Shown here piece by piece: positions 1 through 64,000 of a stretch of 64,000 nucleotides of DNA. Numbering within the stretch: the stretch's first letter is position 1; every line of letters starts with the position of its first letter. Source of the stretch: Iocasia fonsfrigidae (GTDB taxonomy: Bacteria > Bacillota > Halanaerobiia > Halanaerobiales > DTU029); contig NZ_CP046640.1 in assembly GCF_017751145.1 (NCBI RefSeq), forward strand, positions 3,080,137 through 3,144,136, written 5' to 3'. The position numbers were made by a program, and so were the translations under genes. The notes under the pieces were generated by a model. That model saw only the letters and a list, made by a program, of their open reading frames with translations. It did no database searches and was not told the origin of the DNA.

Positions 1-628
1 CTATTTCTTCGACTTCTTCATCTTCATCAAAAATAAAGGGGTTTTCTCTTTTTTCTTTTAAATTATCATTCACTTCCTGTAATGCTTTACGATCTTCTTC
101 ATTAAATTTACCCTTAAAAGAAGGAACTTTAGACTCCTCAGGGAATTCACCATAAGTGACATGATAATAAGCTCCCCATTCTTCACTTAAAGTTATCTTA
201 CATGATTTCTGAAAAGTTATAGGAAGATAATTATTACACCCCCTGGCCTTTATATAAACTAATTCAGGAAAATTAAAAAATGGTTTACTATTATCAAAAT
301 AATCTTTAAAAGGCATATCCAGTACAGGCTCTTCTGCATCATCAATATATATTTTTATATGTCCCTCTTTTGGATCAGCAGACCAGACCCGCCAGATAAC
401 TCCTGGTCCATCTATTTCAGCGATAACTTGTTCTTCCCCCTCTTGACGGATAATACCATCACCATCAGCATTAGCCCCCCAGCCAATATAACTATCTGTT
501 TCACTATCATATTTACTACGTCTATCATAACTGGACCATTGCTTACACTTTTCCCCCTCAAATGGTAATTCAGCGAGTTTTTCTACATTAATTAACCGCT
601 GTACAATATCTTTATATTCCACTGCCAT
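1..628 (-). CDS. GH172 (DUF2961) family glycoside hydrolase, partial
   Basis: Reading starts at ATG 628 behind a GAGGAGG ribosome binding site and stays open to the window edge, giving 209 residues; the C-terminus is missing. The visible part has the N-terminal half of the DUF2961/GH172 fold: a WSSYDRR segment (about 31-37), GWGANADGDG (49-58) and EIDGPGVIWRVW (71-82), matching the EIEGPGIIQYIW block of the next gene upstream. Known GH172 enzymes act on alpha-fructofuranosidic or alpha-arabinofuranosidic linkages, including difructose dianhydride I. It is the last visible gene of the unit SBP-permease-permease-GH172-GH172, so it probably acts on the imported sugar. No signal peptide is visible, so it is likely cytoplasmic. 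Family assignment is fairly firm; the substrate is inferred. Confidence 0.85.
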   Translation of the reverse strand, partial: MAVEYKDIVQRLINVEKLAELPFEGEKCKQWSSYDRRSKYDSETDSYIGWGANADGDGIIRQEGEEQVIAEIDGPGVIWRVWSADPKEGHIKIYIDDAEEPVLDMPFKDYFDNSKPFFNFPELVYIKARGCNNYLPITFQKSCKITLSEEWGAYYHVTYGEFPEESKVPSFKGKFNEEDRKALQEVNDNLKEKRENPFIFDEDEEVEEI

Positions 629-722
629 GCCTCCTCATTATTTTTAGGTAATCCCACTTTTTCCAGCACAAATTGTCATCTCATAATAAACTTACTTAAA
701 CTTCTAAATACATAAATCACTT

Positions 723-1832
723 CTATCTAGGCCATCTATCTTCTTTCTTCATCAAAGGAACAAAAGGGGTATGAGGTTCAGCTTGATACCAATAGGCTAC
801 ACTGGCAAGGTCATCCTGTCTTTCAAAAAGGCCTTTATGATTAACACCAATCTGTTGGATAGTAACCCTAATGTCCTCCGCAAAACGAATGGGATCCATG
901 ATATGCCAGCGATAAAATCCCCTCATCGGAGGACAATCATCATTATGATATAAATTGTGGACTTCTTCATCATGGTGTGAATAATATGGATAACCTAAAA
1001 ACGGAGTACAGTATGTATTTTCTACAGTCTTGCCATCTTCCTGCAAGGCAAAACTCCAGGCTCCACCAAAGTAATCTTCCATACCTGTTCCACAAATAGT
1101 TGGGTAATCTTCATCTCCATCCAGATAAACCTTAAGCTCACCCTCTCCCCACCAGTATCTCTCAAGTGTTGTAAGGGCTATATAAGTGCCGATATACTGT
1201 CCTTTACCTTTCACTCCATCTAAAATAGTATAGTCTTTTTGTTTTTCTGTCAATCTTTCCCGTTTCCACTGCGCATGAAAATAAGCGGTTTCTTCTGGTA
1301 ATTCATCATACAAACAGTAATCTATCTGATAAAAGAAAGCAGGTACTTCAACCTCATGTTGATTCTCAATTGTAATCCTTGTTTTTTTCCTAAATGGCAT
1401 TGGGAAATAACAGTTCATACCTCTGGTAGGGTTGACTACAATAGGCATTGAATTTATAATACAACCTCTACCAAAACCATTACAGAAAAAATCCCCTAAA
1501 GGACTCTCTACAGATGGTTCCTCTTCATCATCCCAATAAAACCTTATTACTAGATCCCTTAATACAAAATAATCTGCCTCAGTTTTATCTGTAACAGTGA
1601 TCCAGATATATTGAATAATACCTGGACCTTCTATTTCAGCTAAAGTGGTAGTACTCCCAGGAGCTAATCCTCTAAGACATGGTGAGCCTTTTCTGGATTT
1701 CCCTAAATTGCTTGCTGCCATACCACCTTTTCCTTTTTCTCCATGTGGATTTTCTGCCGTAATTGCACGACTTTTTCCATTATTCATTAGTGGTAATGTA
1801 CTTAAACCATTCATAAATATATTATTAAACAT
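723..1832 (-). CDS. GH172 (DUF2961) family glycoside hydrolase
   Basis: Full-length 369-residue protein, starting at ATG 1832 after an AAAGGAAA ribosome binding site and 19 bp after the permease gene. It has EIEGPGIIQYIW (66-77), WWGEGELKVYLDGD (227-240) and CGTGMEDYFGGAW (247-259). The last two blocks hold glutamates (about E230 and E252) whose spacing fits the two catalytic acids of GH172; this residue mapping is inference. The family founder is a difructose dianhydride I synthase/hydrolase, and other members cleave alpha-fructofuranosides or alpha-arabinofuranosides. No signal peptide is seen, so it probably acts in the cytoplasm. The nearby ABC transporter and GH32 fructosidase make a fructose-containing substrate the best guess. 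Confidence 0.9.
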   Translation of the reverse strand: MFNNIFMNGLSTLPLMNNGKSRAITAENPHGEKGKGGMAASNLGKSRKGSPCLRGLAPGSTTTLAEIEGPGIIQYIWITVTDKTEADYFVLRDLVIRFYWDDEEEPSVESPLGDFFCNGFGRGCIINSMPIVVNPTRGMNCYFPMPFRKKTRITIENQHEVEVPAFFYQIDYCLYDELPEETAYFHAQWKRERLTEKQKDYTILDGVKGKGQYIGTYIALTTLERYWWGEGELKVYLDGDEDYPTICGTGMEDYFGGAWSFALQEDGKTVENTYCTPFLGYPYYSHHDEEVHNLYHNDDCPPMRGFYRWHIMDPIRFAEDIRVTIQQIGVNHKGLFERQDDLASVAYWYQAEPHTPFVPLMKKEDRWPR

Positions 1833-1851
1833 TGTTTTATTTCCTTTCTAA

Positions 1852-2697
1852 TTAGGCTTTTACGCCTCCAGCCATAATTCCATCCATTATTTGTTTTTCA
1901 AAGATTGCTACAAATATAATTATTGGTAAAATAATAATCCATCCCATAGAACTCACTAAATCCCATGGTACTGAATACATATTATCTTTAAGAGGGAGTT
2001 GTGTAATTGCAGTTGATAATACCTGAATATTGTTCGCATAAAATAAAGGAATAAAAAACTCATTTAAACATGTAATAAAATTAGTTATTGCAACTATTGC
2101 AATAGCAGGTTTTAATAGTGGAAGAATTATATGATATATCTTCTGTAAAAAAGTAGCTCCATCTATCGCTGCTGCCTCTTCAATAGATATAGGTATCTCG
2201 GAGATAAAATTCCTTAAAATTAAAATTGTAAACGGAATAATCTTACTAATATACAAAATAATTAAGCCAGTATAGGTATCATATAATCCTACTCTCCTCA
2301 TAAAATCATATAGTGGCCTTGCAGTTACAACATTAGGTATTAGCATAGAAAACAAAATTAACATAAATGCAATCGATAGCCCCTTACTTTTATATCTAGC
2401 AAAACCATAAGAAGCCATAACACAAATAATAGTACCAATTATAAGAGTAGTTCCAATAATAATTAACGTACTTACTACTTTTTCTATCAAACCGACATTA
2501 TAAATTAAATAAATATAATTAGATATTGTTGGATTATCAGGTAAATAATCAATTGGTTGTTTAAATAATTCTCCAGCAGGTGTAATTGAAGAAATAAAAA
2601 TCCAATATAGTGGAAATAAAATAATAAACGAGACAGTAAGTGCTAATATCCATTTTAGGCCGCTATTTAATATTTTTTTTATTTTATTAAAAATCAT
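1852..2697 (-). CDS. Carbohydrate ABC transporter permease (MalG-like)
   Basis: This 281-residue inner-membrane protein is the second permease of a sugar importer. It has about six hydrophobic segments, starting with LKWILALTVSFIILFPLYWIF near residues 14-34, and the EAAAIDGATFLQKIYHIILPLLKPA loop (about 173-197) that contacts the ATPase. It ends in the short KQIMDGIMAGGVKA tail usual for MalG-type subunits. The start ATG 2697 follows GGAGGGGG. It lies 15 bp after the partner permease. No ATPase gene is linked, so the importer presumably shares an MsmX-type ATPase encoded elsewhere, as is common in Firmicutes. Confidence 0.95.
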   Translation of the reverse strand: MIFNKIKKILNSGLKWILALTVSFIILFPLYWIFISSITPAGELFKQPIDYLPDNPTISNYIYLIYNVGLIEKVVSTLIIIGTTLIIGTIICVMASYGFARYKSKGLSIAFMLILFSMLIPNVVTARPLYDFMRRVGLYDTYTGLIILYISKIIPFTILILRNFISEIPISIEEAAAIDGATFLQKIYHIILPLLKPAIAIVAITNFITCLNEFFIPLFYANNIQVLSTAITQLPLKDNMYSVPWDLVSSMGWIIILPIIIFVAIFEKQIMDGIMAGGVKA

Positions 2698-2712
2698 TTT
2701 TCATTCCCCCTC

Positions 2713-3594
2713 CTAATTGAATTTTTTATTCACTATAAATATATTAATAAGACTCAATATAACCATTACGAAAAAAAGTATAATTGCTAATGTTGATCCA
2801 TATCCTAAATTAAGATTCGTGAAGGCCTCTGTTGTTATTCGATAAGCTATTAATGATGTATCATCTCCTGGTCCACCAGAAGTCATGGCATATACAATAT
2901 CAAAAGAAGCAAGTCTCCACATTGTAAAAGGAATAGACAAAACTAATATACTCTTCATTATTAATGGTAAAGTAATTTTGAAAAACGCCTGTATGGCTCC
3001 TGCACCATCAACCCTTGCAGCTTCGTATATTTCTTCTGGTATGAATTGCAGTGCTGCAAGTACCAAAATAGCAAAAAAAGGTAAGTCTTTCCATATATCC
3101 ATAGCAACAACTGCTGCACGTGCTGTATTCGTATGGATTAACCAACTCAATTCAAAATTAGGTACAAATAATCTGATAAAGTTATTTACCAATCCATAAT
3201 CATTATTAAATCCCCATTTTGCAGCCATACCTATAACAACCATAGGCATAGCCCAGGGAATTAAAACAATAGTTCTTAAGAACTTTTTCGCCATAAATTT
3301 CATATTTAAAATCAAAGCAAGTGCAACTCCTAATATAATATGCAAAGCCATAGAAGCTACAACAAATATTACAGTAAATTTTAAAGAAGTTAATACTTTT
3401 GGATCCTGAAAAACATCTATATAATTTTTAATACCTACAAATTCATTAATCCCGCGTAATAGACGAACATCATAAAAACTAATTCTAAATGTTTCAAAAA
3501 TAGGATAGATAATAGTAAACCCTCTAACTAATAAGACGGGTATAACTAATATCCATGCAATCCATAGGCGGTTTAAACTTCTTTTAGTATGCAT
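2713..3594 (-). CDS. Sugar ABC transporter permease (MalF-like)
   Basis: 293-residue inner-membrane subunit of the same importer. The first membrane segment is at about residues 10-30, and the ATPase-contact loop EEIYEAARVDGAGAIQAFFKITLPLI lies near 186-211. It starts at ATG 3594 with an AAGGAGG ribosome binding site. It is separated from the binding-protein gene by 121 bp containing a 12-bp perfect stem-loop, which probably lowers permease expression relative to the binding protein. It pairs with the MalG-like subunit downstream. Confidence 0.95.
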   Translation of the reverse strand: MHTKRSLNRLWIAWILVIPVLLVRGFTIIYPIFETFRISFYDVRLLRGINEFVGIKNYIDVFQDPKVLTSLKFTVIFVVASMALHIILGVALALILNMKFMAKKFLRTIVLIPWAMPMVVIGMAAKWGFNNDYGLVNNFIRLFVPNFELSWLIHTNTARAAVVAMDIWKDLPFFAILVLAALQFIPEEIYEAARVDGAGAIQAFFKITLPLIMKSILVLSIPFTMWRLASFDIVYAMTSGGPGDDTSLIAYRITTEAFTNLNLGYGSTLAIILFFVMVILSLINIFIVNKKFN

Positions 3595-3637
3595 ACAAAT
3601 CCTCCTTATTTTTAAGAGTAAATAGTTTAATTATAAT

Positions 3638-3671
3638 CAATAAGCGGGCATTTTTTACAGCCCGCTTATTG
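3638..3671 (-). terminator. Stem-loop between binding-protein and permease genes
   Basis: Perfect 12-bp inverted repeat (3638-3649 and 3660-3671, arm CAATAAGCGGGC) with a 10-nt loop. It is not followed by a T-run on the minus strand, so it looks like a partial terminator or a 3' end protector for the binding-protein message rather than a full stop. Confidence 0.7.
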
Positions 3672-3715
3672 ATTTTTATAAATTATACTAATTATATGAA
3701 TATAAACAATCTAAA

Positions 3716-4933
3716 TTATTTATATCTATCTACGTATTCTTGTGCCTTTTCACAAAACTCATCAACACTTATTTTTCCCTGCATAGTTTGTTGGAATATA
3801 GTTCCCATATCTGAGATGAACTCCATTGTCTGAGGAACCATTGGGCGTCCTCTAACAATTGTCTCTTCACTATATTTTTTATACATGTCTGTAATTTCAT
3901 TTCTTGGTAATGTAGCAGCTACATCTGAACGTGCTGGATACCTATCAAAGTTTTCCCAAGCACTAAGCATACCCTCTTTTCCTGCTATATAGTTTAAAAA
4001 CTTTACAGCAGCATCTTTATTTCTTGATGCTGAGTTTAATACATAGCTCCAGGAATCTGTAAATACACTTCTGGTTTCAAATTTAGGCATTAAAGCCATA
4101 TGAATTTGGTCTTCACCATACCTTCCCGCATTTCTGTAATCTGTTCCAGTACCCCACATAAATAACATAGCATACTTGCCATCAATAAACTTCTGGTTCA
4201 TCTGTTCGTATTTATCTGCAATTTGATCTATAGGTGTAACTTTCCATGTATTAACCATATCATACATAAACTGAATCGCTTCTTTATTCGCTGGATTTGT
4301 CCAATCAAAATAATCTCCACCAAATAGATTTATAAATGTTCCAATTTCATTAAAAACATAAGTCTTTTCCCACGAACCACCATAACCATAATTGCCATCT
4401 TCTGTAGCAGCCTTTGCAAAAGCTATAAAGTCTTCCTTATTATCAATTGATTCAAATCCATATTTATCCAATTTTTTCTGGTCAACCCAAAATGCCAGAT
4501 AACCGCTGTATCCAGGAACACCAACAATATCTCCATTCCTTGAAGTAATCATGTCTTTTAGATATCCTTCAGGAAAATATTCAATAATATCATCTGTCAA
4601 TACTGTACCTTGTAGTGGTTCAAGCCAGCCAGTACTCTTAAATGAAGCTGCCATTTCATCATTAATCTCCAATATATCAATACTACTATCTCCTGATGAT
4701 AAAACTGTTGTTACTTTTTGCTGACGGGTATCAGAATTAGTAGGGGCCGCAATTACCCTAATATTTAAACCAGTACCTGCTTCTACATCTGCAAGCCAGT
4801 CATCAAAATTAACATTAGTTGTCATAATACTGTATAAAGTTAGGTCATATTTTTCATCAGCTAATACTGTCCCTCCAACAAAAAAACTTACTATTAAAGA
4901 AATAACCAGTAATTTAATAATCCTTTTTTTCAT
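3716..4933 (-). CDS. Sugar ABC transporter substrate-binding protein
   Basis: Family 1 solute-binding protein, about 405 residues from ATG 4933. This start is preferred over an upstream in-frame codon at 4948 because GGAGGT at 4941-4946 lies 7 nt before it. The N-terminus MKKRIIKLLVISLIVSFFVGGTVLADEK is split into a charged start, a hydrophobic core and an AXA-like cleavage site, so it is exported. No lipobox cysteine is visible, which suits a protein free in the periplasm of a diderm. It is the first gene of the transporter/GH172 unit and lies directly behind the LacI operator at 5049-5086. A fructan-derived oligosaccharide or difructose anhydride is the inferred ligand. Confidence 0.93.
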   Translation of the reverse strand: MKKRIIKLLVISLIVSFFVGGTVLADEKYDLTLYSIMTTNVNFDDWLADVEAGTGLNIRVIAAPTNSDTRQQKVTTVLSSGDSSIDILEINDEMAASFKSTGWLEPLQGTVLTDDIIEYFPEGYLKDMITSRNGDIVGVPGYSGYLAFWVDQKKLDKYGFESIDNKEDFIAFAKAATEDGNYGYGGSWEKTYVFNEIGTFINLFGGDYFDWTNPANKEAIQFMYDMVNTWKVTPIDQIADKYEQMNQKFIDGKYAMLFMWGTGTDYRNAGRYGEDQIHMALMPKFETRSVFTDSWSYVLNSASRNKDAAVKFLNYIAGKEGMLSAWENFDRYPARSDVAATLPRNEITDMYKKYSEETIVRGRPMVPQTMEFISDMGTIFQQTMQGKISVDEFCEKAQEYVDRYK

Positions 4934-5012
4934 TTTTTTAACCTCCAAAATTTTTATTTTCTTTCTTCACTTTGTATCCCTTCCGTATTCGGTTCTGCCT
5001 TTTCACCTCCTT

Positions 5013-5020
5013 AAACGTTT
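5013..5020. promoter_or_regulatory. Possible second LacI-type operator core
   Basis: AAACGTTT at 5013-5020 repeats the core of the operator at 5049-5086. It lies 51 bp away (core to core, about five helical turns), which would allow looping by a tetramer. It is only an 8-bp match. Confidence 0.35.
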
Positions 5021-5048
5021 TTATAATTTTCTTGGTTTCAATATATAC

Positions 5049-5086
5049 TTCTAATTTTATGGTAAACGTTTACTATAAAATTAGAA
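5049..5086. promoter_or_regulatory. LacI-type operator inside a 38-bp palindrome
   Basis: The core TAAACGTTTA is flanked by perfect 12-bp arms, TTCTAATTTTAT (5049-5060) and ATAAAATTAGAA (5075-5086), with only two mismatched pairs overall. It lies just past the lacI-type stop and upstream of the binding-protein gene. AAACGTTTACTATA (5064-5077) recurs exactly at 6149-6162. It could serve as operator and, as RNA, as a hairpin ending the regulator message. Confidence 0.75.
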
Positions 5087-5091
5087 ATGTA

Positions 5092-6102
5092 TTATAGATC
5101 TTTATTTATATAGGTACTACTTCTGACCACTAATCTCTGGGGATATTTTATTGCTTTATTTTCAACATTACCATTCCTTATATTGCTAAGCAGCATCTTT
5201 ACTGAAGTCTCTGCAAGCTTCTTTTTTGGTAAAGATACAGATGTTAATGGTGGATATATATATTGTGCGATAGAATCATCATATCCTATGATTGAAATTT
5301 TTTCAGGTATTTTGATTTGTAACTCTCTAAAAACCTTTATCGCACCATGACTTAAAAAATCATTACAACAAATTAAGGCAGTAAAATCTAATCCCTGTTG
5401 TTCTACATAACTCTTTATATGAGCATATGCATCCCTTTCATCATGGTCAGAACACTCAATCAAGTAGTTTTCATTGAATTGAATATTATTTTCTTCTAAG
5501 GCATTCAGAAACCCTTGATATCTTTTGGCCTGGTTCCTACTATCTTTAACCATCACAAAACCTATTTTTTCATGACCATAAGAAATAAGGTGTTTTACTG
5601 CTTCAGCCATACCCTGCTCTTCATCTGTAATTACCATACTTGTATCTTCAAATATATTAGGTTCAAACAAGACAACAAATGGAATACCTTCATCTCTACA
5701 CTTGTCAGCAATTATTCTACCACATGTTCTAGTTTGAGTCATAATTACTCCATCGATATTTGATGGTCTAATGATACTCAGATATGATTTTGTTAGATCA
5801 CTTCTAGCTTCATTATTTAATAATATAAGATCATAACCCTGTTTTGTCAAAGCATGTTGTACTTCATTAATAAATTGTGCAAATACCAGGTTAGTAATAG
5901 AAGGAACTATATAAAGAATCCTTTTTGTCTTTCCACTTTTTAGTGCTTGCGCTACAGAATTAGGTCTATAATTCATTTCTTCAATAACTTGTAATACTTT
6001 TTCACGGGTCTCTTTAGCAACAGGTCTACTATCATTGATTACAGAAGAGACTGTAGCAATTGAAACCTCTGCTTTCTCAGCAACATCTTTTAGAGTAACC
6101 AT
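5092..6102 (-). CDS. LacI family transcriptional regulator
   Basis: 336 residues, from ATG 6102 behind GGAGG. The N-terminal helix-turn-helix and hinge are clear: MVTLKDVAEKAEVSIATVSSVIND, followed by YRPNSVAQALKSG near residues 47-59. The rest is a periplasmic-binding-protein-like sensor domain with VKMLLSNIRNG near the end. It sits between the GH32 gene and the transporter/GH172 unit. Matching operator cores lie before its own gene (6149-6162) and before the binding protein (5064-5077), so it probably represses itself and the transport unit until the sugar is present. Confidence 0.95.
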   Translation of the reverse strand: MVTLKDVAEKAEVSIATVSSVINDSRPVAKETREKVLQVIEEMNYRPNSVAQALKSGKTKRILYIVPSITNLVFAQFINEVQHALTKQGYDLILLNNEARSDLTKSYLSIIRPSNIDGVIMTQTRTCGRIIADKCRDEGIPFVVLFEPNIFEDTSMVITDEEQGMAEAVKHLISYGHEKIGFVMVKDSRNQAKRYQGFLNALEENNIQFNENYLIECSDHDERDAYAHIKSYVEQQGLDFTALICCNDFLSHGAIKVFRELQIKIPEKISIIGYDDSIAQYIYPPLTSVSLPKKKLAETSVKMLLSNIRNGNVENKAIKYPQRLVVRSSTYINKDL

Positions 6103-6148
6103 TACATACCTCCAAATTTCATCCCATATAAATTATTTTTATACTCGG

Positions 6149-6162
6149 AAACGTTTACTATA
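6149..6162. promoter_or_regulatory. LacI-type operator upstream of the regulator gene
   Basis: AAACGTTTACTATA is identical to 5064-5077 in the operator of the downstream transporter unit. It lies about 47 bp upstream of the regulator start, which suggests autoregulation. Confidence 0.6.
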
Positions 6163-6238
6163 TTAAATATATTCTATTTATATATAAAAATTCCTTCTTT
6201 TTTATAAAAAAATTTTAAAATTATCCTTTAAAACCTTA

Positions 6239-7651
6239 CTAAATTTTCTTCATCCACCATATATCAATATCTTTCAATCTAGCCTTCCCTCCCCAGGCCA
6301 AAAGGTCCAAACCTAAACTATCACCACAAGCAGGATAAACCCGGGCAGTCACACATTGTCTTTCATTAACAAATACTTCAATTACTGACTTGTCTACAAA
6401 AATATGAAGCCTTACTAATCCATCAGTATCATCGTTAAAATTATAACAATCCCCAAAGACCCCTTTATCAACTTCCTTTGCAAGGCTAGAGTTCTTAGTA
6501 TTTATTGATAAGTTTTGTTCAGCAATATTACAAATTATCTCTGTATATTCACTATTATCAGGTGATTTTCGAACAACTAGTCCTATAGAACTAGCATCCC
6601 CTTTCTCAAATTCAGCAATGATTTCTAACCTATCCCCCTGTATATTATCTAATAAATTTGTGGAATCAACCGATATAGGTATATCACTTAAACATTTATG
6701 TTCACCTCTAAGAACTTTTAATTCCTCAACTGGCTTCATACCCAGACTACCATCTTTATGTAAGAAAAATTCTCTGGGAACTGACATTACACCAGACCAG
6801 CCAGCCGCTTTTTGAACTTCCTTACTTCTCTGCTCTTTCAGCCAACCCCACATGATTCTCCTTCCCTTGTCATCTATAAAGCTATTTGGAGCATAATAGG
6901 AATCACCTAAATCAATATATCCTTTTTTTTCAGGAATAAATTTATAATTTTCATAGCTGCCAATCCAGTAAACAACTTTACCATATGGTGAAACCACCAA
7001 TATATACTTATCTTCTAACTTAAAAAAATTTGGACATTCCCACATATCTTCTAGTTCTTCATCTTCCCCAATATAAATTGGATTTATATATTCCCATTCT
7101 CTTAGATCCTTTGACCTGTATAATAAAATTGCACCCCCAACCCCTTTTATTCCAGAACCAAGAATCATATACCAATTATCTTCTTCTTTCCAGACAAAAG
7201 GATCCCGAAAACCTGTCGTTTCCAATTCTCCAGGAAGGACATCAATAATCGGATTTTTATTAGATTTTTCCCAGTTAATCATATCTTTACTAGTAGCAAT
7301 ACATTGAACCTCTATTTTCTTTTCAAGATCTGGAATACCAGTATAGATTATAGTTGGTTCTGACTCATTTATAACAGTACATCCAGAAAAAACACCATCT
7401 TTATCATAAGGCTCTGAAGGGGTCAGTGCAATAGGCATGTGTTCCCAATGAACTAAATCCTTGCTAACTGCATGACCCCAGTGCATATTAGCCCAAAAAG
7501 CCCCAGCAGGGTTATATTGATAAAATAAATGATATTCTCCTTTATAATAAATAGGCCCATTAGGATCGTTCATCCAATTTGCAGGTGGCATCATATGAAA
7601 TGCAGGCCTTTGTTGATCATTAACAAAATGTACTTCATTAGCATGACTCAT
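6239..7651 (-). CDS. GH32 family beta-fructosidase (sucrase/fructanase)
   Basis: 470-residue glycoside hydrolase that releases fructose from sucrose or fructan oligomers. The GH32 landmarks are present: WMNDPNG (26-32, nucleophile Asp29), FRDP (148-151) and WECPN (204-208, acid/base Glu205). A beta-sandwich domain with SVIEVFVNERQCVTARVYP near the C-terminus follows the propeller. There is no signal peptide, so it acts in the cytoplasm on imported sugars. ATG 7651 follows GGAG at a 9-nt spacing. Its promoter carries a GAATACGTATTC operator, so the upstream LacI regulator (8055-9074) is its likely controller. Sucrose-6-phosphate, sucrose or inulin-type oligomers cannot be separated by sequence alone. 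Confidence 0.95.
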   Translation of the reverse strand: MSHANEVHFVNDQQRPAFHMMPPANWMNDPNGPIYYKGEYHLFYQYNPAGAFWANMHWGHAVSKDLVHWEHMPIALTPSEPYDKDGVFSGCTVINESEPTIIYTGIPDLEKKIEVQCIATSKDMINWEKSNKNPIIDVLPGELETTGFRDPFVWKEEDNWYMILGSGIKGVGGAILLYRSKDLREWEYINPIYIGEDEELEDMWECPNFFKLEDKYILVVSPYGKVVYWIGSYENYKFIPEKKGYIDLGDSYYAPNSFIDDKGRRIMWGWLKEQRSKEVQKAAGWSGVMSVPREFFLHKDGSLGMKPVEELKVLRGEHKCLSDIPISVDSTNLLDNIQGDRLEIIAEFEKGDASSIGLVVRKSPDNSEYTEIICNIAEQNLSINTKNSSLAKEVDKGVFGDCYNFNDDTDGLVRLHIFVDKSVIEVFVNERQCVTARVYPACGDSLGLDLLAWGGKARLKDIDIWWMKKI

Positions 7652-7720
7652 CTAAATCATCTCCTATATAATAAACTGTGTTTCAGAAATTTACTTTTTT
7701 CCTATCACCTCCAAAACGTC

Positions 7721-7789
7721 TAATAAGTTTATCTACCTCAAATATCTAAAATTTTGATGAACAAAGACTCTATTCTTATAAACTTATTA
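7721..7789 (-). promoter_or_regulatory. GH32 5' leader with a 12-bp inverted repeat
   Basis: TAATAAGTTTAT (7721-7732) and its exact complement (7778-7789) are separated by 45 bp in the GH32 untranslated leader, ending about 70 nt before the start codon. It may form a long-range RNA stem or mark protein binding. Confidence 0.45.
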
Positions 7790-7817
7790 TCTCCCTGTGA
7801 ATATTTAAGGATAATAG

Positions 7818-7862
7818 GAATACGTATTCTTTATTATATATATATATTCGTTATTTTTCGAA
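7818..7862 (-). promoter_or_regulatory. GH32 promoter with overlapping operator
   Basis: On the minus strand a TATAAT -10 box (7838-7833) is preceded at 18 bp by TTCGAA (7862-7857). The perfect palindrome GAATACGTATTC (7818-7829) covers the expected start of transcription. The same 12-mer lies within the 18-bp palindrome at 8014-8031. Confidence 0.65.
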
Positions 7863-7886
7863 TTATTCCTGCAAAAAGTTTATATT

Positions 7887-8006
7887 TTAAATATTTTTTT
7901 CACTCATTATCTCATTAACAGCCTTTTTGCTGGGCAAGCACATACACGCTATTGCACCTGTAGTTGTTAACACACCAACAGCATTCACATAGTGAACCTG
8001 ACTCCT
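7887..8006 (-). pseudogene. PfkB-family fructokinase C-terminal relic
   Basis: The minus strand encodes VNAVGVLTTTGAIACM followed by CLPSKKAVNEIMSEKN and a TAA stop (7889-7887). This closely resembles the C-terminus of PfkB-family fructokinases, which typically reads (A/V)NAxGALTTTxxGAIPALP. No start codon, ribosome binding site or upstream body remains. The relic lies between the GH32 gene and its regulator, just where a sucrose/fructan operon often has a fructokinase. The gene body was probably deleted. Confidence 0.7.
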
Positions 8007-8013
8007 TAACTTA

Positions 8014-8031
8014 TATGAATACGTATTCATA
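8014..8031. promoter_or_regulatory. LacI-type operator, 18-bp perfect palindrome
   Basis: TATGAATACGTATTCATA is perfectly symmetric and contains the same GAATACGTATTC core found at 7818-7829. It lies 24 bp past the lacI-type stop codon. Two such sites 196 bp apart fit control of the fructosidase by the adjacent regulator. Confidence 0.7.
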
Positions 8032-8054
8032 AATTATAATTTAATATCTTCTAT

Positions 8055-9074
8055 TTATAGAAGATTACTTAAATCAATTCCAGTTGTAGACTCCCTAATT
8101 ACTAATCTAGGTTCTAATAAAATTTTAGCAATATCCTTTTCTGCCTGGCCATTAATCCTTTTTAACAGTAATTCTACAGCTAAAGAACCAATACTACCAG
8201 TTGGTTGAGCAATTGAAGTAAGAGCAGGACGGCAAATAGCTGCTAAAGAGGTATTATCAAAACCTACAATAGCTATTTTTTCAGGTACAGAAAAACCAAA
8301 TTCTTCAAAAGCCTGTATTGCACCAAAGGCAGCAAGATCATTATTGGCAAAAAAGGCAGTTGCTTGAAGAGATCTTTTTTTATTCTTTAAATAATTACAA
8401 ACCTTGTTATAAGAATCATGAGTACTTAATTGTAACCATCCTGAACTCTCTATAAAATATTCTTCTTTAAAGCTTAAACCATGTTTTTTAATAATACTTA
8501 AATACCCCCGGAATTTTTCTTCACCCTTACTACCAATAAAACCCAACTTAGTATGTCCCAGATCAATTAAATGTTTAGCAGCTAGGGAACCCCCATATTT
8601 ATGATCAACTCCAACAGAATCATATTTATCCATCTGCTGTGTAAATACAACAACTGGTATTTGATCTCTCTTCAGTTTGTGTAAATAGGTATCTTTTTGA
8701 TTTATAGGAACAATTAAAAAACCATCTACCTGTCTACTTAACAGAGTTTTAATATGCTTCTTTTCTTTTGTACTACTTCCATTAGAATTACATAATATAA
8801 TATTATATCCATTATTCTCAGCCTCTTCTTCTATAGACTGAACCACTTCAGAGAAATATGGATTTGAGATATCCGGAATAATCAATCCTAATAAATAAGA
8901 TTTATTGTTAACAAGACTACGTGCTGTTGCATTAGGCTGATAATCTAATTTTCTAACCCAATACATAACCTTTTCTCTCAAAGCAGGATTAACAGAAGTA
9001 TTCCCATTAATAACTCTAGATACAGTCGCCTGAGATACCCCAGCTTTTTTTGCTATTTCATCCATTGTAGCCAT
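8055..9074 (-). CDS. LacI family transcriptional regulator
   Basis: 339 residues from ATG 9074 behind AGGGTGAT. The DNA-binding head is MATMDEIAKKAGVSQATVSRVING with the hinge YQPNATARSLVNNKSYLLG (about 50-68). A sugar-binding core and the ending EPRLVIREST are typical of the family. It is downstream of the GH53 gene and upstream of the GH32 gene, with two GAATACGTATTC palindromes between it and GH32. It therefore most likely regulates the fructosidase. The ligand cannot be read from the sequence. Confidence 0.95.
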   Translation of the reverse strand: MATMDEIAKKAGVSQATVSRVINGNTSVNPALREKVMYWVRKLDYQPNATARSLVNNKSYLLGLIIPDISNPYFSEVVQSIEEEAENNGYNIILCNSNGSSTKEKKHIKTLLSRQVDGFLIVPINQKDTYLHKLKRDQIPVVVFTQQMDKYDSVGVDHKYGGSLAAKHLIDLGHTKLGFIGSKGEEKFRGYLSIIKKHGLSFKEEYFIESSGWLQLSTHDSYNKVCNYLKNKKRSLQATAFFANNDLAAFGAIQAFEEFGFSVPEKIAIVGFDNTSLAAICRPALTSIAQPTGSIGSLAVELLLKRINGQAEKDIAKILLEPRLVIRESTTGIDLSNLL

Positions 9075-9203
9075 TTTATCACCCTAACTAGTAAATCCCC
9101 AATTATCAAATTGATTATATATAGTTTTCTGTATTTGGCTTCAAAATCCTGCTTATTCTTATATTTTATAATTTAATACTCCCCTGCATCCACCCTTTTA
9201 TAA

Positions 9204-10433
9204 TTAGTTATTGTAAACCTTGTAAAAAACATCCAAAGAAGGAAGAACCTTCCCATTGAAATCAAACATCGCCTGGTTATCCCAGGCATTACCTTCACCT
9301 GATTTCCACCCTGCTCCATCAACAGGAATCCATTCACCTTCCCAATAAAAAACTCCTATTCCTTTTTCATCTGGAACTTCATTAACAATCTTTATTATTT
9401 TTCTTAGTATCTGTGCCTGGCTTTTGATACTAGCAGAATAATTAGTCTCAGCATATTTATTGACTCTATCAATTTCCTTTTGAGTTACCATATTTTCTAG
9501 ACTATCACCATTTTTTAAAGTATAAGCATACCCCGTTTCCATAACAGCAACTTCTTTATCATATCTTTGGCTGATACCATTAATGTTAAATTTAAATTCT
9601 TCAAATGTACCGTGCCAATAGGGATAATAAGAGAGGCCGATTACATCAAAATTTGTTACTTGCCGCTTAATAAGTTCATCAAAAAACCATGTATATAACT
9701 CGTTATCTCCACCATCAGCTAGATGAACCACTGTTTTTATCTCAGTCGCCTCTTCTTTAGCAACTGTATCAACGGCATTTAAACCCGCTTGCAGTAATAT
9801 AGCAAATTGGGTAAAACCCCCAGCATTATCACCCCAGGTTTTTCCTTCAGGCCACAGCATACCACCATTTAATTCATTTCCAACCTGCACCATTGCAGGC
9901 AAAGCATCTACTTGAGCAAGTTTCTTTAACGAATTATAAGTAAAATCATAAACTGCATTTTTTAATTCTTCAAAAGATAAATCTTTCCAAACAGCAGGTT
10001 TATTCTGTTTCCCCGGATCAGCCCAGAAATCACTATAATGAAAATCTAAACAAACATTCATTCCTATTTTTTTAGCACGAATTGCTAAGTCTTTAACTCT
10101 TTGAAAATTACAGTTGCCGCCTCCTAGACTTTCTGGATTATTCCATAATCTCAATCTTATATAATTTATACCATGTTCTTTAAGAATTTCAAGGACATCT
10201 TTTTCTACTCCATTATCATCATAGTATTTACCACCATTCTCTTCAATTTGTTTTAACATAGAAACATCCATTCCCATTATAAAATCATTTGACAAGTCTT
10301 TTATTGGTTCAATTTTTATATTCAAATACTTATTTAAATCATCACTCATTACCATATTTGGATTATTATTAGAATAAACCTTAATTGAAAATAATAATGT
10401 CAGTACCAATAAACTAAATATAATTTTTTTCAT
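9204..10433 (-). CDS. GH53 arabinogalactan endo-beta-1,4-galactanase
   Basis: About 409 residues, starting at ATG 10433, which has AGGGAAG at good spacing; a GTG at 10442 has none. A signal peptide MKKIIFSLLVLTLLFSIKVYS precedes the (beta/alpha)8 barrel. GH53 signatures include FIMGMDVSML, the LRLW strand (about 94-97), VGNELNGGMLWPEG with acid/base Glu near 187, and VAVMETGYAY with nucleophile Glu near 299. These cleave beta-1,4-galactan of pectin or arabinogalactan. The signal peptide places it outside the cytoplasm. The porin gene lies 98 bp upstream on the same strand, so outer-membrane uptake and periplasmic cleavage may be coupled. Confidence 0.93.
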   Translation of the reverse strand: MKKIIFSLLVLTLLFSIKVYSNNNPNMVMSDDLNKYLNIKIEPIKDLSNDFIMGMDVSMLKQIEENGGKYYDDNGVEKDVLEILKEHGINYIRLRLWNNPESLGGGNCNFQRVKDLAIRAKKIGMNVCLDFHYSDFWADPGKQNKPAVWKDLSFEELKNAVYDFTYNSLKKLAQVDALPAMVQVGNELNGGMLWPEGKTWGDNAGGFTQFAILLQAGLNAVDTVAKEEATEIKTVVHLADGGDNELYTWFFDELIKRQVTNFDVIGLSYYPYWHGTFEEFKFNINGISQRYDKEVAVMETGYAYTLKNGDSLENMVTQKEIDRVNKYAETNYSASIKSQAQILRKIIKIVNEVPDEKGIGVFYWEGEWIPVDGAGWKSGEGNAWDNQAMFDFNGKVLPSLDVFYKVYNN

Positions 10434-10539
10434 CTTACCCACTTCCCTTTTAAGTTATTTATTATTATTCACTCTTTTTATCGCCTATACTTCTAAATTT
10501 AATTTATTTAAAGGTCTTGCTAATTAATATTTATAATAT

Positions 10540-11502
10540 TTAAAATTTAACAATTAATGTTAACGTGGATTTATCACTACCTGCAGTATTTGTTGCATAA
10601 GCATATTCCAATGTCGTATTATTACCAAAATAATACGACACTTTACAACCAAGTGGTTTATCTTTAGACCAATCAGTTTCATGCCAGGTACCATCTTGAT
10701 ATTCTGTCCACATACTCTCCTCTGGTGTCTTTAGCGCATAATCTACATTCAGCCAAAAATTACCCAATGAAACTGTAGAACCAACAATACCCATATAGTC
10801 TCTTTCAGAATTATAGGCCCAATCATAAGCAATGTAAGCACCATATATTGAGAATTTGCTCCACGTATATGTAGCATCAATCATATATTCTCCAGCAGGA
10901 TTTATAAATTGCTGATCCATTTCTCCAAAATCTAAGTACATAATATTAAGATTAAAGTGATTGGCCGAATACATACTCCGAGCAAGTAAAGTGTCTTTGC
11001 CATCACCACCTGTATAATCTTCATAACAATTACCACCCCAATTATGAAAATAGCCCGTCTGAAACGCCCAAACATCATTAAGCGAAACTGTATAAACAAG
11101 ATTTACTGCTGGTTCAAGATCACCCCCAAGTAATCCACGAGTAAAATCAGCCAAAGCATAAGTAGGACCAGCGGTATCAAAACGGGAATATCCCACCTGC
11201 AAATTATTTCCCGATTCAGTTTTATAAGTCACATAGGCATCATCAACTATATTGTAGTCTTGTTTTTCTTCACCATTAGTTTCCAACCAAAGATTTACAT
11301 TAGCAGAAACCCGTGGTGCAATATATATATCATTATAAAGACCAAGTTCAGTTTTAGTGTAGTCAGCATCAGCACCACTATAGTCTTTCATAAAATAAGC
11401 AAATTTTAATTCACCTGTAGTTGTAATCATAGCACTTAAACTTATTGAAGTAAAAGCCAAAACCAAGATTAAAACTAACCCTATAAATAATATTTTTTTC
11501 AT
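10540..11502 (-). CDS. Outer-membrane beta-barrel porin
   Basis: 320 residues with a signal peptide (about 1-23, ending SLSA) followed by alternating aromatic and polar strands, many Tyr/Trp/Asn/Gly residues and short Asp-rich turns. The chain ends STLTLIVKF; a C-terminal Phe is the recognition mark of outer-membrane barrels. It is shorter than enterobacterial general porins. ATG 11502 follows AAAGGAT. Its place directly upstream of the galactanase suggests a role in oligosaccharide passage through an outer membrane, which supports a diderm Firmicute host. The precise family is not recognised. Confidence 0.75.
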   Translation of the reverse strand: MKKILFIGLVLILVLAFTSISLSAMITTTGELKFAYFMKDYSGADADYTKTELGLYNDIYIAPRVSANVNLWLETNGEEKQDYNIVDDAYVTYKTESGNNLQVGYSRFDTAGPTYALADFTRGLLGGDLEPAVNLVYTVSLNDVWAFQTGYFHNWGGNCYEDYTGGDGKDTLLARSMYSANHFNLNIMYLDFGEMDQQFINPAGEYMIDATYTWSKFSIYGAYIAYDWAYNSERDYMGIVGSTVSLGNFWLNVDYALKTPEESMWTEYQDGTWHETDWSKDKPLGCKVSYYFGNNTTLEYAYATNTAGSDKSTLTLIVKF

Positions 11503-11579
11503 TTTAAATCTATCCTTTCTTTAATTTAATACTTATAACAAATCATTACCAATTTTTCCGGAATATTTTATGAACCTAA

Positions 11580-11633
11580 CTAACCCAACCTTCTATTTGT
11601 AACTAACAAATAAACAATCTTACACTTAATCAT
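11580..11633 (-). CDS. Possible 17-aa leader peptide upstream of the porin
   Basis: ATG 11633 is preceded by a near-perfect GGGAGGAG at 6-nt spacing and encodes MIKCKIVYLLVTNRRLG before TAG. It sits 78 nt before the porin start. The ribosome binding site is better than that of many real genes nearby, but nothing else supports translation. Confidence 0.3.
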   Translation of the reverse strand: MIKCKIVYLLVTNRRLG

Positions 11634-11667
11634 TCTTTTCTCCTCCCATTGTGTTAAATAAATTTAC

Positions 11668-11702
11668 ACAAAAAAATAGACCGAGAAAAATAAATTTCCC
11701 GG
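11668..11702 (-). terminator. Rho-independent terminator of the 48-aa gene
   Basis: On the minus strand CCGGGAAA, a 6-nt loop and TTTCTCGG form an 8-bp stem (one G-T pair; 11681-11702), followed by a T-rich run ending in TTTTTTT. Confidence 0.8.
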
Positions 11703-11726
11703 CCCAGGGCCCCAGGTCAAACACAT

Positions 11727-11873
11727 TTATTCTTTTTTTAATCTAACAATTCTAATGATAAATTCTTCATCTCTTCCTCTTATTATTACTATATCATGCT
11801 TAAATAACTTGTATATCTTATCTCCCGGTCGATATTCTGGAATATCCCTCTGCTGTTTCTCTTCTTTTAGCAC
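11727..11873 (-). CDS. 48-aa charged small protein
   Basis: GTG 11873 sits 5 nt after GGGAGGGG. The predicted protein has 48 residues, is rich in Lys, Arg, Glu and Ile, and has no membrane segment; its core is PGDKIYKLFKHDIVIIRGRD. A clean terminator follows 25 bp after the stop. A consensus promoter (12114-12086) gives it a 5' leader of about 205 nt, which is fully overlapped by a convergent RNA candidate on the plus strand. The product is not recognised. It could be a regulated small effector, possibly a toxin, or an accessory of the divergent XRE regulator. Confidence 0.6.
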   Translation of the reverse strand: MLKEEKQQRDIPEYRPGDKIYKLFKHDIVIIRGRDEEFIIRIVRLKKE

Positions 11874-11901
11874 AGTAACCCCTCCCGGGAACTACCACAA
11901 A

Positions 11902-11930
11902 TTTACAAAGACTTGTCCTTATGGTATAAT
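11902..11930 (+). promoter_or_regulatory. Promoter of antisense RNA candidate
   Basis: TTTACA (11902-11907), a 17-bp spacer and TATAAT (11925-11930) make a near-consensus sigma-A promoter pointing away from the 48-aa gene into its 5' leader. Confidence 0.75.
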
Positions 11931-11936
11931 TACTTT

Positions 11937-12047
11937 ACGAGTCTAACTTACAGAACAGCCGCCAACTGTTATCTGTTACCCTGTAAACTATGTAATACCT
12001 CCTTTCTTTCTGAAAAGAAAGAGTTCAGGGATAACTCTGTCTTTTTT
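11937..12047 (+). ncRNA. Putative structured antisense small RNA
   Basis: About 110 nt from the expected start of the promoter at 11902-11930 to a short terminator: AGAGTT (12020-12025), a 7-nt loop, AACTCT (12033-12038) and TTTTTT (12042-12047). No open frame with a ribosome binding site is present. Inside, TTACAG/CTGTAA enclose AACAG/CTGTT as a hairpin. A second hairpin CTTTCTT/AAGAAAG follows the stretch ACCTCCTTTCT, which equals the anti-Shine-Dalgarno end of 16S rRNA. It is complementary to the leader of the 48-aa gene, so cis-antisense control is likely. No known RNA family was recognised. Confidence 0.5.
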
Positions 12048-12085
12048 GAAACAATATTTTGTTTCTTTAATCAACTTTTATGTTC

Positions 12086-12114
12086 ATTATAGTTCTTTTT
12101 ATCAACTTTGTCAA
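12086..12114 (-). promoter_or_regulatory. Perfect consensus promoter of the 48-aa gene
   Basis: TTGACA (12114-12109), 17 bp and TATAAT (12091-12086) on the minus strand. The -35 overlaps a plus-strand TTGTCA that may serve the XRE gene. TATAGTT (12088-12094), a half-site of the XRE palindrome, overlaps the -10. Confidence 0.85.
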
Positions 12115-12133
12115 GTTTTTTTATGATTTATTT

Positions 12134-12150
12134 TATAGTTTTTAACTATA
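12134..12150. promoter_or_regulatory. Likely XRE operator
   Basis: TATAGTT-TTT-AACTATA is a perfect 7-3-7 inverted repeat, 25 bp upstream of the XRE start codon. Its half-site recurs at 12088-12094 over the -10 of the divergent small-protein promoter. Confidence 0.6.
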
Positions 12151-12174
12151 ATTGGAATTGAGGAGGAAATTTTG

Positions 12175-12552
12175 ATGAAATTAGGCGAAAAGTTAAAAAA
12201 ATTAAGGATAGAAAATAAAATGACTCAAGAAGACTTAGCTAAAAAAATAGGAGTTAGCCGTGGTACTGTTGCTGGCTATGAAACTCAAGATAAAAACCCT
12301 AAATATAAAACTCTTAAGAAAATAGCTTCAGTCTTAAACTGTAGTATTGACTATCTTTTAAATAACCCAAGTACTCTTGTTGAAGAAAATAAAAATAGTA
12401 ATTTTGATTTGCAAAAATACATTACAAAAATAAATGAAAGAAGAGACCTTCAATTACTTCTACAAGAAGTTGATAAGTTAAATTCTAATTCCGTTTATAG
12501 AATTATAGAATTATTAAAGATTATTGATGATGAAGTGAAAAATAGAAATTAA
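12175..12552 (+). CDS. XRE family transcriptional regulator
   Basis: 125 residues starting at ATG 12175 behind GAGGAGG. Residues 1-55 form a Cro/C1-type helix-turn-helix: GEKLKKLRIENKMTQEDLAKKIG, then VSRGTVAGYETQDKNPKYKTLKKIA. The C-terminal half is helical and acidic and may dimerise. The gene is divergent from the 48-aa gene and the RNA candidate, and a palindrome lies in the shared promoter region. It probably represses itself and the small-protein promoter. Confidence 0.9.
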   Translation: MKLGEKLKKLRIENKMTQEDLAKKIGVSRGTVAGYETQDKNPKYKTLKKIASVLNCSIDYLLNNPSTLVEENKNSNFDLQKYITKINERRDLQLLLQEVDKLNSNSVYRIIELLKIIDDEVKNRN

Positions 12553-12794
12553 TATTTATAAAAGCATTAGTAGTTATATAAAATTAGTATTTTATAATAC
12601 ATAATTAATTTATAAATAATATTATTTGAATATTATGAATATTATTTATGCTTACCATTAAAGATATATATTATATTTATATTATACTCACTTTCATACA
12701 AGTTGCTTTTACGAAATACATCATATTATGTATTTTTTTAGGTTTACAGCACATACAGACTATATCAAATAAGGAAATTAAAATAAAATTTATA
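12553..12794. other. AT-rich intergenic region without a recognised gene
   Basis: About 240 bp of very AT-rich sequence between the XRE gene and the EamA promoter. No ribosome binding site with an open frame and no strong terminator was seen. Confidence 0.6.
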
Positions 12795-12847
12795 TTGACA
12801 ATTTAGTTATACCTGTTATCATTAAAAGAAGTAACAGGAGTGATAAC
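12795..12847 (+). promoter_or_regulatory. EamA promoter with inverted repeat
   Basis: TTGACA (12795-12800), 16 bp and TATCAT (12817-12822). GTTATCA (12815-12821) and TGATAAC (12841-12847) flank the ribosome binding site and form a 7-bp inverted repeat, either a regulator site or an RNA stem. Confidence 0.6.
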
Positions 12848-12849
12848 AA

Positions 12850-13728
12850 TTGAATAAAAATAATAAAGTAAAAGCAATTATACTTATGCTCTTTTCCTCT
12901 TTTAGCTTTGCAGCTATGGGAGCATTTGTTAAATTAGGAGGAGAAATACCCAGCTTTGAAAAAGCATTTTTTAGAAATTTGGTGAGTTTGTTTATAGCAA
13001 TTTTTATGATAAAGAAGACAAAACAAAAATGCTTTGGAAAAAAAGAAACTAGGATATATCTTTGGGGAAGAGGTATTTTGGGCACTTTAGGAGTACTGGC
13101 CTATTTTTATGGTATTGATAGGTTATTACTGGCTGATTCAGGAATGCTTAATAAAGTAAATCCATTTTTCGTCATAGTATTTGCTGCAATATTTTTAAAA
13201 GATAAAATTACTAAATATCAAATGTATTCATTGTTCATGGCTACTTTAGGTGTGATTTTAATTATTAAACCAAGTTTTGCTTTTCAAGATTCAATCCCTG
13301 CTATTATATGTCTGATGTCAGCAGTGTTTGCAGGAATGGCTTATGTATTCGTAAGTTATCTTGGAGATAAAGAAAATGCCTATGTAATAGTTTTTTATTT
13401 TTCTTTTATCTCTACACTTGTATCAGGAATATTAATCATTCATAATTTTATTATGCCTAATTTTAAGCAGCTAATATTTCTTATATTAGCAGGAATTACT
13501 GCAGCATTAGGACAATTTGCTCTTACTTATGCATATAAATATGCTCCGGCAGGAGAAGTATCTATTTATAATTATTCTAATGTAATATTTTCTAGTCTTT
13601 TGGGTGTTTTAATATTTTCAGAAATTCCAGATTTACTTAGTTTTATAGGCTATGGATTTATTATTATTGCAGGATATTTAATTTTTAGATTTGGTAAGGA
13701 TAAACAGTTTAGCAATAAAACTCTATAA
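12850..13728 (+). CDS. EamA/DMT-family transporter
   Basis: 292-residue membrane protein with about ten hydrophobic helices in two similar halves, the drug/metabolite transporter arrangement. Family-like motifs include the first helix AIILMLFSSFSFAAMGAFVK and the second-half start SAVFAGMAYVFVSYLG, with the amphipathic GITAALGQFALTYAYKYAPAGEVSIYNY block near residues 215-242. It starts with TTG 12850 after AGGAGTG. It stands alone on the plus strand, and the exported or imported substrate is unknown. Confidence 0.9.
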   Translation: MNKNNKVKAIILMLFSSFSFAAMGAFVKLGGEIPSFEKAFFRNLVSLFIAIFMIKKTKQKCFGKKETRIYLWGRGILGTLGVLAYFYGIDRLLLADSGMLNKVNPFFVIVFAAIFLKDKITKYQMYSLFMATLGVILIIKPSFAFQDSIPAIICLMSAVFAGMAYVFVSYLGDKENAYVIVFYFSFISTLVSGILIIHNFIMPNFKQLIFLILAGITAALGQFALTYAYKYAPAGEVSIYNYSNVIFSSLLGVLIFSEIPDLLSFIGYGFIIIAGYLIFRFGKDKQFSNKTL

Positions 13729-13802
13729 TATATTGTATTTCAATAATCTACAAAGTCATATTAATGTAAAAATAAAAATATGCGCAATTTACATAGAGGT
13801 GT

Positions 13803-13997
13803 TATGTTAAATTAAAATTGACCCTTTAATATAGATAGTATAAACTGTTCATAATATAAATTCAATATTATGGATGGTGAGAATAGATGGCTAAATTGAA
13901 TAAAAAAACAACCTTAATTCTGCATGATTTGATGAAGATGTATGCATTCACATCTCACATAGTTAATATAAAACCTTTTTCTTTTTTCAGAACATAA
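13803..13997 (+). pseudogene. Possible IS21-type remnant at the array's distal end
   Basis: TGTTAAATTAAAATTGACCC at about 13805 resembles the repeated ends of IS21 elements. GGTGAG followed by ATG 13887 opens a 36-codon frame, MAKLNKKTTLILHDLMKMYA, which weakly resembles an IstB N-terminus and then runs into the first CRISPR repeat. This suggests an old insertion-sequence fragment bordering the array, but the match is weak. Confidence 0.3.
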
Positions 13998-14174
13998 TAT
14001 CTTTGAACTATAATTTACATCTCACATAGTTAATATAAAACGTCGTTGGTTCCTATCAAAATCAATATTATTCAAATTAATTTACATCTCACATAGTTAA
14101 TATAAAACTCCTCTTAGCTATTTCTGTACACGTCATTAAATTATCATTTACATCTCACATAGTTAATATAAAAC
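13946..14174 (-). CRISPR. CRISPR array, leader-distal segment (4 repeats)
   Basis: Four 29-bp repeats start at 13946, 14013, 14080 and 14146, with spacers of 38, 38 and 37 bp. Read on the minus strand the repeat runs GTTTTATATTAACTATGTGA then GATGTAAAT, a type I-B repeat close to those of Clostridia. The first copy has one base change (ATTCAC for ATTTAC), as expected for the old end. Twelve bases of a truncated fourth spacer (14175-14186) remain before the insertion element. Confidence 0.97.
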
Positions 14175-14236
14175 CATATTTAAATTTTAAGCGTCAAAAC
14201 GTCCCCACCTGGAAAAATTGAGGACATTATGATAGG

Positions 14237-15832
14237 CTAATTCTTATGAGGAATCCTGCATCCTTCCGGAATAGATTGAGACCAAGGTAATAATTCATCC
14301 AATTCATCTATATTTTGTAGATCAATGTTGGGTAGTTTCTCAAAAAGATATTTTAGATAAAAGAATGGTACTAAGTTGTTTGCTTTGGCGGTCTCTATGA
14401 TACTGTAAGTAATGGCACTGGCTGTAGCTCCTTTTACCGACTTGGAAAATAGGAAGTTCTTTCTCCCAATAACAAAGGACTTGACTGCTCTTTCTGCCCG
14501 ATTATTACTGATCTCTAGTCTACCATCCAGGAGAAAGGCTTCTAGTTTTGGCCATTGATTGAGACAATATTTAATAGCTTTGCTGAGACCACTTTTAGGT
14601 AAAGTCTGTTGTTCCTTGATTTTTAGCCATGACAAAAAGGCCTCCAGAACTGGTTTGCTTTGTTCAAGGCGTTTTTGATATCTTTCTTCAGCTGATAAGT
14701 CTTTTAAGTCCCGTTCAATCTGGAAGAGTCGATTGCAGAAATTCAGACCTTCCTCAGCATTAGTTTTTAAGTGAACAGAGCCTTTAGGTAATGCCTTTAA
14801 GGCATCTGTGAAACCACGTCTAGCGTGAGCAAAACATCCGAGCTGGGTGACGTCCTGAACACTATTGTATCCAGCATAGCCATCGGTTTGAAGAAACCCA
14901 CTGAATCCAGTTAAGAATTTCTTCGGATGTTCATTAGCCCTGGAAGGTTGATATTCATATAAGTAGATCGGTGGACTGGAAACTCCAGTAGCATAGAGCC
15001 ACATATATGATTTGCTTTTAGCTGCTTTGCCTTTTTCAGATAAAACCTGAAGTGTAGTTTCATCAGCATGTACGATATCTTCTTTTAATAAATATTCATA
15101 TATTCTATCATATAGATAGTTAAGCCAGTTGTTGGCTCCATGGATTACCCAGTTAGCCAGATTTTGACGGGATAGATCAATGCCAAAATTCTTAAATTGT
15201 TTCTCCTGTCTGTAAAGAGGTACTGCTTGAGAATATTTGGTATCCATGATATATGCCAGTAACGATGGAGAGAGAAAACTCCCTTTTAAAACTGGATTAG
15301 GCATAGGAGCAGTAATTACTGGAGTTGTGATATTTTCCTTTTCGCAATTTCTACAGGCATAAACATCACGAACATGTTCAACAACCTTAACCTGAGCAGG
15401 AATAATCTTTAATTCTTTTCTAATTTCCTTACTCATGACATGAAGTTGCTTACCACATTGCGGACAGATCTGCTCAGCTTCATCTAGATGATATTCAATG
15501 ACTTCAACAGGGAGATCTTCGAAGGACTTTTTCTTTTTGTTTTTGCCCTTACGTCTTTTATATGTAATCTCCTCGAGTTCAGGTTCTTTGAGACTGACCT
15601 TAGCTTCCTGTTCAGCCTCATTGAAAATTGATAACTGATTAGAATTAAATTTTTCACTAGAAGCACCAAATCGTCTTTGTTGGTTTAAGCGAAATTGCTC
15701 CTCATACCAGTTTAATTTAGCTGTCAATTCTTCAATTTGTTGAGCCTGTATTGCAATTTTATCTTCTAAAGATAGCTCTTGATTTTCTTCTTTATTAACT
15801 TGTATAGTCGTTGATTTATCAGTAGTTTTCAT
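14237..15832 (-). CDS. tnpC: IS66 family transposase
   Basis: 531 residues, a typical length for the large IS66 transposase. It has an N-terminal coiled-coil helix (EDKIAIQAQQIEELTAKLNW, about 22-41), a zinc-binding domain (CPQCGKQL and CRNCEKEN) and the DDE-type catalytic domain with DIVHADETTL, DGYAGYNSV and the NNRAERAVKSFVIGRKNFLF block near the C-terminus. The frame is intact. It catalyses insertion of its element, but activity may be lost because tnpA is frameshifted. Confidence 0.95.
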   Translation of the reverse strand: MKTTDKSTTIQVNKEENQELSLEDKIAIQAQQIEELTAKLNWYEEQFRLNQQRRFGASSEKFNSNQLSIFNEAEQEAKVSLKEPELEEITYKRRKGKNKKKKSFEDLPVEVIEYHLDEAEQICPQCGKQLHVMSKEIRKELKIIPAQVKVVEHVRDVYACRNCEKENITTPVITAPMPNPVLKGSFLSPSLLAYIMDTKYSQAVPLYRQEKQFKNFGIDLSRQNLANWVIHGANNWLNYLYDRIYEYLLKEDIVHADETTLQVLSEKGKAAKSKSYMWLYATGVSSPPIYLYEYQPSRANEHPKKFLTGFSGFLQTDGYAGYNSVQDVTQLGCFAHARRGFTDALKALPKGSVHLKTNAEEGLNFCNRLFQIERDLKDLSAEERYQKRLEQSKPVLEAFLSWLKIKEQQTLPKSGLSKAIKYCLNQWPKLEAFLLDGRLEISNNRAERAVKSFVIGRKNFLFSKSVKGATASAITYSIIETAKANNLVPFFYLKYLFEKLPNIDLQNIDELDELLPWSQSIPEGCRIPHKN

Positions 15833-15930
15833 AAGTTTATTATATCATTTTTAGGAGAAAAAAGATACTAAAATTAAGCGTAAAAGCTCTGATTTTACAA
15901 TGTTTTTGAGCCTTTTGTCTAAAGTTTGTT

Positions 15931-16287
15931 TTAGATGATTATTCTTTCTTTAACGGCAGGATGAGCACCTTTTTGATGAATAGATAAACCATCAAGTAAC
16001 CACCTGAATTGTCTTTCATCAATCATTACTGTAGAGCCAGTAGTACCATCAGGCCATCTGAATCTACTTTTTTCCAGGCGTTTGTAGTGTAACCAAAAAC
16101 CATCATTATCCCATTCCAGAATTTTGAGCTTGTCCTGCTTTCTGTTACAGAAGACAAAGAGGTCATGAGAAAAGGGATTGAGCTTAAAACTCTCCTGAAC
16201 TATTAAGGATAGGCCATTGATTGATTTCCTAAGATCTGTAGGCCCCAGGGATAAATATACTTTATTGATATGATGCTGATTTAACAT
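15931..16287 (-). CDS. tnpB: IS66 accessory protein TnpB
   Basis: 118 residues matching the IS66 Orf2 family, with YLSLGPTDLRKSINGLSLIV near the start, LFVFCNRKQDKLKILEWDNDGFWLHYKRLEKSRF in the middle and the FRWLLDGL motif. It overlaps the end of tnpA, indicating translational coupling. It is required together with TnpA and TnpC for transposition in studied IS66 elements. Confidence 0.93.
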   Translation of the reverse strand: MLNQHHINKVYLSLGPTDLRKSINGLSLIVQESFKLNPFSHDLFVFCNRKQDKLKILEWDNDGFWLHYKRLEKSRFRWPDGTTGSTVMIDERQFRWLLDGLSIHQKGAHPAVKERIII

Positions 16288-16590
16288 TGTTCTTTAAGAA
16301 TCCTGATAAGAGTTTCAAAAGTATTAGAATCAAAACCTGGAACGACCTCTATGATCGCCTGGCCTATAGTTATTTTTATGGTTTTAGTTTCAGAATTGGT
16401 ATCTTCTGCTCGGGCAGGAAATACAGCTGTCCATTTAGTTTGACTAGATTCCTGTTCTTTCAAATTTATGAATATAGTATCTTAGAGAATTAATGTTTAG
16501 ACCATTTTCTTCACACCATTTGGCAGCAGTTAAACTACTTGCTTTGTAATCCTGGATTCTTTCAATCCAGATTTCACGTTTGTTATTCAT
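16281..16590 (-). pseudogene. tnpA: IS66 TnpA, frameshifted
   Basis: ATG 16590 behind GAGGGAGG encodes the N-terminal half (MNNKREIWIERIQDYKASSL to SLRYYIHKF) and stops soon after. The C-terminal half (KEQESSQTKW to TLIRILKEQC) continues in the +1 frame near 16463. A single-base insertion, or possibly programmed frameshifting, explains this. The product normally is a helix-turn-helix accessory protein. Confidence 0.8.
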
Positions 16591-16666
16591 CTTCAAATAA
16601 CCTCCCTCAGGGAAATTATCTCATAGATTTCGGCTGTAAGGAATGTGGGTTATATTTGACGCTTAC

Positions 16667-18271
16667 ATATAAAACACAGGAATACGCATGAAATTACAGA
16701 GCTAGGAGTAGAACATTTACATCTCACATAGTAAATATAAAACGTAATACTACAGGCTTGTTGTCAACAACTTCCATTCCTAATTTACATCTCACATAGT
16801 TAATATAAAACTATTTAAAACCAGTTCTTACGTTTGTTAGAAAAACCATTTACATCTCACATAGTTAATATAAAACCAAGAGGCTATAATGTTAATCAAG
16901 AATTATTCTGGCACATTTACATCTCACATAGTTAATATAAAACTGTTGGAAGTGTCCTTTCTAATCAAGATTTAGTTTCATTTACATCTCACATAGTTAA
17001 TATAAAACGGGCTATCCCCCGAACAACAATTTGAGAAGATAACTAATTTACATCTCACATAGTTAATATAAAACGAAAATAGAACAGAGCATAGAAGAAG
17101 GCATGATGTTATTTACATCTCACATAGTTAATATAAAACCAAAATGGCATATTAACAAGGACGTATACAAAATTAATTTACATCTCACATAGTTAATATA
17201 AAACTCTAAGGTCTTATGACCTAATATTTTCTGAAGTCTCAAATTTACATCTCACATAGTTAATATAAAACAAAGAAACTGAATGGTCAGATGTGGATAA
17301 AGTTCACGTATTTACATCTCACATAGTTAATATAAAACATAATATATATCTGAACAAAAGGAGAATAAAACAACAATTTACATCTCACATAGTTAATATA
17401 AAACGCTCTTAATGAAATTTTATTTACTTTAATGGTAGGTTTATTTACATCTCACATAGTTAATATAAAACCACCTACTATATTACCGTTAATATCCTTA
17501 AGGCGTTCATTTACATCTCACATAGTTAATATAAAACACTCCTACAAAAACAGTATTATATTCTAATCTAACACCATTTACATCTCACATAGTTAATATA
17601 AAACAATTTACCGATTCCTGAACAACCTTTAGGTTTAACTGGATTTACATCTCACATAGTTAATATAAAACTTGCCTAAAGATTTGTTTATTGAGTATGC
17701 TAAATTAAATTTACATCTCACATAGTTAATATAAAACAGAATACAACGGTTCTAAGCATAGATGGACATTGCCAACATTTACATCTCACATAGTTAATAT
17801 AAAACAAATTTCGCCTGCCTGCTTTGATTGCTTCGAGGAACTCATTTACATCTCACATAGTTAATATAAAACTCTGAACTTCAATAAACCATTGAGTTAC
17901 AAATTTAGGAATTTACATCTCACATAGTTAATATAAAACGAAAAATTACAGCAAGTCAATGATGAAATGGCTGTATTATTTACATCTCACATAGTTAATA
18001 TAAAACGGGGTCACGCAGAATACTTATGATATAGAATTTCCGCATTTACATCTCACATAGTTAATATAAAACATACAGGGGAAAAGACTAGAACTGTCAC
18101 AGATATAAATTTACATCTCACATAGTTAATATAAAACGAAAAAACTGCTGCAGCTGGTGATGAAGTTCAGAAAAATTTACATCTCACATAGTTAATATAA
18201 AACTCTGACCGAGAAAGTGAAAGGAATAATAGCATGGTTTTCATTTACATCTCACATAGTTAATATAAAAC
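16667..18271 (-). CRISPR. CRISPR array, leader-proximal segment (24 repeats)
   Basis: Twenty-four 29-bp repeats from 16715 to 18271 have spacers of 36-39 bp. Before them, ATATAAAAC (16667-16675), the last nine bases of a repeat as read on the plus strand, abuts the insertion element directly and is followed by a 39-bp spacer. The repeat at 16715 carries one change (GTAAAT for GTTAAT); the others inspected are identical. The leader is at the cas2 side, so the newest spacer is 18204-18242. Type I-B processing would leave the 5' handle ATGTAAAT. Confidence 0.98.
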
Positions 18272-18485
18272 CCCAATATTTATTACAGACTCCACCTTAT
18301 CATATCAGCTTTCATAACATCATCTAGATAATTAATAAATAAATTTTGCAGTAAACCATCAGTAATGTAATTATAATACAAAATATTCTTCTTTTCAACC
18401 CAGTAACCATGCCATTCCATCTAAATTTCACTTTAAAATAGCTTTACTGCAAAACCCTAAATTTATTTCTATATTTTAAATATTT
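18272..18485 (-). promoter_or_regulatory. CRISPR leader with pre-crRNA promoter
   Basis: Between cas2 and the first repeat, the minus strand has TTGAAA (18398-18393), 17 bp and TATAAT (18375-18370), starting transcription about 90 nt before the first repeat. A 12-bp inverted repeat, TTTTGCAGTAAA (18344-18355) and its complement (18443-18454), brackets the promoter. Confidence 0.85.
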
Positions 18486-18749
18486 TTACAAAAATAATTC
18501 GTCAAAATTCTTATTTTCTCCCAAAATATCTTTAGAAATAAATTTACTACTCTTAACATTATAGATATATATTGAATCATAGCTTTTATCAATTATATTT
18601 TCAACTTCAGATAAACACTGATTCAATTTACCTTGACTAATTTCTCCCTCAAATACAGAATTTTGTGTCCAGGTTAAATATTTCTTTAACAACTTCCTTA
18701 TTTTATTAACCCTTTTGACATCAACATCATATGTCAAAATTACAAACAT
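18486..18749 (-). CDS. cas2: CRISPR-associated endoribonuclease Cas2
   Basis: 87 residues, the normal Cas2 size. The ferredoxin-like start MFVILTYDVDVKRVNKIRKLLKKYL holds the conserved Asp near residue 8, and TWTQNSVFEGEIS follows. It forms the spacer-integration complex with Cas1. It starts at ATG 18749 behind TGGTGG, one base after cas1, and is the last cas gene before the leader. Confidence 0.97.
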   Translation of the reverse strand: MFVILTYDVDVKRVNKIRKLLKKYLTWTQNSVFEGEISQGKLNQCLSEVENIIDKSYDSIYIYNVKSSKFISKDILGENKNFDELFL

Positions 18750-18750
18750 A

Positions 18751-19734
18751 TTACCACCAGGCCTTTAAAGGTTTATATACTTCATCACCAATAAAATGTT
18801 TAATTAATTTATAACACTCTAACCGAATAAACATTTTGTATGAAGTTTTTCGTTTTAATTTTCTATGTTTTATAGTTGTTGCCATTTTAGTTTCATATTC
18901 TTCTATAAACTTCTTTTTTCCCTCTTCATTCAAAAAACAAATTTCCTCTTCAATATCGAAATCTTCCTCTTTAATTACCCGGTTATTTATTAATTTAAAT
19001 ATAACCGCATCAATAATCAAAGGTTTAAAAATCTCTGCAATATCAAGACTTAATGAAAATCTTTTAGTTGATGGCTCATGTAAAAAACTAATTGTAGGAT
19101 CAAGTTGAGTCTTATACATCTCACCCAAAACAGCAGTATACATTAAGCTGTTTCCAAAAGAAATAAGGGCATTAACTGGGTCTCTAGGAGGTCTTCTATT
19201 TCTTCCCTTTAATATAAACTCTTCACGTAGAATACAATTAAAACCTCTATAATACCATTTTCTTACTCTGCCCTCTACCCCCATTAATTCAGCAATTTTA
19301 TTGGCTTTAGTAATATTAGCCTTCTCTTTTTCAATCTTATCAATTATTTCTTCTGTTACTTCTTTATGTCTTCTCAAATTTCTTAAAATATGATAAATAC
19401 TACTTTCCACAAAACTTCTCGCTAAAGCTATTCTTTTATTATAATCATTATAATATACCGCCTGATTTACCACCAAAAATCCTGAAACATTCTTTTTCCG
19501 CGGATAATAGGTACCACTATAATATCCATAATAATTATAAACATTCAACATTACTCCAAATCTGGGTAGATAGCTTAACAAATTAGAGTTAAAATCAACT
19601 TCACCGAAAAAATGTATTTTATCCACCTGTTCCACAGGTAGTGCCCTTTTATTATTACCGCTATCAATAAAATAGATAGTATTATCCTTCCGCTTCAACC
19701 TTCCATTACTGAAAATATAATAATCTCTATTCAT
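18751..19734 (-). CDS. cas1: CRISPR-associated integrase Cas1 (type I-B)
   Basis: 327 residues from ATG 19734, preferred over the adjacent TTG because GAGGAGG lies at good spacing; the ATG overlaps the cas4 stop as TGATG. Conserved metal ligands are visible: Glu in LMGVEGRVRKWYY (about 147), His in FLHEPSTKRFSLSLDIAEIFKP (about 221) and Glu in the same block. This integrase inserts new spacers at the leader end of the array with Cas2. No truncation is seen. Confidence 0.97.
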   Translation of the reverse strand: MNRDYYIFSNGRLKRKDNTIYFIDSGNNKRALPVEQVDKIHFFGEVDFNSNLLSYLPRFGVMLNVYNYYGYYSGTYYPRKKNVSGFLVVNQAVYYNDYNKRIALARSFVESSIYHILRNLRRHKEVTEEIIDKIEKEKANITKANKIAELMGVEGRVRKWYYRGFNCILREEFILKGRNRRPPRDPVNALISFGNSLMYTAVLGEMYKTQLDPTISFLHEPSTKRFSLSLDIAEIFKPLIIDAVIFKLINNRVIKEEDFDIEEEICFLNEEGKKKFIEEYETKMATTIKHRKLKRKTSYKMFIRLECYKLIKHFIGDEVYKPLKAWW

Positions 19735-20246
19735 CAATCTTCCTCCTCAACATAGCAAAATAAATAATAAGCACACTTTTTGCATATCCTGGCATTTATC
19801 ACTTCAGGGGGACTCTTAAGCTGTAAAACTTGTTCAATTCCTTTCACTGCTTTTTCAATTTCTAGTTCATCATCTTCAGTTAGTTCTATCTCCTCCACTC
19901 TTCTTTCTTTCACATAATTAATTAATCCCTTCTTCTCAACTCCTTTCTCCTTTAAATAATACAGGTAATACAATAACTGCATTCTATCAGCTTTACTCAT
20001 TTTACTACTAATCTTAACTTCTCTAATATAATCTCCATCAACAATATCTAACTTCACTAATCCATCAATTAAAACTTCTCTTTTCTTCATTCTAGGATAT
20101 GAATTTTCATGAATAACCTTACCACTTAATACCCGATCACTGTTATGTTCCATACTAATTCCCTTGGCAAACAACCATAATTTTCTTTTGCAAATATAGT
20201 AGTAATTAAGTTTTACTCCTTGAATACTGGCAGTTTTTAATTCCAT
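19734..20246 (-). CDS. cas4: CRISPR-associated exonuclease Cas4
   Basis: 170 residues from ATG 20246 behind GGAGG. Iron-sulfur cluster cysteines appear in YICKRKLW near the N-terminus and in ARICKKCAYYLFC near the C-terminus. The PD-(D/E)XK nuclease centre is DGLVKLDIVDGDYIREVKISSKM. Cas4 trims prespacers and sets PAM and orientation with Cas1-Cas2. It is coupled to cas1 by overlapping stop and start codons. Confidence 0.96.
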   Translation of the reverse strand: MELKTASIQGVKLNYYYICKRKLWLFAKGISMEHNSDRVLSGKVIHENSYPRMKKREVLIDGLVKLDIVDGDYIREVKISSKMSKADRMQLLYYLYYLKEKGVEKKGLINYVKERRVEEIELTEDDELEIEKAVKGIEQVLQLKSPPEVINARICKKCAYYLFCYVEEED

Positions 20247-20298
20247 CAAAAAACCTCCAAGTTAATAAGTACCAATAATAAACCAAAATATATTACTT

Positions 20299-22512
20299 TT
20301 AAAGAATATTACTCAACATCTCACCAATTAAAACACCTTTTCCTTTACCATCTTTAAAATCATACTTTCTCTCTAAAATATACAGATCACTCAATCTTTT
20401 TCTTTCACTAATTGGACTTATTACATCTGATTTCTTCGCTACATAATACGGGATACTAACAGTACAGTTATCTATATCTCTCCTTAATTTTTTGAAGTAT
20501 TTTATACTATCTGCATCATTTTTATCAATCTGATAACTCTTATACTCATCAATCTTCTTTTCGATATTTTCATATATTCTACGCGGTATAACATTTACAT
20601 TATCAATGTTTCTCAGTAAATCCTGTGCTTCATTCTTATTTAGTTCATATGGATTAATATTCTCTATATAGTTAAGAGCATTATCAAATTTCTCTAAATA
20701 CTCACTGCCATCTAAATTCTCCCTGGAATACAATTTATTTATCATCTTAATCTTGTCTTCTTCCTTAAGTTCCCGCAAATCATAATTTTGTAATATTTTC
20801 TTGCTTTTATCCCAAATATCTTTGTCGTAAATAGATCCTATTCCCTTTACTTCTTCTGTGTAAACAAATACATTTGGTTCATCTAGATTAAACTGTCGTT
20901 TACGATAACAACGACCCAATCTCTGAAAAAAACTATCTAAAGGCGACAACTCTGTAAATAAATAATCAAAATCTATATCCAGTGATGCTTCTACTAATTG
21001 GGTAGTAACCCAGATACCATTTTCTCCCTCATCATCAGCAAATTCCTTAATTTTCCTCTCTAAATAAGCTCTATCTTTCTTAATAAACATAGAATGTAAT
21101 AAATTAATCTTAACTCCATGTTTATTATTATCTAACTGCTCAAATACTTCTATTGCCCTACTAACAGTATTTACAATTACTAAAACCTTCCTGTTCCTTC
21201 CCCTTGTCAAAATCTCATCAGCATCATCTATTATTGTTTTTTCTTTAATCTTAATTTTATGTCGCACAGTGTCTGTTAAAAACTTTCCATAAACTATCTC
21301 TTTTTCATCTACTACTTTTTTTAAATAATCCTCATAAATCGGTGGTAAGGTAGCTGTCATAATCATAAATTTACCGCCTATATCATTAATCATCTTTAAA
21401 CCGACCAATAACGTAGCAGCTATCTTGGGATCATAGGCCTGAATCTCATCAATTACAACCTTTGAATAAGCGAGGGTAGCATAACTTTTCTCATAACCTA
21501 AATACTTAAAAGGAAATTTAAAAATTTGATCTATAGTACAAAAAGTCAACTTTTTAGATAATAGTCTGGACTGTTCATAAATCATTTCACTCTCTTCACA
21601 TTTTGAATCCTCCAAATGATTAATACTTGTGGAATGGAGTAATCCAGCAAATCCATATCCTATCTCATCTTCCTTTGTGATCCTGTCATACAAAGCATTA
21701 ATACTTACTCTTAAAGGCAGAGTGAAAAAGCCCTTATCTTCATCTATCCACAGCAAAGCCGATTCTGTCTTGCCCATACCGGTTGATGCCACCACAATTA
21801 GATTCCTGTCTTTATTATCTTTACTGAACTTTTGTACTTCCCTTAAAACTGGAAACCTTTTTAAATATTTACTGGTAAATGTCCCTACATTTTTATCAAC
21901 AGCTAACTCCACTTTTTCATGGGCAGAAGATGAATGGTCAAGTCTATGTAATAGACCTTTTACTAATACAAAAAGATTATAATACTCATCATCTTTTTTT
22001 ATTCTGTATTTTCTCTTAATCTTATTAGTGTATAAAGACACTACTCTATCATCTACTTCTATATCCAATTCATTCTTAATATCTTTTATTTTATTACATA
22101 ACTCTTTTTCGATAATCTCAGCAATAATTTTACTATCTGGTTCTTCTTTTCTTTCATGATGGTATGCTATTGCCTGATATAATACCTTACAGATTTTTTT
22201 ATCAAAGCCCCAATTTTTATATGGTAAAAAAGCAGGCGATAAGTAATTATGAGGTATATTTATCTCAAAATCTGAATCAATCTCTTTTATATTTTTACCC
22301 CTATACCTGTTAATATTTCTTATAATACTATTTTGGAATTGACTATAGATTTTTCCTGTATCATGATATTCAACTGCAATCTTTAACAATTTCCACATTA
22401 TTTTATCCATCAATATATGACCATAACTATCTTTCAAAATCTCATAATTATCTAGCAGTTTACCTGTATGTTCTCCCAGACTTTCAATAGGATTTGATTT
22501 TGCATAAATCAT
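20299..22512 (-). CDS. cas3: CRISPR-associated nuclease-helicase Cas3
   Basis: 737 residues with an N-terminal HD nuclease domain (GEHTGKLL; YHDTGKIYSQFQ near 49; YHHERKEEPD near 117) and a C-terminal DExH helicase with Walker A ASTGMGKTES, box II VVIDEIQAYDP, TATLPP and a QRLGRCYRK motif VI. Cascade recruits it to unwind and degrade target DNA. The start ATG 22512 follows GGAGG. A GC-rich stem-loop separates it from cas5, which may reduce its expression relative to Cascade. Confidence 0.96.
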   Translation of the reverse strand: MIYAKSNPIESLGEHTGKLLDNYEILKDSYGHILMDKIMWKLLKIAVEYHDTGKIYSQFQNSIIRNINRYRGKNIKEIDSDFEINIPHNYLSPAFLPYKNWGFDKKICKVLYQAIAYHHERKEEPDSKIIAEIIEKELCNKIKDIKNELDIEVDDRVVSLYTNKIKRKYRIKKDDEYYNLFVLVKGLLHRLDHSSSAHEKVELAVDKNVGTFTSKYLKRFPVLREVQKFSKDNKDRNLIVVASTGMGKTESALLWIDEDKGFFTLPLRVSINALYDRITKEDEIGYGFAGLLHSTSINHLEDSKCEESEMIYEQSRLLSKKLTFCTIDQIFKFPFKYLGYEKSYATLAYSKVVIDEIQAYDPKIAATLLVGLKMINDIGGKFMIMTATLPPIYEDYLKKVVDEKEIVYGKFLTDTVRHKIKIKEKTIIDDADEILTRGRNRKVLVIVNTVSRAIEVFEQLDNNKHGVKINLLHSMFIKKDRAYLERKIKEFADDEGENGIWVTTQLVEASLDIDFDYLFTELSPLDSFFQRLGRCYRKRQFNLDEPNVFVYTEEVKGIGSIYDKDIWDKSKKILQNYDLRELKEEDKIKMINKLYSRENLDGSEYLEKFDNALNYIENINPYELNKNEAQDLLRNIDNVNVIPRRIYENIEKKIDEYKSYQIDKNDADSIKYFKKLRRDIDNCTVSIPYYVAKKSDVISPISERKRLSDLYILERKYDFKDGKGKGVLIGEMLSNIL

Positions 22513-22535
22513 TTACATAATCCTCCTTACCTAAT

Positions 22536-22570
22536 AATAGCCCCTCTCTTCAAATAAAAGAGGAGCCATT
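22536..22570 (-). other. Stem-loop between cas5 and cas3
   Basis: On the minus strand GGCTCCTCTT and AAGAGAGGGGCT can pair with a small bulge around an ATTTG-containing loop. No T-run follows, so partial attenuation or RNA processing is more likely than termination. Confidence 0.45.
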
Positions 22571-22592
22571 ATAATAAAGTTATTACTCAATT

Positions 22593-23252
22593 CTATAAAT
22601 TAAAACAAACTAAATCCTTTGTATCGTCATCTATAACAATTTCAGATTCATCAGATAATTCTTCCCCCTTTTCTACATATATTACATTGATTTTTTCCCA
22701 TTGTCTTAAACCTTCAACTATTTTATATTTCCAGTTCAAACGATAATTAATTCCTGTTAATTCCTCATCTGTTTTATCTACTGGTATATAAATCGGGTAT
22801 TTAATAAAATAATTTTTTCCTTCATCAAAAGGATTATATTTTTTTAATCCTACAAATTTAACTTCATTAATCCTAACTAAATCCTCTCGACGGCCTAAAC
22901 TTAAATACTCATCAAGCCCGGTAATTCCTCCCACAATCCCATCTAATATCTGTCTTTCAGCTTTCACATGAATAATTAATTTTACATTATGCAGTAGATG
23001 CATATCTAAAGGCATTTTAGTTATATCTTTATCCTTATAAAAATACATACTCTGATAATCAACAAATTTACTGTCATAGTCACCCTGAATAGAAATACTC
23101 ATTGGAATAAACTCTTTAGCCTTTAATATTTTATGTAACATCCCCTTTACCGTTGAATAGGGAGGAAGAGGGTAGGTCTCCCCCACCTTGAAAGCAAAAG
23201 GTTTTTTATAACATGCACTCTCCTGAAAAAGATCAAGCTTTAACACTTCCAT
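22593..23252 (-). CDS. cas5: Cascade subunit Cas5 (type I-B)
   Basis: 219 residues with the RAMP-type start MEVLKLDLFQESACYKKPFAFKVGETYPLPPYSTVKGMLHKIL, typical of Cas5t/Cas5b. In type I-B Cascade this subunit caps the 5' handle of the crRNA. ATG 23252 has AGGTGAG in front and lies 8 bp after cas7. Confidence 0.95.
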   Translation of the reverse strand: MEVLKLDLFQESACYKKPFAFKVGETYPLPPYSTVKGMLHKILKAKEFIPMSISIQGDYDSKFVDYQSMYFYKDKDITKMPLDMHLLHNVKLIIHVKAERQILDGIVGGITGLDEYLSLGRREDLVRINEVKFVGLKKYNPFDEGKNYFIKYPIYIPVDKTDEELTGINYRLNWKYKIVEGLRQWEKINVIYVEKGEELSDESEIVIDDDTKDLVCFNL

Positions 23253-23260
23253 ATTCTCAC

Positions 23261-24148
23261 CTACTTATAAACTTCTGCTACCTGTAATTCTAATTTTTTA
23301 AAGAAATTCTCTACTGATAAAACTTTATCGCCTAATATCTTTTCTATTTCATCCTTATTAGTGAAAATCCCATCTATTATACCAATTAGTGTATTATCTT
23401 TTACATGATTATCTAAAATACCAATCTCTAAAGCATCGTTCAAAGGTTCAACATTAATGACATAATTATTTTTTCTAATACCTAATTTTATCCTCCCCTG
23501 AAAAAACGGGTTTGCTAAATCATAAACGCCACCAACAACAAATACTGGTGATAAAGTTTCCTGCCTTCCCCTAATATTCCGATTTAATAATTTAACAATA
23601 GTTAATAGCTCCCTGAGCCTTTTTGCTTTTTCAGTATTATCTAACTCTATATCAGCATCTTTACCTACTCTATTTAAATCTACAGTCATTGTATAAGTAT
23701 AAAAACTTTGGTGCTGTTCAATATTAGCCAGATTTGGGTTCTCATCAATCCTGTCAGCCAGACCTTTATTATTTAGAAAGTCCATATCACTTTTATAAGG
23801 CTCCATTGAAAAAGCAGGACTCAACCTTACCGCCGCCGATCTTGTTGTTGCATTTGATCTACTGGCAGTCTTCATATAACCAAATAAGTCCATTTCTTCA
23901 GAATCTTCAATTGTTATATCCTTCTTATACTGAATAGTTCCATTTTTAGTTACAGTATCCATCTTCCAGTCAAATAACTCTGCCCCAAGTCTTCTAATAT
24001 CAAATCCCAGACACTGTCTGGAAGCAAAAGTATAGGTCTGTCCATTACCCCGATTAACTTTCTTTAACTCTGAAATATTTCCGACACCTTCACCATAATT
24101 TAATGAACCCGCTTCAAAAACCACTGTAATTGTCAATCCTTTACCCAT
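23261..24148 (-). CDS. cas7: Cascade backbone subunit Cas7 (Cst2/DevR type)
   Basis: 295 residues. The N-terminus LTITVVFEAGSLNYGEGVGNISELKKV and the nearby FASRQCLGFDIRR are features of Cst2/DevR-type Cas7 in subtype I-B. Several copies coat the crRNA spacer in Cascade. ATG 24148 follows GGAGGTAAAG and lies one base after cas8b, implying tight co-expression. Confidence 0.95.
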   Translation of the reverse strand: MGKGLTITVVFEAGSLNYGEGVGNISELKKVNRGNGQTYTFASRQCLGFDIRRLGAELFDWKMDTVTKNGTIQYKKDITIEDSEEMDLFGYMKTASRSNATTRSAAVRLSPAFSMEPYKSDMDFLNNKGLADRIDENPNLANIEQHQSFYTYTMTVDLNRVGKDADIELDNTEKAKRLRELLTIVKLLNRNIRGRQETLSPVFVVGGVYDLANPFFQGRIKLGIRKNNYVINVEPLNDALEIGILDNHVKDNTLIGIIDGIFTNKDEIEKILGDKVLSVENFFKKLELQVAEVYK

Positions 24149-24149
24149 C

Positions 24150-26024
24150 TTACTTTACCTCCTCCACTAATTTACTATCTACCTCTTCTCCCTGATTTTC
24201 CTCTTTTTTGGGTATAAATCCACTCAGAAAAGCATGAGCCACAGTTTCAAATTCCATCTCTTCTTCGTGTATAACATTCAACAATATATATGGTACTTCT
24301 TTTCCAGCACCCATATAAATTCTTAAAAGTGAATCCATAAATTGTTTTTTATTACCAGCATTAACAGCATTCAATAATCTATAAGCTAAACCTGGAATCT
24401 TATTTGCTCTGGACTCCCTACCTTGTATTTTTTCACCTTTAGAATTTTTACCCTCAAAATAGTACTTTAACCTTTTCCCTTCGTTATATGCCCAATTTAT
24501 ATTCTTGTCATCCACTTTTTCACACCCCTTTTTAATTTGTTCTATTTTATACTTAGCCACTGTTGCCCTCATAGCATCATAAGGAACACCGACACCGCTA
24601 CTTATCACATCTCTCAATTTGGCATTAATCAGGGAGTTAATATTGTTAACAACAACAGTATCTTTCTTACCTTTTTTAAAATTATATACCTCAGTTTTAG
24701 TTGCCTTACTATATAAAATCAAATTAACTAAACTCTCTTTAAACTTTTCATCCCAAATTTTACTTAATTCTTCCCTGCCATATTTTTTGAAATATTTGGC
24801 AACGACCTGTGGAATATTAAAATAACTAAGCTTAGAACTTTTAGAATCATATTCAGCATTAAACTCTACAAATAAAATATTACTCAACATCCATTTACTC
24901 TTTTGACTACTTTCGCTAACTATATCATAGATAACTTCTTCAAAGGGATTTTTACCATTTTTTATATGATTCTTTAAATTTTGATTCTGCTTATATAATT
25001 CCTCAATACTGGTATCAAGATTAACAAATCCCGCATTCCCACTATTCATCTCTGTGGCACCAGCCGGAGCCGCTAATAATACTAATTTTAGTAAATTACA
25101 TATAGGTAAACTTATATTTCCATTCCACATGAAATTCTTGGATTTCTTAAGGCTTACAGCTAAAGGAATAAAAACACTCTCAGTAAATTCACACCCCATA
25201 TTACTCTTATTAGTAAATTGCGAATTACTTAGATACTGATTCCAAATAGAGCAATGTAAAACCTTATTATCTAAAAACTCTCTTATATCATCTAAACTCT
25301 TATTCCTCTTAATAAATTTCTTATTTATTGTCTGTAATAATTTATTATACTCCTTGGATATACTATCTCTATCTAACTCACTTTCTACAAAATCACTAAA
25401 ATCCTGAATCCCTGTAACATTTTTTAAAGCAACATCTAACCTTACATCTTCTAAAACAGGCTTAATATAATCATCCTTCATTTTTTCCTGCTGTTCTTTA
25501 ATTGAATTACGTGCATAATAAACATTTAAAAAACTGGGTTGTCCAAAGTAGTTAGAAGATAAACCATTCTTAAAAGCATTCAAAGATAACTTTTGATTCA
25601 CTTCCTCTTCTTTCATTACTTTTTTAAAAATATCAACTAATCTCTCAAGTTCTCCAATTTGTTCTACTTTCTTCATTTCACTCAATCTTTTGAACACTTT
25701 ATCTAATTCTTTTTCATAATATTCATTTTCAAATTTTGCTCTCTTTACTTTATCACGATTATACCGCACAGCATCTTTAATCCATCCTGCTGCATCCTTA
25801 AATTTATTTTTATTTCTAGCTATATTTAAATATCTTTCAACTTTTTCACTTTCTCTAGAATGGATGTTGTATTCTTCCAGAAAGTATTCGAAGTAATATT
25901 GAGAAAAGTTTTCCAGCAAACTACTATCAACTTCTAAATAATTAGCACAGAGTTTATAACTATCTTCTTCTATATAGCTCTTTTCAGCTTTCTTTAATAT
26001 TCTCATAAAACCGACTATACCCAT
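24150..26024 (-). CDS. cas8b: Cascade large subunit Cas8b
   Basis: 624 residues placed between cas6 and cas7, as expected for the PAM-sensing large subunit of type I-B. The sequence is Lys/Asn/Glu-rich and fast-evolving. Recognisable features are few: LPICNLLKLVLLAAPAGATEMNSG (about 303-326) and the helical C-terminus. The five Cys residues are scattered and no CXXC pair is present, unlike many Cas8b/Cst1 proteins with a zinc finger. The start ATG 26024 has no strong ribosome binding site; ATG 26006 is an alternative. Confidence 0.88.
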   Translation of the reverse strand: MGIVGFMRILKKAEKSYIEEDSYKLCANYLEVDSSLLENFSQYYFEYFLEEYNIHSRESEKVERYLNIARNKNKFKDAAGWIKDAVRYNRDKVKRAKFENEYYEKELDKVFKRLSEMKKVEQIGELERLVDIFKKVMKEEEVNQKLSLNAFKNGLSSNYFGQPSFLNVYYARNSIKEQQEKMKDDYIKPVLEDVRLDVALKNVTGIQDFSDFVESELDRDSISKEYNKLLQTINKKFIKRNKSLDDIREFLDNKVLHCSIWNQYLSNSQFTNKSNMGCEFTESVFIPLAVSLKKSKNFMWNGNISLPICNLLKLVLLAAPAGATEMNSGNAGFVNLDTSIEELYKQNQNLKNHIKNGKNPFEEVIYDIVSESSQKSKWMLSNILFVEFNAEYDSKSSKLSYFNIPQVVAKYFKKYGREELSKIWDEKFKESLVNLILYSKATKTEVYNFKKGKKDTVVVNNINSLINAKLRDVISSGVGVPYDAMRATVAKYKIEQIKKGCEKVDDKNINWAYNEGKRLKYYFEGKNSKGEKIQGRESRANKIPGLAYRLLNAVNAGNKKQFMDSLLRIYMGAGKEVPYILLNVIHEEEMEFETVAHAFLSGFIPKKEENQGEEVDSKLVEEVK

Positions 26025-26064
26025 ATTAACAAACCAGTCATTCCTGTATAACTTTAACTTCAGT

Positions 26065-26799
26065 TTAAATCACCTCCAACATCCCGAATCCCTGGCTGCG
26101 GTTAAACCCAATTCCTAACTGATAAATATCTTTCAAGTCCTCTACTGCTCCTTCAAGTTCAAAACTACCTTTAAAACTATTTACATAGTAATAGGGGCGT
26201 CCGGTATTTTTAGTAAACTTTTCAATCTTCTGCTTAACTACAACTTTTTGCATATTAACAGGAGTAAACTTTAATTCCTTCTGTAAGCCTGTCCCACGAT
26301 AATTCTTCAAAACCTCGTTTACAATGTAATTTAATTCCCTATCATAATTTTTATTATCTAAATCCAGAAATCTATTATTTCTATCCTTAATACAGATTGG
26401 CGATAGAGTCTTGAATCTTACCCTGTTATTTTTCACTTCCTTCTCTTTGAGCAGATTAATCCTGATTTTATTGAATATATAATCTTTATATTGGAATAAT
26501 TCGTCTATCATCAGTAAACCATTATATAAGTTCACTCCAAACTCATAATCAGGAGTAGAAAAATTAAAAATAACCCTGTCATTGATTTTAATAACATCTT
26601 TCTTTCTCTCAAAATCTTTTAAAAATAATGCACTACAATAATTCTTACTTCTTTTATTTGATTTATCACCATCATATACATATATCTTTTTAAAATATTC
26701 TATATCCGACTTTTTTAATGCTTCTTTAATTAAACTAACAAACAATATACTATTACAAATAGGAATTTTTTCAGCATTATACTCACAGCTTAATCTCAA
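26065..26799 (-). CDS. cas6: CRISPR RNA endonuclease Cas6
   Basis: 244 residues starting with TTG 26799 behind GGAGGAGG. A RAMP fold is indicated by MRLSCEYNAEKIPICNSILFVSLIK and by the Gly-rich C-terminal loop GIGFNRSQGFGMLEVI. Cas6 cuts the pre-crRNA within each repeat, leaving an 8-nt 5' handle. It is the first gene of the cas operon. Confidence 0.95.
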   Translation of the reverse strand: MRLSCEYNAEKIPICNSILFVSLIKEALKKSDIEYFKKIYVYDGDKSNKRSKNYCSALFLKDFERKKDVIKINDRVIFNFSTPDYEFGVNLYNGLLMIDELFQYKDYIFNKIRINLLKEKEVKNNRVRFKTLSPICIKDRNNRFLDLDNKNYDRELNYIVNEVLKNYRGTGLQKELKFTPVNMQKVVVKQKIEKFTKNTGRPYYYVNSFKGSFELEGAVEDLKDIYQLGIGFNRSQGFGMLEVI

Positions 26800-26899
26800 T
26801 AAATTTACCTCCTCCTTAAATATCTAGAACTAATAATTATTTATCCATTATATAAATCATACCACACCCCTTTGACTACGTTTTGTCACAAACACTAGT
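26800..26899 (-). promoter_or_regulatory. cas operon promoter region with palindrome
   Basis: On the minus strand a TATAAT-like -10 follows GTCAAA at about 18 bp. TTTGTCACAAA (26882-26892) is an 11-bp palindrome just upstream, beside the end of the WYL regulator gene. Confidence 0.6.
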
Positions 26900-27868
26900 T
26901 TATTTATATATTTTCTGCATTTTTTCAATTTCATCTGCTATTTCCTCTTTTAAGTCTGCAGGTCTAATCACTTCCACACTTGAACCATAACTAAGTATCC
27001 AGTTTTTAATTTCTTTCCTACTTCCAGTTATCACTTCAAATTTTATTCTATTACCTGGTAAATCTATAATATGCTGCGAAGGGTGCCATTCCATTTCTTT
27101 TACCAATCTAGCAGCCTTTCCTTTAAAGATTAATATTATTCTTTCTTCATTATCACCCCGTTCTACTCCCCAGGTATTTTCTAGGTATTTATCAATAGTA
27201 AAGTCACTTAATATTTCAAAAGACAGATCCGTAAGTTTAATTCCTCTTATCCTATCAACCCTAAACATGCGTACTGCCGACCTTAGATGACAGTAACCAA
27301 TTAAGTAACCGGCTCCATTTTTATAAGCAATATTATAGGGGTCTATTTGTCTAGAATTAAGCTGATCACTACTTAATGAATAATAATCTAATTCTATAGT
27401 AATACTCTTTTTCATCGCCTTTTCAATCATCTCTATTATATCTTTAAAAGGAGATAGATTGACAAAAGCCCCATTTTGGTAAATAATCTGTGAACTAATA
27501 TCATCAATAACCTTTTTAATAGAAGGAGACAGAGAATTAATTATCTTAGCAACTGCTGTATTTAACTCTTCCCTGTAGGGAAAAATCTCTTCCTGAAAGA
27601 CCTGTCCAACCAGTAATAGAGCCATAGCCTCTTCTTTATTAATCTTAGGGGGTTTAAAATAGAAATCTTCCATTATTGCATATGTATTACTGTCAGGGTC
27701 ATTATAAATTGGTATTCTCATTTCTTCCATTAACTCAAAATCCCGATAAATAGTCCTGGGACTTACCCCAAAAAGCCCGGCCAGTTCTCTAACCTTCCAT
27801 TTCTTATGTCTGTTACTCAACAAACTAATGATTTTTAGAATTCTATAGAGCTTATTTTTTTTCGACAT
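26900..27868 (-). CDS. WYL-domain transcriptional regulator
   Basis: About 322 residues from ATG 27868, chosen because AGGTGG is correctly spaced. The N-terminal winged helix (KLYRILKIISLLSNRHKKWKVRELAGLFGVSPRTIYRDFELM) is DeoR-like. The central and C-terminal WYL region includes IELDYYSLSSDQ, IDPYNIAYKNGAGYLIGYCHLR and FRVDRIRGIKLT. WYL proteins bind ligands or nucleic acids, and several regulate CRISPR or other defence loci. It is directly upstream of cas6 on the same strand with a palindrome between, so control of the cas genes is likely. Confidence 0.93.
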   Translation of the reverse strand: MSKKNKLYRILKIISLLSNRHKKWKVRELAGLFGVSPRTIYRDFELMEEMRIPIYNDPDSNTYAIMEDFYFKPPKINKEEAMALLLVGQVFQEEIFPYREELNTAVAKIINSLSPSIKKVIDDISSQIIYQNGAFVNLSPFKDIIEMIEKAMKKSITIELDYYSLSSDQLNSRQIDPYNIAYKNGAGYLIGYCHLRSAVRMFRVDRIRGIKLTDLSFEILSDFTIDKYLENTWGVERGDNEERIILIFKGKAARLVKEMEWHPSQHIIDLPGNRIKFEVITGSRKEIKNWILSYGSSVEVIRPADLKEEIADEIEKMQKIYK

Positions 27869-27970
27869 AAAAACCACCTAATTTATTTTCATTATTTCCC
27901 ATATAATATTATACTTCTCTAAAATATCAATATTTCCTGCCCTCATTTGCATTTAATGTTAAATTAATAC

Positions 27971-28003
27971 AAAAAACCCTAGCATAAAACGCTAAGGTTT
28001 TTT
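27971..28003 (-). terminator. Bidirectional terminator after the L,D-transpeptidase gene
   Basis: AAAAAACCCTAGC and GCTAAGGTTTTTT pair with one mismatch around a 7-nt loop, with A/T runs on both sides. Confidence 0.85.
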
Positions 28004-28028
28004 CGTCATTTTATTAATTTCACCAACT

Positions 28029-29390
28029 TTACTCCATTACAATCACAGCACCATTTTGAGTATTCATCCAATTATAAAGAAATTGGGCATGACTGGTAAA
28101 ATTGCGGACACACATACTGGAACGGGGGAAAGTACCGATAGTATGGAGATATTCTATTGTACCGGGGTCCAGTTTTTTACCACCCTCTTCTTTATATTTT
28201 ACTGGAACACCATGAACATAAGCCCCACCTGAAAACCGTGTAGCATAAGGGGCATAACCTGCAACATCCTGCTGACCGCTTTTTAGATACTCAAAACGTT
28301 CTTTTTTTTCAATAGCCTTATAGATACCAAGACTGGTCTCAAAAGAAAAATCCCCGGAGATACCGGTAGTAGACAGGGTGTATGATACAAGGTTAAGGGC
28401 ATCATCTACCACTTCAAAGGCAGCCTGATTCTGCTGGTCCCTGTCTACCACAATTACGTGTTTTAACTGACTCAAGGTTACATTCGGGTCAATATATTTC
28501 TTGGGTATATAATAATTGCCGCCAAAGGTCGGGACATTTACATGATAGAAATCACCACTCTCACCCAGCATTCGTACTAACATTCCATCAGGTATATAGC
28601 GGTAATTGCTCCCTGTATCTGCCTGTTGGTAAGCAGGTGCACTATGATATACCCTGTAACCATATTCATCTACAGCTATATCACCTTCCTGTGGTGGTGC
28701 CCCATTTCTATTTTTATAATTATTAATAAAATGCAGTTCTCCCTGGGCCAGCAGCTGTTTTAAATTACTAACTGACTCCTGCATTTTCTTAAATCGAAAG
28801 ACCCTGGGGGTTCCTGTTGTAGAAGGGATATATCCTTCTTGTACCTGTTCACCATCAGAGAATATTATTCTGTACCATATATTATTCTCACTTTCTACCC
28901 GCTGAAGCAGAGAGGCCTTATCCAGATTATCTAATTTACCCAGCACAGTACTATCCGGGGTTGGGTTATCACGTATTTCTGCACCTTCCTCTGCTGTGGT
29001 AAGGAAATAATCAAAGGAAATATTATATTTGAAGTACTGCCGTGCATCATTAATTTGTTCTGGTAGGTGGGTATTATATTCCTCAAGTACTTCATTCATA
29101 CTCGCCGGTTTAATATTCTTAAGCAGTTTTCTCTTTTCTTCCTGACTAATACCCATTATTTCACTTTCTTTATCCTTTTGAGCCATCAGAGTCATCTTCA
29201 GGTCATCTTCAAGGTTATAGCCGTTAATATTCTCCTCTACATTTTCCAGCTCTGTTTTAGCCAGCCTATCTTCTTCTGCCTGTTTCTTTTCTCCATCACC
29301 AGAAAGACCGCTCCTATAATATACAAAAGTTGAAAGTACAACCAGCATTACAAGTATTCCTGCCAGGATAATCTTTCTCTTCATTTTCAT
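28029..29390 (-). CDS. L,D-transpeptidase (YkuD) with SH3-like domain
   Basis: About 453 residues from ATG 29390; an open upstream extension has no good start and overlaps a hairpin. The N-terminus MKMKRKIILAGILVMLVVLSTFVYY is a membrane anchor. A bacterial SH3-like segment (AEIRDNPTPDSTVLGKLDNLDKASLLQRV) precedes the C-terminal YkuD domain. The catalytic motif reads PRSSMCVRNFTSHA: Cys, Arg and Asn remain, but the usual SHGC His and Gly are Ser and Met. It would form 3-3 peptidoglycan cross-links or anchor proteins in the periplasm. It is a single-gene unit. Confidence 0.8.
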   Translation of the reverse strand: MKMKRKIILAGILVMLVVLSTFVYYRSGLSGDGEKKQAEEDRLAKTELENVEENINGYNLEDDLKMTLMAQKDKESEIMGISQEEKRKLLKNIKPASMNEVLEEYNTHLPEQINDARQYFKYNISFDYFLTTAEEGAEIRDNPTPDSTVLGKLDNLDKASLLQRVESENNIWYRIIFSDGEQVQEGYIPSTTGTPRVFRFKKMQESVSNLKQLLAQGELHFINNYKNRNGAPPQEGDIAVDEYGYRVYHSAPAYQQADTGSNYRYIPDGMLVRMLGESGDFYHVNVPTFGGNYYIPKKYIDPNVTLSQLKHVIVVDRDQQNQAAFEVVDDALNLVSYTLSTTGISGDFSFETSLGIYKAIEKKERFEYLKSGQQDVAGYAPYATRFSGGAYVHGVPVKYKEEGGKKLDPGTIEYLHTIGTFPRSSMCVRNFTSHAQFLYNWMNTQNGAVIVME

Positions 29391-29636
29391 CCCCAATCTA
29401 CTTTGTTTTTTATCAATTATTCCATTTATATCTTTCTCAGATACTCCTTTTATTATGTATCCATATAAAAATAATCCCCCTATTTCCTTTCTAAAAGGAC
29501 TAGGGGGTAAAAGAGTTAAAACCTGAAGTAGTCCATGCCTGTCACTGCACAGACCTACAATCAAAGATAGCCCTTTCCAGGGTGAGCAAATTGCAGGAGG
29601 TTGGGGTAGGTATGGAGCTTAAATATGATTAAATAG
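29391..29636 (-). promoter_or_regulatory. 5' region of the L,D-transpeptidase gene with hairpin
   Basis: CCCCCTA (29476-29482) and TAGGGGG (29501-29507), with an inner CCTTT/AAAGG, form a strong stem about 85 nt upstream of the start, followed on the minus strand by ATTATTTTTA. It could be an attenuator. No known riboswitch motif was recognised in the rest. Confidence 0.45.
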
Positions 29637-29676
29637 AAAAATCTATCATAGGATTTAAATCCTATGATAGATTTTT
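29637..29676. terminator. 40-bp perfect palindrome, bidirectional terminator
   Basis: Both halves of 20 bp are exact complements, and the ends are runs of A and T. It lies 34 bp after the TPR gene stop and probably ends the diacid/GntP transcript. Confidence 0.75.
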
Positions 29677-29710
29677 AATTAATACAGCCTTATAAGTTAA
29701 ACTTTCTAAA

Positions 29711-30367
29711 TTATTTTACGCGGTTATAATTCATCTTGAACATTGTATTTCCAGGTTCTTTTTCCAAGGCCAATTTAAAATACTTTATAGCTTCTTTAGC
29801 ATTATCCAGCTTATTATTGTAAATAGCCCCTATTTGATTATAGGCATAGCCCATTATATTATTATATTCTAATGCTTTTTTAAACATATCAATACTCTTT
29901 TCCCATTTTTCTTCTTTCTGTAATTTGAGGGCCTTCTTAACTAAATAATAATATTTTAAATAATTATCCTTGATTTTTTGGTTCCCTTTTACAATACTTA
30001 ACTTATCTCTATATAACTTTTTACTCTTATTTAATTTGATTGCTTCTTGAAGACTGTCTTCTGCCATTAGCCATTTTTCCTGTAAAATATATACTTCTCC
30101 CAGTGTACCCCAGAAAAAATCTATATTATTTTTGACTTTAATTGCCTTTTTTAAATAGAATTCTGCTTCTTCAAATTTTTCATTTCCTATTAAAACGGCA
30201 GCAAGATTAAAATAGACCATTTTTAAATCTAAATTATTAGAATCAACTAGAGCTACTAATATATTTTCAGCTTGTCCATACTCTCCTGTGTTTAAATATT
30301 TTAATGCCTTGTTAAAATTACTTTTTTCTTTAAACCTGTCAATAAATTTTTTGAAATACTTTAACAT
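29711..30367 (-). CDS. TPR repeat protein
   Basis: 218 residues with consecutive tetratricopeptide repeats, for example ALKYLNTGEYGQAENILVAL, LAAVLIGNEKFEEAEFYLKKAIKV and IGAIYNNKLDNAKEAIKYFKLALEKEPGN. The N-terminus is basic without a signal peptide. Such proteins act as scaffolds for protein contacts; no specific partner is evident. It is 25 bp downstream of the GntP permease gene with an AGGTGAT ribosome binding site, so it is probably co-transcribed. Confidence 0.85.
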   Translation of the reverse strand: MLKYFKKFIDRFKEKSNFNKALKYLNTGEYGQAENILVALVDSNNLDLKMVYFNLAAVLIGNEKFEEAEFYLKKAIKVKNNIDFFWGTLGEVYILQEKWLMAEDSLQEAIKLNKSKKLYRDKLSIVKGNQKIKDNYLKYYYLVKKALKLQKEEKWEKSIDMFKKALEYNNIMGYAYNQIGAIYNNKLDNAKEAIKYFKLALEKEPGNTMFKMNYNRVK

Positions 30368-30392
30368 TATATCACCTTAGCTTTATAGGTAA

Positions 30393-31733
30393 TTAAATAA
30401 ATATAGCTGCCAAAATATAAATAGTAACTATACTGACTATACCTTCTACTAGCGTTACCCCTGTCTGGGTTTTATATGCTGTTGATGTGTCCATATCTGA
30501 AAACTTAGCCACTACCCAGAAATAACTATCATTTGCATGAGAAACAGTCATAGAACCTGCCCCCATAGCCAGAACAGTAAGAACCTTAGCAACTTCGCTT
30601 GTTAAACCCAAATCACCCATTAATGGTGCTATCATTGCTGCCACTGTAACCATAGCTACTGTTGAAGCACCCATGGCTGTTTTAAGTAAGGCCGCCAAGA
30701 TAAAGGGTAATAATAAACCTACATGGTACTCCAATAAAAAACCACTTACAGCATCTGCTAATGGTAAACTCCTTAATATGGCGCCTAAAGCCCCACCAGC
30801 ACCTGTAATAGCTAAGATCATTCCAGCATTAATAATACCATCTTGAACCCAATCAAATGTCTTGTCTTTATAGTTTGAATTAATTAATCTTATAGCCAAG
30901 AAAACACCTATAATCAATGCAGTTACTGGATCCCCTATAAAATTTAGAAAAGACCTTAAAGCCCCCTCACCTAAAGGTGCACTGGGAAAATCAGCTATTG
31001 ATTTAAAAGCAATCAAAATTATAGGTAACAATATTGGAGCAAAGGACTCCAGCGGTTTTGGTAAGCTACCGTATTTTTCCAATAAAGAGTCCATAGTTTC
31101 TTCTGGATTAGGAGCAATATCATATTTTGAAGCAACTTTTTTAGCATATATCCACCCTGAAATTAAGGCTGGAATTGAAACAATAAGACCAAAGATAATA
31201 ACCATTCCTAGATTAGCTTTGAGTGCAGCTGCCATATAAATCGGCCCTGGTGTAGGTGGTACCAAACAATGGGTCGCATATAAACCTGAACTTAAAGCTG
31301 TAGCAGTTACTGCTAAAGAGACCTTGGATTTTTCAGCAATTGCCCGGCTAAGTGGAGAAAGTATTACAAAACCCGAATCACAAAATACAGGAATTGATAC
31401 AACATAACCTGTTATACTCATAGTTAAAACCGAACGGTCTTTACCGAATATTCCCAAAATAGTATTAGCCATAGTTAATGCAGCACCAGTCTTTTCAAGA
31501 ATAGTACCTATAATCGTTCCTGCTATAATGACTATACCAATATTGGCCATAATACCGCCAAAACCTTCAGTCATTGTTCCAACTATTTCTGATACTGGCA
31601 TAAATGTTAGTATTCCAATGAAATATGCTGTTAATAATAATACAATAAAGGGATGCATTTTTAACTTTGTAATTCCTAAAACCATTAATACTAATCCTAA
31701 TAAAACAATTAAAATCAAAGGTAAACCACTCAT
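30393..31733 (-). CDS. GntP family permease (sugar acid transporter)
   Basis: 446-residue membrane protein with about 12-14 helices. Family features include IVLLLTAYFIGILTFMP, IGIVIIAGTIIGTILEKTGAA, the conserved CLVPPTPGPIYMAAALKANLG (about 154-174) and VSHANDSYFWVVAKFS near the C-terminus. GntP members import gluconate and related sugar acids by proton symport. ATG 31733 follows GGAGG. The upstream diacid-sensing CdaR and MCP-like genes suggest glycerate, glucarate or a related acid as the substrate. Confidence 0.95.
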   Translation of the reverse strand: MSGLPLILIVLLGLVLMVLGITKLKMHPFIVLLLTAYFIGILTFMPVSEIVGTMTEGFGGIMANIGIVIIAGTIIGTILEKTGAALTMANTILGIFGKDRSVLTMSITGYVVSIPVFCDSGFVILSPLSRAIAEKSKVSLAVTATALSSGLYATHCLVPPTPGPIYMAAALKANLGMVIIFGLIVSIPALISGWIYAKKVASKYDIAPNPEETMDSLLEKYGSLPKPLESFAPILLPIILIAFKSIADFPSAPLGEGALRSFLNFIGDPVTALIIGVFLAIRLINSNYKDKTFDWVQDGIINAGMILAITGAGGALGAILRSLPLADAVSGFLLEYHVGLLLPFILAALLKTAMGASTVAMVTVAAMIAPLMGDLGLTSEVAKVLTVLAMGAGSMTVSHANDSYFWVVAKFSDMDTSTAYKTQTGVTLVEGIVSIVTIYILAAIFI

Positions 31734-31841
31734 ACTAATTGCCTCCTGCTTGATTTATTTTTATTTAAAATCATTACACTTTATAAACATTCTTATAAAA
31801 TTATTGTCTTATTGGATATAAAAATGAATGATTTATTACAA

Positions 31842-32678
31842 TTACATAATTTCTATTGTAGTCCCTGTACTATTATGGAAGAACTTGTTAGGCAGTTCTT
31901 GTTTAAATGCCTTCTCTGCTTTTTTCCCTGTACAATGTGAGATTCCTATATAATCAACATCTAAATCCTTGATATATTGTATCGTTTTACTTATTCGTTC
32001 TGTTTCTCCCTCTACTAAATGTGTCCCTCCCAAAATACAATAGATATCATCTATTCCTGTCCTCTCAATAATCGAATTAAGCATATTTACCACGCCAGGA
32101 TGAGAACACCCAAGTAAAATTATTAATCCTTTTGGAGACTTTATTCCTACTGCAATTTCATCATTAAATTCATCTAAAACTAATTCATTATCTCTTTTAA
32201 TATAAAAACGTTTATTAACTTTTTCAAAACTACTTTTTCTTTTAAAATTAGCAGCAATAAATATATTATCACTTATATAGGTTATATTATCTGAAATCTC
32301 TTGGATTTTTGAGCCTGTTTTCAACAAAGACTTTAAGGTATAATTAATTCCCAAATACTCCATTTTTATTTTACCAATTCCATATTTTTCTTCGAAAAAA
32401 TCTTTATGGACAATTATTTCTTGTGGGCCAAAATTATTTATTAAATCTTTCAAACCACCACCATGATCATAATGATTATGACTGATTATTACCTTGCTTA
32501 TCAGAGAAAGGTCAAATCCCAGCTCTGCAGCATTCTTAACAACTAAATCATGTTGTCCAAGATCAAATAAAAATGATTTGTCATCTTCTTCAATCAAAAA
32601 GGACAATCCATGTGCTGCCAGTAAAGCCAAGTTTTCTCCTAAGCTATTTTCTACTAAAGTGGTTATCTTTAAACCCAT
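31842..32678 (-). CDS. MBL-fold metallohydrolase
   Basis: 278 residues with the beta-lactamase-fold metal site ISHNHYDHGGGLKDL (about 64-78), then LLGCSHPGVVNML and GISHCTGKKAEKAF near the C-terminus. The overall pattern matches the cytoplasmic MBL subgroup that includes archaeal dihydropterin phosphate synthases, but the reaction is not predictable. It lies between the diacid-sensor MCP gene and the GntP permease gene, about 40 bp from the former, so a role in sugar-acid metabolism or signalling is possible. Confidence 0.88.
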   Translation of the reverse strand: MGLKITTLVENSLGENLALLAAHGLSFLIEEDDKSFLFDLGQHDLVVKNAAELGFDLSLISKVIISHNHYDHGGGLKDLINNFGPQEIIVHKDFFEEKYGIGKIKMEYLGINYTLKSLLKTGSKIQEISDNITYISDNIFIAANFKRKSSFEKVNKRFYIKRDNELVLDEFNDEIAVGIKSPKGLIILLGCSHPGVVNMLNSIIERTGIDDIYCILGGTHLVEGETERISKTIQYIKDLDVDYIGISHCTGKKAEKAFKQELPNKFFHNSTGTTIEIM

Positions 32679-32717
32679 TAGTTTACCCCCTCAAAATAAT
32701 ATAATAATTTCATATAA

Positions 32718-33569
32718 TTATTTAGTTAATTTTTCAATGTTATTTTCAATACTTATTACATTATTTTTTATATATTTCAATGTTTTAGCCTCTTTTTTAG
32801 TAGTAGTAGAATTTTTATAAATACTTTCAGTAATATTGCTTATTAAATCTTTTATCTCAAACAATTGATCTTCTATTTTTTTTATTGAATTTGATGAATC
32901 AGAAGAAAGATTACGTACCTCCTGAGCTACTATACCAAAACCACGACCCTCATTTCCTGCTCTAGCAGCCTCAATTGAAGCATTTAATCCTAATAATTTT
33001 GTTCTTTTTGCAATATTAGTAACTAATTGTAATATATTATTAATCTCTTCAATCTGAGTTTCTATTTTATCTGCCATTTCTTCCATTTGACTACTACTTA
33101 TAGCAATTTCTTCTGCTCCCTCAGTAATTTCCTGAATAGACAAAGAAACTTCTTTAATTTGCACAGCTATTATTTTATTTAATTCCTCTTTCTTTTTATT
33201 AGCAAAATCCTTCTTTATTTCTTCTACAACAATCATGGCTGCTAATTTTTGTAATGGTTCTACTGTAGTTGGATCCCCTGTAATACCAATACAACCTATC
33301 CTTTTCCCATTAAGTTCAATAGCGCCATTATAACCAGGTAAGGCTCCTTCTATATCTTTCGCCTCTTGAGCTGTGATACTTACACAATCTACTTTTCCTT
33401 CCATTATTCGTTTGGCCGCTTTATGAATAGTACCTAATCTCTCTGGTTGTTTAGTAGCAATAATTTCACCATTACTATCCATAAAATTAACATTATTACC
33501 TGTTACTCTATGTAAAATATCAACAATCTTCTCTGCATGTTCTTTGCTTACTCTATAATCCCATTCCAT
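32718..33569 (-). CDS. Soluble sugar-diacid sensor fused to an MCP signalling domain
   Basis: 283 residues without membrane segments. Residues 1-125 match the CdaR-type diacid recognition domain ([46 protein letters not shown]). Residues about 130-283 are a methyl-accepting chemotaxis signalling hairpin with [32 protein letters not shown]. It would let an intracellular sugar acid modulate the chemotaxis kinase. It shares its sensor type with the upstream CdaR regulator and lies in the same unit as the GntP transporter. Confidence 0.88.
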
Positions 33570-33750
33570 AAATTATCACCAACCATATTATCTTTTATAT
33601 TGTGTTATCTTTTAAAATAATAGTGAAATTAACCAAAGTATTTATATTAACATTTGTATAATTAATAGCAATTTTAAACAAATCATACTATTTATTTTAT
33701 TGAAAAAGGCAAATAAATACAATGTACAAATCATGTAATAAATTTGGTTT

Positions 33751-33773
33751 TTTTGCATTTATATATTGCAAAA
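33751..33773. promoter_or_regulatory. Inverted repeat upstream of the diacid sensor gene
   Basis: TTTTGCA (33751-33757) and TGCAAAA (33767-33773) are separated by 9 bp, between the CdaR stop and the MCP-like gene. A candidate CdaR site. The rest of 33570-33788 shows no gene. Confidence 0.4.
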
Positions 33774-33788
33774 TGCACAATTTGTTAT

Positions 33789-34952
33789 TTACTTTTCATA
33801 CAAATATAAATGGTAGGCAATTAATAAAACAAATAAACCCTTTGCTTCTTTAGGATTTATACCAGTATAACTTTTAATGTTTTTTAGTTTATATAATAAT
33901 GTGTTACGATGCATCATTAATTCATCAGCACTTTTAGTCAAATTCAAATTATTATTATACAAGGCTTCTAATATATGTCCAATATCATTTTTTGAAAAAA
34001 CTTGTGCAATATCATGATTGAATAAATTATGTAAATAATAGTTTGCATAATTATCTGGAATAAAAGGAAGAAAATAATCATAACCTAATTTATTAAGAAA
34101 AAAAATATATTCATTGTCTTTCATTTTATGTATCTTTTCTCCTACTTCTAAAGCATGTTTGGCCCCTTGGTAGGATAAATATAATTCATCTAGCTTTTCA
34201 CATATTGATCCAACCCCAACAATAAACTGATATGTCTCCTTAAAATAATTTTTTTTTATCTCACTAATATATTTTTGTATGTTTATTTCAATATCCCGTT
34301 TTTCTTTAATATTAGAAAAAGACTTGATTAATATTAAATTTTCTCCTCTAATTAAAAAAACATCTTTATTCCTATTATTATAGAAATTACCTTTATCACA
34401 AATATTTTGCATTTTTTTAGTTACCATCTCAGCATTAAAGGGTTCTAACTTTAAGACTAAAATAACTCTTAGTAAATGATATTTTATTTTTAATAAATTT
34501 GCTCTATCTTTCAATAAATCTATATCTGAAATCTTATTACTTAATAGCTGCTGGTAAAAATTTTCACTAACTTTATTTTTTCTATCTAATTCACTATAAA
34601 ATAATTCTTGCTGCAACATCAACTCTACCAAATCTTTTACTATTCTACCATAACCCTCCACTTCTTCTATTTTACCGGTAATACCAACTACACCTATAAT
34701 TTTACTATTAAATTTAATCGGTAAATTAATTCCAGGCTTAACCCCTTTATATTTCTCAGCTTCATTTTCTCCAATAATAATTATTTTTTCTTTTTTAATA
34801 ACTTGAACTGATATTTCATGAAAAGAATCAACACGTTTATGCTCCCCACTTGCAATAATGACTCCATTATAGTCCATAATATTAATATTCTTTCCTAAAA
34901 CATTCATTGTTTTATTGACAATTTTTTTAGCTAATTTTGGATTAAGACGCAT
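33789..34952 (-). CDS. CdaR-type sugar diacid regulator
   Basis: 387 residues. An N-terminal diacid recognition domain (MNVLGKNINIMDYNGVIIASGEHKRVDSFHE; IKFNSKIIGVVGITGKIEEVEGYG) is followed by a central GGDEF-like region and a PucR/CdaR-type helix-turn-helix at the end (LNLTKSADELMMHRNTLLYKLKNIKSYTGINP). Such proteins activate sugar-acid genes when glycerate or a diacid is bound. It heads the row CdaR, MCP fusion, MBL, GntP. ATG 34952 follows GGGGAGGG at an unusually long distance (about 14 nt). Confidence 0.92.
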   Translation of the reverse strand: MRLNPKLAKKIVNKTMNVLGKNINIMDYNGVIIASGEHKRVDSFHEISVQVIKKEKIIIIGENEAEKYKGVKPGINLPIKFNSKIIGVVGITGKIEEVEGYGRIVKDLVELMLQQELFYSELDRKNKVSENFYQQLLSNKISDIDLLKDRANLLKIKYHLLRVILVLKLEPFNAEMVTKKMQNICDKGNFYNNRNKDVFLIRGENLILIKSFSNIKEKRDIEINIQKYISEIKKNYFKETYQFIVGVGSICEKLDELYLSYQGAKHALEVGEKIHKMKDNEYIFFLNKLGYDYFLPFIPDNYANYYLHNLFNHDIAQVFSKNDIGHILEALYNNNLNLTKSADELMMHRNTLLYKLKNIKSYTGINPKEAKGLFVLLIAYHLYLYEK

Positions 34953-35128
34953 ATAATTTTATCTATTCCCTCCCCTTATAGAATTATTTTATTATTTATT
35001 ACGATTTTACTACCATTTTAGGCATATGTCAAAAAAGTAGTTTTTTAAGATATTTAGTTATACAGGAGTTTAAGATAAAATTTTCTATTTATTAGGCCTA
35101 AATTTAGTTAATATATACTAATAGAAGA

Positions 35129-35375
35129 CTATTCCTTTAATCCAGATTTTATTAGATTATTGATAAAACATTCTGGGTACATAAAAAGAAAAGTAAAACT
35201 GGTAGAACAATAAACATAGTACCAGCCATAAGCAGAGGCCAATCAGCCCCACTCTCCTGTTGCACAAACATCCCCAGACCAATAGCCAGTGTTCTCACAT
35301 CTGCTGTGTTAGTTACTATCAAAAGCCAAAAATAATTATTCCAGTGAAATACAATACTAATCAATAAGAACCTAA
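35129..35375 (-). pseudogene. MalG-type sugar permease C-terminal relic
   Basis: The minus strand encodes VFHWNNYFWLLIVTNTADVR followed by TLAIGLGMFVQQESGADWPL and LMAGTMFIVLPVLLFFL, the C-terminal third of a MalG-like permease. After CTQNV a frameshift moves to FINNLIKSGLKE and TAG (35131-35129), the usual family ending. The N-terminal two thirds, a start and a ribosome binding site are missing. No partner subunits are nearby. Confidence 0.85.
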
Positions 35376-35385
35376 GCTAGATATT

Positions 35386-35406
35386 AAAAAATCCCACATG
35401 TGGGAT
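35386..35406 (-). terminator. Small palindromic terminator-like hairpin
   Basis: ATCCCACATGTGGGAT (35391-35406) is a 16-bp palindrome followed on the minus strand by a run of T. It lies just upstream of the permease relic. Confidence 0.5.
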
Positions 35407-35467
35407 AAATAGTATCTTGAAAAATTACACATTATATAAATGATTACTTGTAAAATAATATACCCTG

Positions 35468-36556
35468 GTGGTGATAAAAATTAAGATAGCAATCATGGGG
35501 GCGGGCTTATCAGGCTTAGCCTGTGCCCTTACTTTAGAACAAAAGGGAATTACCCCGGTTATTTTTGAGAAAAGGAGAGAATTTGGTGATAGGTTTGTTA
35601 ACTGTGAAATTCTATTATCTGCTTTATCAAAACCAATTAATGATGCCATTAAATATTTTTCAGAGAAACATAAGATATATCTTAATCCAGCCAGTAATAT
35701 CAAAGAACTTATTATTCATTCACCCCATCAAACTGCTGTTATAAAAGGAAATTTGGGTTATACCAATTTGCGAGGAAGAATAGATAATTCCTTTGAAAAA
35801 CAACTGGGACAACAGGTAAAAAGTAAAGTCAGGTTTAAATCCAGCAAATCATATGAAAAACTATTACACGAATACAGTCATGTTATTCTGGCAACAGGTG
35901 ATGCTGCCTATGCCCAGAAAATAAGCAGTTATGACACTGCCTTTACAGTCAAATTGAAGGGAGCTAATATTAAAGGTGATTTTGCTATTAGCTCAGTACA
36001 TGCCTGGCTAAATAATGATTTTGCTCCCCAGGGGTATTGTTATTTAATACCAATCTCCCATGATAGAGCTAATATTGTTATTGCTTATCCAGAATACCCC
36101 AGGAATAAAAAAATTGACTCTAATTTACTATGGGAGAAATTTAAAAAGGGAGTAGCAAATACCCTAAATCAATCCCTTGAAATATATGAGCAATTTGAAA
36201 TAACAGAATATATGGTTGGAATATGCCAATACCCCAGGATAGGGAATACATTCCTGGTAGGTAATAATTTTGGTTCTATCATGCCTTTTTTAGGGTTCGG
36301 GCAGGTGGCAGCAATACTAACTGGTATTTATGCTGCCCTTGATATCTCTGGCCAGGGAGATTATCAGGATTTAACCAAACGCCTGCGAAAAAGTTTTAAT
36401 AACTCACTGACCCTTAGAAAAACTATGGAAAAGATGAGCAATGATAATTTTGATACCCTTGTTAAATCCTTAAAGGGTAGAATAGGGCAGGGTATTTTTA
36501 CAGGTAAATTAAATTACCTAAAGGTAGTAAGCAAACTACTAAAGCCCTTTGTTTAA
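35468..36556 (+). CDS. FAD-dependent oxidoreductase (geranylgeranyl reductase-like)
   Basis: 362 residues with an N-terminal dinucleotide-binding fold, IAIMGAGLSGLACALTLEQKGITPVIFEKR (about 7-36), a second FAD contact HVILATGDAAYA, and a GNNFGSIMPFLGFGQVAAILTGIYAA block near 266-291 that resembles the FAD-binding GD motif region of geranylgeranyl reductase-like proteins. The substrate is unknown. It starts with GTG at 35468 or 35471; the ribosome binding site is weak. It stands alone on the plus strand. Confidence 0.82.
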   Translation: MVIKIKIAIMGAGLSGLACALTLEQKGITPVIFEKRREFGDRFVNCEILLSALSKPINDAIKYFSEKHKIYLNPASNIKELIIHSPHQTAVIKGNLGYTNLRGRIDNSFEKQLGQQVKSKVRFKSSKSYEKLLHEYSHVILATGDAAYAQKISSYDTAFTVKLKGANIKGDFAISSVHAWLNNDFAPQGYCYLIPISHDRANIVIAYPEYPRNKKIDSNLLWEKFKKGVANTLNQSLEIYEQFEITEYMVGICQYPRIGNTFLVGNNFGSIMPFLGFGQVAAILTGIYAALDISGQGDYQDLTKRLRKSFNNSLTLRKTMEKMSNDNFDTLVKSLKGRIGQGIFTGKLNYLKVVSKLLKPFV

Positions 36557-36610
36557 ATTTATTTTACATTTACATTAATACCTCAAAACTATACTATAAT
36601 AAACATACAA

Positions 36611-37141
36611 TTAGACTGTTGCCAGTAATTGAGGGTCAACAGAAGCAGATTTTATTTCACCTTGTGCTGTATATATTTTCTGGTCAGATTCATTGTTAAC
36701 AGACTCAGTCGAAATCCCAAGATTTTCAACTACCGTACTCTCCTGGTGAATTTCAATATCTTCACTGTTATCTGCTTTTACACTATCCTGCCCTTCTTTG
36801 CTGATGTCAACCACATCTTCTTTCGATTTTCTAGCTTTTTTCTCTTTCTCTTTTTTCGCCTGGGCTGCTTCCTGACGGCGTTCTTCCAGGGCAGCCTCCT
36901 GTTCAGCCCTGGCCTTTTTTCTGGCTTCTCGCTGTGCTTCTAGCAGGGCTTCCTGTGCTTTTTTACTAGATTCTCCAGCACTTTTCATAGAATCTGTAGC
37001 ATATCCTTGAGCACGTTCCATAACCCCTTTATCACCTTCACGTTCTGCCCACTTATATACCTTCATGGCTACACCTGCAGACTTCATATGTAAATTCGCT
37101 TCAGTCAAACCCTGTACCACACCTGTAGTTAATAGACTCAT
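36611..37141 (-). CDS. Uncharacterised Ala/Lys/Glu-rich coiled-coil protein
   Basis: 176 residues, ATG 37141 behind GGGGGTG. Residues 1-55 are a conserved-looking helical region (MSLLTTGVVQGLTEANLHMK). Residues about 55-110 form a long, highly charged helix with repeated EAQREARKKARAEQEAALEE patterns, probably a coiled coil. The last 65 residues are acidic and disordered. No membrane segment or catalytic motif is seen, and the family is not recognised. The charged helix could be a structural or nucleic-acid-associated element. Confidence 0.75.
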   Translation of the reverse strand: MSLLTTGVVQGLTEANLHMKSAGVAMKVYKWAEREGDKGVMERAQGYATDSMKSAGESSKKAQEALLEAQREARKKARAEQEAALEERRQEAAQAKKEKEKKARKSKEDVVDISKEGQDSVKADNSEDIEIHQESTVVENLGISTESVNNESDQKIYTAQGEIKSASVDPQLLATV

Positions 37142-37310
37142 CTCAACACCCCCTTATATTTGACCCTGCCTATAACTTATTCCCTTGTGTAGGAGCTTAA
37201 TTATTTTCATTATTTCCCACAATTCTCTCACATAATGTTATATTTCTCTATATTATTAATAATTCCTGCTTACATTTACATTTGTTGTTAAAAAATACTG
37301 AAGCAAAACA

Positions 37311-37336
37311 TGACAGTAGAAACCGTCCCCCTGTCA
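37311..37336. repeat. REP-like hairpin at the end of the comB-like gene
   Basis: TGACAG and CTGTCA (37311-37316, 37331-37336) enclose a 14-nt loop with ACCGTCCCC. The GGGGACGGTT type motif within TGACAG/CTGTCA is common in REP elements of Clostridia. It begins at the stop codon of the upstream gene and may also end transcription. Confidence 0.5.
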
Positions 37337-38023
37337 TACTCTTTGTAGTTGGTAATATCCCTCTTTATTTTTTATAGCCTTTAAAACAAAGTTGAATCTA
37401 TCCAGGTCTGTACACAGCTGAAAATCTGTTTTCGGTGCCCAGGCTTGACTGGCTGGATCAAAGAATCTCTGACCAGCATTCTTCTGCAATATTTCTTTGA
37501 TTTCACCCTTTTTTAAACATGGTTTTCCCTCTAAGGCATTTTTAAGGTATTGGGCACAGAGGGTGTCTTCCTCAGCCTCATATTCACAGGCATTGCCCAT
37601 ACAGACTAAAGATACTACTGCTGGATTTTTTACCTTAATATACTCACTTACTGCAGCCGCATTAACAAAACTGGCAGTAATAATTTCATCTGCCTGGGTA
37701 GCATTAACAATACCCTGAGTTCCCGCGCTTGTTGTGTGTACCACTGTTTTAGCAGTCAAATCTGCCTCCAAGATATGAGTCGGTGAATTACCAAAATCAA
37801 AGCCAGGTAGTATTTTACCCTGTCTTTCGCCCATCAGGATATAGTCCATATTTTCTTCCTTTAAGCTGTAAGCCAGCTCTAAATCACCAACCGGGATAAT
37901 CCTATTAACCCCTCTACTAAAAGCATAACAGGCAGTGGAAAAGGCTCGGAAAACATCAATTATTACAGTTAACCCCCTTGCCTTTTTTGCTCCCTCAATT
38001 AATTGCAATATATTTATCTCCAT
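37334..38023 (-). CDS. comB: 2-phosphosulfolactate phosphatase (ComB family)
   Basis: About 229 residues from ATG 38023, chosen because AAGGGTGGT lies at good spacing. Family blocks include VIIDVFRAFSTACYAFSRGV (about 20-39), the MGERQGKILPGFDFGNSP loop and HTTSAGTQGIVNA. ComB hydrolyses 2-phosphosulfolactate in coenzyme M and sulfolactate synthesis, but the family is broad in bacteria without coenzyme M, so the actual substrate here is uncertain. It is followed by a REP-like hairpin. Confidence 0.88.
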   Translation of the reverse strand: MEINILQLIEGAKKARGLTVIIDVFRAFSTACYAFSRGVNRIIPVGDLELAYSLKEENMDYILMGERQGKILPGFDFGNSPTHILEADLTAKTVVHTTSAGTQGIVNATQADEIITASFVNAAAVSEYIKVKNPAVVSLVCMGNACEYEAEEDTLCAQYLKNALEGKPCLKKGEIKEILQKNAGQRFFDPASQAWAPKTDFQLCTDLDRFNFVLKAIKNKEGYYQLQRV

Positions 38024-38118
38024 ATTTACCACCCTTTATTTATATTTTTAAAATGCTTGATATACATAGTTAAATATAATATTATAATCCAGATAAATAT
38101 ATTTATCGCTCTTCAAAA

Positions 38119-38559
38119 TTATCCACAATCTCTAGACAAACTATTATTATTCATTATATAGTTAACAGTAAAATCTACTGCCTTCCTGGTCATATCTTCA
38201 CATAAATGTGGGGGATTATCTTTTTTAAACCCCTCTGGACGCAGTTCACTACAAAGCAAACTACCGAATTCTTTCTGAAACTTATCAGCAAAATTATAAC
38301 ACTTTTCAATAATTTCACCATGGGAAATCAGCTGTTTCTTGCCGAATATACCCAAAAACATTAATGAACCCTCAACTAAGCCACATTGTGCTCCAAATGA
38401 CCCTGCACCATGCATACCTATAGCTGAGTCTATCACCTGTAAATTTAATTTGACTTCAAATATCTCAGCCAGTATTTTTAACATCGCAGTAGCACAATTT
38501 AAATCTTCCTCCCAATAATACTGATGTACCCTTTCCTTAATGATATTATCATAGTTCAT
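38119..38559 (-). CDS. C_GCAxxG_C_C family redox protein
   Basis: 146 residues, ATG 38559 behind GGGGTG. The defining cysteines occur as LNCATAMLKIL, the GMHGAGSFGAQCGLVEGSLM glycine-rich loop, then EKCYNFADKF, LLCSELRP and PHLCEDMTRKAV. Members are presumed redox-active and often sit near membrane proteins. No function is established. It lies between comB and leuA, facing the same way. Confidence 0.88.
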   Translation of the reverse strand: MNYDNIIKERVHQYYWEEDLNCATAMLKILAEIFEVKLNLQVIDSAIGMHGAGSFGAQCGLVEGSLMFLGIFGKKQLISHGEIIEKCYNFADKFQKEFGSLLCSELRPEGFKKDNPPHLCEDMTRKAVDFTVNYIMNNNSLSRDCG

Positions 38560-38634
38560 TATTTACACCCCATTTTTCATTCAAAAAATAACTATAGATA
38601 TTATTCAACAAGTAGTAAATATCTCCTGCAACTT

Positions 38635-38670
38635 AAAAAATCCCATTATCAGCAGAAACTAATAATGGGG
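38635..38670 (-). terminator. Terminator of leuA
   Basis: CCCATTAT (38642-38649) and ATAATGGG (38662-38669) pair, followed on the minus strand by ATTTTTT. Confidence 0.85.
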
Positions 38671-38704
38671 TTAAAAAATAAATAATTAATTTGTTGGCTA
38701 AATA

Positions 38705-40273
38705 TTAAGCTGAGTGCTCATCTTTGGCCTTTTCCTTTGTCTGCTCCATAATAATACGATTTATACCATTTAGGAAGGCCAGGGCACTGGCTTTGATAAT
38801 ATCAGTATCTATGGCCCGTGATGAATATATTTTATCTTGATAAGAGAGTTTGAGGGCAACCTTACCCAGGGCCTCTTTACCCCGTGAAATACTACTTATC
38901 TTATACTCTTTTAATTCTAATTCAATATTGATCATTGATTTTATGGCAGAATACAGGGCATCTATTGGGCCATCACCTGCAGCACTCCCCTGATATGTTT
39001 CATTGCCTCTTTTTAGTTTAACCGTAGCTGTCGGGAAAAGATCATTACTTATTACCTGCAGATTTTCCAGTTCATATAACCTGATACTGGTAGATTTACC
39101 GTGTTTCTCAATCATAAAAATATTAGCAAGGTAGAAGAGATCATGATAATATACCTCTTTCTTTTTATCAGCTAGTTCAAGGTATTTATCAAATAACTCA
39201 GCAAATTCATCTTCATTATCAAGCTGGAAACCTATTTTCTCCAGGGCATTACGGAAGGCATGTTTCCCTGATCTGGCTGTAAGAACCATCTCCATCTCTT
39301 CACAACCAACATCTGCCGGATTTATTATCTCGTACACATCACGAGATTTTAAGAGACCATCCTGATGAATTCCTGATGAATGGGCAAAGGCATTTTCACC
39401 AGTAATAGCCTTATTAACCTGAACATCCAGCCCCATCAGATTAGAGACAAGACGGGAGGTATTCATAATCTCTTTGCTTACAATATCTGTATAGGCACCA
39501 TAATAATCAACTCTGGTCTTAAGCCCCATAACCACCTCTTCCAGTGCAGCATTACCTGCTCTTTCACCGAGTCCATTGATAGTACACTCTACCCTATCTG
39601 CCCCGTTTTTTACAGCCATTAAGGTATTAGCTGTTGCCAGACCAGTATCATTATGACAGTGTACACTAAGGAGCACCTTATCATTCAGGTTTTTTAGACG
39701 GTAGTTAAGTTTATTGATCAATTCCCCAAACTCCTCGGGGACTGCATAACCAACTGTATCAGGGACATTGATAACCGTAGCCCCTGCTTTAACTACAGCC
39801 TCAATAGTCTTCCAGAGGTATTCAAAATCTGACCTTGAGGCATCTTCTGTAGAATACTGGACCTCATGGAGCAGCTTTTTAGCATATTTTACCGCTTCTA
39901 CCCCTTTGCTTAAAATCTCTTCTTTGCTCTTTTTAAATTTCTTATCAAGATGTTGTGAAGAAGTTCCTAACACAATATGAATTAACGGCCTTTCAGCAAA
40001 CTTTACACTTTCATAAACAGCATCTATATCAGACTTAACTGCCCTGGCCAGAGCGGTTATTACTGGTCCACCATCATTACCTACAGTCTTAGCAATCCTG
40101 GTAACTGCCTCAAAATCACCTGGTGATGAGGCGGAAAAACCAGCTTCAATCGTATCAACCCTTAATTTCTTTAACTGCCTGGCTATTTCTAATTTTTCTT
40201 CCAGATTCAACTTTGCTCCTGGTACCTGTTCGCCATCCCTTAATGTTGTATCTAACACATGGATCTTTCTCAT
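38705..40273 (-). CDS. leuA: 2-isopropylmalate synthase
   Basis: 522 residues from ATG 40273 behind GAGGGAGTGAG. A longer open frame (to 40423) only translates the T-box leader. The catalytic TIM barrel shows LDTTLRDGEQ (about 6-15), ETGF-like IEAGFSASSPGDFE and the metal-binding SVHCHNDTGLA. The C-terminal region about 390-510 is the allosteric domain for leucine feedback. It condenses acetyl-CoA with 2-ketoisovalerate as the first step of leucine synthesis. It stands without other leu genes and is controlled by the leader RNA. Confidence 0.95.
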   Translation of the reverse strand: MRKIHVLDTTLRDGEQVPGAKLNLEEKLEIARQLKKLRVDTIEAGFSASSPGDFEAVTRIAKTVGNDGGPVITALARAVKSDIDAVYESVKFAERPLIHIVLGTSSQHLDKKFKKSKEEILSKGVEAVKYAKKLLHEVQYSTEDASRSDFEYLWKTIEAVVKAGATVINVPDTVGYAVPEEFGELINKLNYRLKNLNDKVLLSVHCHNDTGLATANTLMAVKNGADRVECTINGLGERAGNAALEEVVMGLKTRVDYYGAYTDIVSKEIMNTSRLVSNLMGLDVQVNKAITGENAFAHSSGIHQDGLLKSRDVYEIINPADVGCEEMEMVLTARSGKHAFRNALEKIGFQLDNEDEFAELFDKYLELADKKKEVYYHDLFYLANIFMIEKHGKSTSIRLYELENLQVISNDLFPTATVKLKRGNETYQGSAAGDGPIDALYSAIKSMINIELELKEYKISSISRGKEALGKVALKLSYQDKIYSSRAIDTDIIKASALAFLNGINRIIMEQTKEKAKDEHSA

Positions 40274-40370
40274 TATACTCACTCCCTCTTTAAATTTTGA
40301 AACACCCTTTATAAATAACAGCCTGATCCTGGAGACTTGATGACTTACCAGTAAGGTACCTATAAAATGC

Positions 40371-40692
40371 AAAAAATCCCCATCTCTTAAAGAGACGAGG
40401 ATATTATCTACTCGCGGTACCACTCTATTTGTCTTATATTCCCTTTATAACTAATGAGATACCTAGGAATGAATACTCATACTATAAAAAGGTCTATAAG
40501 AACCACTCAATTCAATGGCATCATAACCATCTACCCTTATAACGTAGGGAAACGTCTTACCCTAAAGGTTCAGGCAGCAGCTCCTGGACGAGTTCAGAGG
40601 TAAATAATATCCGGTTTTCACCAAACACCGGCTCTCTAAATATTATTTAGGTCTCCTACTATTCCCACTCATAGCCTTTTTCAATGTTATTG
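40371..40692 (-). ncRNA. T-box leader (predicted tRNA-Leu)
   Basis: The minus-strand leader contains the T-box core TGGTACCGCG (40422-40413). It is followed by the terminator stem ATCCTCGTCTCTT with its partner and a T-run (40402-40371). Stem I elements GGGAATAGTAGGAGA and the distal GCCGGTGTTTGGTGAAAACCGG-like arm are upstream. In CTGAACTCGTCC the codon CTC (40592-40590) fits the specifier position, so uncharged tRNA-Leu(GAG) should switch on leuA. Confidence 0.93.
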
Positions 40693-40698
40693 ATATAC

Positions 40699-40727
40699 AT
40701 ATTACCAGATAAAAATGATTATGTCAA
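40699..40727 (-). promoter_or_regulatory. Promoter of the T-box/leuA transcript
   Basis: TTGACA (40727-40722), 17 bp and TAATAT (40704-40699); it overlaps the stop codon of the upstream glycosylase gene. Confidence 0.8.
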
Positions 40728-41284
40728 GGTTCTTTTTGCACACTGGCTAATTTTTCTTTTATTTTTTTAAAATCCTCCCAGGCCTCTTTTTTTCTTGATG
40801 GAACCCTCAAAAGTGCAGAAGGGTGATAGGTAGCAGTTAGGTAATAACCCTTGCGTTCTGTCCAGCTACCATGCTGTCTGGTAATCTTAAAATCAGGGCT
40901 AATAATCGACTGGGCAGCAACCCGGCCTAAACATACTATAATTCTTGGTCTAATAAGGTGAACCTGATTGCGGAGATAAGGTAAACAGGCTTTTTTCTCA
41001 TCTTCTCTGGGGTCACGGTTATTAGGCGGCCGACATTTGACAATATTGCCAATATAGACATCCTCCCTTTTGACATCAATAGCTGCCAGAATTTTATCCA
41101 GCAGCTGTCCTGACTTTCCAACAAAGGGTATACCTGTAGCATCCTCCTGACGGCCAGGCCCTTCACCAATAAACATCAGTGAGGCATCTCTATTACCACC
41201 ACCAAAAACAAGTTTATTCCTTGTTTTATATAATGAACAGCGCTGACATGCCTGACAGGCCTGTTCTAATTCTTCCCACTCCAC
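40724..41284 (-). CDS. Uracil-DNA glycosylase, family 4/5 type
   Basis: 186 residues starting at GTG 41284 with AAGGAGGG. The iron-sulfur cysteines CQACQRCSLYKTRNKLVFG lie near the N-terminus, followed by motif 1 FIGEGPGRQEDATGIPFVGKSGQLLDKIL and the YIGNIVKCRPPNNRDP segment. The C-terminal TYHPSALLR is the catalytic HPS loop. It removes uracil from DNA. Its stop codon overlaps the promoter of the leuA leader. Confidence 0.95.
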   Translation of the reverse strand: MEWEELEQACQACQRCSLYKTRNKLVFGGGNRDASLMFIGEGPGRQEDATGIPFVGKSGQLLDKILAAIDVKREDVYIGNIVKCRPPNNRDPREDEKKACLPYLRNQVHLIRPRIIVCLGRVAAQSIISPDFKITRQHGSWTERKGYYLTATYHPSALLRVPSRKKEAWEDFKKIKEKLASVQKEP

Positions 41285-41379
41285 ACTCCAACGCCCTCCT
41301 TAATTCATAGTAAACATTATAATCATAAATTCTGCTTTTCTATTATTATATATTTTTTTACCTGGTTTAGCAAATTCAG

Positions 41380-41766
41380 TTAGCCTTTTATATAACCAGT
41401 AGCATTAAACCCGGCAATCAAATCATTGCTTTCATCATAAATGTCTACTTTATAATTACAGAGTTTTCTGCTTGATGATATTTCTCTGGCTTCAGCAATA
41501 AGTAATTTGCCCTGTGCTGGTTTGAAATACGATATATTAGCGTTTATTCCTAAAGTAACAGCTCCCTTAGAATTTGAAGCCGCAGCAAAGGCATAGTCTG
41601 CCAGGGTAAATATTGCACCACCCTGAACTATATTTACACCATTTAAGTGTTTATCTGTAATTTCCAACCTGGCTAAAGCATATCCTTTATCAACTTTAAT
41701 GAGCTTTATGCCTGTATATTCAGCAAATCTATCATTTTTAACATATTTATCTATTTCTTTGTTCAT
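41380..41766 (-). CDS. PaaI family hotdog-fold thioesterase
   Basis: 128 residues with the hotdog core DKHLNGVNIVQGGAIFTLADYAFAAASN (about 38-65), which contains the NxxxxxQGG and catalytic Asp region of PaaI-type enzymes, then KLLIAEAREISSSRKLCNYKVDIYD. It would hydrolyse acyl- or aryl-CoA thioesters; the exact substrate is unknown. ATG 41766 follows AAGGTG. Confidence 0.92.
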   Translation of the reverse strand: MNKEIDKYVKNDRFAEYTGIKLIKVDKGYALARLEITDKHLNGVNIVQGGAIFTLADYAFAAASNSKGAVTLGINANISYFKPAQGKLLIAEAREISSSRKLCNYKVDIYDESNDLIAGFNATGYIKG

Positions 41767-41939
41767 AACAAAAACACCTTCTTTTTATTTTATTATTCTA
41801 GTCCTTCCAGTGCCACCAGCACAATTTTAAGAATTAGTATAAATTTGAAAATATAGCTTAATTTTTAGGAAAAAATTACGATATTATAGATGCAGGGTTA
41901 ATATCTTAAACAATACGAAATAAAGAAAGGAGGTTTTGT

Positions 41940-42260
41940 ATGAAAACTGCCGGAATAACTGATTTCTATAATATTTTCCCGGATTTAAAAGGTGTTAAAC
42001 TGGATTTAGAAAATATTAAGAATGTTGAAGTAGAAGAAAAGGATACACCTAAACCACGCAAAAAAAATGTTTATGTCTCTTCAGGTCCGTATGGAGTAAG
42101 ATACTCTAATAAATCACAGAGTGAACTTATGGAAGACTTAAGAAAAACGCTTAAAAGTGTTGAAGCAAACGCAAGGGAACCTGAGTGGCATCATCTTACA
42201 GAGACACTAGTGTGTGATAAATCTTTACTCGAGAATCATATGATTGATATCAAAGTATAA
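41940..42260 (+). CDS. Conserved-looking hypothetical protein, 106 aa
   Basis: ATG 41940 is preceded by AAAGAAAGGAGG, a very strong ribosome binding site. The protein is hydrophilic and acidic-basic mixed (KNVEVEEKDTPKPRKKNVYV), with the C-terminal half SELMEDLRKTLKSVEANARE predicted helical. No membrane segment, signal peptide or known motif is seen. It is a lone plus-strand gene between minus-strand genes. Function is unknown. Confidence 0.75.
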   Translation: MKTAGITDFYNIFPDLKGVKLDLENIKNVEVEEKDTPKPRKKNVYVSSGPYGVRYSNKSQSELMEDLRKTLKSVEANAREPEWHHLTETLVCDKSLLENHMIDIKV

Positions 42261-42369
42261 TAAGCTATATTAAATAGGAGGGGTATCCTGGAGATATATT
42301 ATTCAATACATAAAATACCACACCTTGATTCTATCATTCAACCTATCCTCCTCTATATACCACATTTAT

Positions 42370-43155
42370 CTATTTTCCACACAATTGCCCCTGTAAAGTT
42401 GTTACTGCCTGACCAGCTATTAAAATACGCTCTTTTAAAACAGTTAATTTGAGCAGACCACCCCTGCTGGATAGCTGCCGGGCAGTCAACTTATTTTTTT
42501 TGAGTTTCTGCTGCCAGAAGGGGCCTAAACAGCAGTGGGCAGAACCAGTTACCGGGTCTTCATTGATACCCAAAACGGGATAGAAACACCTGGAGACAAA
42601 ATCAATTCCTGTTTTTTTTGTTTGACTGGTTACAATAATACCCCTGGATTTAATCTTCTTTAAGATATTAAAATCGGGTTGTAGCCTCTTTAAGCTTTCT
42701 TCACTCTCAATCTCTACAATATAATCAAGCCTGTTTTTCCCAGTATACTTAAAATCTACCCCTAAGCCCTTTTTCAATTCAACTGGAGTCAGACACTCTT
42801 CTTCAATTTCTAGAGGGAAGTTTAATTCTATCCAGTCTTCCTCTTTGACTGCTGTTAGCAGCCCTCTTTTTGTATTGAACCTTATTTCATTTCCCTTCAC
42901 AAACCCTTTTTCCCACAGAATATGTGCACTTGCTAAGGTAGCGTGTCCGCAGAGGTCAACCTCAGTTTCAGGTGTAAACCATCTTAATGAAAAAGCATTA
43001 TCCTCTTTTAGTATAAAAGCAGTCTCTGATAAATTCATCTCCTTAGCGACATCCTGCATCCAATCATCTTTTTTAACTGAATCTAAAAAGCAAACGGCAG
43101 CTGGATTTCCCCGATAAGGCTGGTCGGTAAATGCATCAACAATAAAAATATTAAT
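42370..43155 (-). CDS. PhzF family isomerase-like protein (ATT start)
   Basis: About 262 residues when read from an ATT codon at 43155; the first ATG (43059) would remove the conserved N-terminus. The segment INIFIVDAFTDQPYRGNPAAVCFL is the family's opening, containing the RGNPAAVC motif. Later come LSETAFI, LRWFTPETEVDLCGHATLASAH with GHAT, and DPVTGSAHCCLGPFW. GGGAGAGGG lies 5 nt before ATT, and no ATG, GTG or TTG is in frame. PhzF proteins are isomerases or epimerases; the substrate is unknown. It is 28 bp downstream of the DJ-1 gene. Confidence 0.88.
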   Translation of the reverse strand: MNIFIVDAFTDQPYRGNPAAVCFLDSVKKDDWMQDVAKEMNLSETAFILKEDNAFSLRWFTPETEVDLCGHATLASAHILWEKGFVKGNEIRFNTKRGLLTAVKEEDWIELNFPLEIEEECLTPVELKKGLGVDFKYTGKNRLDYIVEIESEESLKRLQPDFNILKKIKSRGIIVTSQTKKTGIDFVSRCFYPVLGINEDPVTGSAHCCLGPFWQQKLKKNKLTARQLSSRGGLLKLTVLKERILIAGQAVTTLQGQLCGK

Positions 43156-43182
43156 ATAAACCCTCTCCCTTCAAAACTTCCA

Positions 43183-43731
43183 TTAAATTTTATATAGCAT
43201 TCCACTGCCTACTTCTCTAGCAACTTCTGCTCCTTTTAATACTTCCACAATCTTTAAGGCAAAAACAAAAGTTGTACCCGGTCCTTTTGAGGTAATGATC
43301 TTAGCATCTAAACTAAGCACCTCATCTTCCGGTATAATAGCACCCTTTAGGTCCTTTTCTAACCCTGGATAACAGACTGCTTTTCTTTCTTCCAGAAGTC
43401 CAAGTTTACCTAAAATAGTAGGTGCAGCACAAATGGCTGCAATCCATTTGCCCTGATCATTGTATTTTTTTATCATTTTTTTTAAGCCTTGATGTTCATC
43501 AAGAATACCTACCCCAGGACCCCCAGGAAGTATCAACATATCAGCCTTGCTATCTTCAATTTCTTCAAAAATCTTATCAGCTATAACAGCTACTCCATTT
43601 TTCCCCATAACCTTCTTTTTCTCTGTAATAGAAACAGTAGAAACTGAAATATCTGCCCTACGTAAAATATCTACTGTAGCTAAGGCCTCTATCTCTTCAA
43701 ATCCCTCAGCCAAAAATAATAGTGTACTCAT
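43183..43731 (-). CDS. DJ-1/PfpI family protein
   Basis: 182 residues with family blocks STLLFLAEGFEEIEALATVDILRRA (catalytic-triad Glu near 14), MLILPGGPGVGILDEH and the nucleophile elbow IAAICAAPTILGKLGLL with Cys near 100. The ending ITSKGPGTTFVFALKIVEVL is the usual ThiJ/YajL type. Roles include glyoxalase or deglycase-like and stress functions. ATG 43731 follows AAAGGGGG. It is probably co-transcribed with the PhzF gene. Confidence 0.95.
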   Translation of the reverse strand: MSTLLFLAEGFEEIEALATVDILRRADISVSTVSITEKKKVMGKNGVAVIADKIFEEIEDSKADMLILPGGPGVGILDEHQGLKKMIKKYNDQGKWIAAICAAPTILGKLGLLEERKAVCYPGLEKDLKGAIIPEDEVLSLDAKIITSKGPGTTFVFALKIVEVLKGAEVAREVGSGMLYKI

Positions 43732-43762
43732 AGTATTTTATCCCCCTTTCATTTATAGAGTC

Positions 43763-43874
43763 TGTTCGAAAAGTATCAATATATACCACCTGGGATTATA
43801 TATCCCTTCACTCAACGGTAGCACCTTAACTTCGTTCAGGGATATATAATCCCCTATTTATATCTTTTCGAACA
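43763..43874. mobile_element. 112-bp MITE-like element
   Basis: Terminal inverted repeats TGTTCGAAAAG (43763-43773) and CTTTTCGAACA (43864-43874) are exact. Inside, GGGATTATATATCCCT (43792-43807) and its exact complement (43838-43853) form a second 16-bp stem around a 30-nt loop. It has no coding capacity and lies upstream of the DJ-1 gene. A regulatory hairpin is an alternative. Confidence 0.65.
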
Positions 43875-43941
43875 CACACTTATATTATATATGTTTTTTC
43901 CTTGTTTTTCTATTCTACATTCACCAGCAAAAATCCTGCTA

Positions 43942-43992
43942 TAAAAACCCCTCCATTACTGCTTTGTTTAACATTAACCAGTAATGGAGGGA
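43942..43992 (-). terminator. Terminator of the Phd-Uma2 gene
   Basis: CCCTCCATTACTG and its 13-bp perfect complement (43979-43991) with a T-run on the minus strand. Confidence 0.9.
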
Positions 43993-44020
43993 TTATTATT
44001 TATTAACTATAAACTTCCAG

Positions 44021-44788
44021 TCACAGCAATTCATCAAACAAATGATTAATATCAGCTGATAGACCTTTAAAGGCTATTGACTCAGCTGTTTCTCCCCTTC
44101 CATAGACATTATACCTATCTATCTCATATTCATTAAAACTATATAATAAAATATTTTCCTGTTTTTGATCAATAATCCAGTATTCCTCTACTCCAGATAG
44201 TCTATAGGTATTCAATTTATCTACCAGGTCCTTATTTCTTGTACTATCTGCTAAAATCTCAATAACCAGGGTCGGGGTACCCATATAGCGTCCTTTATCT
44301 GTAATATTATCTGCCAGGTCACAGGCTACTAATAAATCCGGCTGCATAACATCTGGTTCTTTAAGATCCTTTTTATTAAAATGCACATCAAATGGCGCTA
44401 AAAATACTCTACATTTCTCAGCTTTAAAATATTCATTAAAGATAAGATACAGCCTTCCCAATATCTCTTGATGATTAATATTTGGTGAGGCCAACAGATA
44501 TATTTCCCCATTGATAAATTCCATTCTCAAAGTACTCTTTTCACTGATCTCCATAAACTCCTCGTAAGAAACTTTTTTCCCACCATATTGGTAATCAAAG
44601 GCCTTTTCCCTCACTGTAAAATACTGTTCAATATCTGTTACATAAGGGGTTAATCTGGCAACCTTAGTACCATTTTTCGTTATAACTACATCATTTTGCC
44701 CCTCAATATAATCTAAGTATTTCCCCAGGCTCTGTTTGAATTCAGTGGCAGTAATCACAACACCTTCTTGATAATTTGATGATTTCAT
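44021..44788 (-). CDS. Phd/YefM-like antitoxin domain fused to a Uma2 nuclease-fold domain
   Basis: 255 residues. Residues about 9-55 (VVITATEFKQSLGKYLDYIE with DVVITKNGTKVARLTPY) match the DNA-binding Phd/YefM antitoxin fold. Residues about 70-255 match the Uma2/DUF820 PD-(D/E)XK family: MEFINGEIYLLASPNINHQEI, PDVMQPDLLVAC and PTLVIEILADSTRNKDLVDKLNTYRLSGVEEYWIID with the E-I/V-L and YWIID signatures. ATG 44788 follows GGAGG. It has its own promoter and tandem repeats upstream. No separate toxin gene is nearby. It may be a self-regulated nuclease or a mobile-element-associated protein. Confidence 0.88.
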   Translation of the reverse strand: MKSSNYQEGVVITATEFKQSLGKYLDYIEGQNDVVITKNGTKVARLTPYVTDIEQYFTVREKAFDYQYGGKKVSYEEFMEISEKSTLRMEFINGEIYLLASPNINHQEILGRLYLIFNEYFKAEKCRVFLAPFDVHFNKKDLKEPDVMQPDLLVACDLADNITDKGRYMGTPTLVIEILADSTRNKDLVDKLNTYRLSGVEEYWIIDQKQENILLYSFNEYEIDRYNVYGRGETAESIAFKGLSADINHLFDELL

Positions 44789-44806
44789 CCAACCACCTCC
44801 AGGAAT

Positions 44807-44877
44807 ATTATATCACTACAGCTTGTTTATTTCAAATATTTTGTGCGATTAATTTAATAATTTTGTGCGATTAATTT
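44807..44877 (-). promoter_or_regulatory. Promoter with tandem direct repeats before the Phd-Uma2 gene
   Basis: TTGAAA (44835-44830), 17 bp and TATAAT (44812-44807). Two copies of TTTTGTGCGATTAATTT (44839-44855 and 44861-44877), with a 22-bp period, sit directly upstream of the -35, as expected for a site bound by the Phd-like domain. Confidence 0.75.
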
Positions 44878-44881
44878 TAAT

Positions 44882-47236
44882 TTATTGTTCAATTTTTATC
44901 TCTTTCACATCAGAAGCAACTACCAGTAAAACCCTATTCCCATCATTCTGAAAAAAATGGGGCTGTCCATCAACAAGCACCTCTTCTGCCTGGTAATTAT
45001 TGATCATAAAAGTAAATTTCTTATAACTTTTATATTTCTGATGTATCTTATTGATGCTAATAGTTAATCCCTGACTACAAGTTACTTCAAATTGATATAA
45101 ATTATACTCTCCTTTTTGATAATTAAAGCTTTCTCCATCATCCTGATAATGAACATAATTTAAATCACCAGGGTAGAGGTCCAGAATTAACTCCTGCTTT
45201 TCACTATCAAGGTCATCCTCTACCTTATAATTAGGTATCAAACTACCTTCTTTAATAAAGATGGGGCAGGTATCAAGAGGGGTTTTTCTCAGGATATATC
45301 TCCCCCCTTCAATAATCTCTTTTGTCCAGTAATCAACCCATCTGCCAGAAGGTAAATAAACAGCCCTGGCCAGTTGACCCTGCTGGACTATAGGGGCTAC
45401 TAAAATATTTTCACCAACAAGGAATTGATCATTTAATTCATAAGTATTTTCATCATCCTGATAGTGTAAAACCAGTGGTCTAATAATAGGTAAACCTGTT
45501 TTTTGCTCCTGCCAGAATAAATCATATAAATATGGGATCAGTCTATACCTTAATTTTACATAATTCCTGTATATTCTTTCTGTTTCTAAGTCAAAACACC
45601 AGGGCTCCTGGTCTCTGGTGTAAGCAGCAGAGTGATTTCTGAAGAGTGGTGTGAAGGCCCCTGCCTGTACCCAGCGTGCTAATAGTTCTCCTGAACAGTC
45701 AAAACTAAATCCACCAAGATCTACACCACAGAAAGCCATACCACTTAAACCTAGATTCATCAACATAGACAGTGACATGCGCAGGTGTTCCCAGAAACTC
45801 TGATTATCACCGGTCCAGACAGTAGAGTACTTCTGTGTGCCAGCATAAGCTGCCCGGGTAATGACAAACGGCCTTTTACCGCTATACTTCTTAATCCCTT
45901 CAGCTGAAGCCCTGGCCATTAAATGACCATATACATTATGGATCTCCTGATGATCTGTCTGATGTCCCTCATTTTCAAACTGAAGGTCAACAGGTAGAGG
46001 GCCGTCAAAACTGGCGGGTTCATTCATATCATTCCAGATACCTGCTACCCCGGTTTCAAGCAGAGTATTTTGCTTATCGGCCCACCACTTTCTTACCTCT
46101 TCACTGGAAAAATCCGGATAAAGGCTCTCCCCAGGCCACACCCTATTCACATAGGGAATGCCATCTTTATCCCGTGCAAAATAGCCGTTAGATAGACCTT
46201 CATCATAAACTAAATAACCATTATCTTTTTTTATTCCAGGGTCGACAATAGTTACTACTTTAAAACCCTGTTTTTTTAAATCACTGATCAGCTTTTCAAA
46301 GTTTGGGAATTTTTCCTGATCCCAGGTAAAAACACGGTAGCCATCCATATAATCTATATCTAGATAAATTGCATCACAGGGAATGTCTTTTTCCCTTAAC
46401 TTATCAGCAACTTCCCTGACCCTGTTCTCAGAATCATAACTATAACGAGACTGATGATAACCAAGTGTCCATAACTGAGGCAGTGGTGTCCTCCCGGTTA
46501 AATATGTATATTTCTCTACAACTTCTTTAATAGATGGTCCATATATAAAATAATAATTCAGGTTTCCATTATCAACACCATAGTAAAGGTATTGACTACT
46601 CTCTTTACCCAGATCGAAATACGACCTATAAGTATTATCAAAAAACAAACCATAGGCCAGACCATCTTTAAGGATAATGACAAAGGGTATTGATTTATAA
46701 AGGCTTTCAAAACTTTCTACATGAGGGCTGGGGTCATCAGTATTCCACATTTGATAGCGATAACCCTTTTTATTTAAAGGACCTGTCTGTTCACCCAGAC
46801 CGTAGAAATACTCTTCACCTGTCATTTCTTTTAGGACCTCTATTCTGTTTTTTATATTTCCCTTGATAATCTGATGACCTTCTTCTGCTATGATATCCCC
46901 TTTACCACGCCGGATAAAAGGCTTCCGTTCTCCCCGATAATCCTTAGAAATAATTTCATCATCTTTATCATAGATATCTACTTTGAACTGATCATGTATG
47001 ACTACTTTCAGCTGCTCTGTTTTAAGAATAATTCCCACATCTTCAGTTACTTCAAAAGATATATTATTATCTCCTTTTATCTCTTCAACAGCCCGGGAAA
47101 ACCGCCGCTGATTACTTATGGGAGCAAAGAAGTTTACTATCGATGGAGAGATAAATTCTACTTCTCCTGAATGTTGTTCATAATTAATGATAACTTTATT
47201 TTTTTTCTTTTGATAATCCTGTATCTGCCCAAACAT
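44882..47236 (-). CDS. GH31 family alpha-glucosidase
   Basis: 784 residues, full length for GH31. An N-terminal beta-sandwich precedes the barrel, with YLDIDYMDGYRVFTWDQEKFP, the nucleophile motif GIWNDMNEPASF (about 411-422) and the acid/base region VWTGDNQSFWEHLRMSLSM. A DUF5110-like beta domain ends the protein. No signal peptide is present, so it works on imported sugars, releasing glucose from alpha-glucosides (possibly isomaltose-, kojibiose- or xyloside-like). ATG 47236 lies just after the GH65 gene; both belong to the ABC/LacI unit. Confidence 0.95.
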   Translation of the reverse strand: MFGQIQDYQKKKNKVIINYEQHSGEVEFISPSIVNFFAPISNQRRFSRAVEEIKGDNNISFEVTEDVGIILKTEQLKVVIHDQFKVDIYDKDDEIISKDYRGERKPFIRRGKGDIIAEEGHQIIKGNIKNRIEVLKEMTGEEYFYGLGEQTGPLNKKGYRYQMWNTDDPSPHVESFESLYKSIPFVIILKDGLAYGLFFDNTYRSYFDLGKESSQYLYYGVDNGNLNYYFIYGPSIKEVVEKYTYLTGRTPLPQLWTLGYHQSRYSYDSENRVREVADKLREKDIPCDAIYLDIDYMDGYRVFTWDQEKFPNFEKLISDLKKQGFKVVTIVDPGIKKDNGYLVYDEGLSNGYFARDKDGIPYVNRVWPGESLYPDFSSEEVRKWWADKQNTLLETGVAGIWNDMNEPASFDGPLPVDLQFENEGHQTDHQEIHNVYGHLMARASAEGIKKYSGKRPFVITRAAYAGTQKYSTVWTGDNQSFWEHLRMSLSMLMNLGLSGMAFCGVDLGGFSFDCSGELLARWVQAGAFTPLFRNHSAAYTRDQEPWCFDLETERIYRNYVKLRYRLIPYLYDLFWQEQKTGLPIIRPLVLHYQDDENTYELNDQFLVGENILVAPIVQQGQLARAVYLPSGRWVDYWTKEIIEGGRYILRKTPLDTCPIFIKEGSLIPNYKVEDDLDSEKQELILDLYPGDLNYVHYQDDGESFNYQKGEYNLYQFEVTCSQGLTISINKIHQKYKSYKKFTFMINNYQAEEVLVDGQPHFFQNDGNRVLLVVASDVKEIKIEQ

Positions 47237-47242
47237 ATACTA

Positions 47243-49561
47243 TCACCCCTGTTTATAATCTTTAATCTTTAACTGGCCATCTCCTGCTAAGTGATATTCT
47301 TTATCATAGACCTTAATCTCTATATCATTTTTACTCTCATTTTGAATAGTTAGACCCTCTAACCCAACCATTATATTTACTAATGCTCCTCTATAGTTTA
47401 TTTTAAAACTATAAGAAGACCATTTTTCTGGTAGAAAGGGATTAAGTATTAAAGTATTATCTCTGATCCTGAGTCCGCCAAAACCCTGCACTATAGCCAG
47501 CCATGTCCCAGCCATACTTGTAATATGACAGCCATCTTCAGTGTCATTGTTATAATTATCCAGGTCAAGTCTTGAAGTCCGTAGATACATCTCATAAGCC
47601 TTCTGGTAATCCCCGATTCTGGCCGCCAGGACTGCGTGAACAGATGGGGACAAAGAAGATTCATGGACAGTCCTTGCTTCATAGAAACGGAAGTTCCTCC
47701 TGATAGTTTCAAGGTCATATTTATCTTCCAGGAAATATAAACCCTGGAGTACATCTGCCTGTTTAAGAAAACAGGAACGGAGTATCCTATCCCAGGACCA
47801 GTGCTGGTTAAGGGGTAATTCTTTCTTAACCAGTTCACTAACAAGAAGCTGTTCTTTATCCAGATAATTGTCCTGCTGCAGGAAAATACCCTCTTCTTCA
47901 TCAATAGGGTAATACATCTTATTAATAATATCATGCCACTTATTAATCTCTTCTGGTTTAAAAGATACCTTTTCTTTAAATTTTGCTAAACTTTCAGGGT
48001 ATTCCTGTTTAAGATAGTCCATGACCTCCAGGGTATATTCCAGAGTCCAGACTGCTATCCGATTGGTGTACCAATTATTATTCACGTTATTTTCATATTC
48101 ATTAGGACCTGTTACCCCCAGGATAACATATTTATTCTTCTTCTCTGAATAATTAACCCTCTGGGCCCAGAAACGTGCTATGGCTATTAATACCTCTAGT
48201 CCATAATCAGCCAGATAGGAATAGTCCCCGGTATAATTAACATAATTATAGATGGCATAGGCTATAGCCCCATTGCGGTGTATCTCCTCAAAGGTTATCT
48301 CCCATTCATTATGACTCTCTTCCCCATTCATAGTTACCATGGGGTAAAGGGCAGCACCACCGGAGAACCCAAGCCTGGCTGCATTTTCCTGGGCTTTCTC
48401 CAGATGCCGATAACGATACAATAGTAGATTTTTAGCAACAGACTGGTCTGCTGTACTCAGATAAAAAGGTAGACAGAAGCCTTCTGTGTCCCAGTATGTA
48501 CTCCCCCCATATTTTTCACCTGTAAATCCTTTGGGACCAATATTAAGCCTCTCATCTTCACCAGTGTAGGTTTGATTTAACTGAAAAATATTAAACCTTA
48601 TCCCCTGCTGGGCAGCAGTATCACCCTCAATCTTGATATCACTTTTCTGCCATATTTCTCCCCAGGCTGCTGACTGCTCGGCCAGTAAATTATCAAAACC
48701 CAGTTCAGCTGCCTTCCGGGATTGACAGCTGGTCTCAGCAATAAGTTCACCTACCTGGTAATACCGTGAAGATGTACTGGCTATATATTTAAATAAAGTC
48801 ACTTCATCATTTTGCTGAATATCCAGGAAATATTTATTTGCTATGTATTTTTCATTCTTTATTTTATCAAGGTCAGGCCTCAACTCTTGACCATTTTTTC
48901 TTATTTGACAATCCATAGCTGTACAGATGTGAAAATCCAATTTTTTTGTCTTTAACAGCAAATAACCCCTACCGTCATTGATATCGCCAGCTACCTGATC
49001 CCAAAATTTTTCACCATAATTGGCATCCTGGTTTATTACATCACCATCTAAATAAGGGGTTATCTCCAGTTTTCCCTCAAAATTTAAAGCCTTAACTGAA
49101 TAACGGATTGCAGCTATCTCCGGTCTGGCCATACTAATAAAACGGCAGGCATTTACTTTAAGACGGTTTCCGTTACTAAATTCCGCTATAAACTCTCTGC
49201 TTAAGTATCCCTCTTTCATATTGAGGATTCTTTGAAATTTCTCTACCCTACATTTAGCCAGATCCAAAACCTGACCATCTACCTTAATATCTATACCTAG
49301 CCAGTTAGTAGAATTTAAGACCTTAGCAAAATATTCAGGATAACCAATTTTCCACCAGCCGACAACCGTTTTATCAGGGTAATAGACACCTGCCATATAA
49401 TTGCCCTGTAGGGTCTCCCCACTGTATTCTTCTTCAAAATTAGCCCGCTGACCCATATAACCATTCCCCAGACTAAAGATACTCTCTGATAAAAGCTGAT
49501 TTTCTGAATCAAATCCTGGTTCAATTATTTTCCAGGGATGATGTTCCAGATACTGTTTCAT
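47243..49561 (-). CDS. GH65 family disaccharide phosphorylase
   Basis: 772 residues, typical of GH65. Motifs include the acid catalyst in GVTGPNEYENNVNNNWYTNRIA (Glu near 491), WDTEGFCLPFYL and ARTVHESSLSPSVHAVLAARIGDY, in which the Ser-rich loop binds phosphate. It would split a glucose disaccharide with phosphate to beta-glucose-1-phosphate. Maltose, trehalose, kojibiose and nigerose phosphorylases share this family and the sequence alone does not decide among them. ATG 49561 follows GGAGGG. It is 35 bp downstream of the permease gene. Confidence 0.95.
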   Translation of the reverse strand: MKQYLEHHPWKIIEPGFDSENQLLSESIFSLGNGYMGQRANFEEEYSGETLQGNYMAGVYYPDKTVVGWWKIGYPEYFAKVLNSTNWLGIDIKVDGQVLDLAKCRVEKFQRILNMKEGYLSREFIAEFSNGNRLKVNACRFISMARPEIAAIRYSVKALNFEGKLEITPYLDGDVINQDANYGEKFWDQVAGDINDGRGYLLLKTKKLDFHICTAMDCQIRKNGQELRPDLDKIKNEKYIANKYFLDIQQNDEVTLFKYIASTSSRYYQVGELIAETSCQSRKAAELGFDNLLAEQSAAWGEIWQKSDIKIEGDTAAQQGIRFNIFQLNQTYTGEDERLNIGPKGFTGEKYGGSTYWDTEGFCLPFYLSTADQSVAKNLLLYRYRHLEKAQENAARLGFSGGAALYPMVTMNGEESHNEWEITFEEIHRNGAIAYAIYNYVNYTGDYSYLADYGLEVLIAIARFWAQRVNYSEKKNKYVILGVTGPNEYENNVNNNWYTNRIAVWTLEYTLEVMDYLKQEYPESLAKFKEKVSFKPEEINKWHDIINKMYYPIDEEEGIFLQQDNYLDKEQLLVSELVKKELPLNQHWSWDRILRSCFLKQADVLQGLYFLEDKYDLETIRRNFRFYEARTVHESSLSPSVHAVLAARIGDYQKAYEMYLRTSRLDLDNYNNDTEDGCHITSMAGTWLAIVQGFGGLRIRDNTLILNPFLPEKWSSYSFKINYRGALVNIMVGLEGLTIQNESKNDIEIKVYDKEYHLAGDGQLKIKDYKQG

Positions 49562-49595
49562 AAACTATCCCTCCGTCTATATTATTCGTTACGTC

Positions 49596-50411
49596 TTATT
49601 TAATACTCCCTTCAGTAAAACTTTTAATAATATGTTTCTGAGAGAAGAAATAGAAAACTATTACCGGTATTATTGCTAATACTAAACCGGCCATTGCCAG
49701 ATTCCACTGTTTAGTATACTCACCAAAAAAGAAGAATATCCTCAATGGTATAGTATGAGTGTCCTCGCGGTTAATAACCAGTGAAGGCAACAGGTAATCA
49801 TTCCAGATCCAGGTAGAGTTCAAAATAGCGACTGTAACTGAGATGGGTTTCAGGATCGGAAGAATAATATACCAGTATGTCTGCCAGTAATTACAGCCAT
49901 CTATAATAGCTGCCTCATCAAGGGACTTAGGAACACTCTTTACAAAACCATGGTAAAGGAAAATAGATAAACTTGAACCAAAACCTAAATACATAAAAAT
50001 AAGTCCAGGTATATTTAGAAAGTTTAGTTTTCCCATTATCCTGATCAAAGGGAGCATTACTGATTGAAACGGAATAAGCATAGCAGCAATGAAAAGAAAA
50101 AATATAAAATTACTTAATTTGGTTTTTGTCCTCTCCAACATCCAACCGGCCATGGAAGAAAAAATTATAATCAGGGCAATACTTGCTACTGTTATGATTA
50201 ATGAATTAGCAAACACCCTTAAAAAATCCAGTCTCTGCCAGGCCAAAATATAATTATCAATATTAAATGAATCAGGCAGACCCAAAGTATCCAGAAACAA
50301 CTGCCTCTTTGTTTTAAAAGAATTAACCAGCATAATATAAAAGGGTGACAGATAAAGACCTGCAGCCAGTAGACCTATCACTATTAGCATAACTTTCCTG
50401 CCCTTTTTCAT
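49596..50411 (-). CDS. Carbohydrate ABC transporter permease (MalG-like)
   Basis: 271-residue inner-membrane subunit with about six helices. The ATPase-contact loop is PKSLDEAAIIDGCNYWQTYWYIILPILKPISV (about 157-188). It ends SQKHIIKSFTEGSIK as usual for MalG-type proteins. It directly abuts the MalF-like gene (start/stop overlap near 50411). No ATPase gene is in the unit. Confidence 0.95.
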   Translation of the reverse strand: MKKGRKVMLIVIGLLAAGLYLSPFYIMLVNSFKTKRQLFLDTLGLPDSFNIDNYILAWQRLDFLRVFANSLIITVASIALIIIFSSMAGWMLERTKTKLSNFIFFLFIAAMLIPFQSVMLPLIRIMGKLNFLNIPGLIFMYLGFGSSLSIFLYHGFVKSVPKSLDEAAIIDGCNYWQTYWYIILPILKPISVTVAILNSTWIWNDYLLPSLVINREDTHTIPLRIFFFFGEYTKQWNLAMAGLVLAIIPVIVFYFFSQKHIIKSFTEGSIK

Positions 50412-51274
50412 TACATTTCCACCTCACCTTTTTTAGAAATATAAACCTGGCTCAGGGTAAAAATACCAACAATAATTAAAAATATAACAGCTTTGGCCTG
50501 TGCTTCTCCAAATTTCATAAATGAAAAGGCTGTGTTATATATATTCATAGCCAGCATCTCACTTGACCTGGCAGGTGCACCACCGGTCAGAGATAGATTC
50601 TGGTCATATAATTTAAAGGAATTAGAGAGTGTTAAGAAAAGGCTGATCGTAAAAGCAGGTCTAACCAGTGGTAACATTATACTTTTAACCCTCTGCCAGG
50701 TGTTAGCACCATCTATCTGGGCAGCCTCTAGTAATTCTTTGGGAATACCCTGAATTGCTGCTATATAAATAACCATAACATATCCTGACAGCTGCCAGGT
50801 CATTAAAATAAGCAGTCCCCAGAATGAAGTTTTCGTTGTGGACAGCCAGCCCATTAACCACATCTGTCCGGTATACTCCCCTAAAGAAGCAAAGGCATTA
50901 ATAAAGATGAACTGCCAGATAAATCCAAGTATTAAACCACCTATTAGATTCGGCATAAAGAAAATTGTCCTCAGCAAATTACTCATTTTCAAACCCCGGG
51001 TCACCAGTAAAGCCAGTGAAAAACCAGTAACATTAATCAAAATCACGGAAACAATAGTAAACTTGGTAGTAAAAATAAAGGAATTTACAAAATGCTTATC
51101 ACTAAATAACTCAAGGTAATTACTAATACCAACATAAGTAAGATCAGCATTAATGCCATTCCAATCTGTAAAGGAATAATATACTCCAAAAATTAGTGGT
51201 ATTATTACAACTATTATAAAAGCCAGTAAACAAGGTCCAACAAAAGCCCAGAATGTCAGCTTATTCTTCTTCAT
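50411..51274 (-). CDS. Sugar ABC transporter permease (MalF-like)
   Basis: 287 residues, about six membrane helices, with the first at about 10-32 (FWAFVGPCLLAFIIVVIIPLIFG) and contact loop PKELLEAAQIDGANTWQRVKSIMLPLVRPAF (about 177-207). ATG 51274 follows GAGGGGGGAT. A hairpin (51301-51334) separates it from the binding-protein gene, which may keep the binding protein more abundant. Confidence 0.95.
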   Translation of the reverse strand: MKKNKLTFWAFVGPCLLAFIIVVIIPLIFGVYYSFTDWNGINADLTYVGISNYLELFSDKHFVNSFIFTTKFTIVSVILINVTGFSLALLVTRGLKMSNLLRTIFFMPNLIGGLILGFIWQFIFINAFASLGEYTGQMWLMGWLSTTKTSFWGLLILMTWQLSGYVMVIYIAAIQGIPKELLEAAQIDGANTWQRVKSIMLPLVRPAFTISLFLTLSNSFKLYDQNLSLTGGAPARSSEMLAMNIYNTAFSFMKFGEAQAKAVIFLIIVGIFTLSQVYISKKGEVEM

Positions 51275-51300
51275 TTTTTATCCCCCCTCTTATTTTATAA

Positions 51301-51334
51301 TATGAGAGCCACTGTAAAAACAATGACTCTCATA
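51301..51334 (-). terminator. Stem-loop between binding-protein and permease genes
   Basis: TATGAGAG and CTCTCATA (8 bp) extended by a few further pairs, without a strong T-run. It parallels the hairpin at 3638-3671 in the other sugar ABC unit. Confidence 0.6.
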
Positions 51335-51357
51335 GTAAATATATTTATTCCTTCTAA

Positions 51358-52623
51358 TTACTTCCTGACATCTGACCATTCTTCTTTACAGTTCTCTTCC
51401 AGTTCATTCCAGCTTATATCTCCAGCTAGATAGGCCTGGAGGTTGGCCCCAAGAATCTGTTCTCCCCAGCCAGATGGATAACCCATAAAAACCCAGGATA
51501 TTGTCTTTTCTGCTTCTGAATACTCTAGAATATCCTCTGCCAGGGGATCAGAAGGCTTTAATCCCTCATAACCACTGAGTGCCGGGATAAATTTGAACTC
51601 ATTGATAATCATTTCCTTGCCTTTATCAGAAGTATAAAGCCAGTTTAAGAAATCCTTGGCTGCTTCTTTTTCAGCAGCCTTTCTATTTTTGTTAACAGCC
51701 CAGTACATTGGAACACCAACAGGAATACTATCTTCAACAACTCCCTTTAAAGGAAGGGGCAATATACCTATATTTACTGCAAGTTCTTCATCCATACTGG
51801 CTATACTAGCATATACCCAATTCCCCTGTTGAATTACTGCTACCTGTCCCAAAGAAAATAATTCATCCACCTGGGTAGAGTAGTCGACAGCATTTAAAGA
51901 AGCCTTTGTTCCAGCCGGTTTATAGCCATAATCCGCCTGTAAATCAACAAGTAGTTTTAACTCTTCACCATATGTAAACTCTACTTCATCTGCCTTATAA
52001 GCCGTCAGAACATCTCCAAACTCCTGGCTAAAGGCTACATTCGAAAGGTGTAAACCAGTAACCCATTTCTCCTTAGCAGGAAAAGCAATAGGAGCCTTTA
52101 ACCCCAATTTACCTTTCTGGTCCTCCAGTTTATCAAGCGCTGCTACCAGGGCATCATAACTGGTGATTACTTCAGGGTCAATACCTGCTTCCTGGAAAAT
52201 GGTTTTATTATAAATAAAACCATAACCCTCCTGATTAAAGGGCAAGCCATAAATCTTGCCATCAACTGTTACACCATCCAGCACACCCTTATAAGCCAGA
52301 TCAACCCAGGGCTCACTTGATAAGTCTTCCAAATAATCCATCCAATCATCAATATCCTGAGGACCACCTACATTAAAAATTACCGGTTCATTACCAGAAG
52401 CAAACCTGGATCTTAAGGCAGCACCATAATCATCACCACCACCAACTGTCTGAATATTTAATCTCACATCCGGGTTCTTTTCCATATACAACTCAGCAGC
52501 CTTTTCCAGTACATCTTTTGTTTCAACCTTAAACTGAAAAATATCCACCTCTACCGCCGAAACAAGCATAGAAAGAGAAAATACAAAAACCAATGACATA
52601 ACCAATAAATACTTAGTCTTCAA
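51358..52623 (-). CDS. Sugar ABC transporter substrate-binding protein
   Basis: 421 residues starting with TTG 52623 behind AAGGGGG. The signal peptide is MKTKYLLVMSLVFVFSLSMLVSA. The family 1 binding-protein fold follows, with AAELYMEKNPDVRLNIQTVGGGDD and, later, GVPMYWAVNKNRKAAEKEAAKDFLNWLYTSDKGKEM. No lipobox Cys is visible, so it is likely soluble in the periplasm. It leads the unit with two permeases, GH65 and GH31. The ligand is probably an alpha-linked glucose disaccharide. Confidence 0.93.
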   Translation of the reverse strand: MKTKYLLVMSLVFVFSLSMLVSAVEVDIFQFKVETKDVLEKAAELYMEKNPDVRLNIQTVGGGDDYGAALRSRFASGNEPVIFNVGGPQDIDDWMDYLEDLSSEPWVDLAYKGVLDGVTVDGKIYGLPFNQEGYGFIYNKTIFQEAGIDPEVITSYDALVAALDKLEDQKGKLGLKAPIAFPAKEKWVTGLHLSNVAFSQEFGDVLTAYKADEVEFTYGEELKLLVDLQADYGYKPAGTKASLNAVDYSTQVDELFSLGQVAVIQQGNWVYASIASMDEELAVNIGILPLPLKGVVEDSIPVGVPMYWAVNKNRKAAEKEAAKDFLNWLYTSDKGKEMIINEFKFIPALSGYEGLKPSDPLAEDILEYSEAEKTISWVFMGYPSGWGEQILGANLQAYLAGDISWNELEENCKEEWSDVRK

Positions 52624-52742
52624 TTTAAATCATCCCCCTTTAATTTGATTTTATTATTAAGGATTTCTCCTCATTACCAAAAATTTTATCAAAAGTTTAT
52701 TTTATATATGTAAAAAAAGCAGACAAATTATACTTTGGTTGT

Positions 52743-52756
52743 TGCAATCGTTTGCA
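52743..52756. promoter_or_regulatory. LacI-type operator before the GH31/GH65 unit
   Basis: TGCAATCGTTTGCA is a near palindrome. TGCAATCGTTTG recurs at 53848-53859 before the regulator gene. Confidence 0.75.
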
Positions 52757-52805
52757 CAATTATATATATTGTACCTTCAGCCTTATCGACATTATAATCA
52801 TTTGA

Positions 52806-53819
52806 TTATTGGAGAGTTTCCCTAATAACTAATTCTGTTGGTAATATAATTTCCTCTCCCTGATAATCCTCATTATTCAAGATATTTATTAACATTTCAG
52901 CCGCTTCTTTACCCATCTTATTAATCGGAATTTTAACTGTTGTTAACGCCGGCCTCAAATAAGAAATCATCGGGTCATCATTAAAACCAACTATACCTAT
53001 ATCCCGGGGAACCTTAAATCCATAATCCTGAACAGCACGCAGAGCCCCTAGGGCTATCATATCATCAAAGGCAAGTATAGCATCAAATGGTTCCCTGTTT
53101 GACTCCAGAAATTTTAAAGTACCCTGATAACCATCTTCATATGTAAAGTCATCTATATAGATTATCCGCTGATTTTTATGGGCATGTTCAGCCAATGCCT
53201 TTTGATACCCCAGGGCCCTATCCTGGCTAACGATATATTCCCTGGGACCAGAAAGAGCAATAATATCTTGATAGTTTTTCTTAAATAGATAAATTACTGT
53301 ATCATAGACAGCCTTTATATTATCATTATTTACAATGGGAATCCCCTGGTATTCGGGACTCCTTCCGATAAGTACAAAGGGAAATTCTGCCTCAAGCAAT
53401 TGATTGATTAGTTCATCATTACTCCGGGAAGCCATCAAAATCACACCATCAACCCGGCGGTTTCTAATTAATTTGATGGTTTCTTCCTGTTCTTCGTGAT
53501 AATCACCAGTAGAAGATAATATTAAATTATAGTGTTTTTTTTGAGTAACAACTGCAATCCCTTGAATTATCTCTGAGAAAAAAGGATTAGCAAAGGCTTC
53601 CTGGGTAGGTCTGGCCATCACCAGACCAATGGTATTTGTTTTCTTAGTAACCAGACTCCTGGCAATTGCATTCTGGTGATAACCCAGCTCTTTCATGGTT
53701 TTACGGACAAGTTTCTTAGTTTTTTTACTTATACGCTGACTATCACTTATAACCCTTGATACAGTAGATGGAGAAACACCAGCCACTCTCGCTACATCTT
53801 TGATAGTAACATTTTTCAT
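52806..53819 (-). CDS. LacI family transcriptional regulator
   Basis: 337 residues. The HTH and hinge are MKNVTIKDVARVAGVSPSTVSRVISD and YHQNAIARSLVTKKTNTIG; the sensor domain follows, ending LPTELVIRETLQ. ATG 53819 follows GGGAGTGG. Near-identical operator cores lie before its own gene (53848-53860) and before the binding-protein gene (52743-52756), so it likely represses the GH31/GH65 transport unit and itself. Confidence 0.95.
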   Translation of the reverse strand: MKNVTIKDVARVAGVSPSTVSRVISDSQRISKKTKKLVRKTMKELGYHQNAIARSLVTKKTNTIGLVMARPTQEAFANPFFSEIIQGIAVVTQKKHYNLILSSTGDYHEEQEETIKLIRNRRVDGVILMASRSNDELINQLLEAEFPFVLIGRSPEYQGIPIVNNDNIKAVYDTVIYLFKKNYQDIIALSGPREYIVSQDRALGYQKALAEHAHKNQRIIYIDDFTYEDGYQGTLKFLESNREPFDAILAFDDMIALGALRAVQDYGFKVPRDIGIVGFNDDPMISYLRPALTTVKIPINKMGKEAAEMLINILNNEDYQGEEIILPTELVIRETLQ

Positions 53820-53847
53820 CTAGACCACTCCCAGTATGATAACCTCA

Positions 53848-53860
53848 TGCAATCGTTTGA
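53848..53860. promoter_or_regulatory. LacI-type operator before the regulator gene
   Basis: TGCAATCGTTTGA shares 12 bases with the site at 52743-52756 and lies 29 bp upstream of the regulator start. Confidence 0.65.
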
Positions 53861-53952
53861 ATATATAATAACATAATTTTTTTGAACATGCAATGTAATC
53901 TGGATAAATCTTAAACTTTTTTAAAAAAACATCTATTAAATTAACAATACTA

Positions 53953-54030
53953 TCATCTAAGAACCTTAAATATAGCAACTGCTATGACTACTGCAGTTGC
54001 TATACCAATAAAATAATATTTTAAAACCAT
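53953..54030 (-). CDS. Possible 25-aa single-helix membrane peptide
   Basis: ATG 54030 to TGA 53953 encodes MVLKYYFIGIATAVVIAVAI followed by FKVLR. It is a single hydrophobic helix with basic ends. The ribosome binding site (AATAAGG) is weak and too close, so translation is doubtful. It follows a chemotaxis-receptor relic. Confidence 0.3.
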   Translation of the reverse strand: MVLKYYFIGIATAVVIAVAIFKVLR

Positions 54031-54059
54031 ACCTTATTAATATTTTATAGTACACATAT

Positions 54060-54230
54060 TTATACATTAAATCTTTCAATTTTTGCAGCTAATTTTTCTG
54101 CAATTTCACTCAATCTTTCTGCACTAGCTGCTATTTCTTCAGTTGCAGCGGTTTGCTCTTCACTGGAAGCTGCTACTTCCTGGGCATTACTTGCGGACTC
54201 CTGACTAACAGCTGGTGCTTTATTAAGGTA
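54060..54230 (-). pseudogene. Methyl-accepting chemotaxis protein C-terminal relic
   Basis: The minus strand encodes SQESASNAQEVAASSEEQTA followed by ATEEIAASAERLSEIAEKLAA and KIERFNV with a TAA stop (54062-54060), a typical MCP methylation-helix end. An in-frame stop at 54231-54233 precedes it, and the receptor body is gone. An 18-bp palindrome TTACCACTATAGTGGTAA (54231-54248) marks the break. Confidence 0.88.
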
Positions 54231-54302
54231 TTACCACTATAGTGGTAAAATTAAAATAACAACTTTTTTAAAACCTTTTAAGAAAACAATACATAAATAA
54301 AC

Positions 54303-54352
54303 AAAAAAAGAGACCTCGCAATGACAATTTAATGGGAAAAAGTGAGGTCCCT
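54303..54352 (-). terminator. Terminator after the nitroreductase gene
   Basis: GGGACCTC pairs with GAGGTCTC, followed by TTTTTTT on the minus strand. The loop side contains GTCATTGCGAGG, a motif common in dispersed bacterial repeats. Confidence 0.8.
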
Positions 54353-54420
54353 TTGAAAAAAATCTATTTTCATAATATTTAAAAGCAAGATGGTTTTCAC
54401 CATATATTATAGTAAACAAG

Positions 54421-55212
54421 TTATTTTTTTACATATACTGCAATATCTGGTTTGTTTAGATAATTCCAGCCACCTTGTATGTTATTAATTAAAGCAGCTA
54501 TTTCAATATGTAACATGGCAATACCACAATCCAATCTTTTACTTTCAATGTCACTTAATTTATCCAGGGTAATTTTAATTTCTTTAGCATCCTCACTGAC
54601 AATAAAACGCCACGGCTGCCTATTTACAGCAGAAGGGGCAAGTCTTGCCAGACAGACCGCATCCTTAATCCAGATTGGCCAGTGCTGATTATAATCTGGA
54701 CACAATTCTTCTAAAGGTTTCCTTTGATGACTACCTGCTATTTTTTTCATTAATTTCTCAATAATACTCTGCTTATTGCTACTATAACCGACAGGAGTAA
54801 TTGCCACTACTTTCTCTGAAAATCCAATAGAGAGCTGGTCTTCAACAAGTTTAGGTTTAAATGTACCACTAATCCAACAACTAGCTAATCCTAATGATGT
54901 TGCTTCTAAAATACACATCTCTCCAAGGTACCCAATTTTCTCATAACAGTGTCTATCATTTTTATCTACTATAAAAGCAATATATGACCTAACCCCTTGT
55001 ATAAATCCATATGAAGCAATGATAGATTGAATAACTTTACTACCTCCATCATCAATAAATTCTGCACGAACACCATTTACTTCAGTATTAGCTTGAGCAA
55101 TAAATTTAAGCAATCTTTCCTTTATATTCCCTACCAAAGGCTGCTGATTATATGTTCTAATAGAGTGTCTTATTTTAACAGCATCCCTCCATCGCTGAAC
55201 AGGAAAATCCAT
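54421..55212 (-). CDS. Nitroreductase family protein
   Basis: 263 residues. The flavin-binding start RWRDAVKIRHSIRTYNQQPL (about 6-25) and later YLGEMCILEATSLGLASCWISGTFKPK and LAPSAVNRQPWRFIV match the two-repeat nitroreductase type. It is longer than classical enzymes (about 200 residues). It would be a cytoplasmic FMN-dependent reductase with unknown substrate. ATG 55212 follows GGGAGG. It is a single-gene unit. Confidence 0.9.
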   Translation of the reverse strand: MDFPVQRWRDAVKIRHSIRTYNQQPLVGNIKERLLKFIAQANTEVNGVRAEFIDDGGSKVIQSIIASYGFIQGVRSYIAFIVDKNDRHCYEKIGYLGEMCILEATSLGLASCWISGTFKPKLVEDQLSIGFSEKVVAITPVGYSSNKQSIIEKLMKKIAGSHQRKPLEELCPDYNQHWPIWIKDAVCLARLAPSAVNRQPWRFIVSEDAKEIKITLDKLSDIESKRLDCGIAMLHIEIAALINNIQGGWNYLNKPDIAVYVKK

Positions 55213-55446
55213 GTAACAACCTCCCTTTTCTTCCGATATTAGGCAAATTGATTAAATCACTCATAAATTATTCTCCTTTTTAATAATATTCCCCCCCCGA
55301 GTTAAAAAAACTAAAATAACAAAAACATTACCACACATAATTTCTGCATCAAGCGAATATTCCCTTTATTTGAATTAAACTTTTTCTAATTTAACATTGT
55401 TATAGTTATTCAAAAATTGAAATTTTTTATCTAAAGTAAAATAGAA
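55213..55446. other. Intergenic region without a gene
   Basis: About 235 bp between the nitroreductase start and the feo terminator. AT-rich with a run of eight C at about 55291. It presumably holds the nitroreductase promoter; no open frame with a ribosome binding site was found. Confidence 0.5.
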
Positions 55447-55477
55447 TTCCCCTCAATAATTTTGTTATTGAGGGGAA
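55447..55477 (-). terminator. Terminator of the feo operon
   Basis: TTCCCCTCAATAA (55447-55459) and its exact 13-bp complement (55465-55477) around a 5-nt loop. Confidence 0.85.
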
Positions 55478-55508
55478 CTTTTGATTCAGATATTACCTAA
55501 ATGTAAGG

Positions 55509-55655
55509 TTAATCTATATCAATATTCATCTCTTTCATTGAACAATTCATATCACAACCATCACAACTACAGTTTCCTTTACTTTGTTTACAGATACTTT
55601 TCCAGAGATACCAGATACTAAAAACAACAATCCCAACTACTATCAATATATCCAT
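55509..55655 (-). CDS. FeoB-associated Cys-rich membrane protein
   Basis: 48 residues from ATG 55655 behind AGAAGGTGAT. One membrane helix (about 3-18, ILIVVGIVVFSIWYLW) is followed by a Cys-rich tail, CKQSKGNCSCDGCDMNCSMKE, with five Cys. This layout matches the small proteins often encoded after feoB and thought to support ferrous iron transport. It lies 52 bp after feoB and before the operon terminator. Confidence 0.88.
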   Translation of the reverse strand: MDILIVVGIVVFSIWYLWKSICKQSKGNCSCDGCDMNCSMKEMNIDID

Positions 55656-55707
55656 TATATATCACCTTCTTTTTTGGTAACAAAATTATTTAAATCCTCA
55701 ATAATAC

Positions 55708-57747
55708 TTAATATAAGAGACTACCCAATTGATAAATTATAAAAGCTATTATCCAAGCTATCACAAAGGTATATATTGCTGAAAATATTGTCCATTTCCA
55801 GGAATTTGTTTCTCTCTTAATAGCACCTAAGGTAGCTACACAAGGGGTATATAGTAATGTGAGTACCATCAGAGAATACGCAGATAAGGCAGTAAAGTTT
55901 TGAGCAATAGCTGTACTAAGACCTGATTCACCAACACTATATACAACCCCCAAAGTACCAACAACAACCTCTTTAGCCAAAATACCAAATATCAAAGCAG
56001 CAGTTGACTGCCAGTTACCCAGTCCTAATGGGGCAAATAATGGTGATAAGAAACTACCTATTTTACCTATAAAACTGTGTTGGCTGGCATATTCCACACC
56101 TAAAGGGAGACTTGATAATAGCCAGATTAAAACAACTACACTAAAAATCAAGGTCCCAGCCTTTTTAATAAAGAGACGGCCGCGTTCCCACATATGAATA
56201 ATAGTACCTTTTAATGAAGGCATTCTATATTGAGGCAGTTCCAATACAAAAGGGGAAACAGCTCCCTTAAACAAAAAGCTTTTAAATAATTTAGCCATTA
56301 CTATAGCTACTAGAATCCCTAGGACATATAGAGAAAAAATAACATTACCCTCATTACCAGGGAAAAACACTCCAGCAAAGACTACATAAACAGGTAAACG
56401 GGCAGAACAGGACATAAAACTATTCACCAGTATAGTAATCATACGATCACTTTTATTCTCTAGTGTCCGTGTAGCCATTACCCCAGGCACATTACAACCA
56501 AAACCAATTAATAGCGGTATAAATGACTTGCCATGTAAACCAAAACTACTCATTAATCTATCCATAACATAGGCTGCTCTGGCTAAATACCCACTATCTT
56601 CCAGGATAGATATACAGAGAAAAAGCAGAAAGATATTTGGTATAAAGACCAGCACAGAACCAACACCACCAATGATTCCATCAACAATTAGTGAAACCAG
56701 GAAATCTGAAGCATTTACAGCCAGTAATAGATTGGAAGCCAGTGTCCCTAGAAAGGCAAAAAACTCTTCAACCCAGCCTATCATTGGATCACCCAGGGCA
56801 AAGGTTATTTTAAAAACCGACCACATAGCCAGCAGAAAAATGGGAATACCCAGATAGCGGTTAGTTACTATCCCATCAATCTTATCAGAGAAGGAAACCT
56901 TTTCTTCAACAGACTTGGATTTCTTGACAGTCTTCTCAATTAATTCATTAATAAAACCATATCTCATATCTGCAATAATTGTGTCACTTTCTTCTCCTGT
57001 TTTACTCTCTATTCGTTGGATACATTTTTTTATTTCTTCTAACTGCCTTGCACTAAGCCTATGTTCAACATCTTCCAGAATATGTTCATCCTGTTCCAAT
57101 ATTTTCAGGGCTAACCATCTAATATTATATTTGACTTTTAGTTCATTATTCATAACTACAATCTCAGAAATACTCTTTATTTCTTCTTCGAGTTCATTAC
57201 CATAATTAATTTCTAATGGTTTTTTATCTCTACCGGCAATGTTAACAGCAGTAGAGACTAACTGTGTAACACCTTCACCTTTAGAAGCAGATGTCTTAAC
57301 AACAGGTATGCCTAAAATACTGGATAATTTATCAATATCAATCTTCTGCTGTCGTTTTTCGACTTGATCATACATATTTAAAGCCAGTACAGTATTAGCC
57401 CCCATCTCAAGTAACTGTAATGTTAAATATAGATTTCTTTGCAGATTAGTAGTATCAACTATATTTACTGTGACATCAGGGCTGTGGTATAACAAAAAAT
57501 CCTTAGCAACAACCTCGTCTTCTGAATAAGCCCCCAGGCTATATGTGCCAGGTAGATCAACCACATTTACCAAATTATCTTTATATTTTAATGTTCCCTC
57601 TTTTCTTTCAACAGTAACACCAGGCCAATTCCCCACATGTTGCCTGGCACCTGTCAACTGATTAAACATACTTGTTTTACCAGAATTAGGATTACCGGCC
57701 AGAGCAATTACTATATTATTTTCTGGATAACTTGACTTCAACTCCAT
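55708..57747 (-). CDS. feoB: Ferrous iron transporter FeoB
   Basis: About 679 residues. The N-terminal GTPase has G1 [16 protein letters not shown]3 [10 protein letters not shown] and G4 [10 protein letters not shown]. The membrane domain carries two Gate motifs ([24 protein letters not shown] and [16 protein letters not shown]). It imports Fe2+ across the inner membrane. The start is uncertain: ATG 57747 has GAGGAG at 13 nt, while an in-frame GTG 57759 is too close to it. It follows two feoA genes. Confidence 0.96.
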
Positions 57748-57810
57748 TTGAAAAATCACACTCCTCTTTTAGTCCTTCCTAAAGTGAAAACAAAAAATAA
57801 TCAAAAGAAG

Positions 57811-58047
57811 CTAGTTTAGTTCTTCAACCATTATTTTTTGTGCCATACCAAAACCTAAAGCTACTTTGCTTTCACCAAGCATTACAATAATTGGACCATT
57901 ATCATTTTTTAATAATTTCAAATTAACACTTTTAACAAAACCCATATCAGTCAGTCGTTTTCTAAGTTTATAGCCACCTATAATATCTTTAATAACAGCA
58001 TTCTTACCTGGGGTAACAAAAGCTAATGGTACTTGACTCCCGTTCAT
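57811..58047 (-). CDS. feoA: FeoA family protein
   Basis: 78 residues of SH3-like FeoA type: AVIKDIIGGYKLRKRLTDMGFVKSVNLKLLKND, then ALGFGMAQKIMVEEL. FeoA assists FeoB. Its start overlaps the upstream feoA stop and uses a ribosome binding site within that gene, which implies coupled translation. Confidence 0.93.
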   Translation of the reverse strand: MNGSQVPLAFVTPGKNAVIKDIIGGYKLRKRLTDMGFVKSVNLKLLKNDNGPIIVMLGESKVALGFGMAQKIMVEELN

Positions 58048-58290
58048 TTACTCAACCTCCACATAAATCTCATCGGCTTCTTTTTTTCTTAGACTTAGGT
58101 TATAACCCTTGATATCAACTTTAATCGGGTCTCCCATTGGTGCTTTTCCTTTTACTTTTACTTGAGCACCTTGTACCAGACCCATATCTAGAAACCTTCT
58201 TTTCAAACTCCCTTTAGCTGTAATCCGGACAATCATTCCTTTTTTACCAACTGCCAATTCTTTTAATGAGACCATATTATTTGTTTGCAT
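58048..58290 (-). CDS. feoA: FeoA family protein
   Basis: 80 residues with the FeoA pattern SLKELAVGKKGMIVRITAKGSLKRRFLDMGLVQGAQVKVKGKAPMGDPI and LSLRKKEADEIYVE. ATG 58290 follows AAAGGAAG. It is the first gene of the feo operon, behind a Fur-box-like site. Two consecutive feoA genes are common in Clostridia-like operons. Confidence 0.95.
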   Translation of the reverse strand: MQTNNMVSLKELAVGKKGMIVRITAKGSLKRRFLDMGLVQGAQVKVKGKAPMGDPIKVDIKGYNLSLRKKEADEIYVEVE

Positions 58291-58372
58291 ACTTCCTTTC
58301 CCCCCTGCCCTTCAATAATTTTTACAGCTGTCAAATACCTGCATTGATTAAAAACTTAAAAATTCAATATAT

Positions 58373-58425
58373 ATTGATAATCATTTTCAATTAAAATTAT
58401 ACGGTCTTAGACACACCTAAGTCAA
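58373..58425 (-). promoter_or_regulatory. feo promoter with Fur box
   Basis: TTGACT (58425-58420), 18 bp and TATAAT (58401-58396). Just downstream, ATTGATAATCATTTTCAAT (58373-58391) is a near-symmetric Fur box, so the operon should be repressed when iron is plentiful. Confidence 0.8.
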
Positions 58426-58608
58426 ACACAGTATTTTATCTAATTCAGCTATTTAGCTTGATTTAATTAGATTATATTGATTATACTCAAATTCTTAGAC
58501 ATTTTATTTTAACCTGTTTAAATACAAAAAATAATATATATGACTATCCAAATAAAGGCTATAATGGCTATGCAAAACACATGACCGCGAATAAAATAAT
58601 GACTATTA

Positions 58609-58640
58609 AGAAAAAACAGGGCCATTACAGGCCCATTTTC
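58609..58640 (-). terminator. Terminator of the fabH-like gene
   Basis: GGGCC (58619-58623) and GGCCC (58630-58634) around a 6-nt loop, followed by TTTTTT on the minus strand. Confidence 0.8.
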
Positions 58641-58723
58641 ATGTTTTCAAGTTCATCACTCTTTAATTAAATATCATGGATTTAAACAAGGTAATAAATC
58701 TATCAATGATATATAATATAACA

Positions 58724-59704
58724 CTACCATTCTATTATCGTTCCCCCGTGAGATAACCCACCACCAAATCCATATAACAGCATTTTATCTCCCGGCTTAA
58801 TCTCAACTTCATTTAAAGCCTTCCAGATAGCAAGTGGAATTGAAGCTGAAGAGGTATTACCGTAAAATTCATTGCTAATTAAGGTTTTTTCAATGGGGAA
58901 GTTCATTCGTTTACAGAGCGCTTCTATCATACGCAAATTAGCACTATGAGGTACAAACCAGTCAATATCTTTCAATACCAGACCACTTTTTTCCAGGAGT
59001 TTAGAAATTCCTACTGGGATATTTTTAAGGACATATTCATATAAAAGTCTTCCTTCTTGCTGAAATAATTTTTCTTTATCCATTTTTTGACCGTTTACCC
59101 TCTGTGACAGATTACTACAGGTAGCATAGTGAGCTAGCTTCCCATCTGATGTAAAATATGATGCCAGAAAACTCTCTTTTTCCTCTTTCCCTTCTACCAG
59201 AACAGCTACTGCGGCATCACCAAAAAGAATACATGTATTTCGGTCTGTATAATCTACAACTTTAGAGAGGGCTTCAGCAGCAATGACTAAGACTTTTTTA
59301 CTGTGTTTAGCCATTATTAGAGAATCAGCTACACATAATCCATAAATAAATCCTGTACACGCTGAATTTAAATCCATAGTCCCAGCTGATTCCATATTAA
59401 AATAACCCTGAGTCAATGCAGCTACTGATGGAGTTAAGTGATCAGGTGTAAAAGTAGTTACAATAACCATATCAACATCGTTAATTTTAACATTATTACT
59501 CTCTATTAAATTCTCCACAGCTTTTATGGCCAGATCACTTGCAAACTCACTTTCTGCAGCAATTCTTCTTTCCTTGATACCAGTACGCCTAACTATCCAT
59601 TCGTCATTTGTATCTACCATTTTCTCAAGATCATGATTTGTCAATTTTTTATTTGGTAAGTATGCACCTATACCAGTTATCTTTGCATTGAATTTGTTAT
59701 TCAT
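58724..59704 (-). CDS. fabH: 3-oxoacyl-ACP synthase III
   Basis: About 326 residues from ATG 59704, chosen because GGAGGT is 4 nt upstream. Thiolase-fold features are ITGIGAYLPNKKLTNHDLE, DTNDEWIVRRTGIKERR, the active-site Cys in MDLNSACTGFIYGL (near 112), WFVPHSANLRMIEAL with His, and NEFYGNTSSASIPLA with Asn. It starts fatty acid chains by condensing acyl-CoA with malonyl-ACP. It is alone rather than in a fab cluster. A 46-bp palindrome just upstream suggests FapR-like control. Confidence 0.95.
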   Translation of the reverse strand: MNNKFNAKITGIGAYLPNKKLTNHDLEKMVDTNDEWIVRRTGIKERRIAAESEFASDLAIKAVENLIESNNVKINDVDMVIVTTFTPDHLTPSVAALTQGYFNMESAGTMDLNSACTGFIYGLCVADSLIMAKHSKKVLVIAAEALSKVVDYTDRNTCILFGDAAVAVLVEGKEEKESFLASYFTSDGKLAHYATCSNLSQRVNGQKMDKEKLFQQEGRLLYEYVLKNIPVGISKLLEKSGLVLKDIDWFVPHSANLRMIEALCKRMNFPIEKTLISNEFYGNTSSASIPLAIWKALNEVEIKPGDKMLLYGFGGGLSHGGTIIEW

Positions 59705-59714
59705 ATTTACCTCC

Positions 59715-59760
59715 ATAAAATATTAGTACCAGATATTAATATCTGGTACTAATATTTTAT
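59715..59760. promoter_or_regulatory. 46-bp perfect palindrome, FapR-like operator
   Basis: The sequence is perfectly symmetric around 59737/59738 and holds the half-sites TTAGTACC and GGTACTAA, as in FapR operators. It lies 10 bp before the fabH start and overlaps the 5' leader. Confidence 0.75.
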
Positions 59761-59856
59761 CACTATTCACTGATAAATTCAATATTCAAATAAACCACTT
59801 TGTCCTATCTTATCCTTAAATCAAAATTAAATACAATTTTTTATGTGATACCTAAG

Positions 59857-61494
59857 TTAATTTTTACTGTCCCTGATAGATTCTTCATATTCTACTGGTG
59901 TCATACCCTGAATACCCTTAAAGACCTTAAAGAAATAATTATAATTATTGAACCCAACCTCAGGCACAATCTCCTTAATCTGACAATTAGTACTGGCAAT
60001 TAAGGACTTGGCTTCTCTAATTCGTACATAATTAAGATACTGGATAAAACCCTGACCAGAGTCTTTTTTGAACTTCCTGCTTAAATATGAGCTATTTACC
60101 CCAATCCTATCAGCCACAATACTCAAATTAATATCATCCTTATAGTGCTGATCGACATATGACATCGCCTCACCTGTTATCCCACTATAGTTTTGGGCAT
60201 TATATTTCCCCTGTAAGTAGTCCAGAAAATCAGTATAAATATTTATGATCCATTCTTTTAATTCCTGAAAGGTATCATATTTATATAACTGTTCATAGGG
60301 ATTATCCCCATACTTATAGAATCTAGAGAGTTCTATTGAATATTCTTTAGCAACCTTATTAACAATATTTATAAAAGAAATAATAGTTAATTTCACTGAA
60401 TTTATACTGGGTTGGGATTCCATTATTTGATCAAAGATATCTCTTATCAGGGAAATCATCTCTTTTTTATCCATCCTCTTTATTGAATCCAGCAGTTCCT
60501 TTTCTTCCTTTATACCCAAAAAATTAACATTACTCTTTACTTTATTGGCAGAGGTATAGTAAAAAATCTTATCTTTTCCATAATAAAATTTTTTCTTGAG
60601 TAATTGCTCAGCCCTAGTATAGTATTGATTTATCCTGTTAATATGATGGCAGATATCTGCAATAGCAAAGCAGGCTGTTAGATTAAAGTTTTGCTTGATA
60701 GTAGTCCTTAATCTATTAACCGTAGTTGTTACCTGATTGAAGATACCCTGTTCACTACTTTTATTTTTAAACGAAAATAAAATAACAAACTTTCCGTCCT
60801 CCAGAAAAGAAAGCACAGCTAACGCCATATCTTTAAGTATCTCATTAGCCATACTGCTAAATGATTTTTTTAAATCACTAAGCTCACTATCCAGATATTT
60901 CTCTTTAAGAAAATCATAATTGTCTAGCTGGACAGCAACTACTACTATTTTTTCGAAATAAAGTTTAATACCTAACGAGATAAGCTCTTTTCTGGCCTGT
61001 TTTTCACTTTCTACCCCTTCTTTCACCAGCTTATTTATTGCATTTTCAACAAGGGTATGTCTACCTGTCTTTAGCTGCCTTGCCAACATTTCCTTTTCCC
61101 TATTTGAATTTTCTTCTTTAACTACAGCCTCTTTTATTGATTTGAGAGTGGTCAATAATGAATCTGGGGTTAAATTATGTTTTAAGATATAATCAAGTGC
61201 CCCCAGCTTTAAACTCTGTTTTACATACCTAAAATCATCATAACCACTAATAGCCAGCACTTTTATATCAGGATAATAGCTTCTTATATATTTTATTATC
61301 TCTATACCATCTTTCCCTGGCATAGACATATCTGTTATTACCAGGTCTATTTCCTTATTATCAATAATTTCAACTGCTTCATTTCCGTTTTTTACCACAT
61401 CATAAAGTAAAAAACCATGTTCTGCCCAGGATATCATATTCTTTAAATGACTGTAATCAAAAATATCATCCTCAACAATCAAGGTCTTAATCAT
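59857..61494 (-). CDS. YesN-type AraC family response regulator
   Basis: About 545 residues from ATG 61494, preferred because GGGGGATAAA directly precedes it. The receiver domain has IVEDDIFDYSHLKNMI and phospho-acceptor LVITDMSMPGKDG (Asp near 54). A central helical region of about 270 residues precedes the AraC-type DNA-binding domain (VADRIGVNSSYLSRKFKKDSG and VPEVGFNNYNYFFKVFKGIQGMTPVEYEE). It is partnered with the adjacent histidine kinase and probably activates sugar-uptake genes such as the neighbouring phosphorylase. Confidence 0.95.
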   Translation of the reverse strand: MIKTLIVEDDIFDYSHLKNMISWAEHGFLLYDVVKNGNEAVEIIDNKEIDLVITDMSMPGKDGIEIIKYIRSYYPDIKVLAISGYDDFRYVKQSLKLGALDYILKHNLTPDSLLTTLKSIKEAVVKEENSNREKEMLARQLKTGRHTLVENAINKLVKEGVESEKQARKELISLGIKLYFEKIVVVAVQLDNYDFLKEKYLDSELSDLKKSFSSMANEILKDMALAVLSFLEDGKFVILFSFKNKSSEQGIFNQVTTTVNRLRTTIKQNFNLTACFAIADICHHINRINQYYTRAEQLLKKKFYYGKDKIFYYTSANKVKSNVNFLGIKEEKELLDSIKRMDKKEMISLIRDIFDQIMESQPSINSVKLTIISFINIVNKVAKEYSIELSRFYKYGDNPYEQLYKYDTFQELKEWIINIYTDFLDYLQGKYNAQNYSGITGEAMSYVDQHYKDDINLSIVADRIGVNSSYLSRKFKKDSGQGFIQYLNYVRIREAKSLIASTNCQIKEIVPEVGFNNYNYFFKVFKGIQGMTPVEYEESIRDSKN

Positions 61495-61507
61495 TTTATC
61501 CCCCATC

Positions 61508-63346
61508 CTAAGTGCTTACTGGCAAAGTAATCACTACAGTAGTAAAATAATCCTCAAAACTATCAATTTCAATTCCATATTCATCTCCAAAGTACAGCTT
61601 TATCCTTTCTTGAACATTATTAATACCAATACCAGAGAAATGCCCTTTATGTGAGTCATCTCCACTTAATACCTGATATATAGTCTCTTTAGACATACCT
61701 ACACCATCATCTGTAATCGTAAATAGCATTTTGTTATTATATATTATCCCTTTAACCTCAATTATCCCGGAACCTTTCTTTGGTCCTATACCATGTATTA
61801 TCGAATTTTCAATTACTGGTTGTAATAAAAACTTAGGGAGTTTTTTATCCAGCAGTTCCTCATCAATATCAAAATTAACTTGAAATTTGTTATAAAGCCT
61901 ATACTGCTGGATATTAATATAGTTTTTTAAGTAGTCTATTTCCTTACGAACTGTGATAAAATCTTCTTCTTGATCCATACTAAGGTGTAGTAATTCTATC
62001 AAAGAAGTTAATAAAGACTCTAAATTATCTGCTTTCTGCACATTAGCAAGTACCCGGGCTGTATTTAAAATATTTGATAGAAAATGTGGATTAATTTGAG
62101 CCTGTAATGCCTTAAATTCAGCGTCCCTTTTCTGCTTTTCTTTGAACTTAATATCCTGCAGAAGATTTTGAATCTCTTTTACCATAACATCAAAATTACT
62201 GGCCACCTCTGCAATTTCGTCCCTATTATTATCTGCAATACTAACTGTTAAGTTTCCTTTTTTGACCTCATCCATAGCCCTTATTAATCGCCGTAAAGGG
62301 TTTGATATACTATCTGTAAAAAGAATAGATAATAGTGCAGCCAGAACAAAACAGACCAGTCCTAAAATTATAATCTTCCTACCGATTCTGCCTGATTCCA
62401 TATTTAAGTATTTATATGGTATAGTACTTACCAGATACCAGGGGGCGTGTTTAATTGGAGAGTAGGCTATTAACTGTCTACTACCATCTATTGTCATATT
62501 AAAGGTATTATCTTCAAGATTTTCTTCACTTACCTTAATATTCTCAACAAGCCCTACTGATTTATATAGTTCATTAATCGGGATAGTAGGACTCCTACTG
62601 GAGACTACCTTACCATTTGAATCCATAACAAAAATCTCTGCCCCATCACCAATATCTATATTACTATATATCTTAGAAAAGAAACTTTCATTAGTTCTAA
62701 TCATGATAACACCAATTATATCACCCTGATAAAGGCTTTTAATCGCCCTTCCTACAATTATACCATAAGGGTCTTTAACAACCCTGTCTACCATATGTTT
62801 TTCATCTCTACTATCTATACCCCGCCAGACAGGTGCACCATCCCTATCCCTTATTTCACTTAAATATTCTACTAGATATTCATCTTTAAACTTCAATTTA
62901 AAACCGGTATCACCATAGGCCAAAATCTGTTTATTATCATTGGTATAAATTAAAACATCGGAAACATCATGCAAAAAAGAAAATTTCTTGACCAGGGTAT
63001 TGTTTATATTATATTCAGCATTATGCATCTCCCATTCAGTCATCTTATTATAATTTAGTAAAACATCCTGCACCCTATCTGAAAAACCTATCTCAATAGT
63101 ATCATACTCCAGTCTATCTAATTCAACCATAATATTTCTGGAGACCTGATTTACTACCTGAGTAGAATAGGTATTTATCTTATTATAAATAGCCTCACTT
63201 GATTCCTGATATGAGAATATACTGGTCACTAACATCGGTAAGAGTGATAGGAGCAAAAATAAAATTATCAAACGATAGTGTATTTTTATACCTCTAATTT
63301 TATTGTAGAAAAGCTCTAAAAACCTTTTAAAAAACGCAAGTCTCAT
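61508..63346 (-). CDS. YesM-type sensor histidine kinase
   Basis: 612 residues. Two membrane segments (about 27-47 and 330-348) bound a large extracytoplasmic Cache-like sensor, followed by a HAMP domain (NPLRRLIRAMDEVKKGNLTV). The His_kinase motif AQINPHFLSNILNTARVLANV holds the phosphoryl His. The ATPase domain has PVIENSIIHGI and GIGINNVQERIKLYFG. It senses an external signal, perhaps a sugar or glucan oligomer, and passes phosphate to the adjacent YesN-type regulator. The ribosome binding site is weak. Confidence 0.95.
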   Translation of the reverse strand: MRLAFFKRFLELFYNKIRGIKIHYRLIILFLLLSLLPMLVTSIFSYQESSEAIYNKINTYSTQVVNQVSRNIMVELDRLEYDTIEIGFSDRVQDVLLNYNKMTEWEMHNAEYNINNTLVKKFSFLHDVSDVLIYTNDNKQILAYGDTGFKLKFKDEYLVEYLSEIRDRDGAPVWRGIDSRDEKHMVDRVVKDPYGIIVGRAIKSLYQGDIIGVIMIRTNESFFSKIYSNIDIGDGAEIFVMDSNGKVVSSRSPTIPINELYKSVGLVENIKVSEENLEDNTFNMTIDGSRQLIAYSPIKHAPWYLVSTIPYKYLNMESGRIGRKIIILGLVCFVLAALLSILFTDSISNPLRRLIRAMDEVKKGNLTVSIADNNRDEIAEVASNFDVMVKEIQNLLQDIKFKEKQKRDAEFKALQAQINPHFLSNILNTARVLANVQKADNLESLLTSLIELLHLSMDQEEDFITVRKEIDYLKNYINIQQYRLYNKFQVNFDIDEELLDKKLPKFLLQPVIENSIIHGIGPKKGSGIIEVKGIIYNNKMLFTITDDGVGMSKETIYQVLSGDDSHKGHFSGIGINNVQERIKLYFGDEYGIEIDSFEDYFTTVVITLPVST

Positions 63347-63445
63347 ATATATGCCCCATTTATAATATTTTATATTAAATTATACCATAAAACCCTAAAA
63401 AACAACTACAAAAGAGTAATAATATATAATTAAAGTTAAACATAC

Positions 63446-63483
63446 AAAAAGAGAATCCTGCAAAAGATAAGGAATCTCTTTTT
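63446..63483. terminator. Bidirectional terminator after the GH94 gene
   Basis: AAAAAGAGAATCC (63446-63458) and GGAATCTCTTTTT (63471-63483) pair with one mismatch. Confidence 0.85.
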
Positions 63484-63598
63484 GTTAGGCATTACATTTA
63501 GAACTAGCTGGAAGTTTAACTGCCGTATTAAAATAACCCTAATAATAGAATAAAACCCTGGTTATATCTAGATTTTACCTCTAATTGTTATTTGAATA

Positions 63599-64000
63599 TT
63601 ATTTGAACACTATCTTTATCTTATGAACTTTATTATCTTGATATAATGGTATAGTGTTATTAACCCACTTATTACCATCAACTAAGATTTCCGCTTCATC
63701 ATCTTTCAACCTATATAAGCCGACAGGTTTTGCTATAGTTATTTCATATTCCGCCTTTTCCACTTTAAGATTATACGCTAAATGAGTTTCATCCATTCTC
63801 ATTATCGGATTAATATCTATTCCAGTCGGGGTAAAATCTATTCCTAATGAGGAAAAAAGTGATAAAGTCAGCCAACTTGCTGTACCGCTCAAAACTGGCC
63901 CTATATTTTCACCAGTATCACTATTATTATATTGTGTACAAAAACGAGGGTTGCCTGCAATTTTAAAAGGACTTTTCAACGTTTTATAAGGAAGCACTAA
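63599..64000 (-). CDS. GH94 family glycoside phosphorylase, 3' part
   Basis: The open frame reaches the window edge; about 133 C-terminal residues are visible. The segment NIGPVLSGTASWLTLSLFSSLGIDF (about 34-58) matches the Gly-Thr-Ala-Ser/Gly-Trp block of GH94 phosphorylases such as cellobiose or laminaribiose phosphorylase. A C-terminal beta domain with KAEYEITIAKPVGLYRL and EILVDGNKW follows. Such enzymes split beta-glucosides with phosphate in the cytoplasm. The adjacent two-component system may control it. Confidence 0.75.
   Translation of the reverse strand, partial: LVLPYKTLKSPFKIAGNPRFCTQYNNSDTGENIGPVLSGTASWLTLSLFSSLGIDFTPTGIDINPIMRMDETHLAYNLKVEKAEYEITIAKPVGLYRLKDDEAEILVDGNKWVNNTIPLYQDNKVHKIKIVFK

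Follow-up and report, generated by a model that had tools for sequence, protein, structure and literature searches.

In ordinary Phd antitoxins, the part of the protein that follows the DNA-binding half neutralises the toxin. The YefM/Axe sites have TGTACA cores placed 12 bp apart, centre to centre, according to the accessible part of one report (PMC7730913), and in the accessible part of another the N-terminal dimer of an E. faecalis Phd protein bound one 10-bp palindrome (PMC13034048). The Uma2 (COG4636) proteins are described, in the available section of PMC551604, as putative nucleases forming a large family, one that has proliferated in some genomes; in the available section of Makarova 2009, Uma2 is termed a 'likely solo toxin' that is rarely associated with known antitoxins (PMC2701414). 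No mention of a Phd-Uma2 fusion was found in the accessible portions of the open-licence literature.

The window analysed here, a 64,000 nucleotide stretch of the Iocasia fonsfrigidae genome (contig NZ_CP046640.1), carries a Phd-Uma2 fusion with an intact predicted active site (Table 1), and its layout is common to about a hundred relatives (44 discovery and 64 held-out fusions). With yefM-yoeB and axe-txe the fusions share the head fold and pairs of short palindromic or near-palindromic cores at the predicted promoter; they differ in core sequence (TAGCTA or TCGTACGA-like), in spacing, which is mostly 20-23, 16-18 or 9 bp, and in often having three sites. Unlike Phd/YefM antitoxins, they lack the neutralising tail and have a predicted nuclease domain behind the head. 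We read the window protein as a probable Uma2 nuclease with its own regulator, in which the Phd head would bind the promoter site array and keep expression low, and we put the probability of this reading at roughly two in three.

Table 1 Features of the Phd-Uma2 locus in the window
Feature	Position	Strand	Basis
Phd-Uma2 fusion gene, 255 aa	44021..44788	-	ATG-start ORF; profile matches
Phd/YefM-type head, residues 11-49, beta-alpha-alpha-beta-beta	44642..44758	-	Pfam, NCBIfam, AlphaFold2, structure matches
Linker, residues 50-75, with conserved V-x-E61-x-A-x-x-Y66	44564..44641	-	pLDDT, fusion alignment
Uma2 domain, residues 76-246, predicted PD-EXX-K type site H106, D151, E177, K191	44051..44563	-	Pfam, conservation, structure matches
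Shine-Dalgarno-like GGAGGTGG	44793..44800	-	Read from sequence
-10 hexamer TATAAT, preceded by TG	44807..44812	-	Promoter scan
-35 hexamer TTGAAA	44830..44835	-	Promoter scan
Operator-like repeat 1, core TCGCACAA at 44841-44848	44838..44855	-	Repeat and genome scans
Operator-like repeat 2, core TCGCACAA at 44863-44870	44860..44877	-	Repeat and genome scans
Terminator-like hairpin and T-run 3' of the stop codon	43935..43999	-	Inverted repeat, arms 43941-43964 / 43976-43999

Fusion gene and neighbouring region

Two full-length relatives of the window fusion, L016 and L018, were found at 72% and 74% identity. The hairpin and T-run that follow its stop codon suggest that the gene is probably its own transcription unit; this hairpin, with 11 bases between its arms, was missing from the scan that gave the promoter. 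The closest genes gave Pfam matches to DJ-1/PfpI, PhzF, GH31 and GH65, which are metabolic enzyme families. A Pfam search of the neighbours found no toxin or antitoxin partner gene adjoining the fusion, and the locus does not have the two-gene type II layout. The best PADLOC model for the protein was PDC-S03, a candidate defence protein (E 8e-54, residues 71-252), which covers the Uma2 part, with the Phd head lying outside the match.

Two further elements were noted nearby. A 106-aa ORF at 41940-42260 on the plus strand matched no Pfam family at E 0.001. At 43757-43880, downstream of the fusion, a 124-base element is bounded by inverted ends AGAGTCTGTTCGAAAAG / CTTTTCGAACACACACT and encloses a further inverted repeat. 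With 43752-43884 as query, 57 matches were obtained in the same genome, a number in which some places count more than once, as halves or on opposite strands; at 18 places, including that of the window, the match covers at least 108 of the 133 bases at 83-100% identity, as in a MITE-like family.

Domain organisation of the fusion protein

The initial annotation had described an antitoxin DNA-binding domain fused to a PD-(D/E)XK-like fold, and Pfam, NCBIfam, the AlphaFold2 model and structure matches all agree with it. PhdYeFM_antitox (PF02604) matched the head with E 2e-6 and 27.9 bits, slightly below the Pfam cut-off of 29.8, and TIGR01552 (phd_fam, NCBIfam) matched it with 25.7 bits, above its cut-off of 20.8. 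Heads of relatives fall on either side of the Pfam cut-off (L044 38.3 and L050 30.2 above, L003 17.9 below). In the AlphaFold2 model, the secondary structure elements of the head span residues 10-46. Structure comparison of this predicted model gave Z 6.4 and 1.1 A over 43 residues with the N-terminal domain of VapB46, and Z 5.9 and 2.0 A over 45 residues with that of P1 Phd; both Z values are modest (<8) because the domain is short. On this model, the head appears to have the DNA-binding N-terminal fold of Phd/YefM. The profile match stops at position 42 of 74, where the linker and Uma2 follow, and the C-terminal toxin-neutralising tail of Phd/YefM is thus absent from the window protein.

The linker of about 25 residues has pLDDT below 50 for residues 54-69 and, being of low confidence in the model, is probably flexible. 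Its motif is well conserved (E61 in 44 of 44 fusions, Y66 in 40 of 44) and, compared by eye, resembles the N-terminus of some headless Uma2 proteins (L016 3766, L021, L023), so it is better taken as part of Uma2 than as an antitoxin tail. The idea of a tail hidden in the linker was rejected on this likeness. These observations bear on the proposal of the initial annotation that the gene encodes a toxin-antitoxin-like or self-regulated nuclease: the self-regulated nuclease is the better of the two readings, given the clade-specific sites described below, and the single-gene toxin-antitoxin falls short because the Phd match is truncated and the tail missing. In the latter arrangement, a Uma2 toxin would be inhibited in cis, either by the Phd head or by the linker, and freed by proteolysis of the head. 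The conserved motif and the low-confidence linker would permit cis inhibition, and the term 'likely solo toxin' for Uma2 (PMC2701414, available section) would suit it, but with the match ending where it does, a linker motif better assigned to Uma2 and no partner gene alongside, we consider it unlikely.

The Uma2 domain (PF05685, COG4636) was recognised with E 2e-28 and 99.5 bits against a curated cut-off of 27. A PD-EXX-K active site was proposed for COG4636/DUF820 by Feder and Bujnicki in 2005 (PMC551604, available section), and the residues named there are all present in the window Uma2. We assign K191 as the putative migrated lysine by its position, 14 residues after E177 compared with 16 in all3650 (E111 to K127). 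The Uma2 part aligned with 6okh at Z 23.5 (2.2 A over 175 residues), with 1wdj (TT1808) at 19.6 and with 3ot2 at 19.5. The known structures of Uma2/DUF820/COG4636 putative nucleases (1wdj, 3ot2, 6okh, 9y1l) thus share its fold, with Z 19.0-23.5, and its predicted PD-EXX-K site, but they align from about residue 68 and are headless. H106, D151, E177 and K191 are unchanged in 44 of 44 fusions, which argues against the protein being a transcription factor only, with Uma2 as an inactive sensor or dimerisation domain. That reading is in keeping with our finding no measured Uma2 nuclease activity in the accessible open-licence literature, and with the statement in the available section of PMC551604 that some PD-(D/E)XK folds are thought to be inactive; we regard it as quite unlikely, and the window protein as a probable nuclease.

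Relatives, clades and control genes

In 149 genomes drawn from the phylum, 40 full-length fusions were found in 19, together with one cut by a stop codon (G025:C42), which was left out. Four fusions from other searches were added to give a discovery set of 44 (HMM start ≤12, score >150, identical upstream regions merged). A quick tree built from only the Uma2 part split them into two groups (SH-aLRT 100), between which the head type changes once. Heads of clade A (n=25) read like VNSTDLQNAFGKYL and those of clade B (n=19), which includes the window, like VITATELKQNLGKYL. The six fusions closest to the window's (L001, L016, L018, L036, L040, L063) make up a grade within clade B on the tree as drawn, and are not to be taken as a proven subclade. 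Two further fusions occur in the window's own genome, L002 (40% identity) and L003 (39%), so that this genome holds one clade B and two clade A copies, a ready test of cross-talk. All fusions were sampled in whole genomes of one phylum, and as the genes are related, gene counts do not equal independent events.

The held-out set came from a draw of 398 genomes and comprised 65 fusions from 36 previously unused genomes. One (L292) had an unreadable head and 64 were counted; G272, a headless match from position 64, was left out of the set. Clades were assigned to these fusions after reading, by head HMMs built from the first set. The control was made up of 23 Uma2 genes that lack a Phd head, including the 3 of 20 specially fetched regions that passed the filters (L201, L207, L208). 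An HTH_17-like head is present in five of them, as judged by profile in one case (L004) and by eye in four (L024, L201, L207, L208), and four lie closely behind another Uma2 gene (L016, L025, and L061 twice), where their own promoter may be missing.

An operon with a second Uma2 gene was rejected as a rule: among the 26 fusions for which 700 bp or more of downstream sequence was available, 3 had a second match that began within 400 bp on the same strand, that of L069 being another fusion. Carriage of the fusions by mobile elements was likewise rejected. Viral contigs, searched with exact short-peptide patterns, gave 102 pattern matches and no confirmed relative, and phages one record, matching part of Uma2 only. 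Plasmids gave 33 records for the window protein and 65 for L003. Of the former, one covers 80% of the query, with 27.5% identity; it comes from Conchiformibius, lies amid transposase genes and is at most a candidate fusion. Of the latter, five cover at least 80%, and the two of these five that are among the matches listed begin at query residue 35. A search of genome contigs gave 33 stretches, two of them confirmed.

Repeats and promoter in the window

The two repeats are identical over 18 bases and lie 22 bp apart, start to start. They had been described in the initial annotation as two 17-bp repeats at a 22-bp period upstream of a consensus promoter; period and placement hold, and the length is corrected to 18 bp. 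The promoter, TTGAAA-17-TATAAT (44835-44807), agrees with the consensus at 11 of 12 positions, and 2 bp separate its -35 hexamer from the nearer repeat. Scanning of the one-contig genome (3,926,493 bases) found the 18-bp repeat nowhere else with fewer than two mismatches. With up to three mismatches, 10 places were found, the window's two among them, against 15 for a reversed control pattern, so the weaker matches are background. The spaced pair CGCACAA-N14..16-CGCACAA occurs once in the genome, at the window promoter. The corresponding TAGCTA pair (gap 16-17) occurs at two places, one of which is the fusion paralogue L003. The other lies at L212 1501-1528 (genome 1330359-1330386), between ORFs of 241 and 269 aa.

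Paired sites that are nearly unique and stand at the genes' own promoters fit poorly with a DNA-guided nuclease, in which the head would bring Uma2 to its own operator or to mobile DNA to cut or nick it, regulation being a side effect. Cutting there would break the cell's own chromosome, and no relative was confirmed in the viral contigs with the exact short-peptide patterns. A head and a nuclease on a low-confidence, probably flexible linker, and the presence in this genome of a Uma2 protein with a second kind of DNA-binding head (HTH_17), would accord with such guidance, which we nevertheless hold to be very unlikely. Returning to the self-regulated nuclease, the near-privacy of the paired sites looks like self-control and not like a regulon.

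The window core TCGCACAA departs from the palindrome of its relatives, TCGTACGA, at 2 of 8 positions, and the sites are paired at the predicted promoter. The asymmetric repeat is best read as a degenerate TCGTACGA palindromic site, and as such would fit a Phd-type dimer.

Site arrays upstream of the fusion genes

Sites were counted within 150 bp upstream of each gene against a baseline of dinucleotide shuffles, with motif expressions chosen after viewing the first 44 fusions. The arrays were found to be clade-specific. In clade A, TAGCTA occurred at least once in 25 of 25 (shuffle mean 3.8, max 10) and at least twice in 23 (shuffle 0.29, max 3). In clade B, CGNAC[GA] occurred at least once in 19 of 19 (shuffle 5.0, max 11) and at least twice in 16 (shuffle 0.8, max 4). 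TAGCTA was seen before none of the 19 clade B genes and CGNAC[GA] before one of the 25 of clade A. The most enriched 6-bp palindrome was TAGCTA in clade A and CGTACG in clade B. Before the 23 control genes, TAGCTA was found at least once in one and CGNAC[GA] in four, and neither was found twice in any.

Spacing was also regular. All 29 consecutive TAGCTA distances of up to 120 bp in the discovery set were 9, 16-18 or 20-23 bp, and sites of the six fusions closest to the window's are 22 or 44 bp apart, with 21 and 23 in L016. The letters of the sites vary, from ATCGCACAAAA twice in the window to ACCGTACAAAA, ACCGTACAAAA and ATCGAACAAAA in L018 and ATTGTACGATA and ATAGTACTAAT in L036, and the full palindrome TCGTACGA was found in other members of clade B. 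In clade A, and in a large part of clade B, the sites overlap the -35, the -10 or the Shine-Dalgarno sequence (e.g. TCGTACGAGGTG). In clade B members L043-L046 and L064-L072, the gene-proximal site extends into the Shine-Dalgarno, as in TCGTACGAGGTG, and lies mostly 23-24 bp ahead of HMM position 1. Binding at sites of this kind might also block ribosomes.

The two head types correspond to two clades separated by one change on the tree. The match between head and operator is therefore one switch followed by conservation, not many independent events.

Held-out fusions

A prediction, worded by residue (Q or K), was noted after the motifs had been fixed and before the held-out fusions were read. 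By residue, 38 of 40 Q heads had TAGCTA and 20 of 24 K heads had CGNAC[GA]. Three K heads (L269, L287, L289) carry TAGCTA instead, one of them twice, and the HMM places all three in clade A. They break the one-residue recognition code that the first 44 would have allowed at the column of YefM Arg10 (Q with TAGCTA 25, K with CGNAC[GA] 19), and their position in clade A indicates that the head subfamily, not a single residue, goes with the site. These three would be useful for locating the head residues that set the core.

The clade wording of the rule was adopted after the residue wording had partly failed. On it, TAGCTA occurred at least once in 41 of 43 held-out clade A fusions (shuffle 4.5, max 10) and at least twice in 34 (shuffle 0.19, max 3), with CGNAC[GA] at least twice in none. 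Of 21 held-out clade B fusions, 20 had CGNAC[GA] at least once (shuffle 7.0, max 13), 16 at least twice (shuffle 1.3, max 5), and none had TAGCTA. The core expected by clade was missing in 3 of 64 (L272, L296, L268); L268, of clade B, has GTAC-type cores, GTACCAAA, on a 22-bp lattice. Among the held-out TAGCTA distances, 35 of 43 fell in the classes 9, 16-18 and 20-23 bp, and the other eight were 15, 30 (five times), 33 or 45. At least one distance of 20-23 bp was present in 18 of 21 clade B fusions when they were scored with a relaxed core that was chosen post hoc.

The tandem repeats were first suggested to be operators in the initial annotation, and the clade-specific conservation seen in both sets of relatives supports reading them as operators of the head. 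That they arose by chance, or belong to another regulator or a neighbouring gene, is hardly credible: the intergenic DNA is AT-rich and the pair by itself is a two-copy repeat, but cores of the same class, spaced by 22 or 44 bp, precede the six fusions closest to the window's, conservation is clade-wide and recurs in the held-out set, and no pairs precede the 23 control Uma2 genes.

Proposed regulation of the fusion gene

We propose that the Phd/YefM-type head, presumably as a dimer, would bind a series of short, near-palindromic sites beside the promoter, spaced by about two turns of the helix, and that its occupancy of the array (TCGCACAA, taken as a degenerate TCGTACGA) would hold its own expression low. 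As the core class is kept despite shifts in position and spacing, and pairs occur in this sample only before genes with the Phd head, the best explanation is that the head binds its own promoter. The overlap of sites with -35, -10 or Shine-Dalgarno sequences in many relatives makes repression the natural guess, and the head probably represses its own promoter. The window sites only abut the -35, a position that would also suit an activator, so activation is conceivable too. An ordinary Phd antitoxin probably supplied the head and, with it, the operator type, the nuclease taking the place of the toxin-neutralising tail.

A wider reading, which we hold tentatively and think doubtful as a whole, is that Phd-Uma2 proteins are one-protein counterparts of toxin-antitoxin systems: the DNA-reading half would persist as an autorepressor that has an operator class to itself, the nuclease would replace toxin and tail, and loss of the head from the array would switch on a nuclease that the head could also hold on DNA. 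If true, release of the head by damage, invading DNA or titration would be the trigger that turns the nuclease on, possibly in defence or as a toxin, and the joining of HTH_17 to Uma2 would make a 'repressor-tethered nuclease' a general Uma2 design. The fusion is a possible way of keeping low a protein termed a likely solo toxin in the available section of PMC2701414.

Phd-Uma2 combines known parts, and a built-in head that would bind operators offers a direct handle on the control and purpose of Uma2. With two head clades and two site types (TAGCTA and TCGTACGA-like), heads and sites could be swapped and then probed by shift and footprint experiments, and promoters freed from repression could report nuclease production.

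Comparison with other Phd and Uma2 genes

Phd matches not fused to Uma2 numbered 80 among the matches listed (R 64, K 15, Q 1); 30 loci, L081-L110, which are the best matches of many genomes, were left out of this count. TGTACA was weakly enriched among the matches listed, in 6 of 64 R-type genes (shuffle 1.8). In the 15 K-type genes listed, CGNAC[GA] occurred in two (shuffle 2.5) and TAGCTA in three (0.7). A general Phd code was therefore rejected, unfused Phd genes among the matches listed being without broad CGNAC[GA] and with TGTACA only weakly enriched. By eye, five loci (L140, L155, L158, L163, L166) have Phd heads like VNIHEAKTHFSKLL with two TTAGTC promoter repeats, which represents another site type with another head group.

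A Phd-PIN pair in the window's own genome (L005 1495-2134) has a similar head, 47% identical over query residues 11-47, and CGCACA/TGTGC by its promoter. It differs from the fusion in having two genes, for a 77-aa antitoxin with about 35 residues past the Phd match and for a PIN_3 protein. The likeness of head and site suggests that a pair of this kind was the source of both and that the tail was lost in the fusion; however, unfused Phd genes among the matches listed do not carry these cores broadly. A possible two-gene arrangement was also noted at G055:C1:2247809-2247946 and 2248349-2248888 (minus strand), where a Uma2 gene is followed, about 400 bp further along its strand, by a Phd match.

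Uma2 has also been joined to another kind of head. In the window's own genome, L004 1330-2094 encodes Uma2 behind an HTH_17 head (PF12728, 37.2 bits, cut-off 27), and L024, L201, L207 and L208 were found by eye, from similar N-terminal sequence, to have an HTH_17-like head before Uma2.
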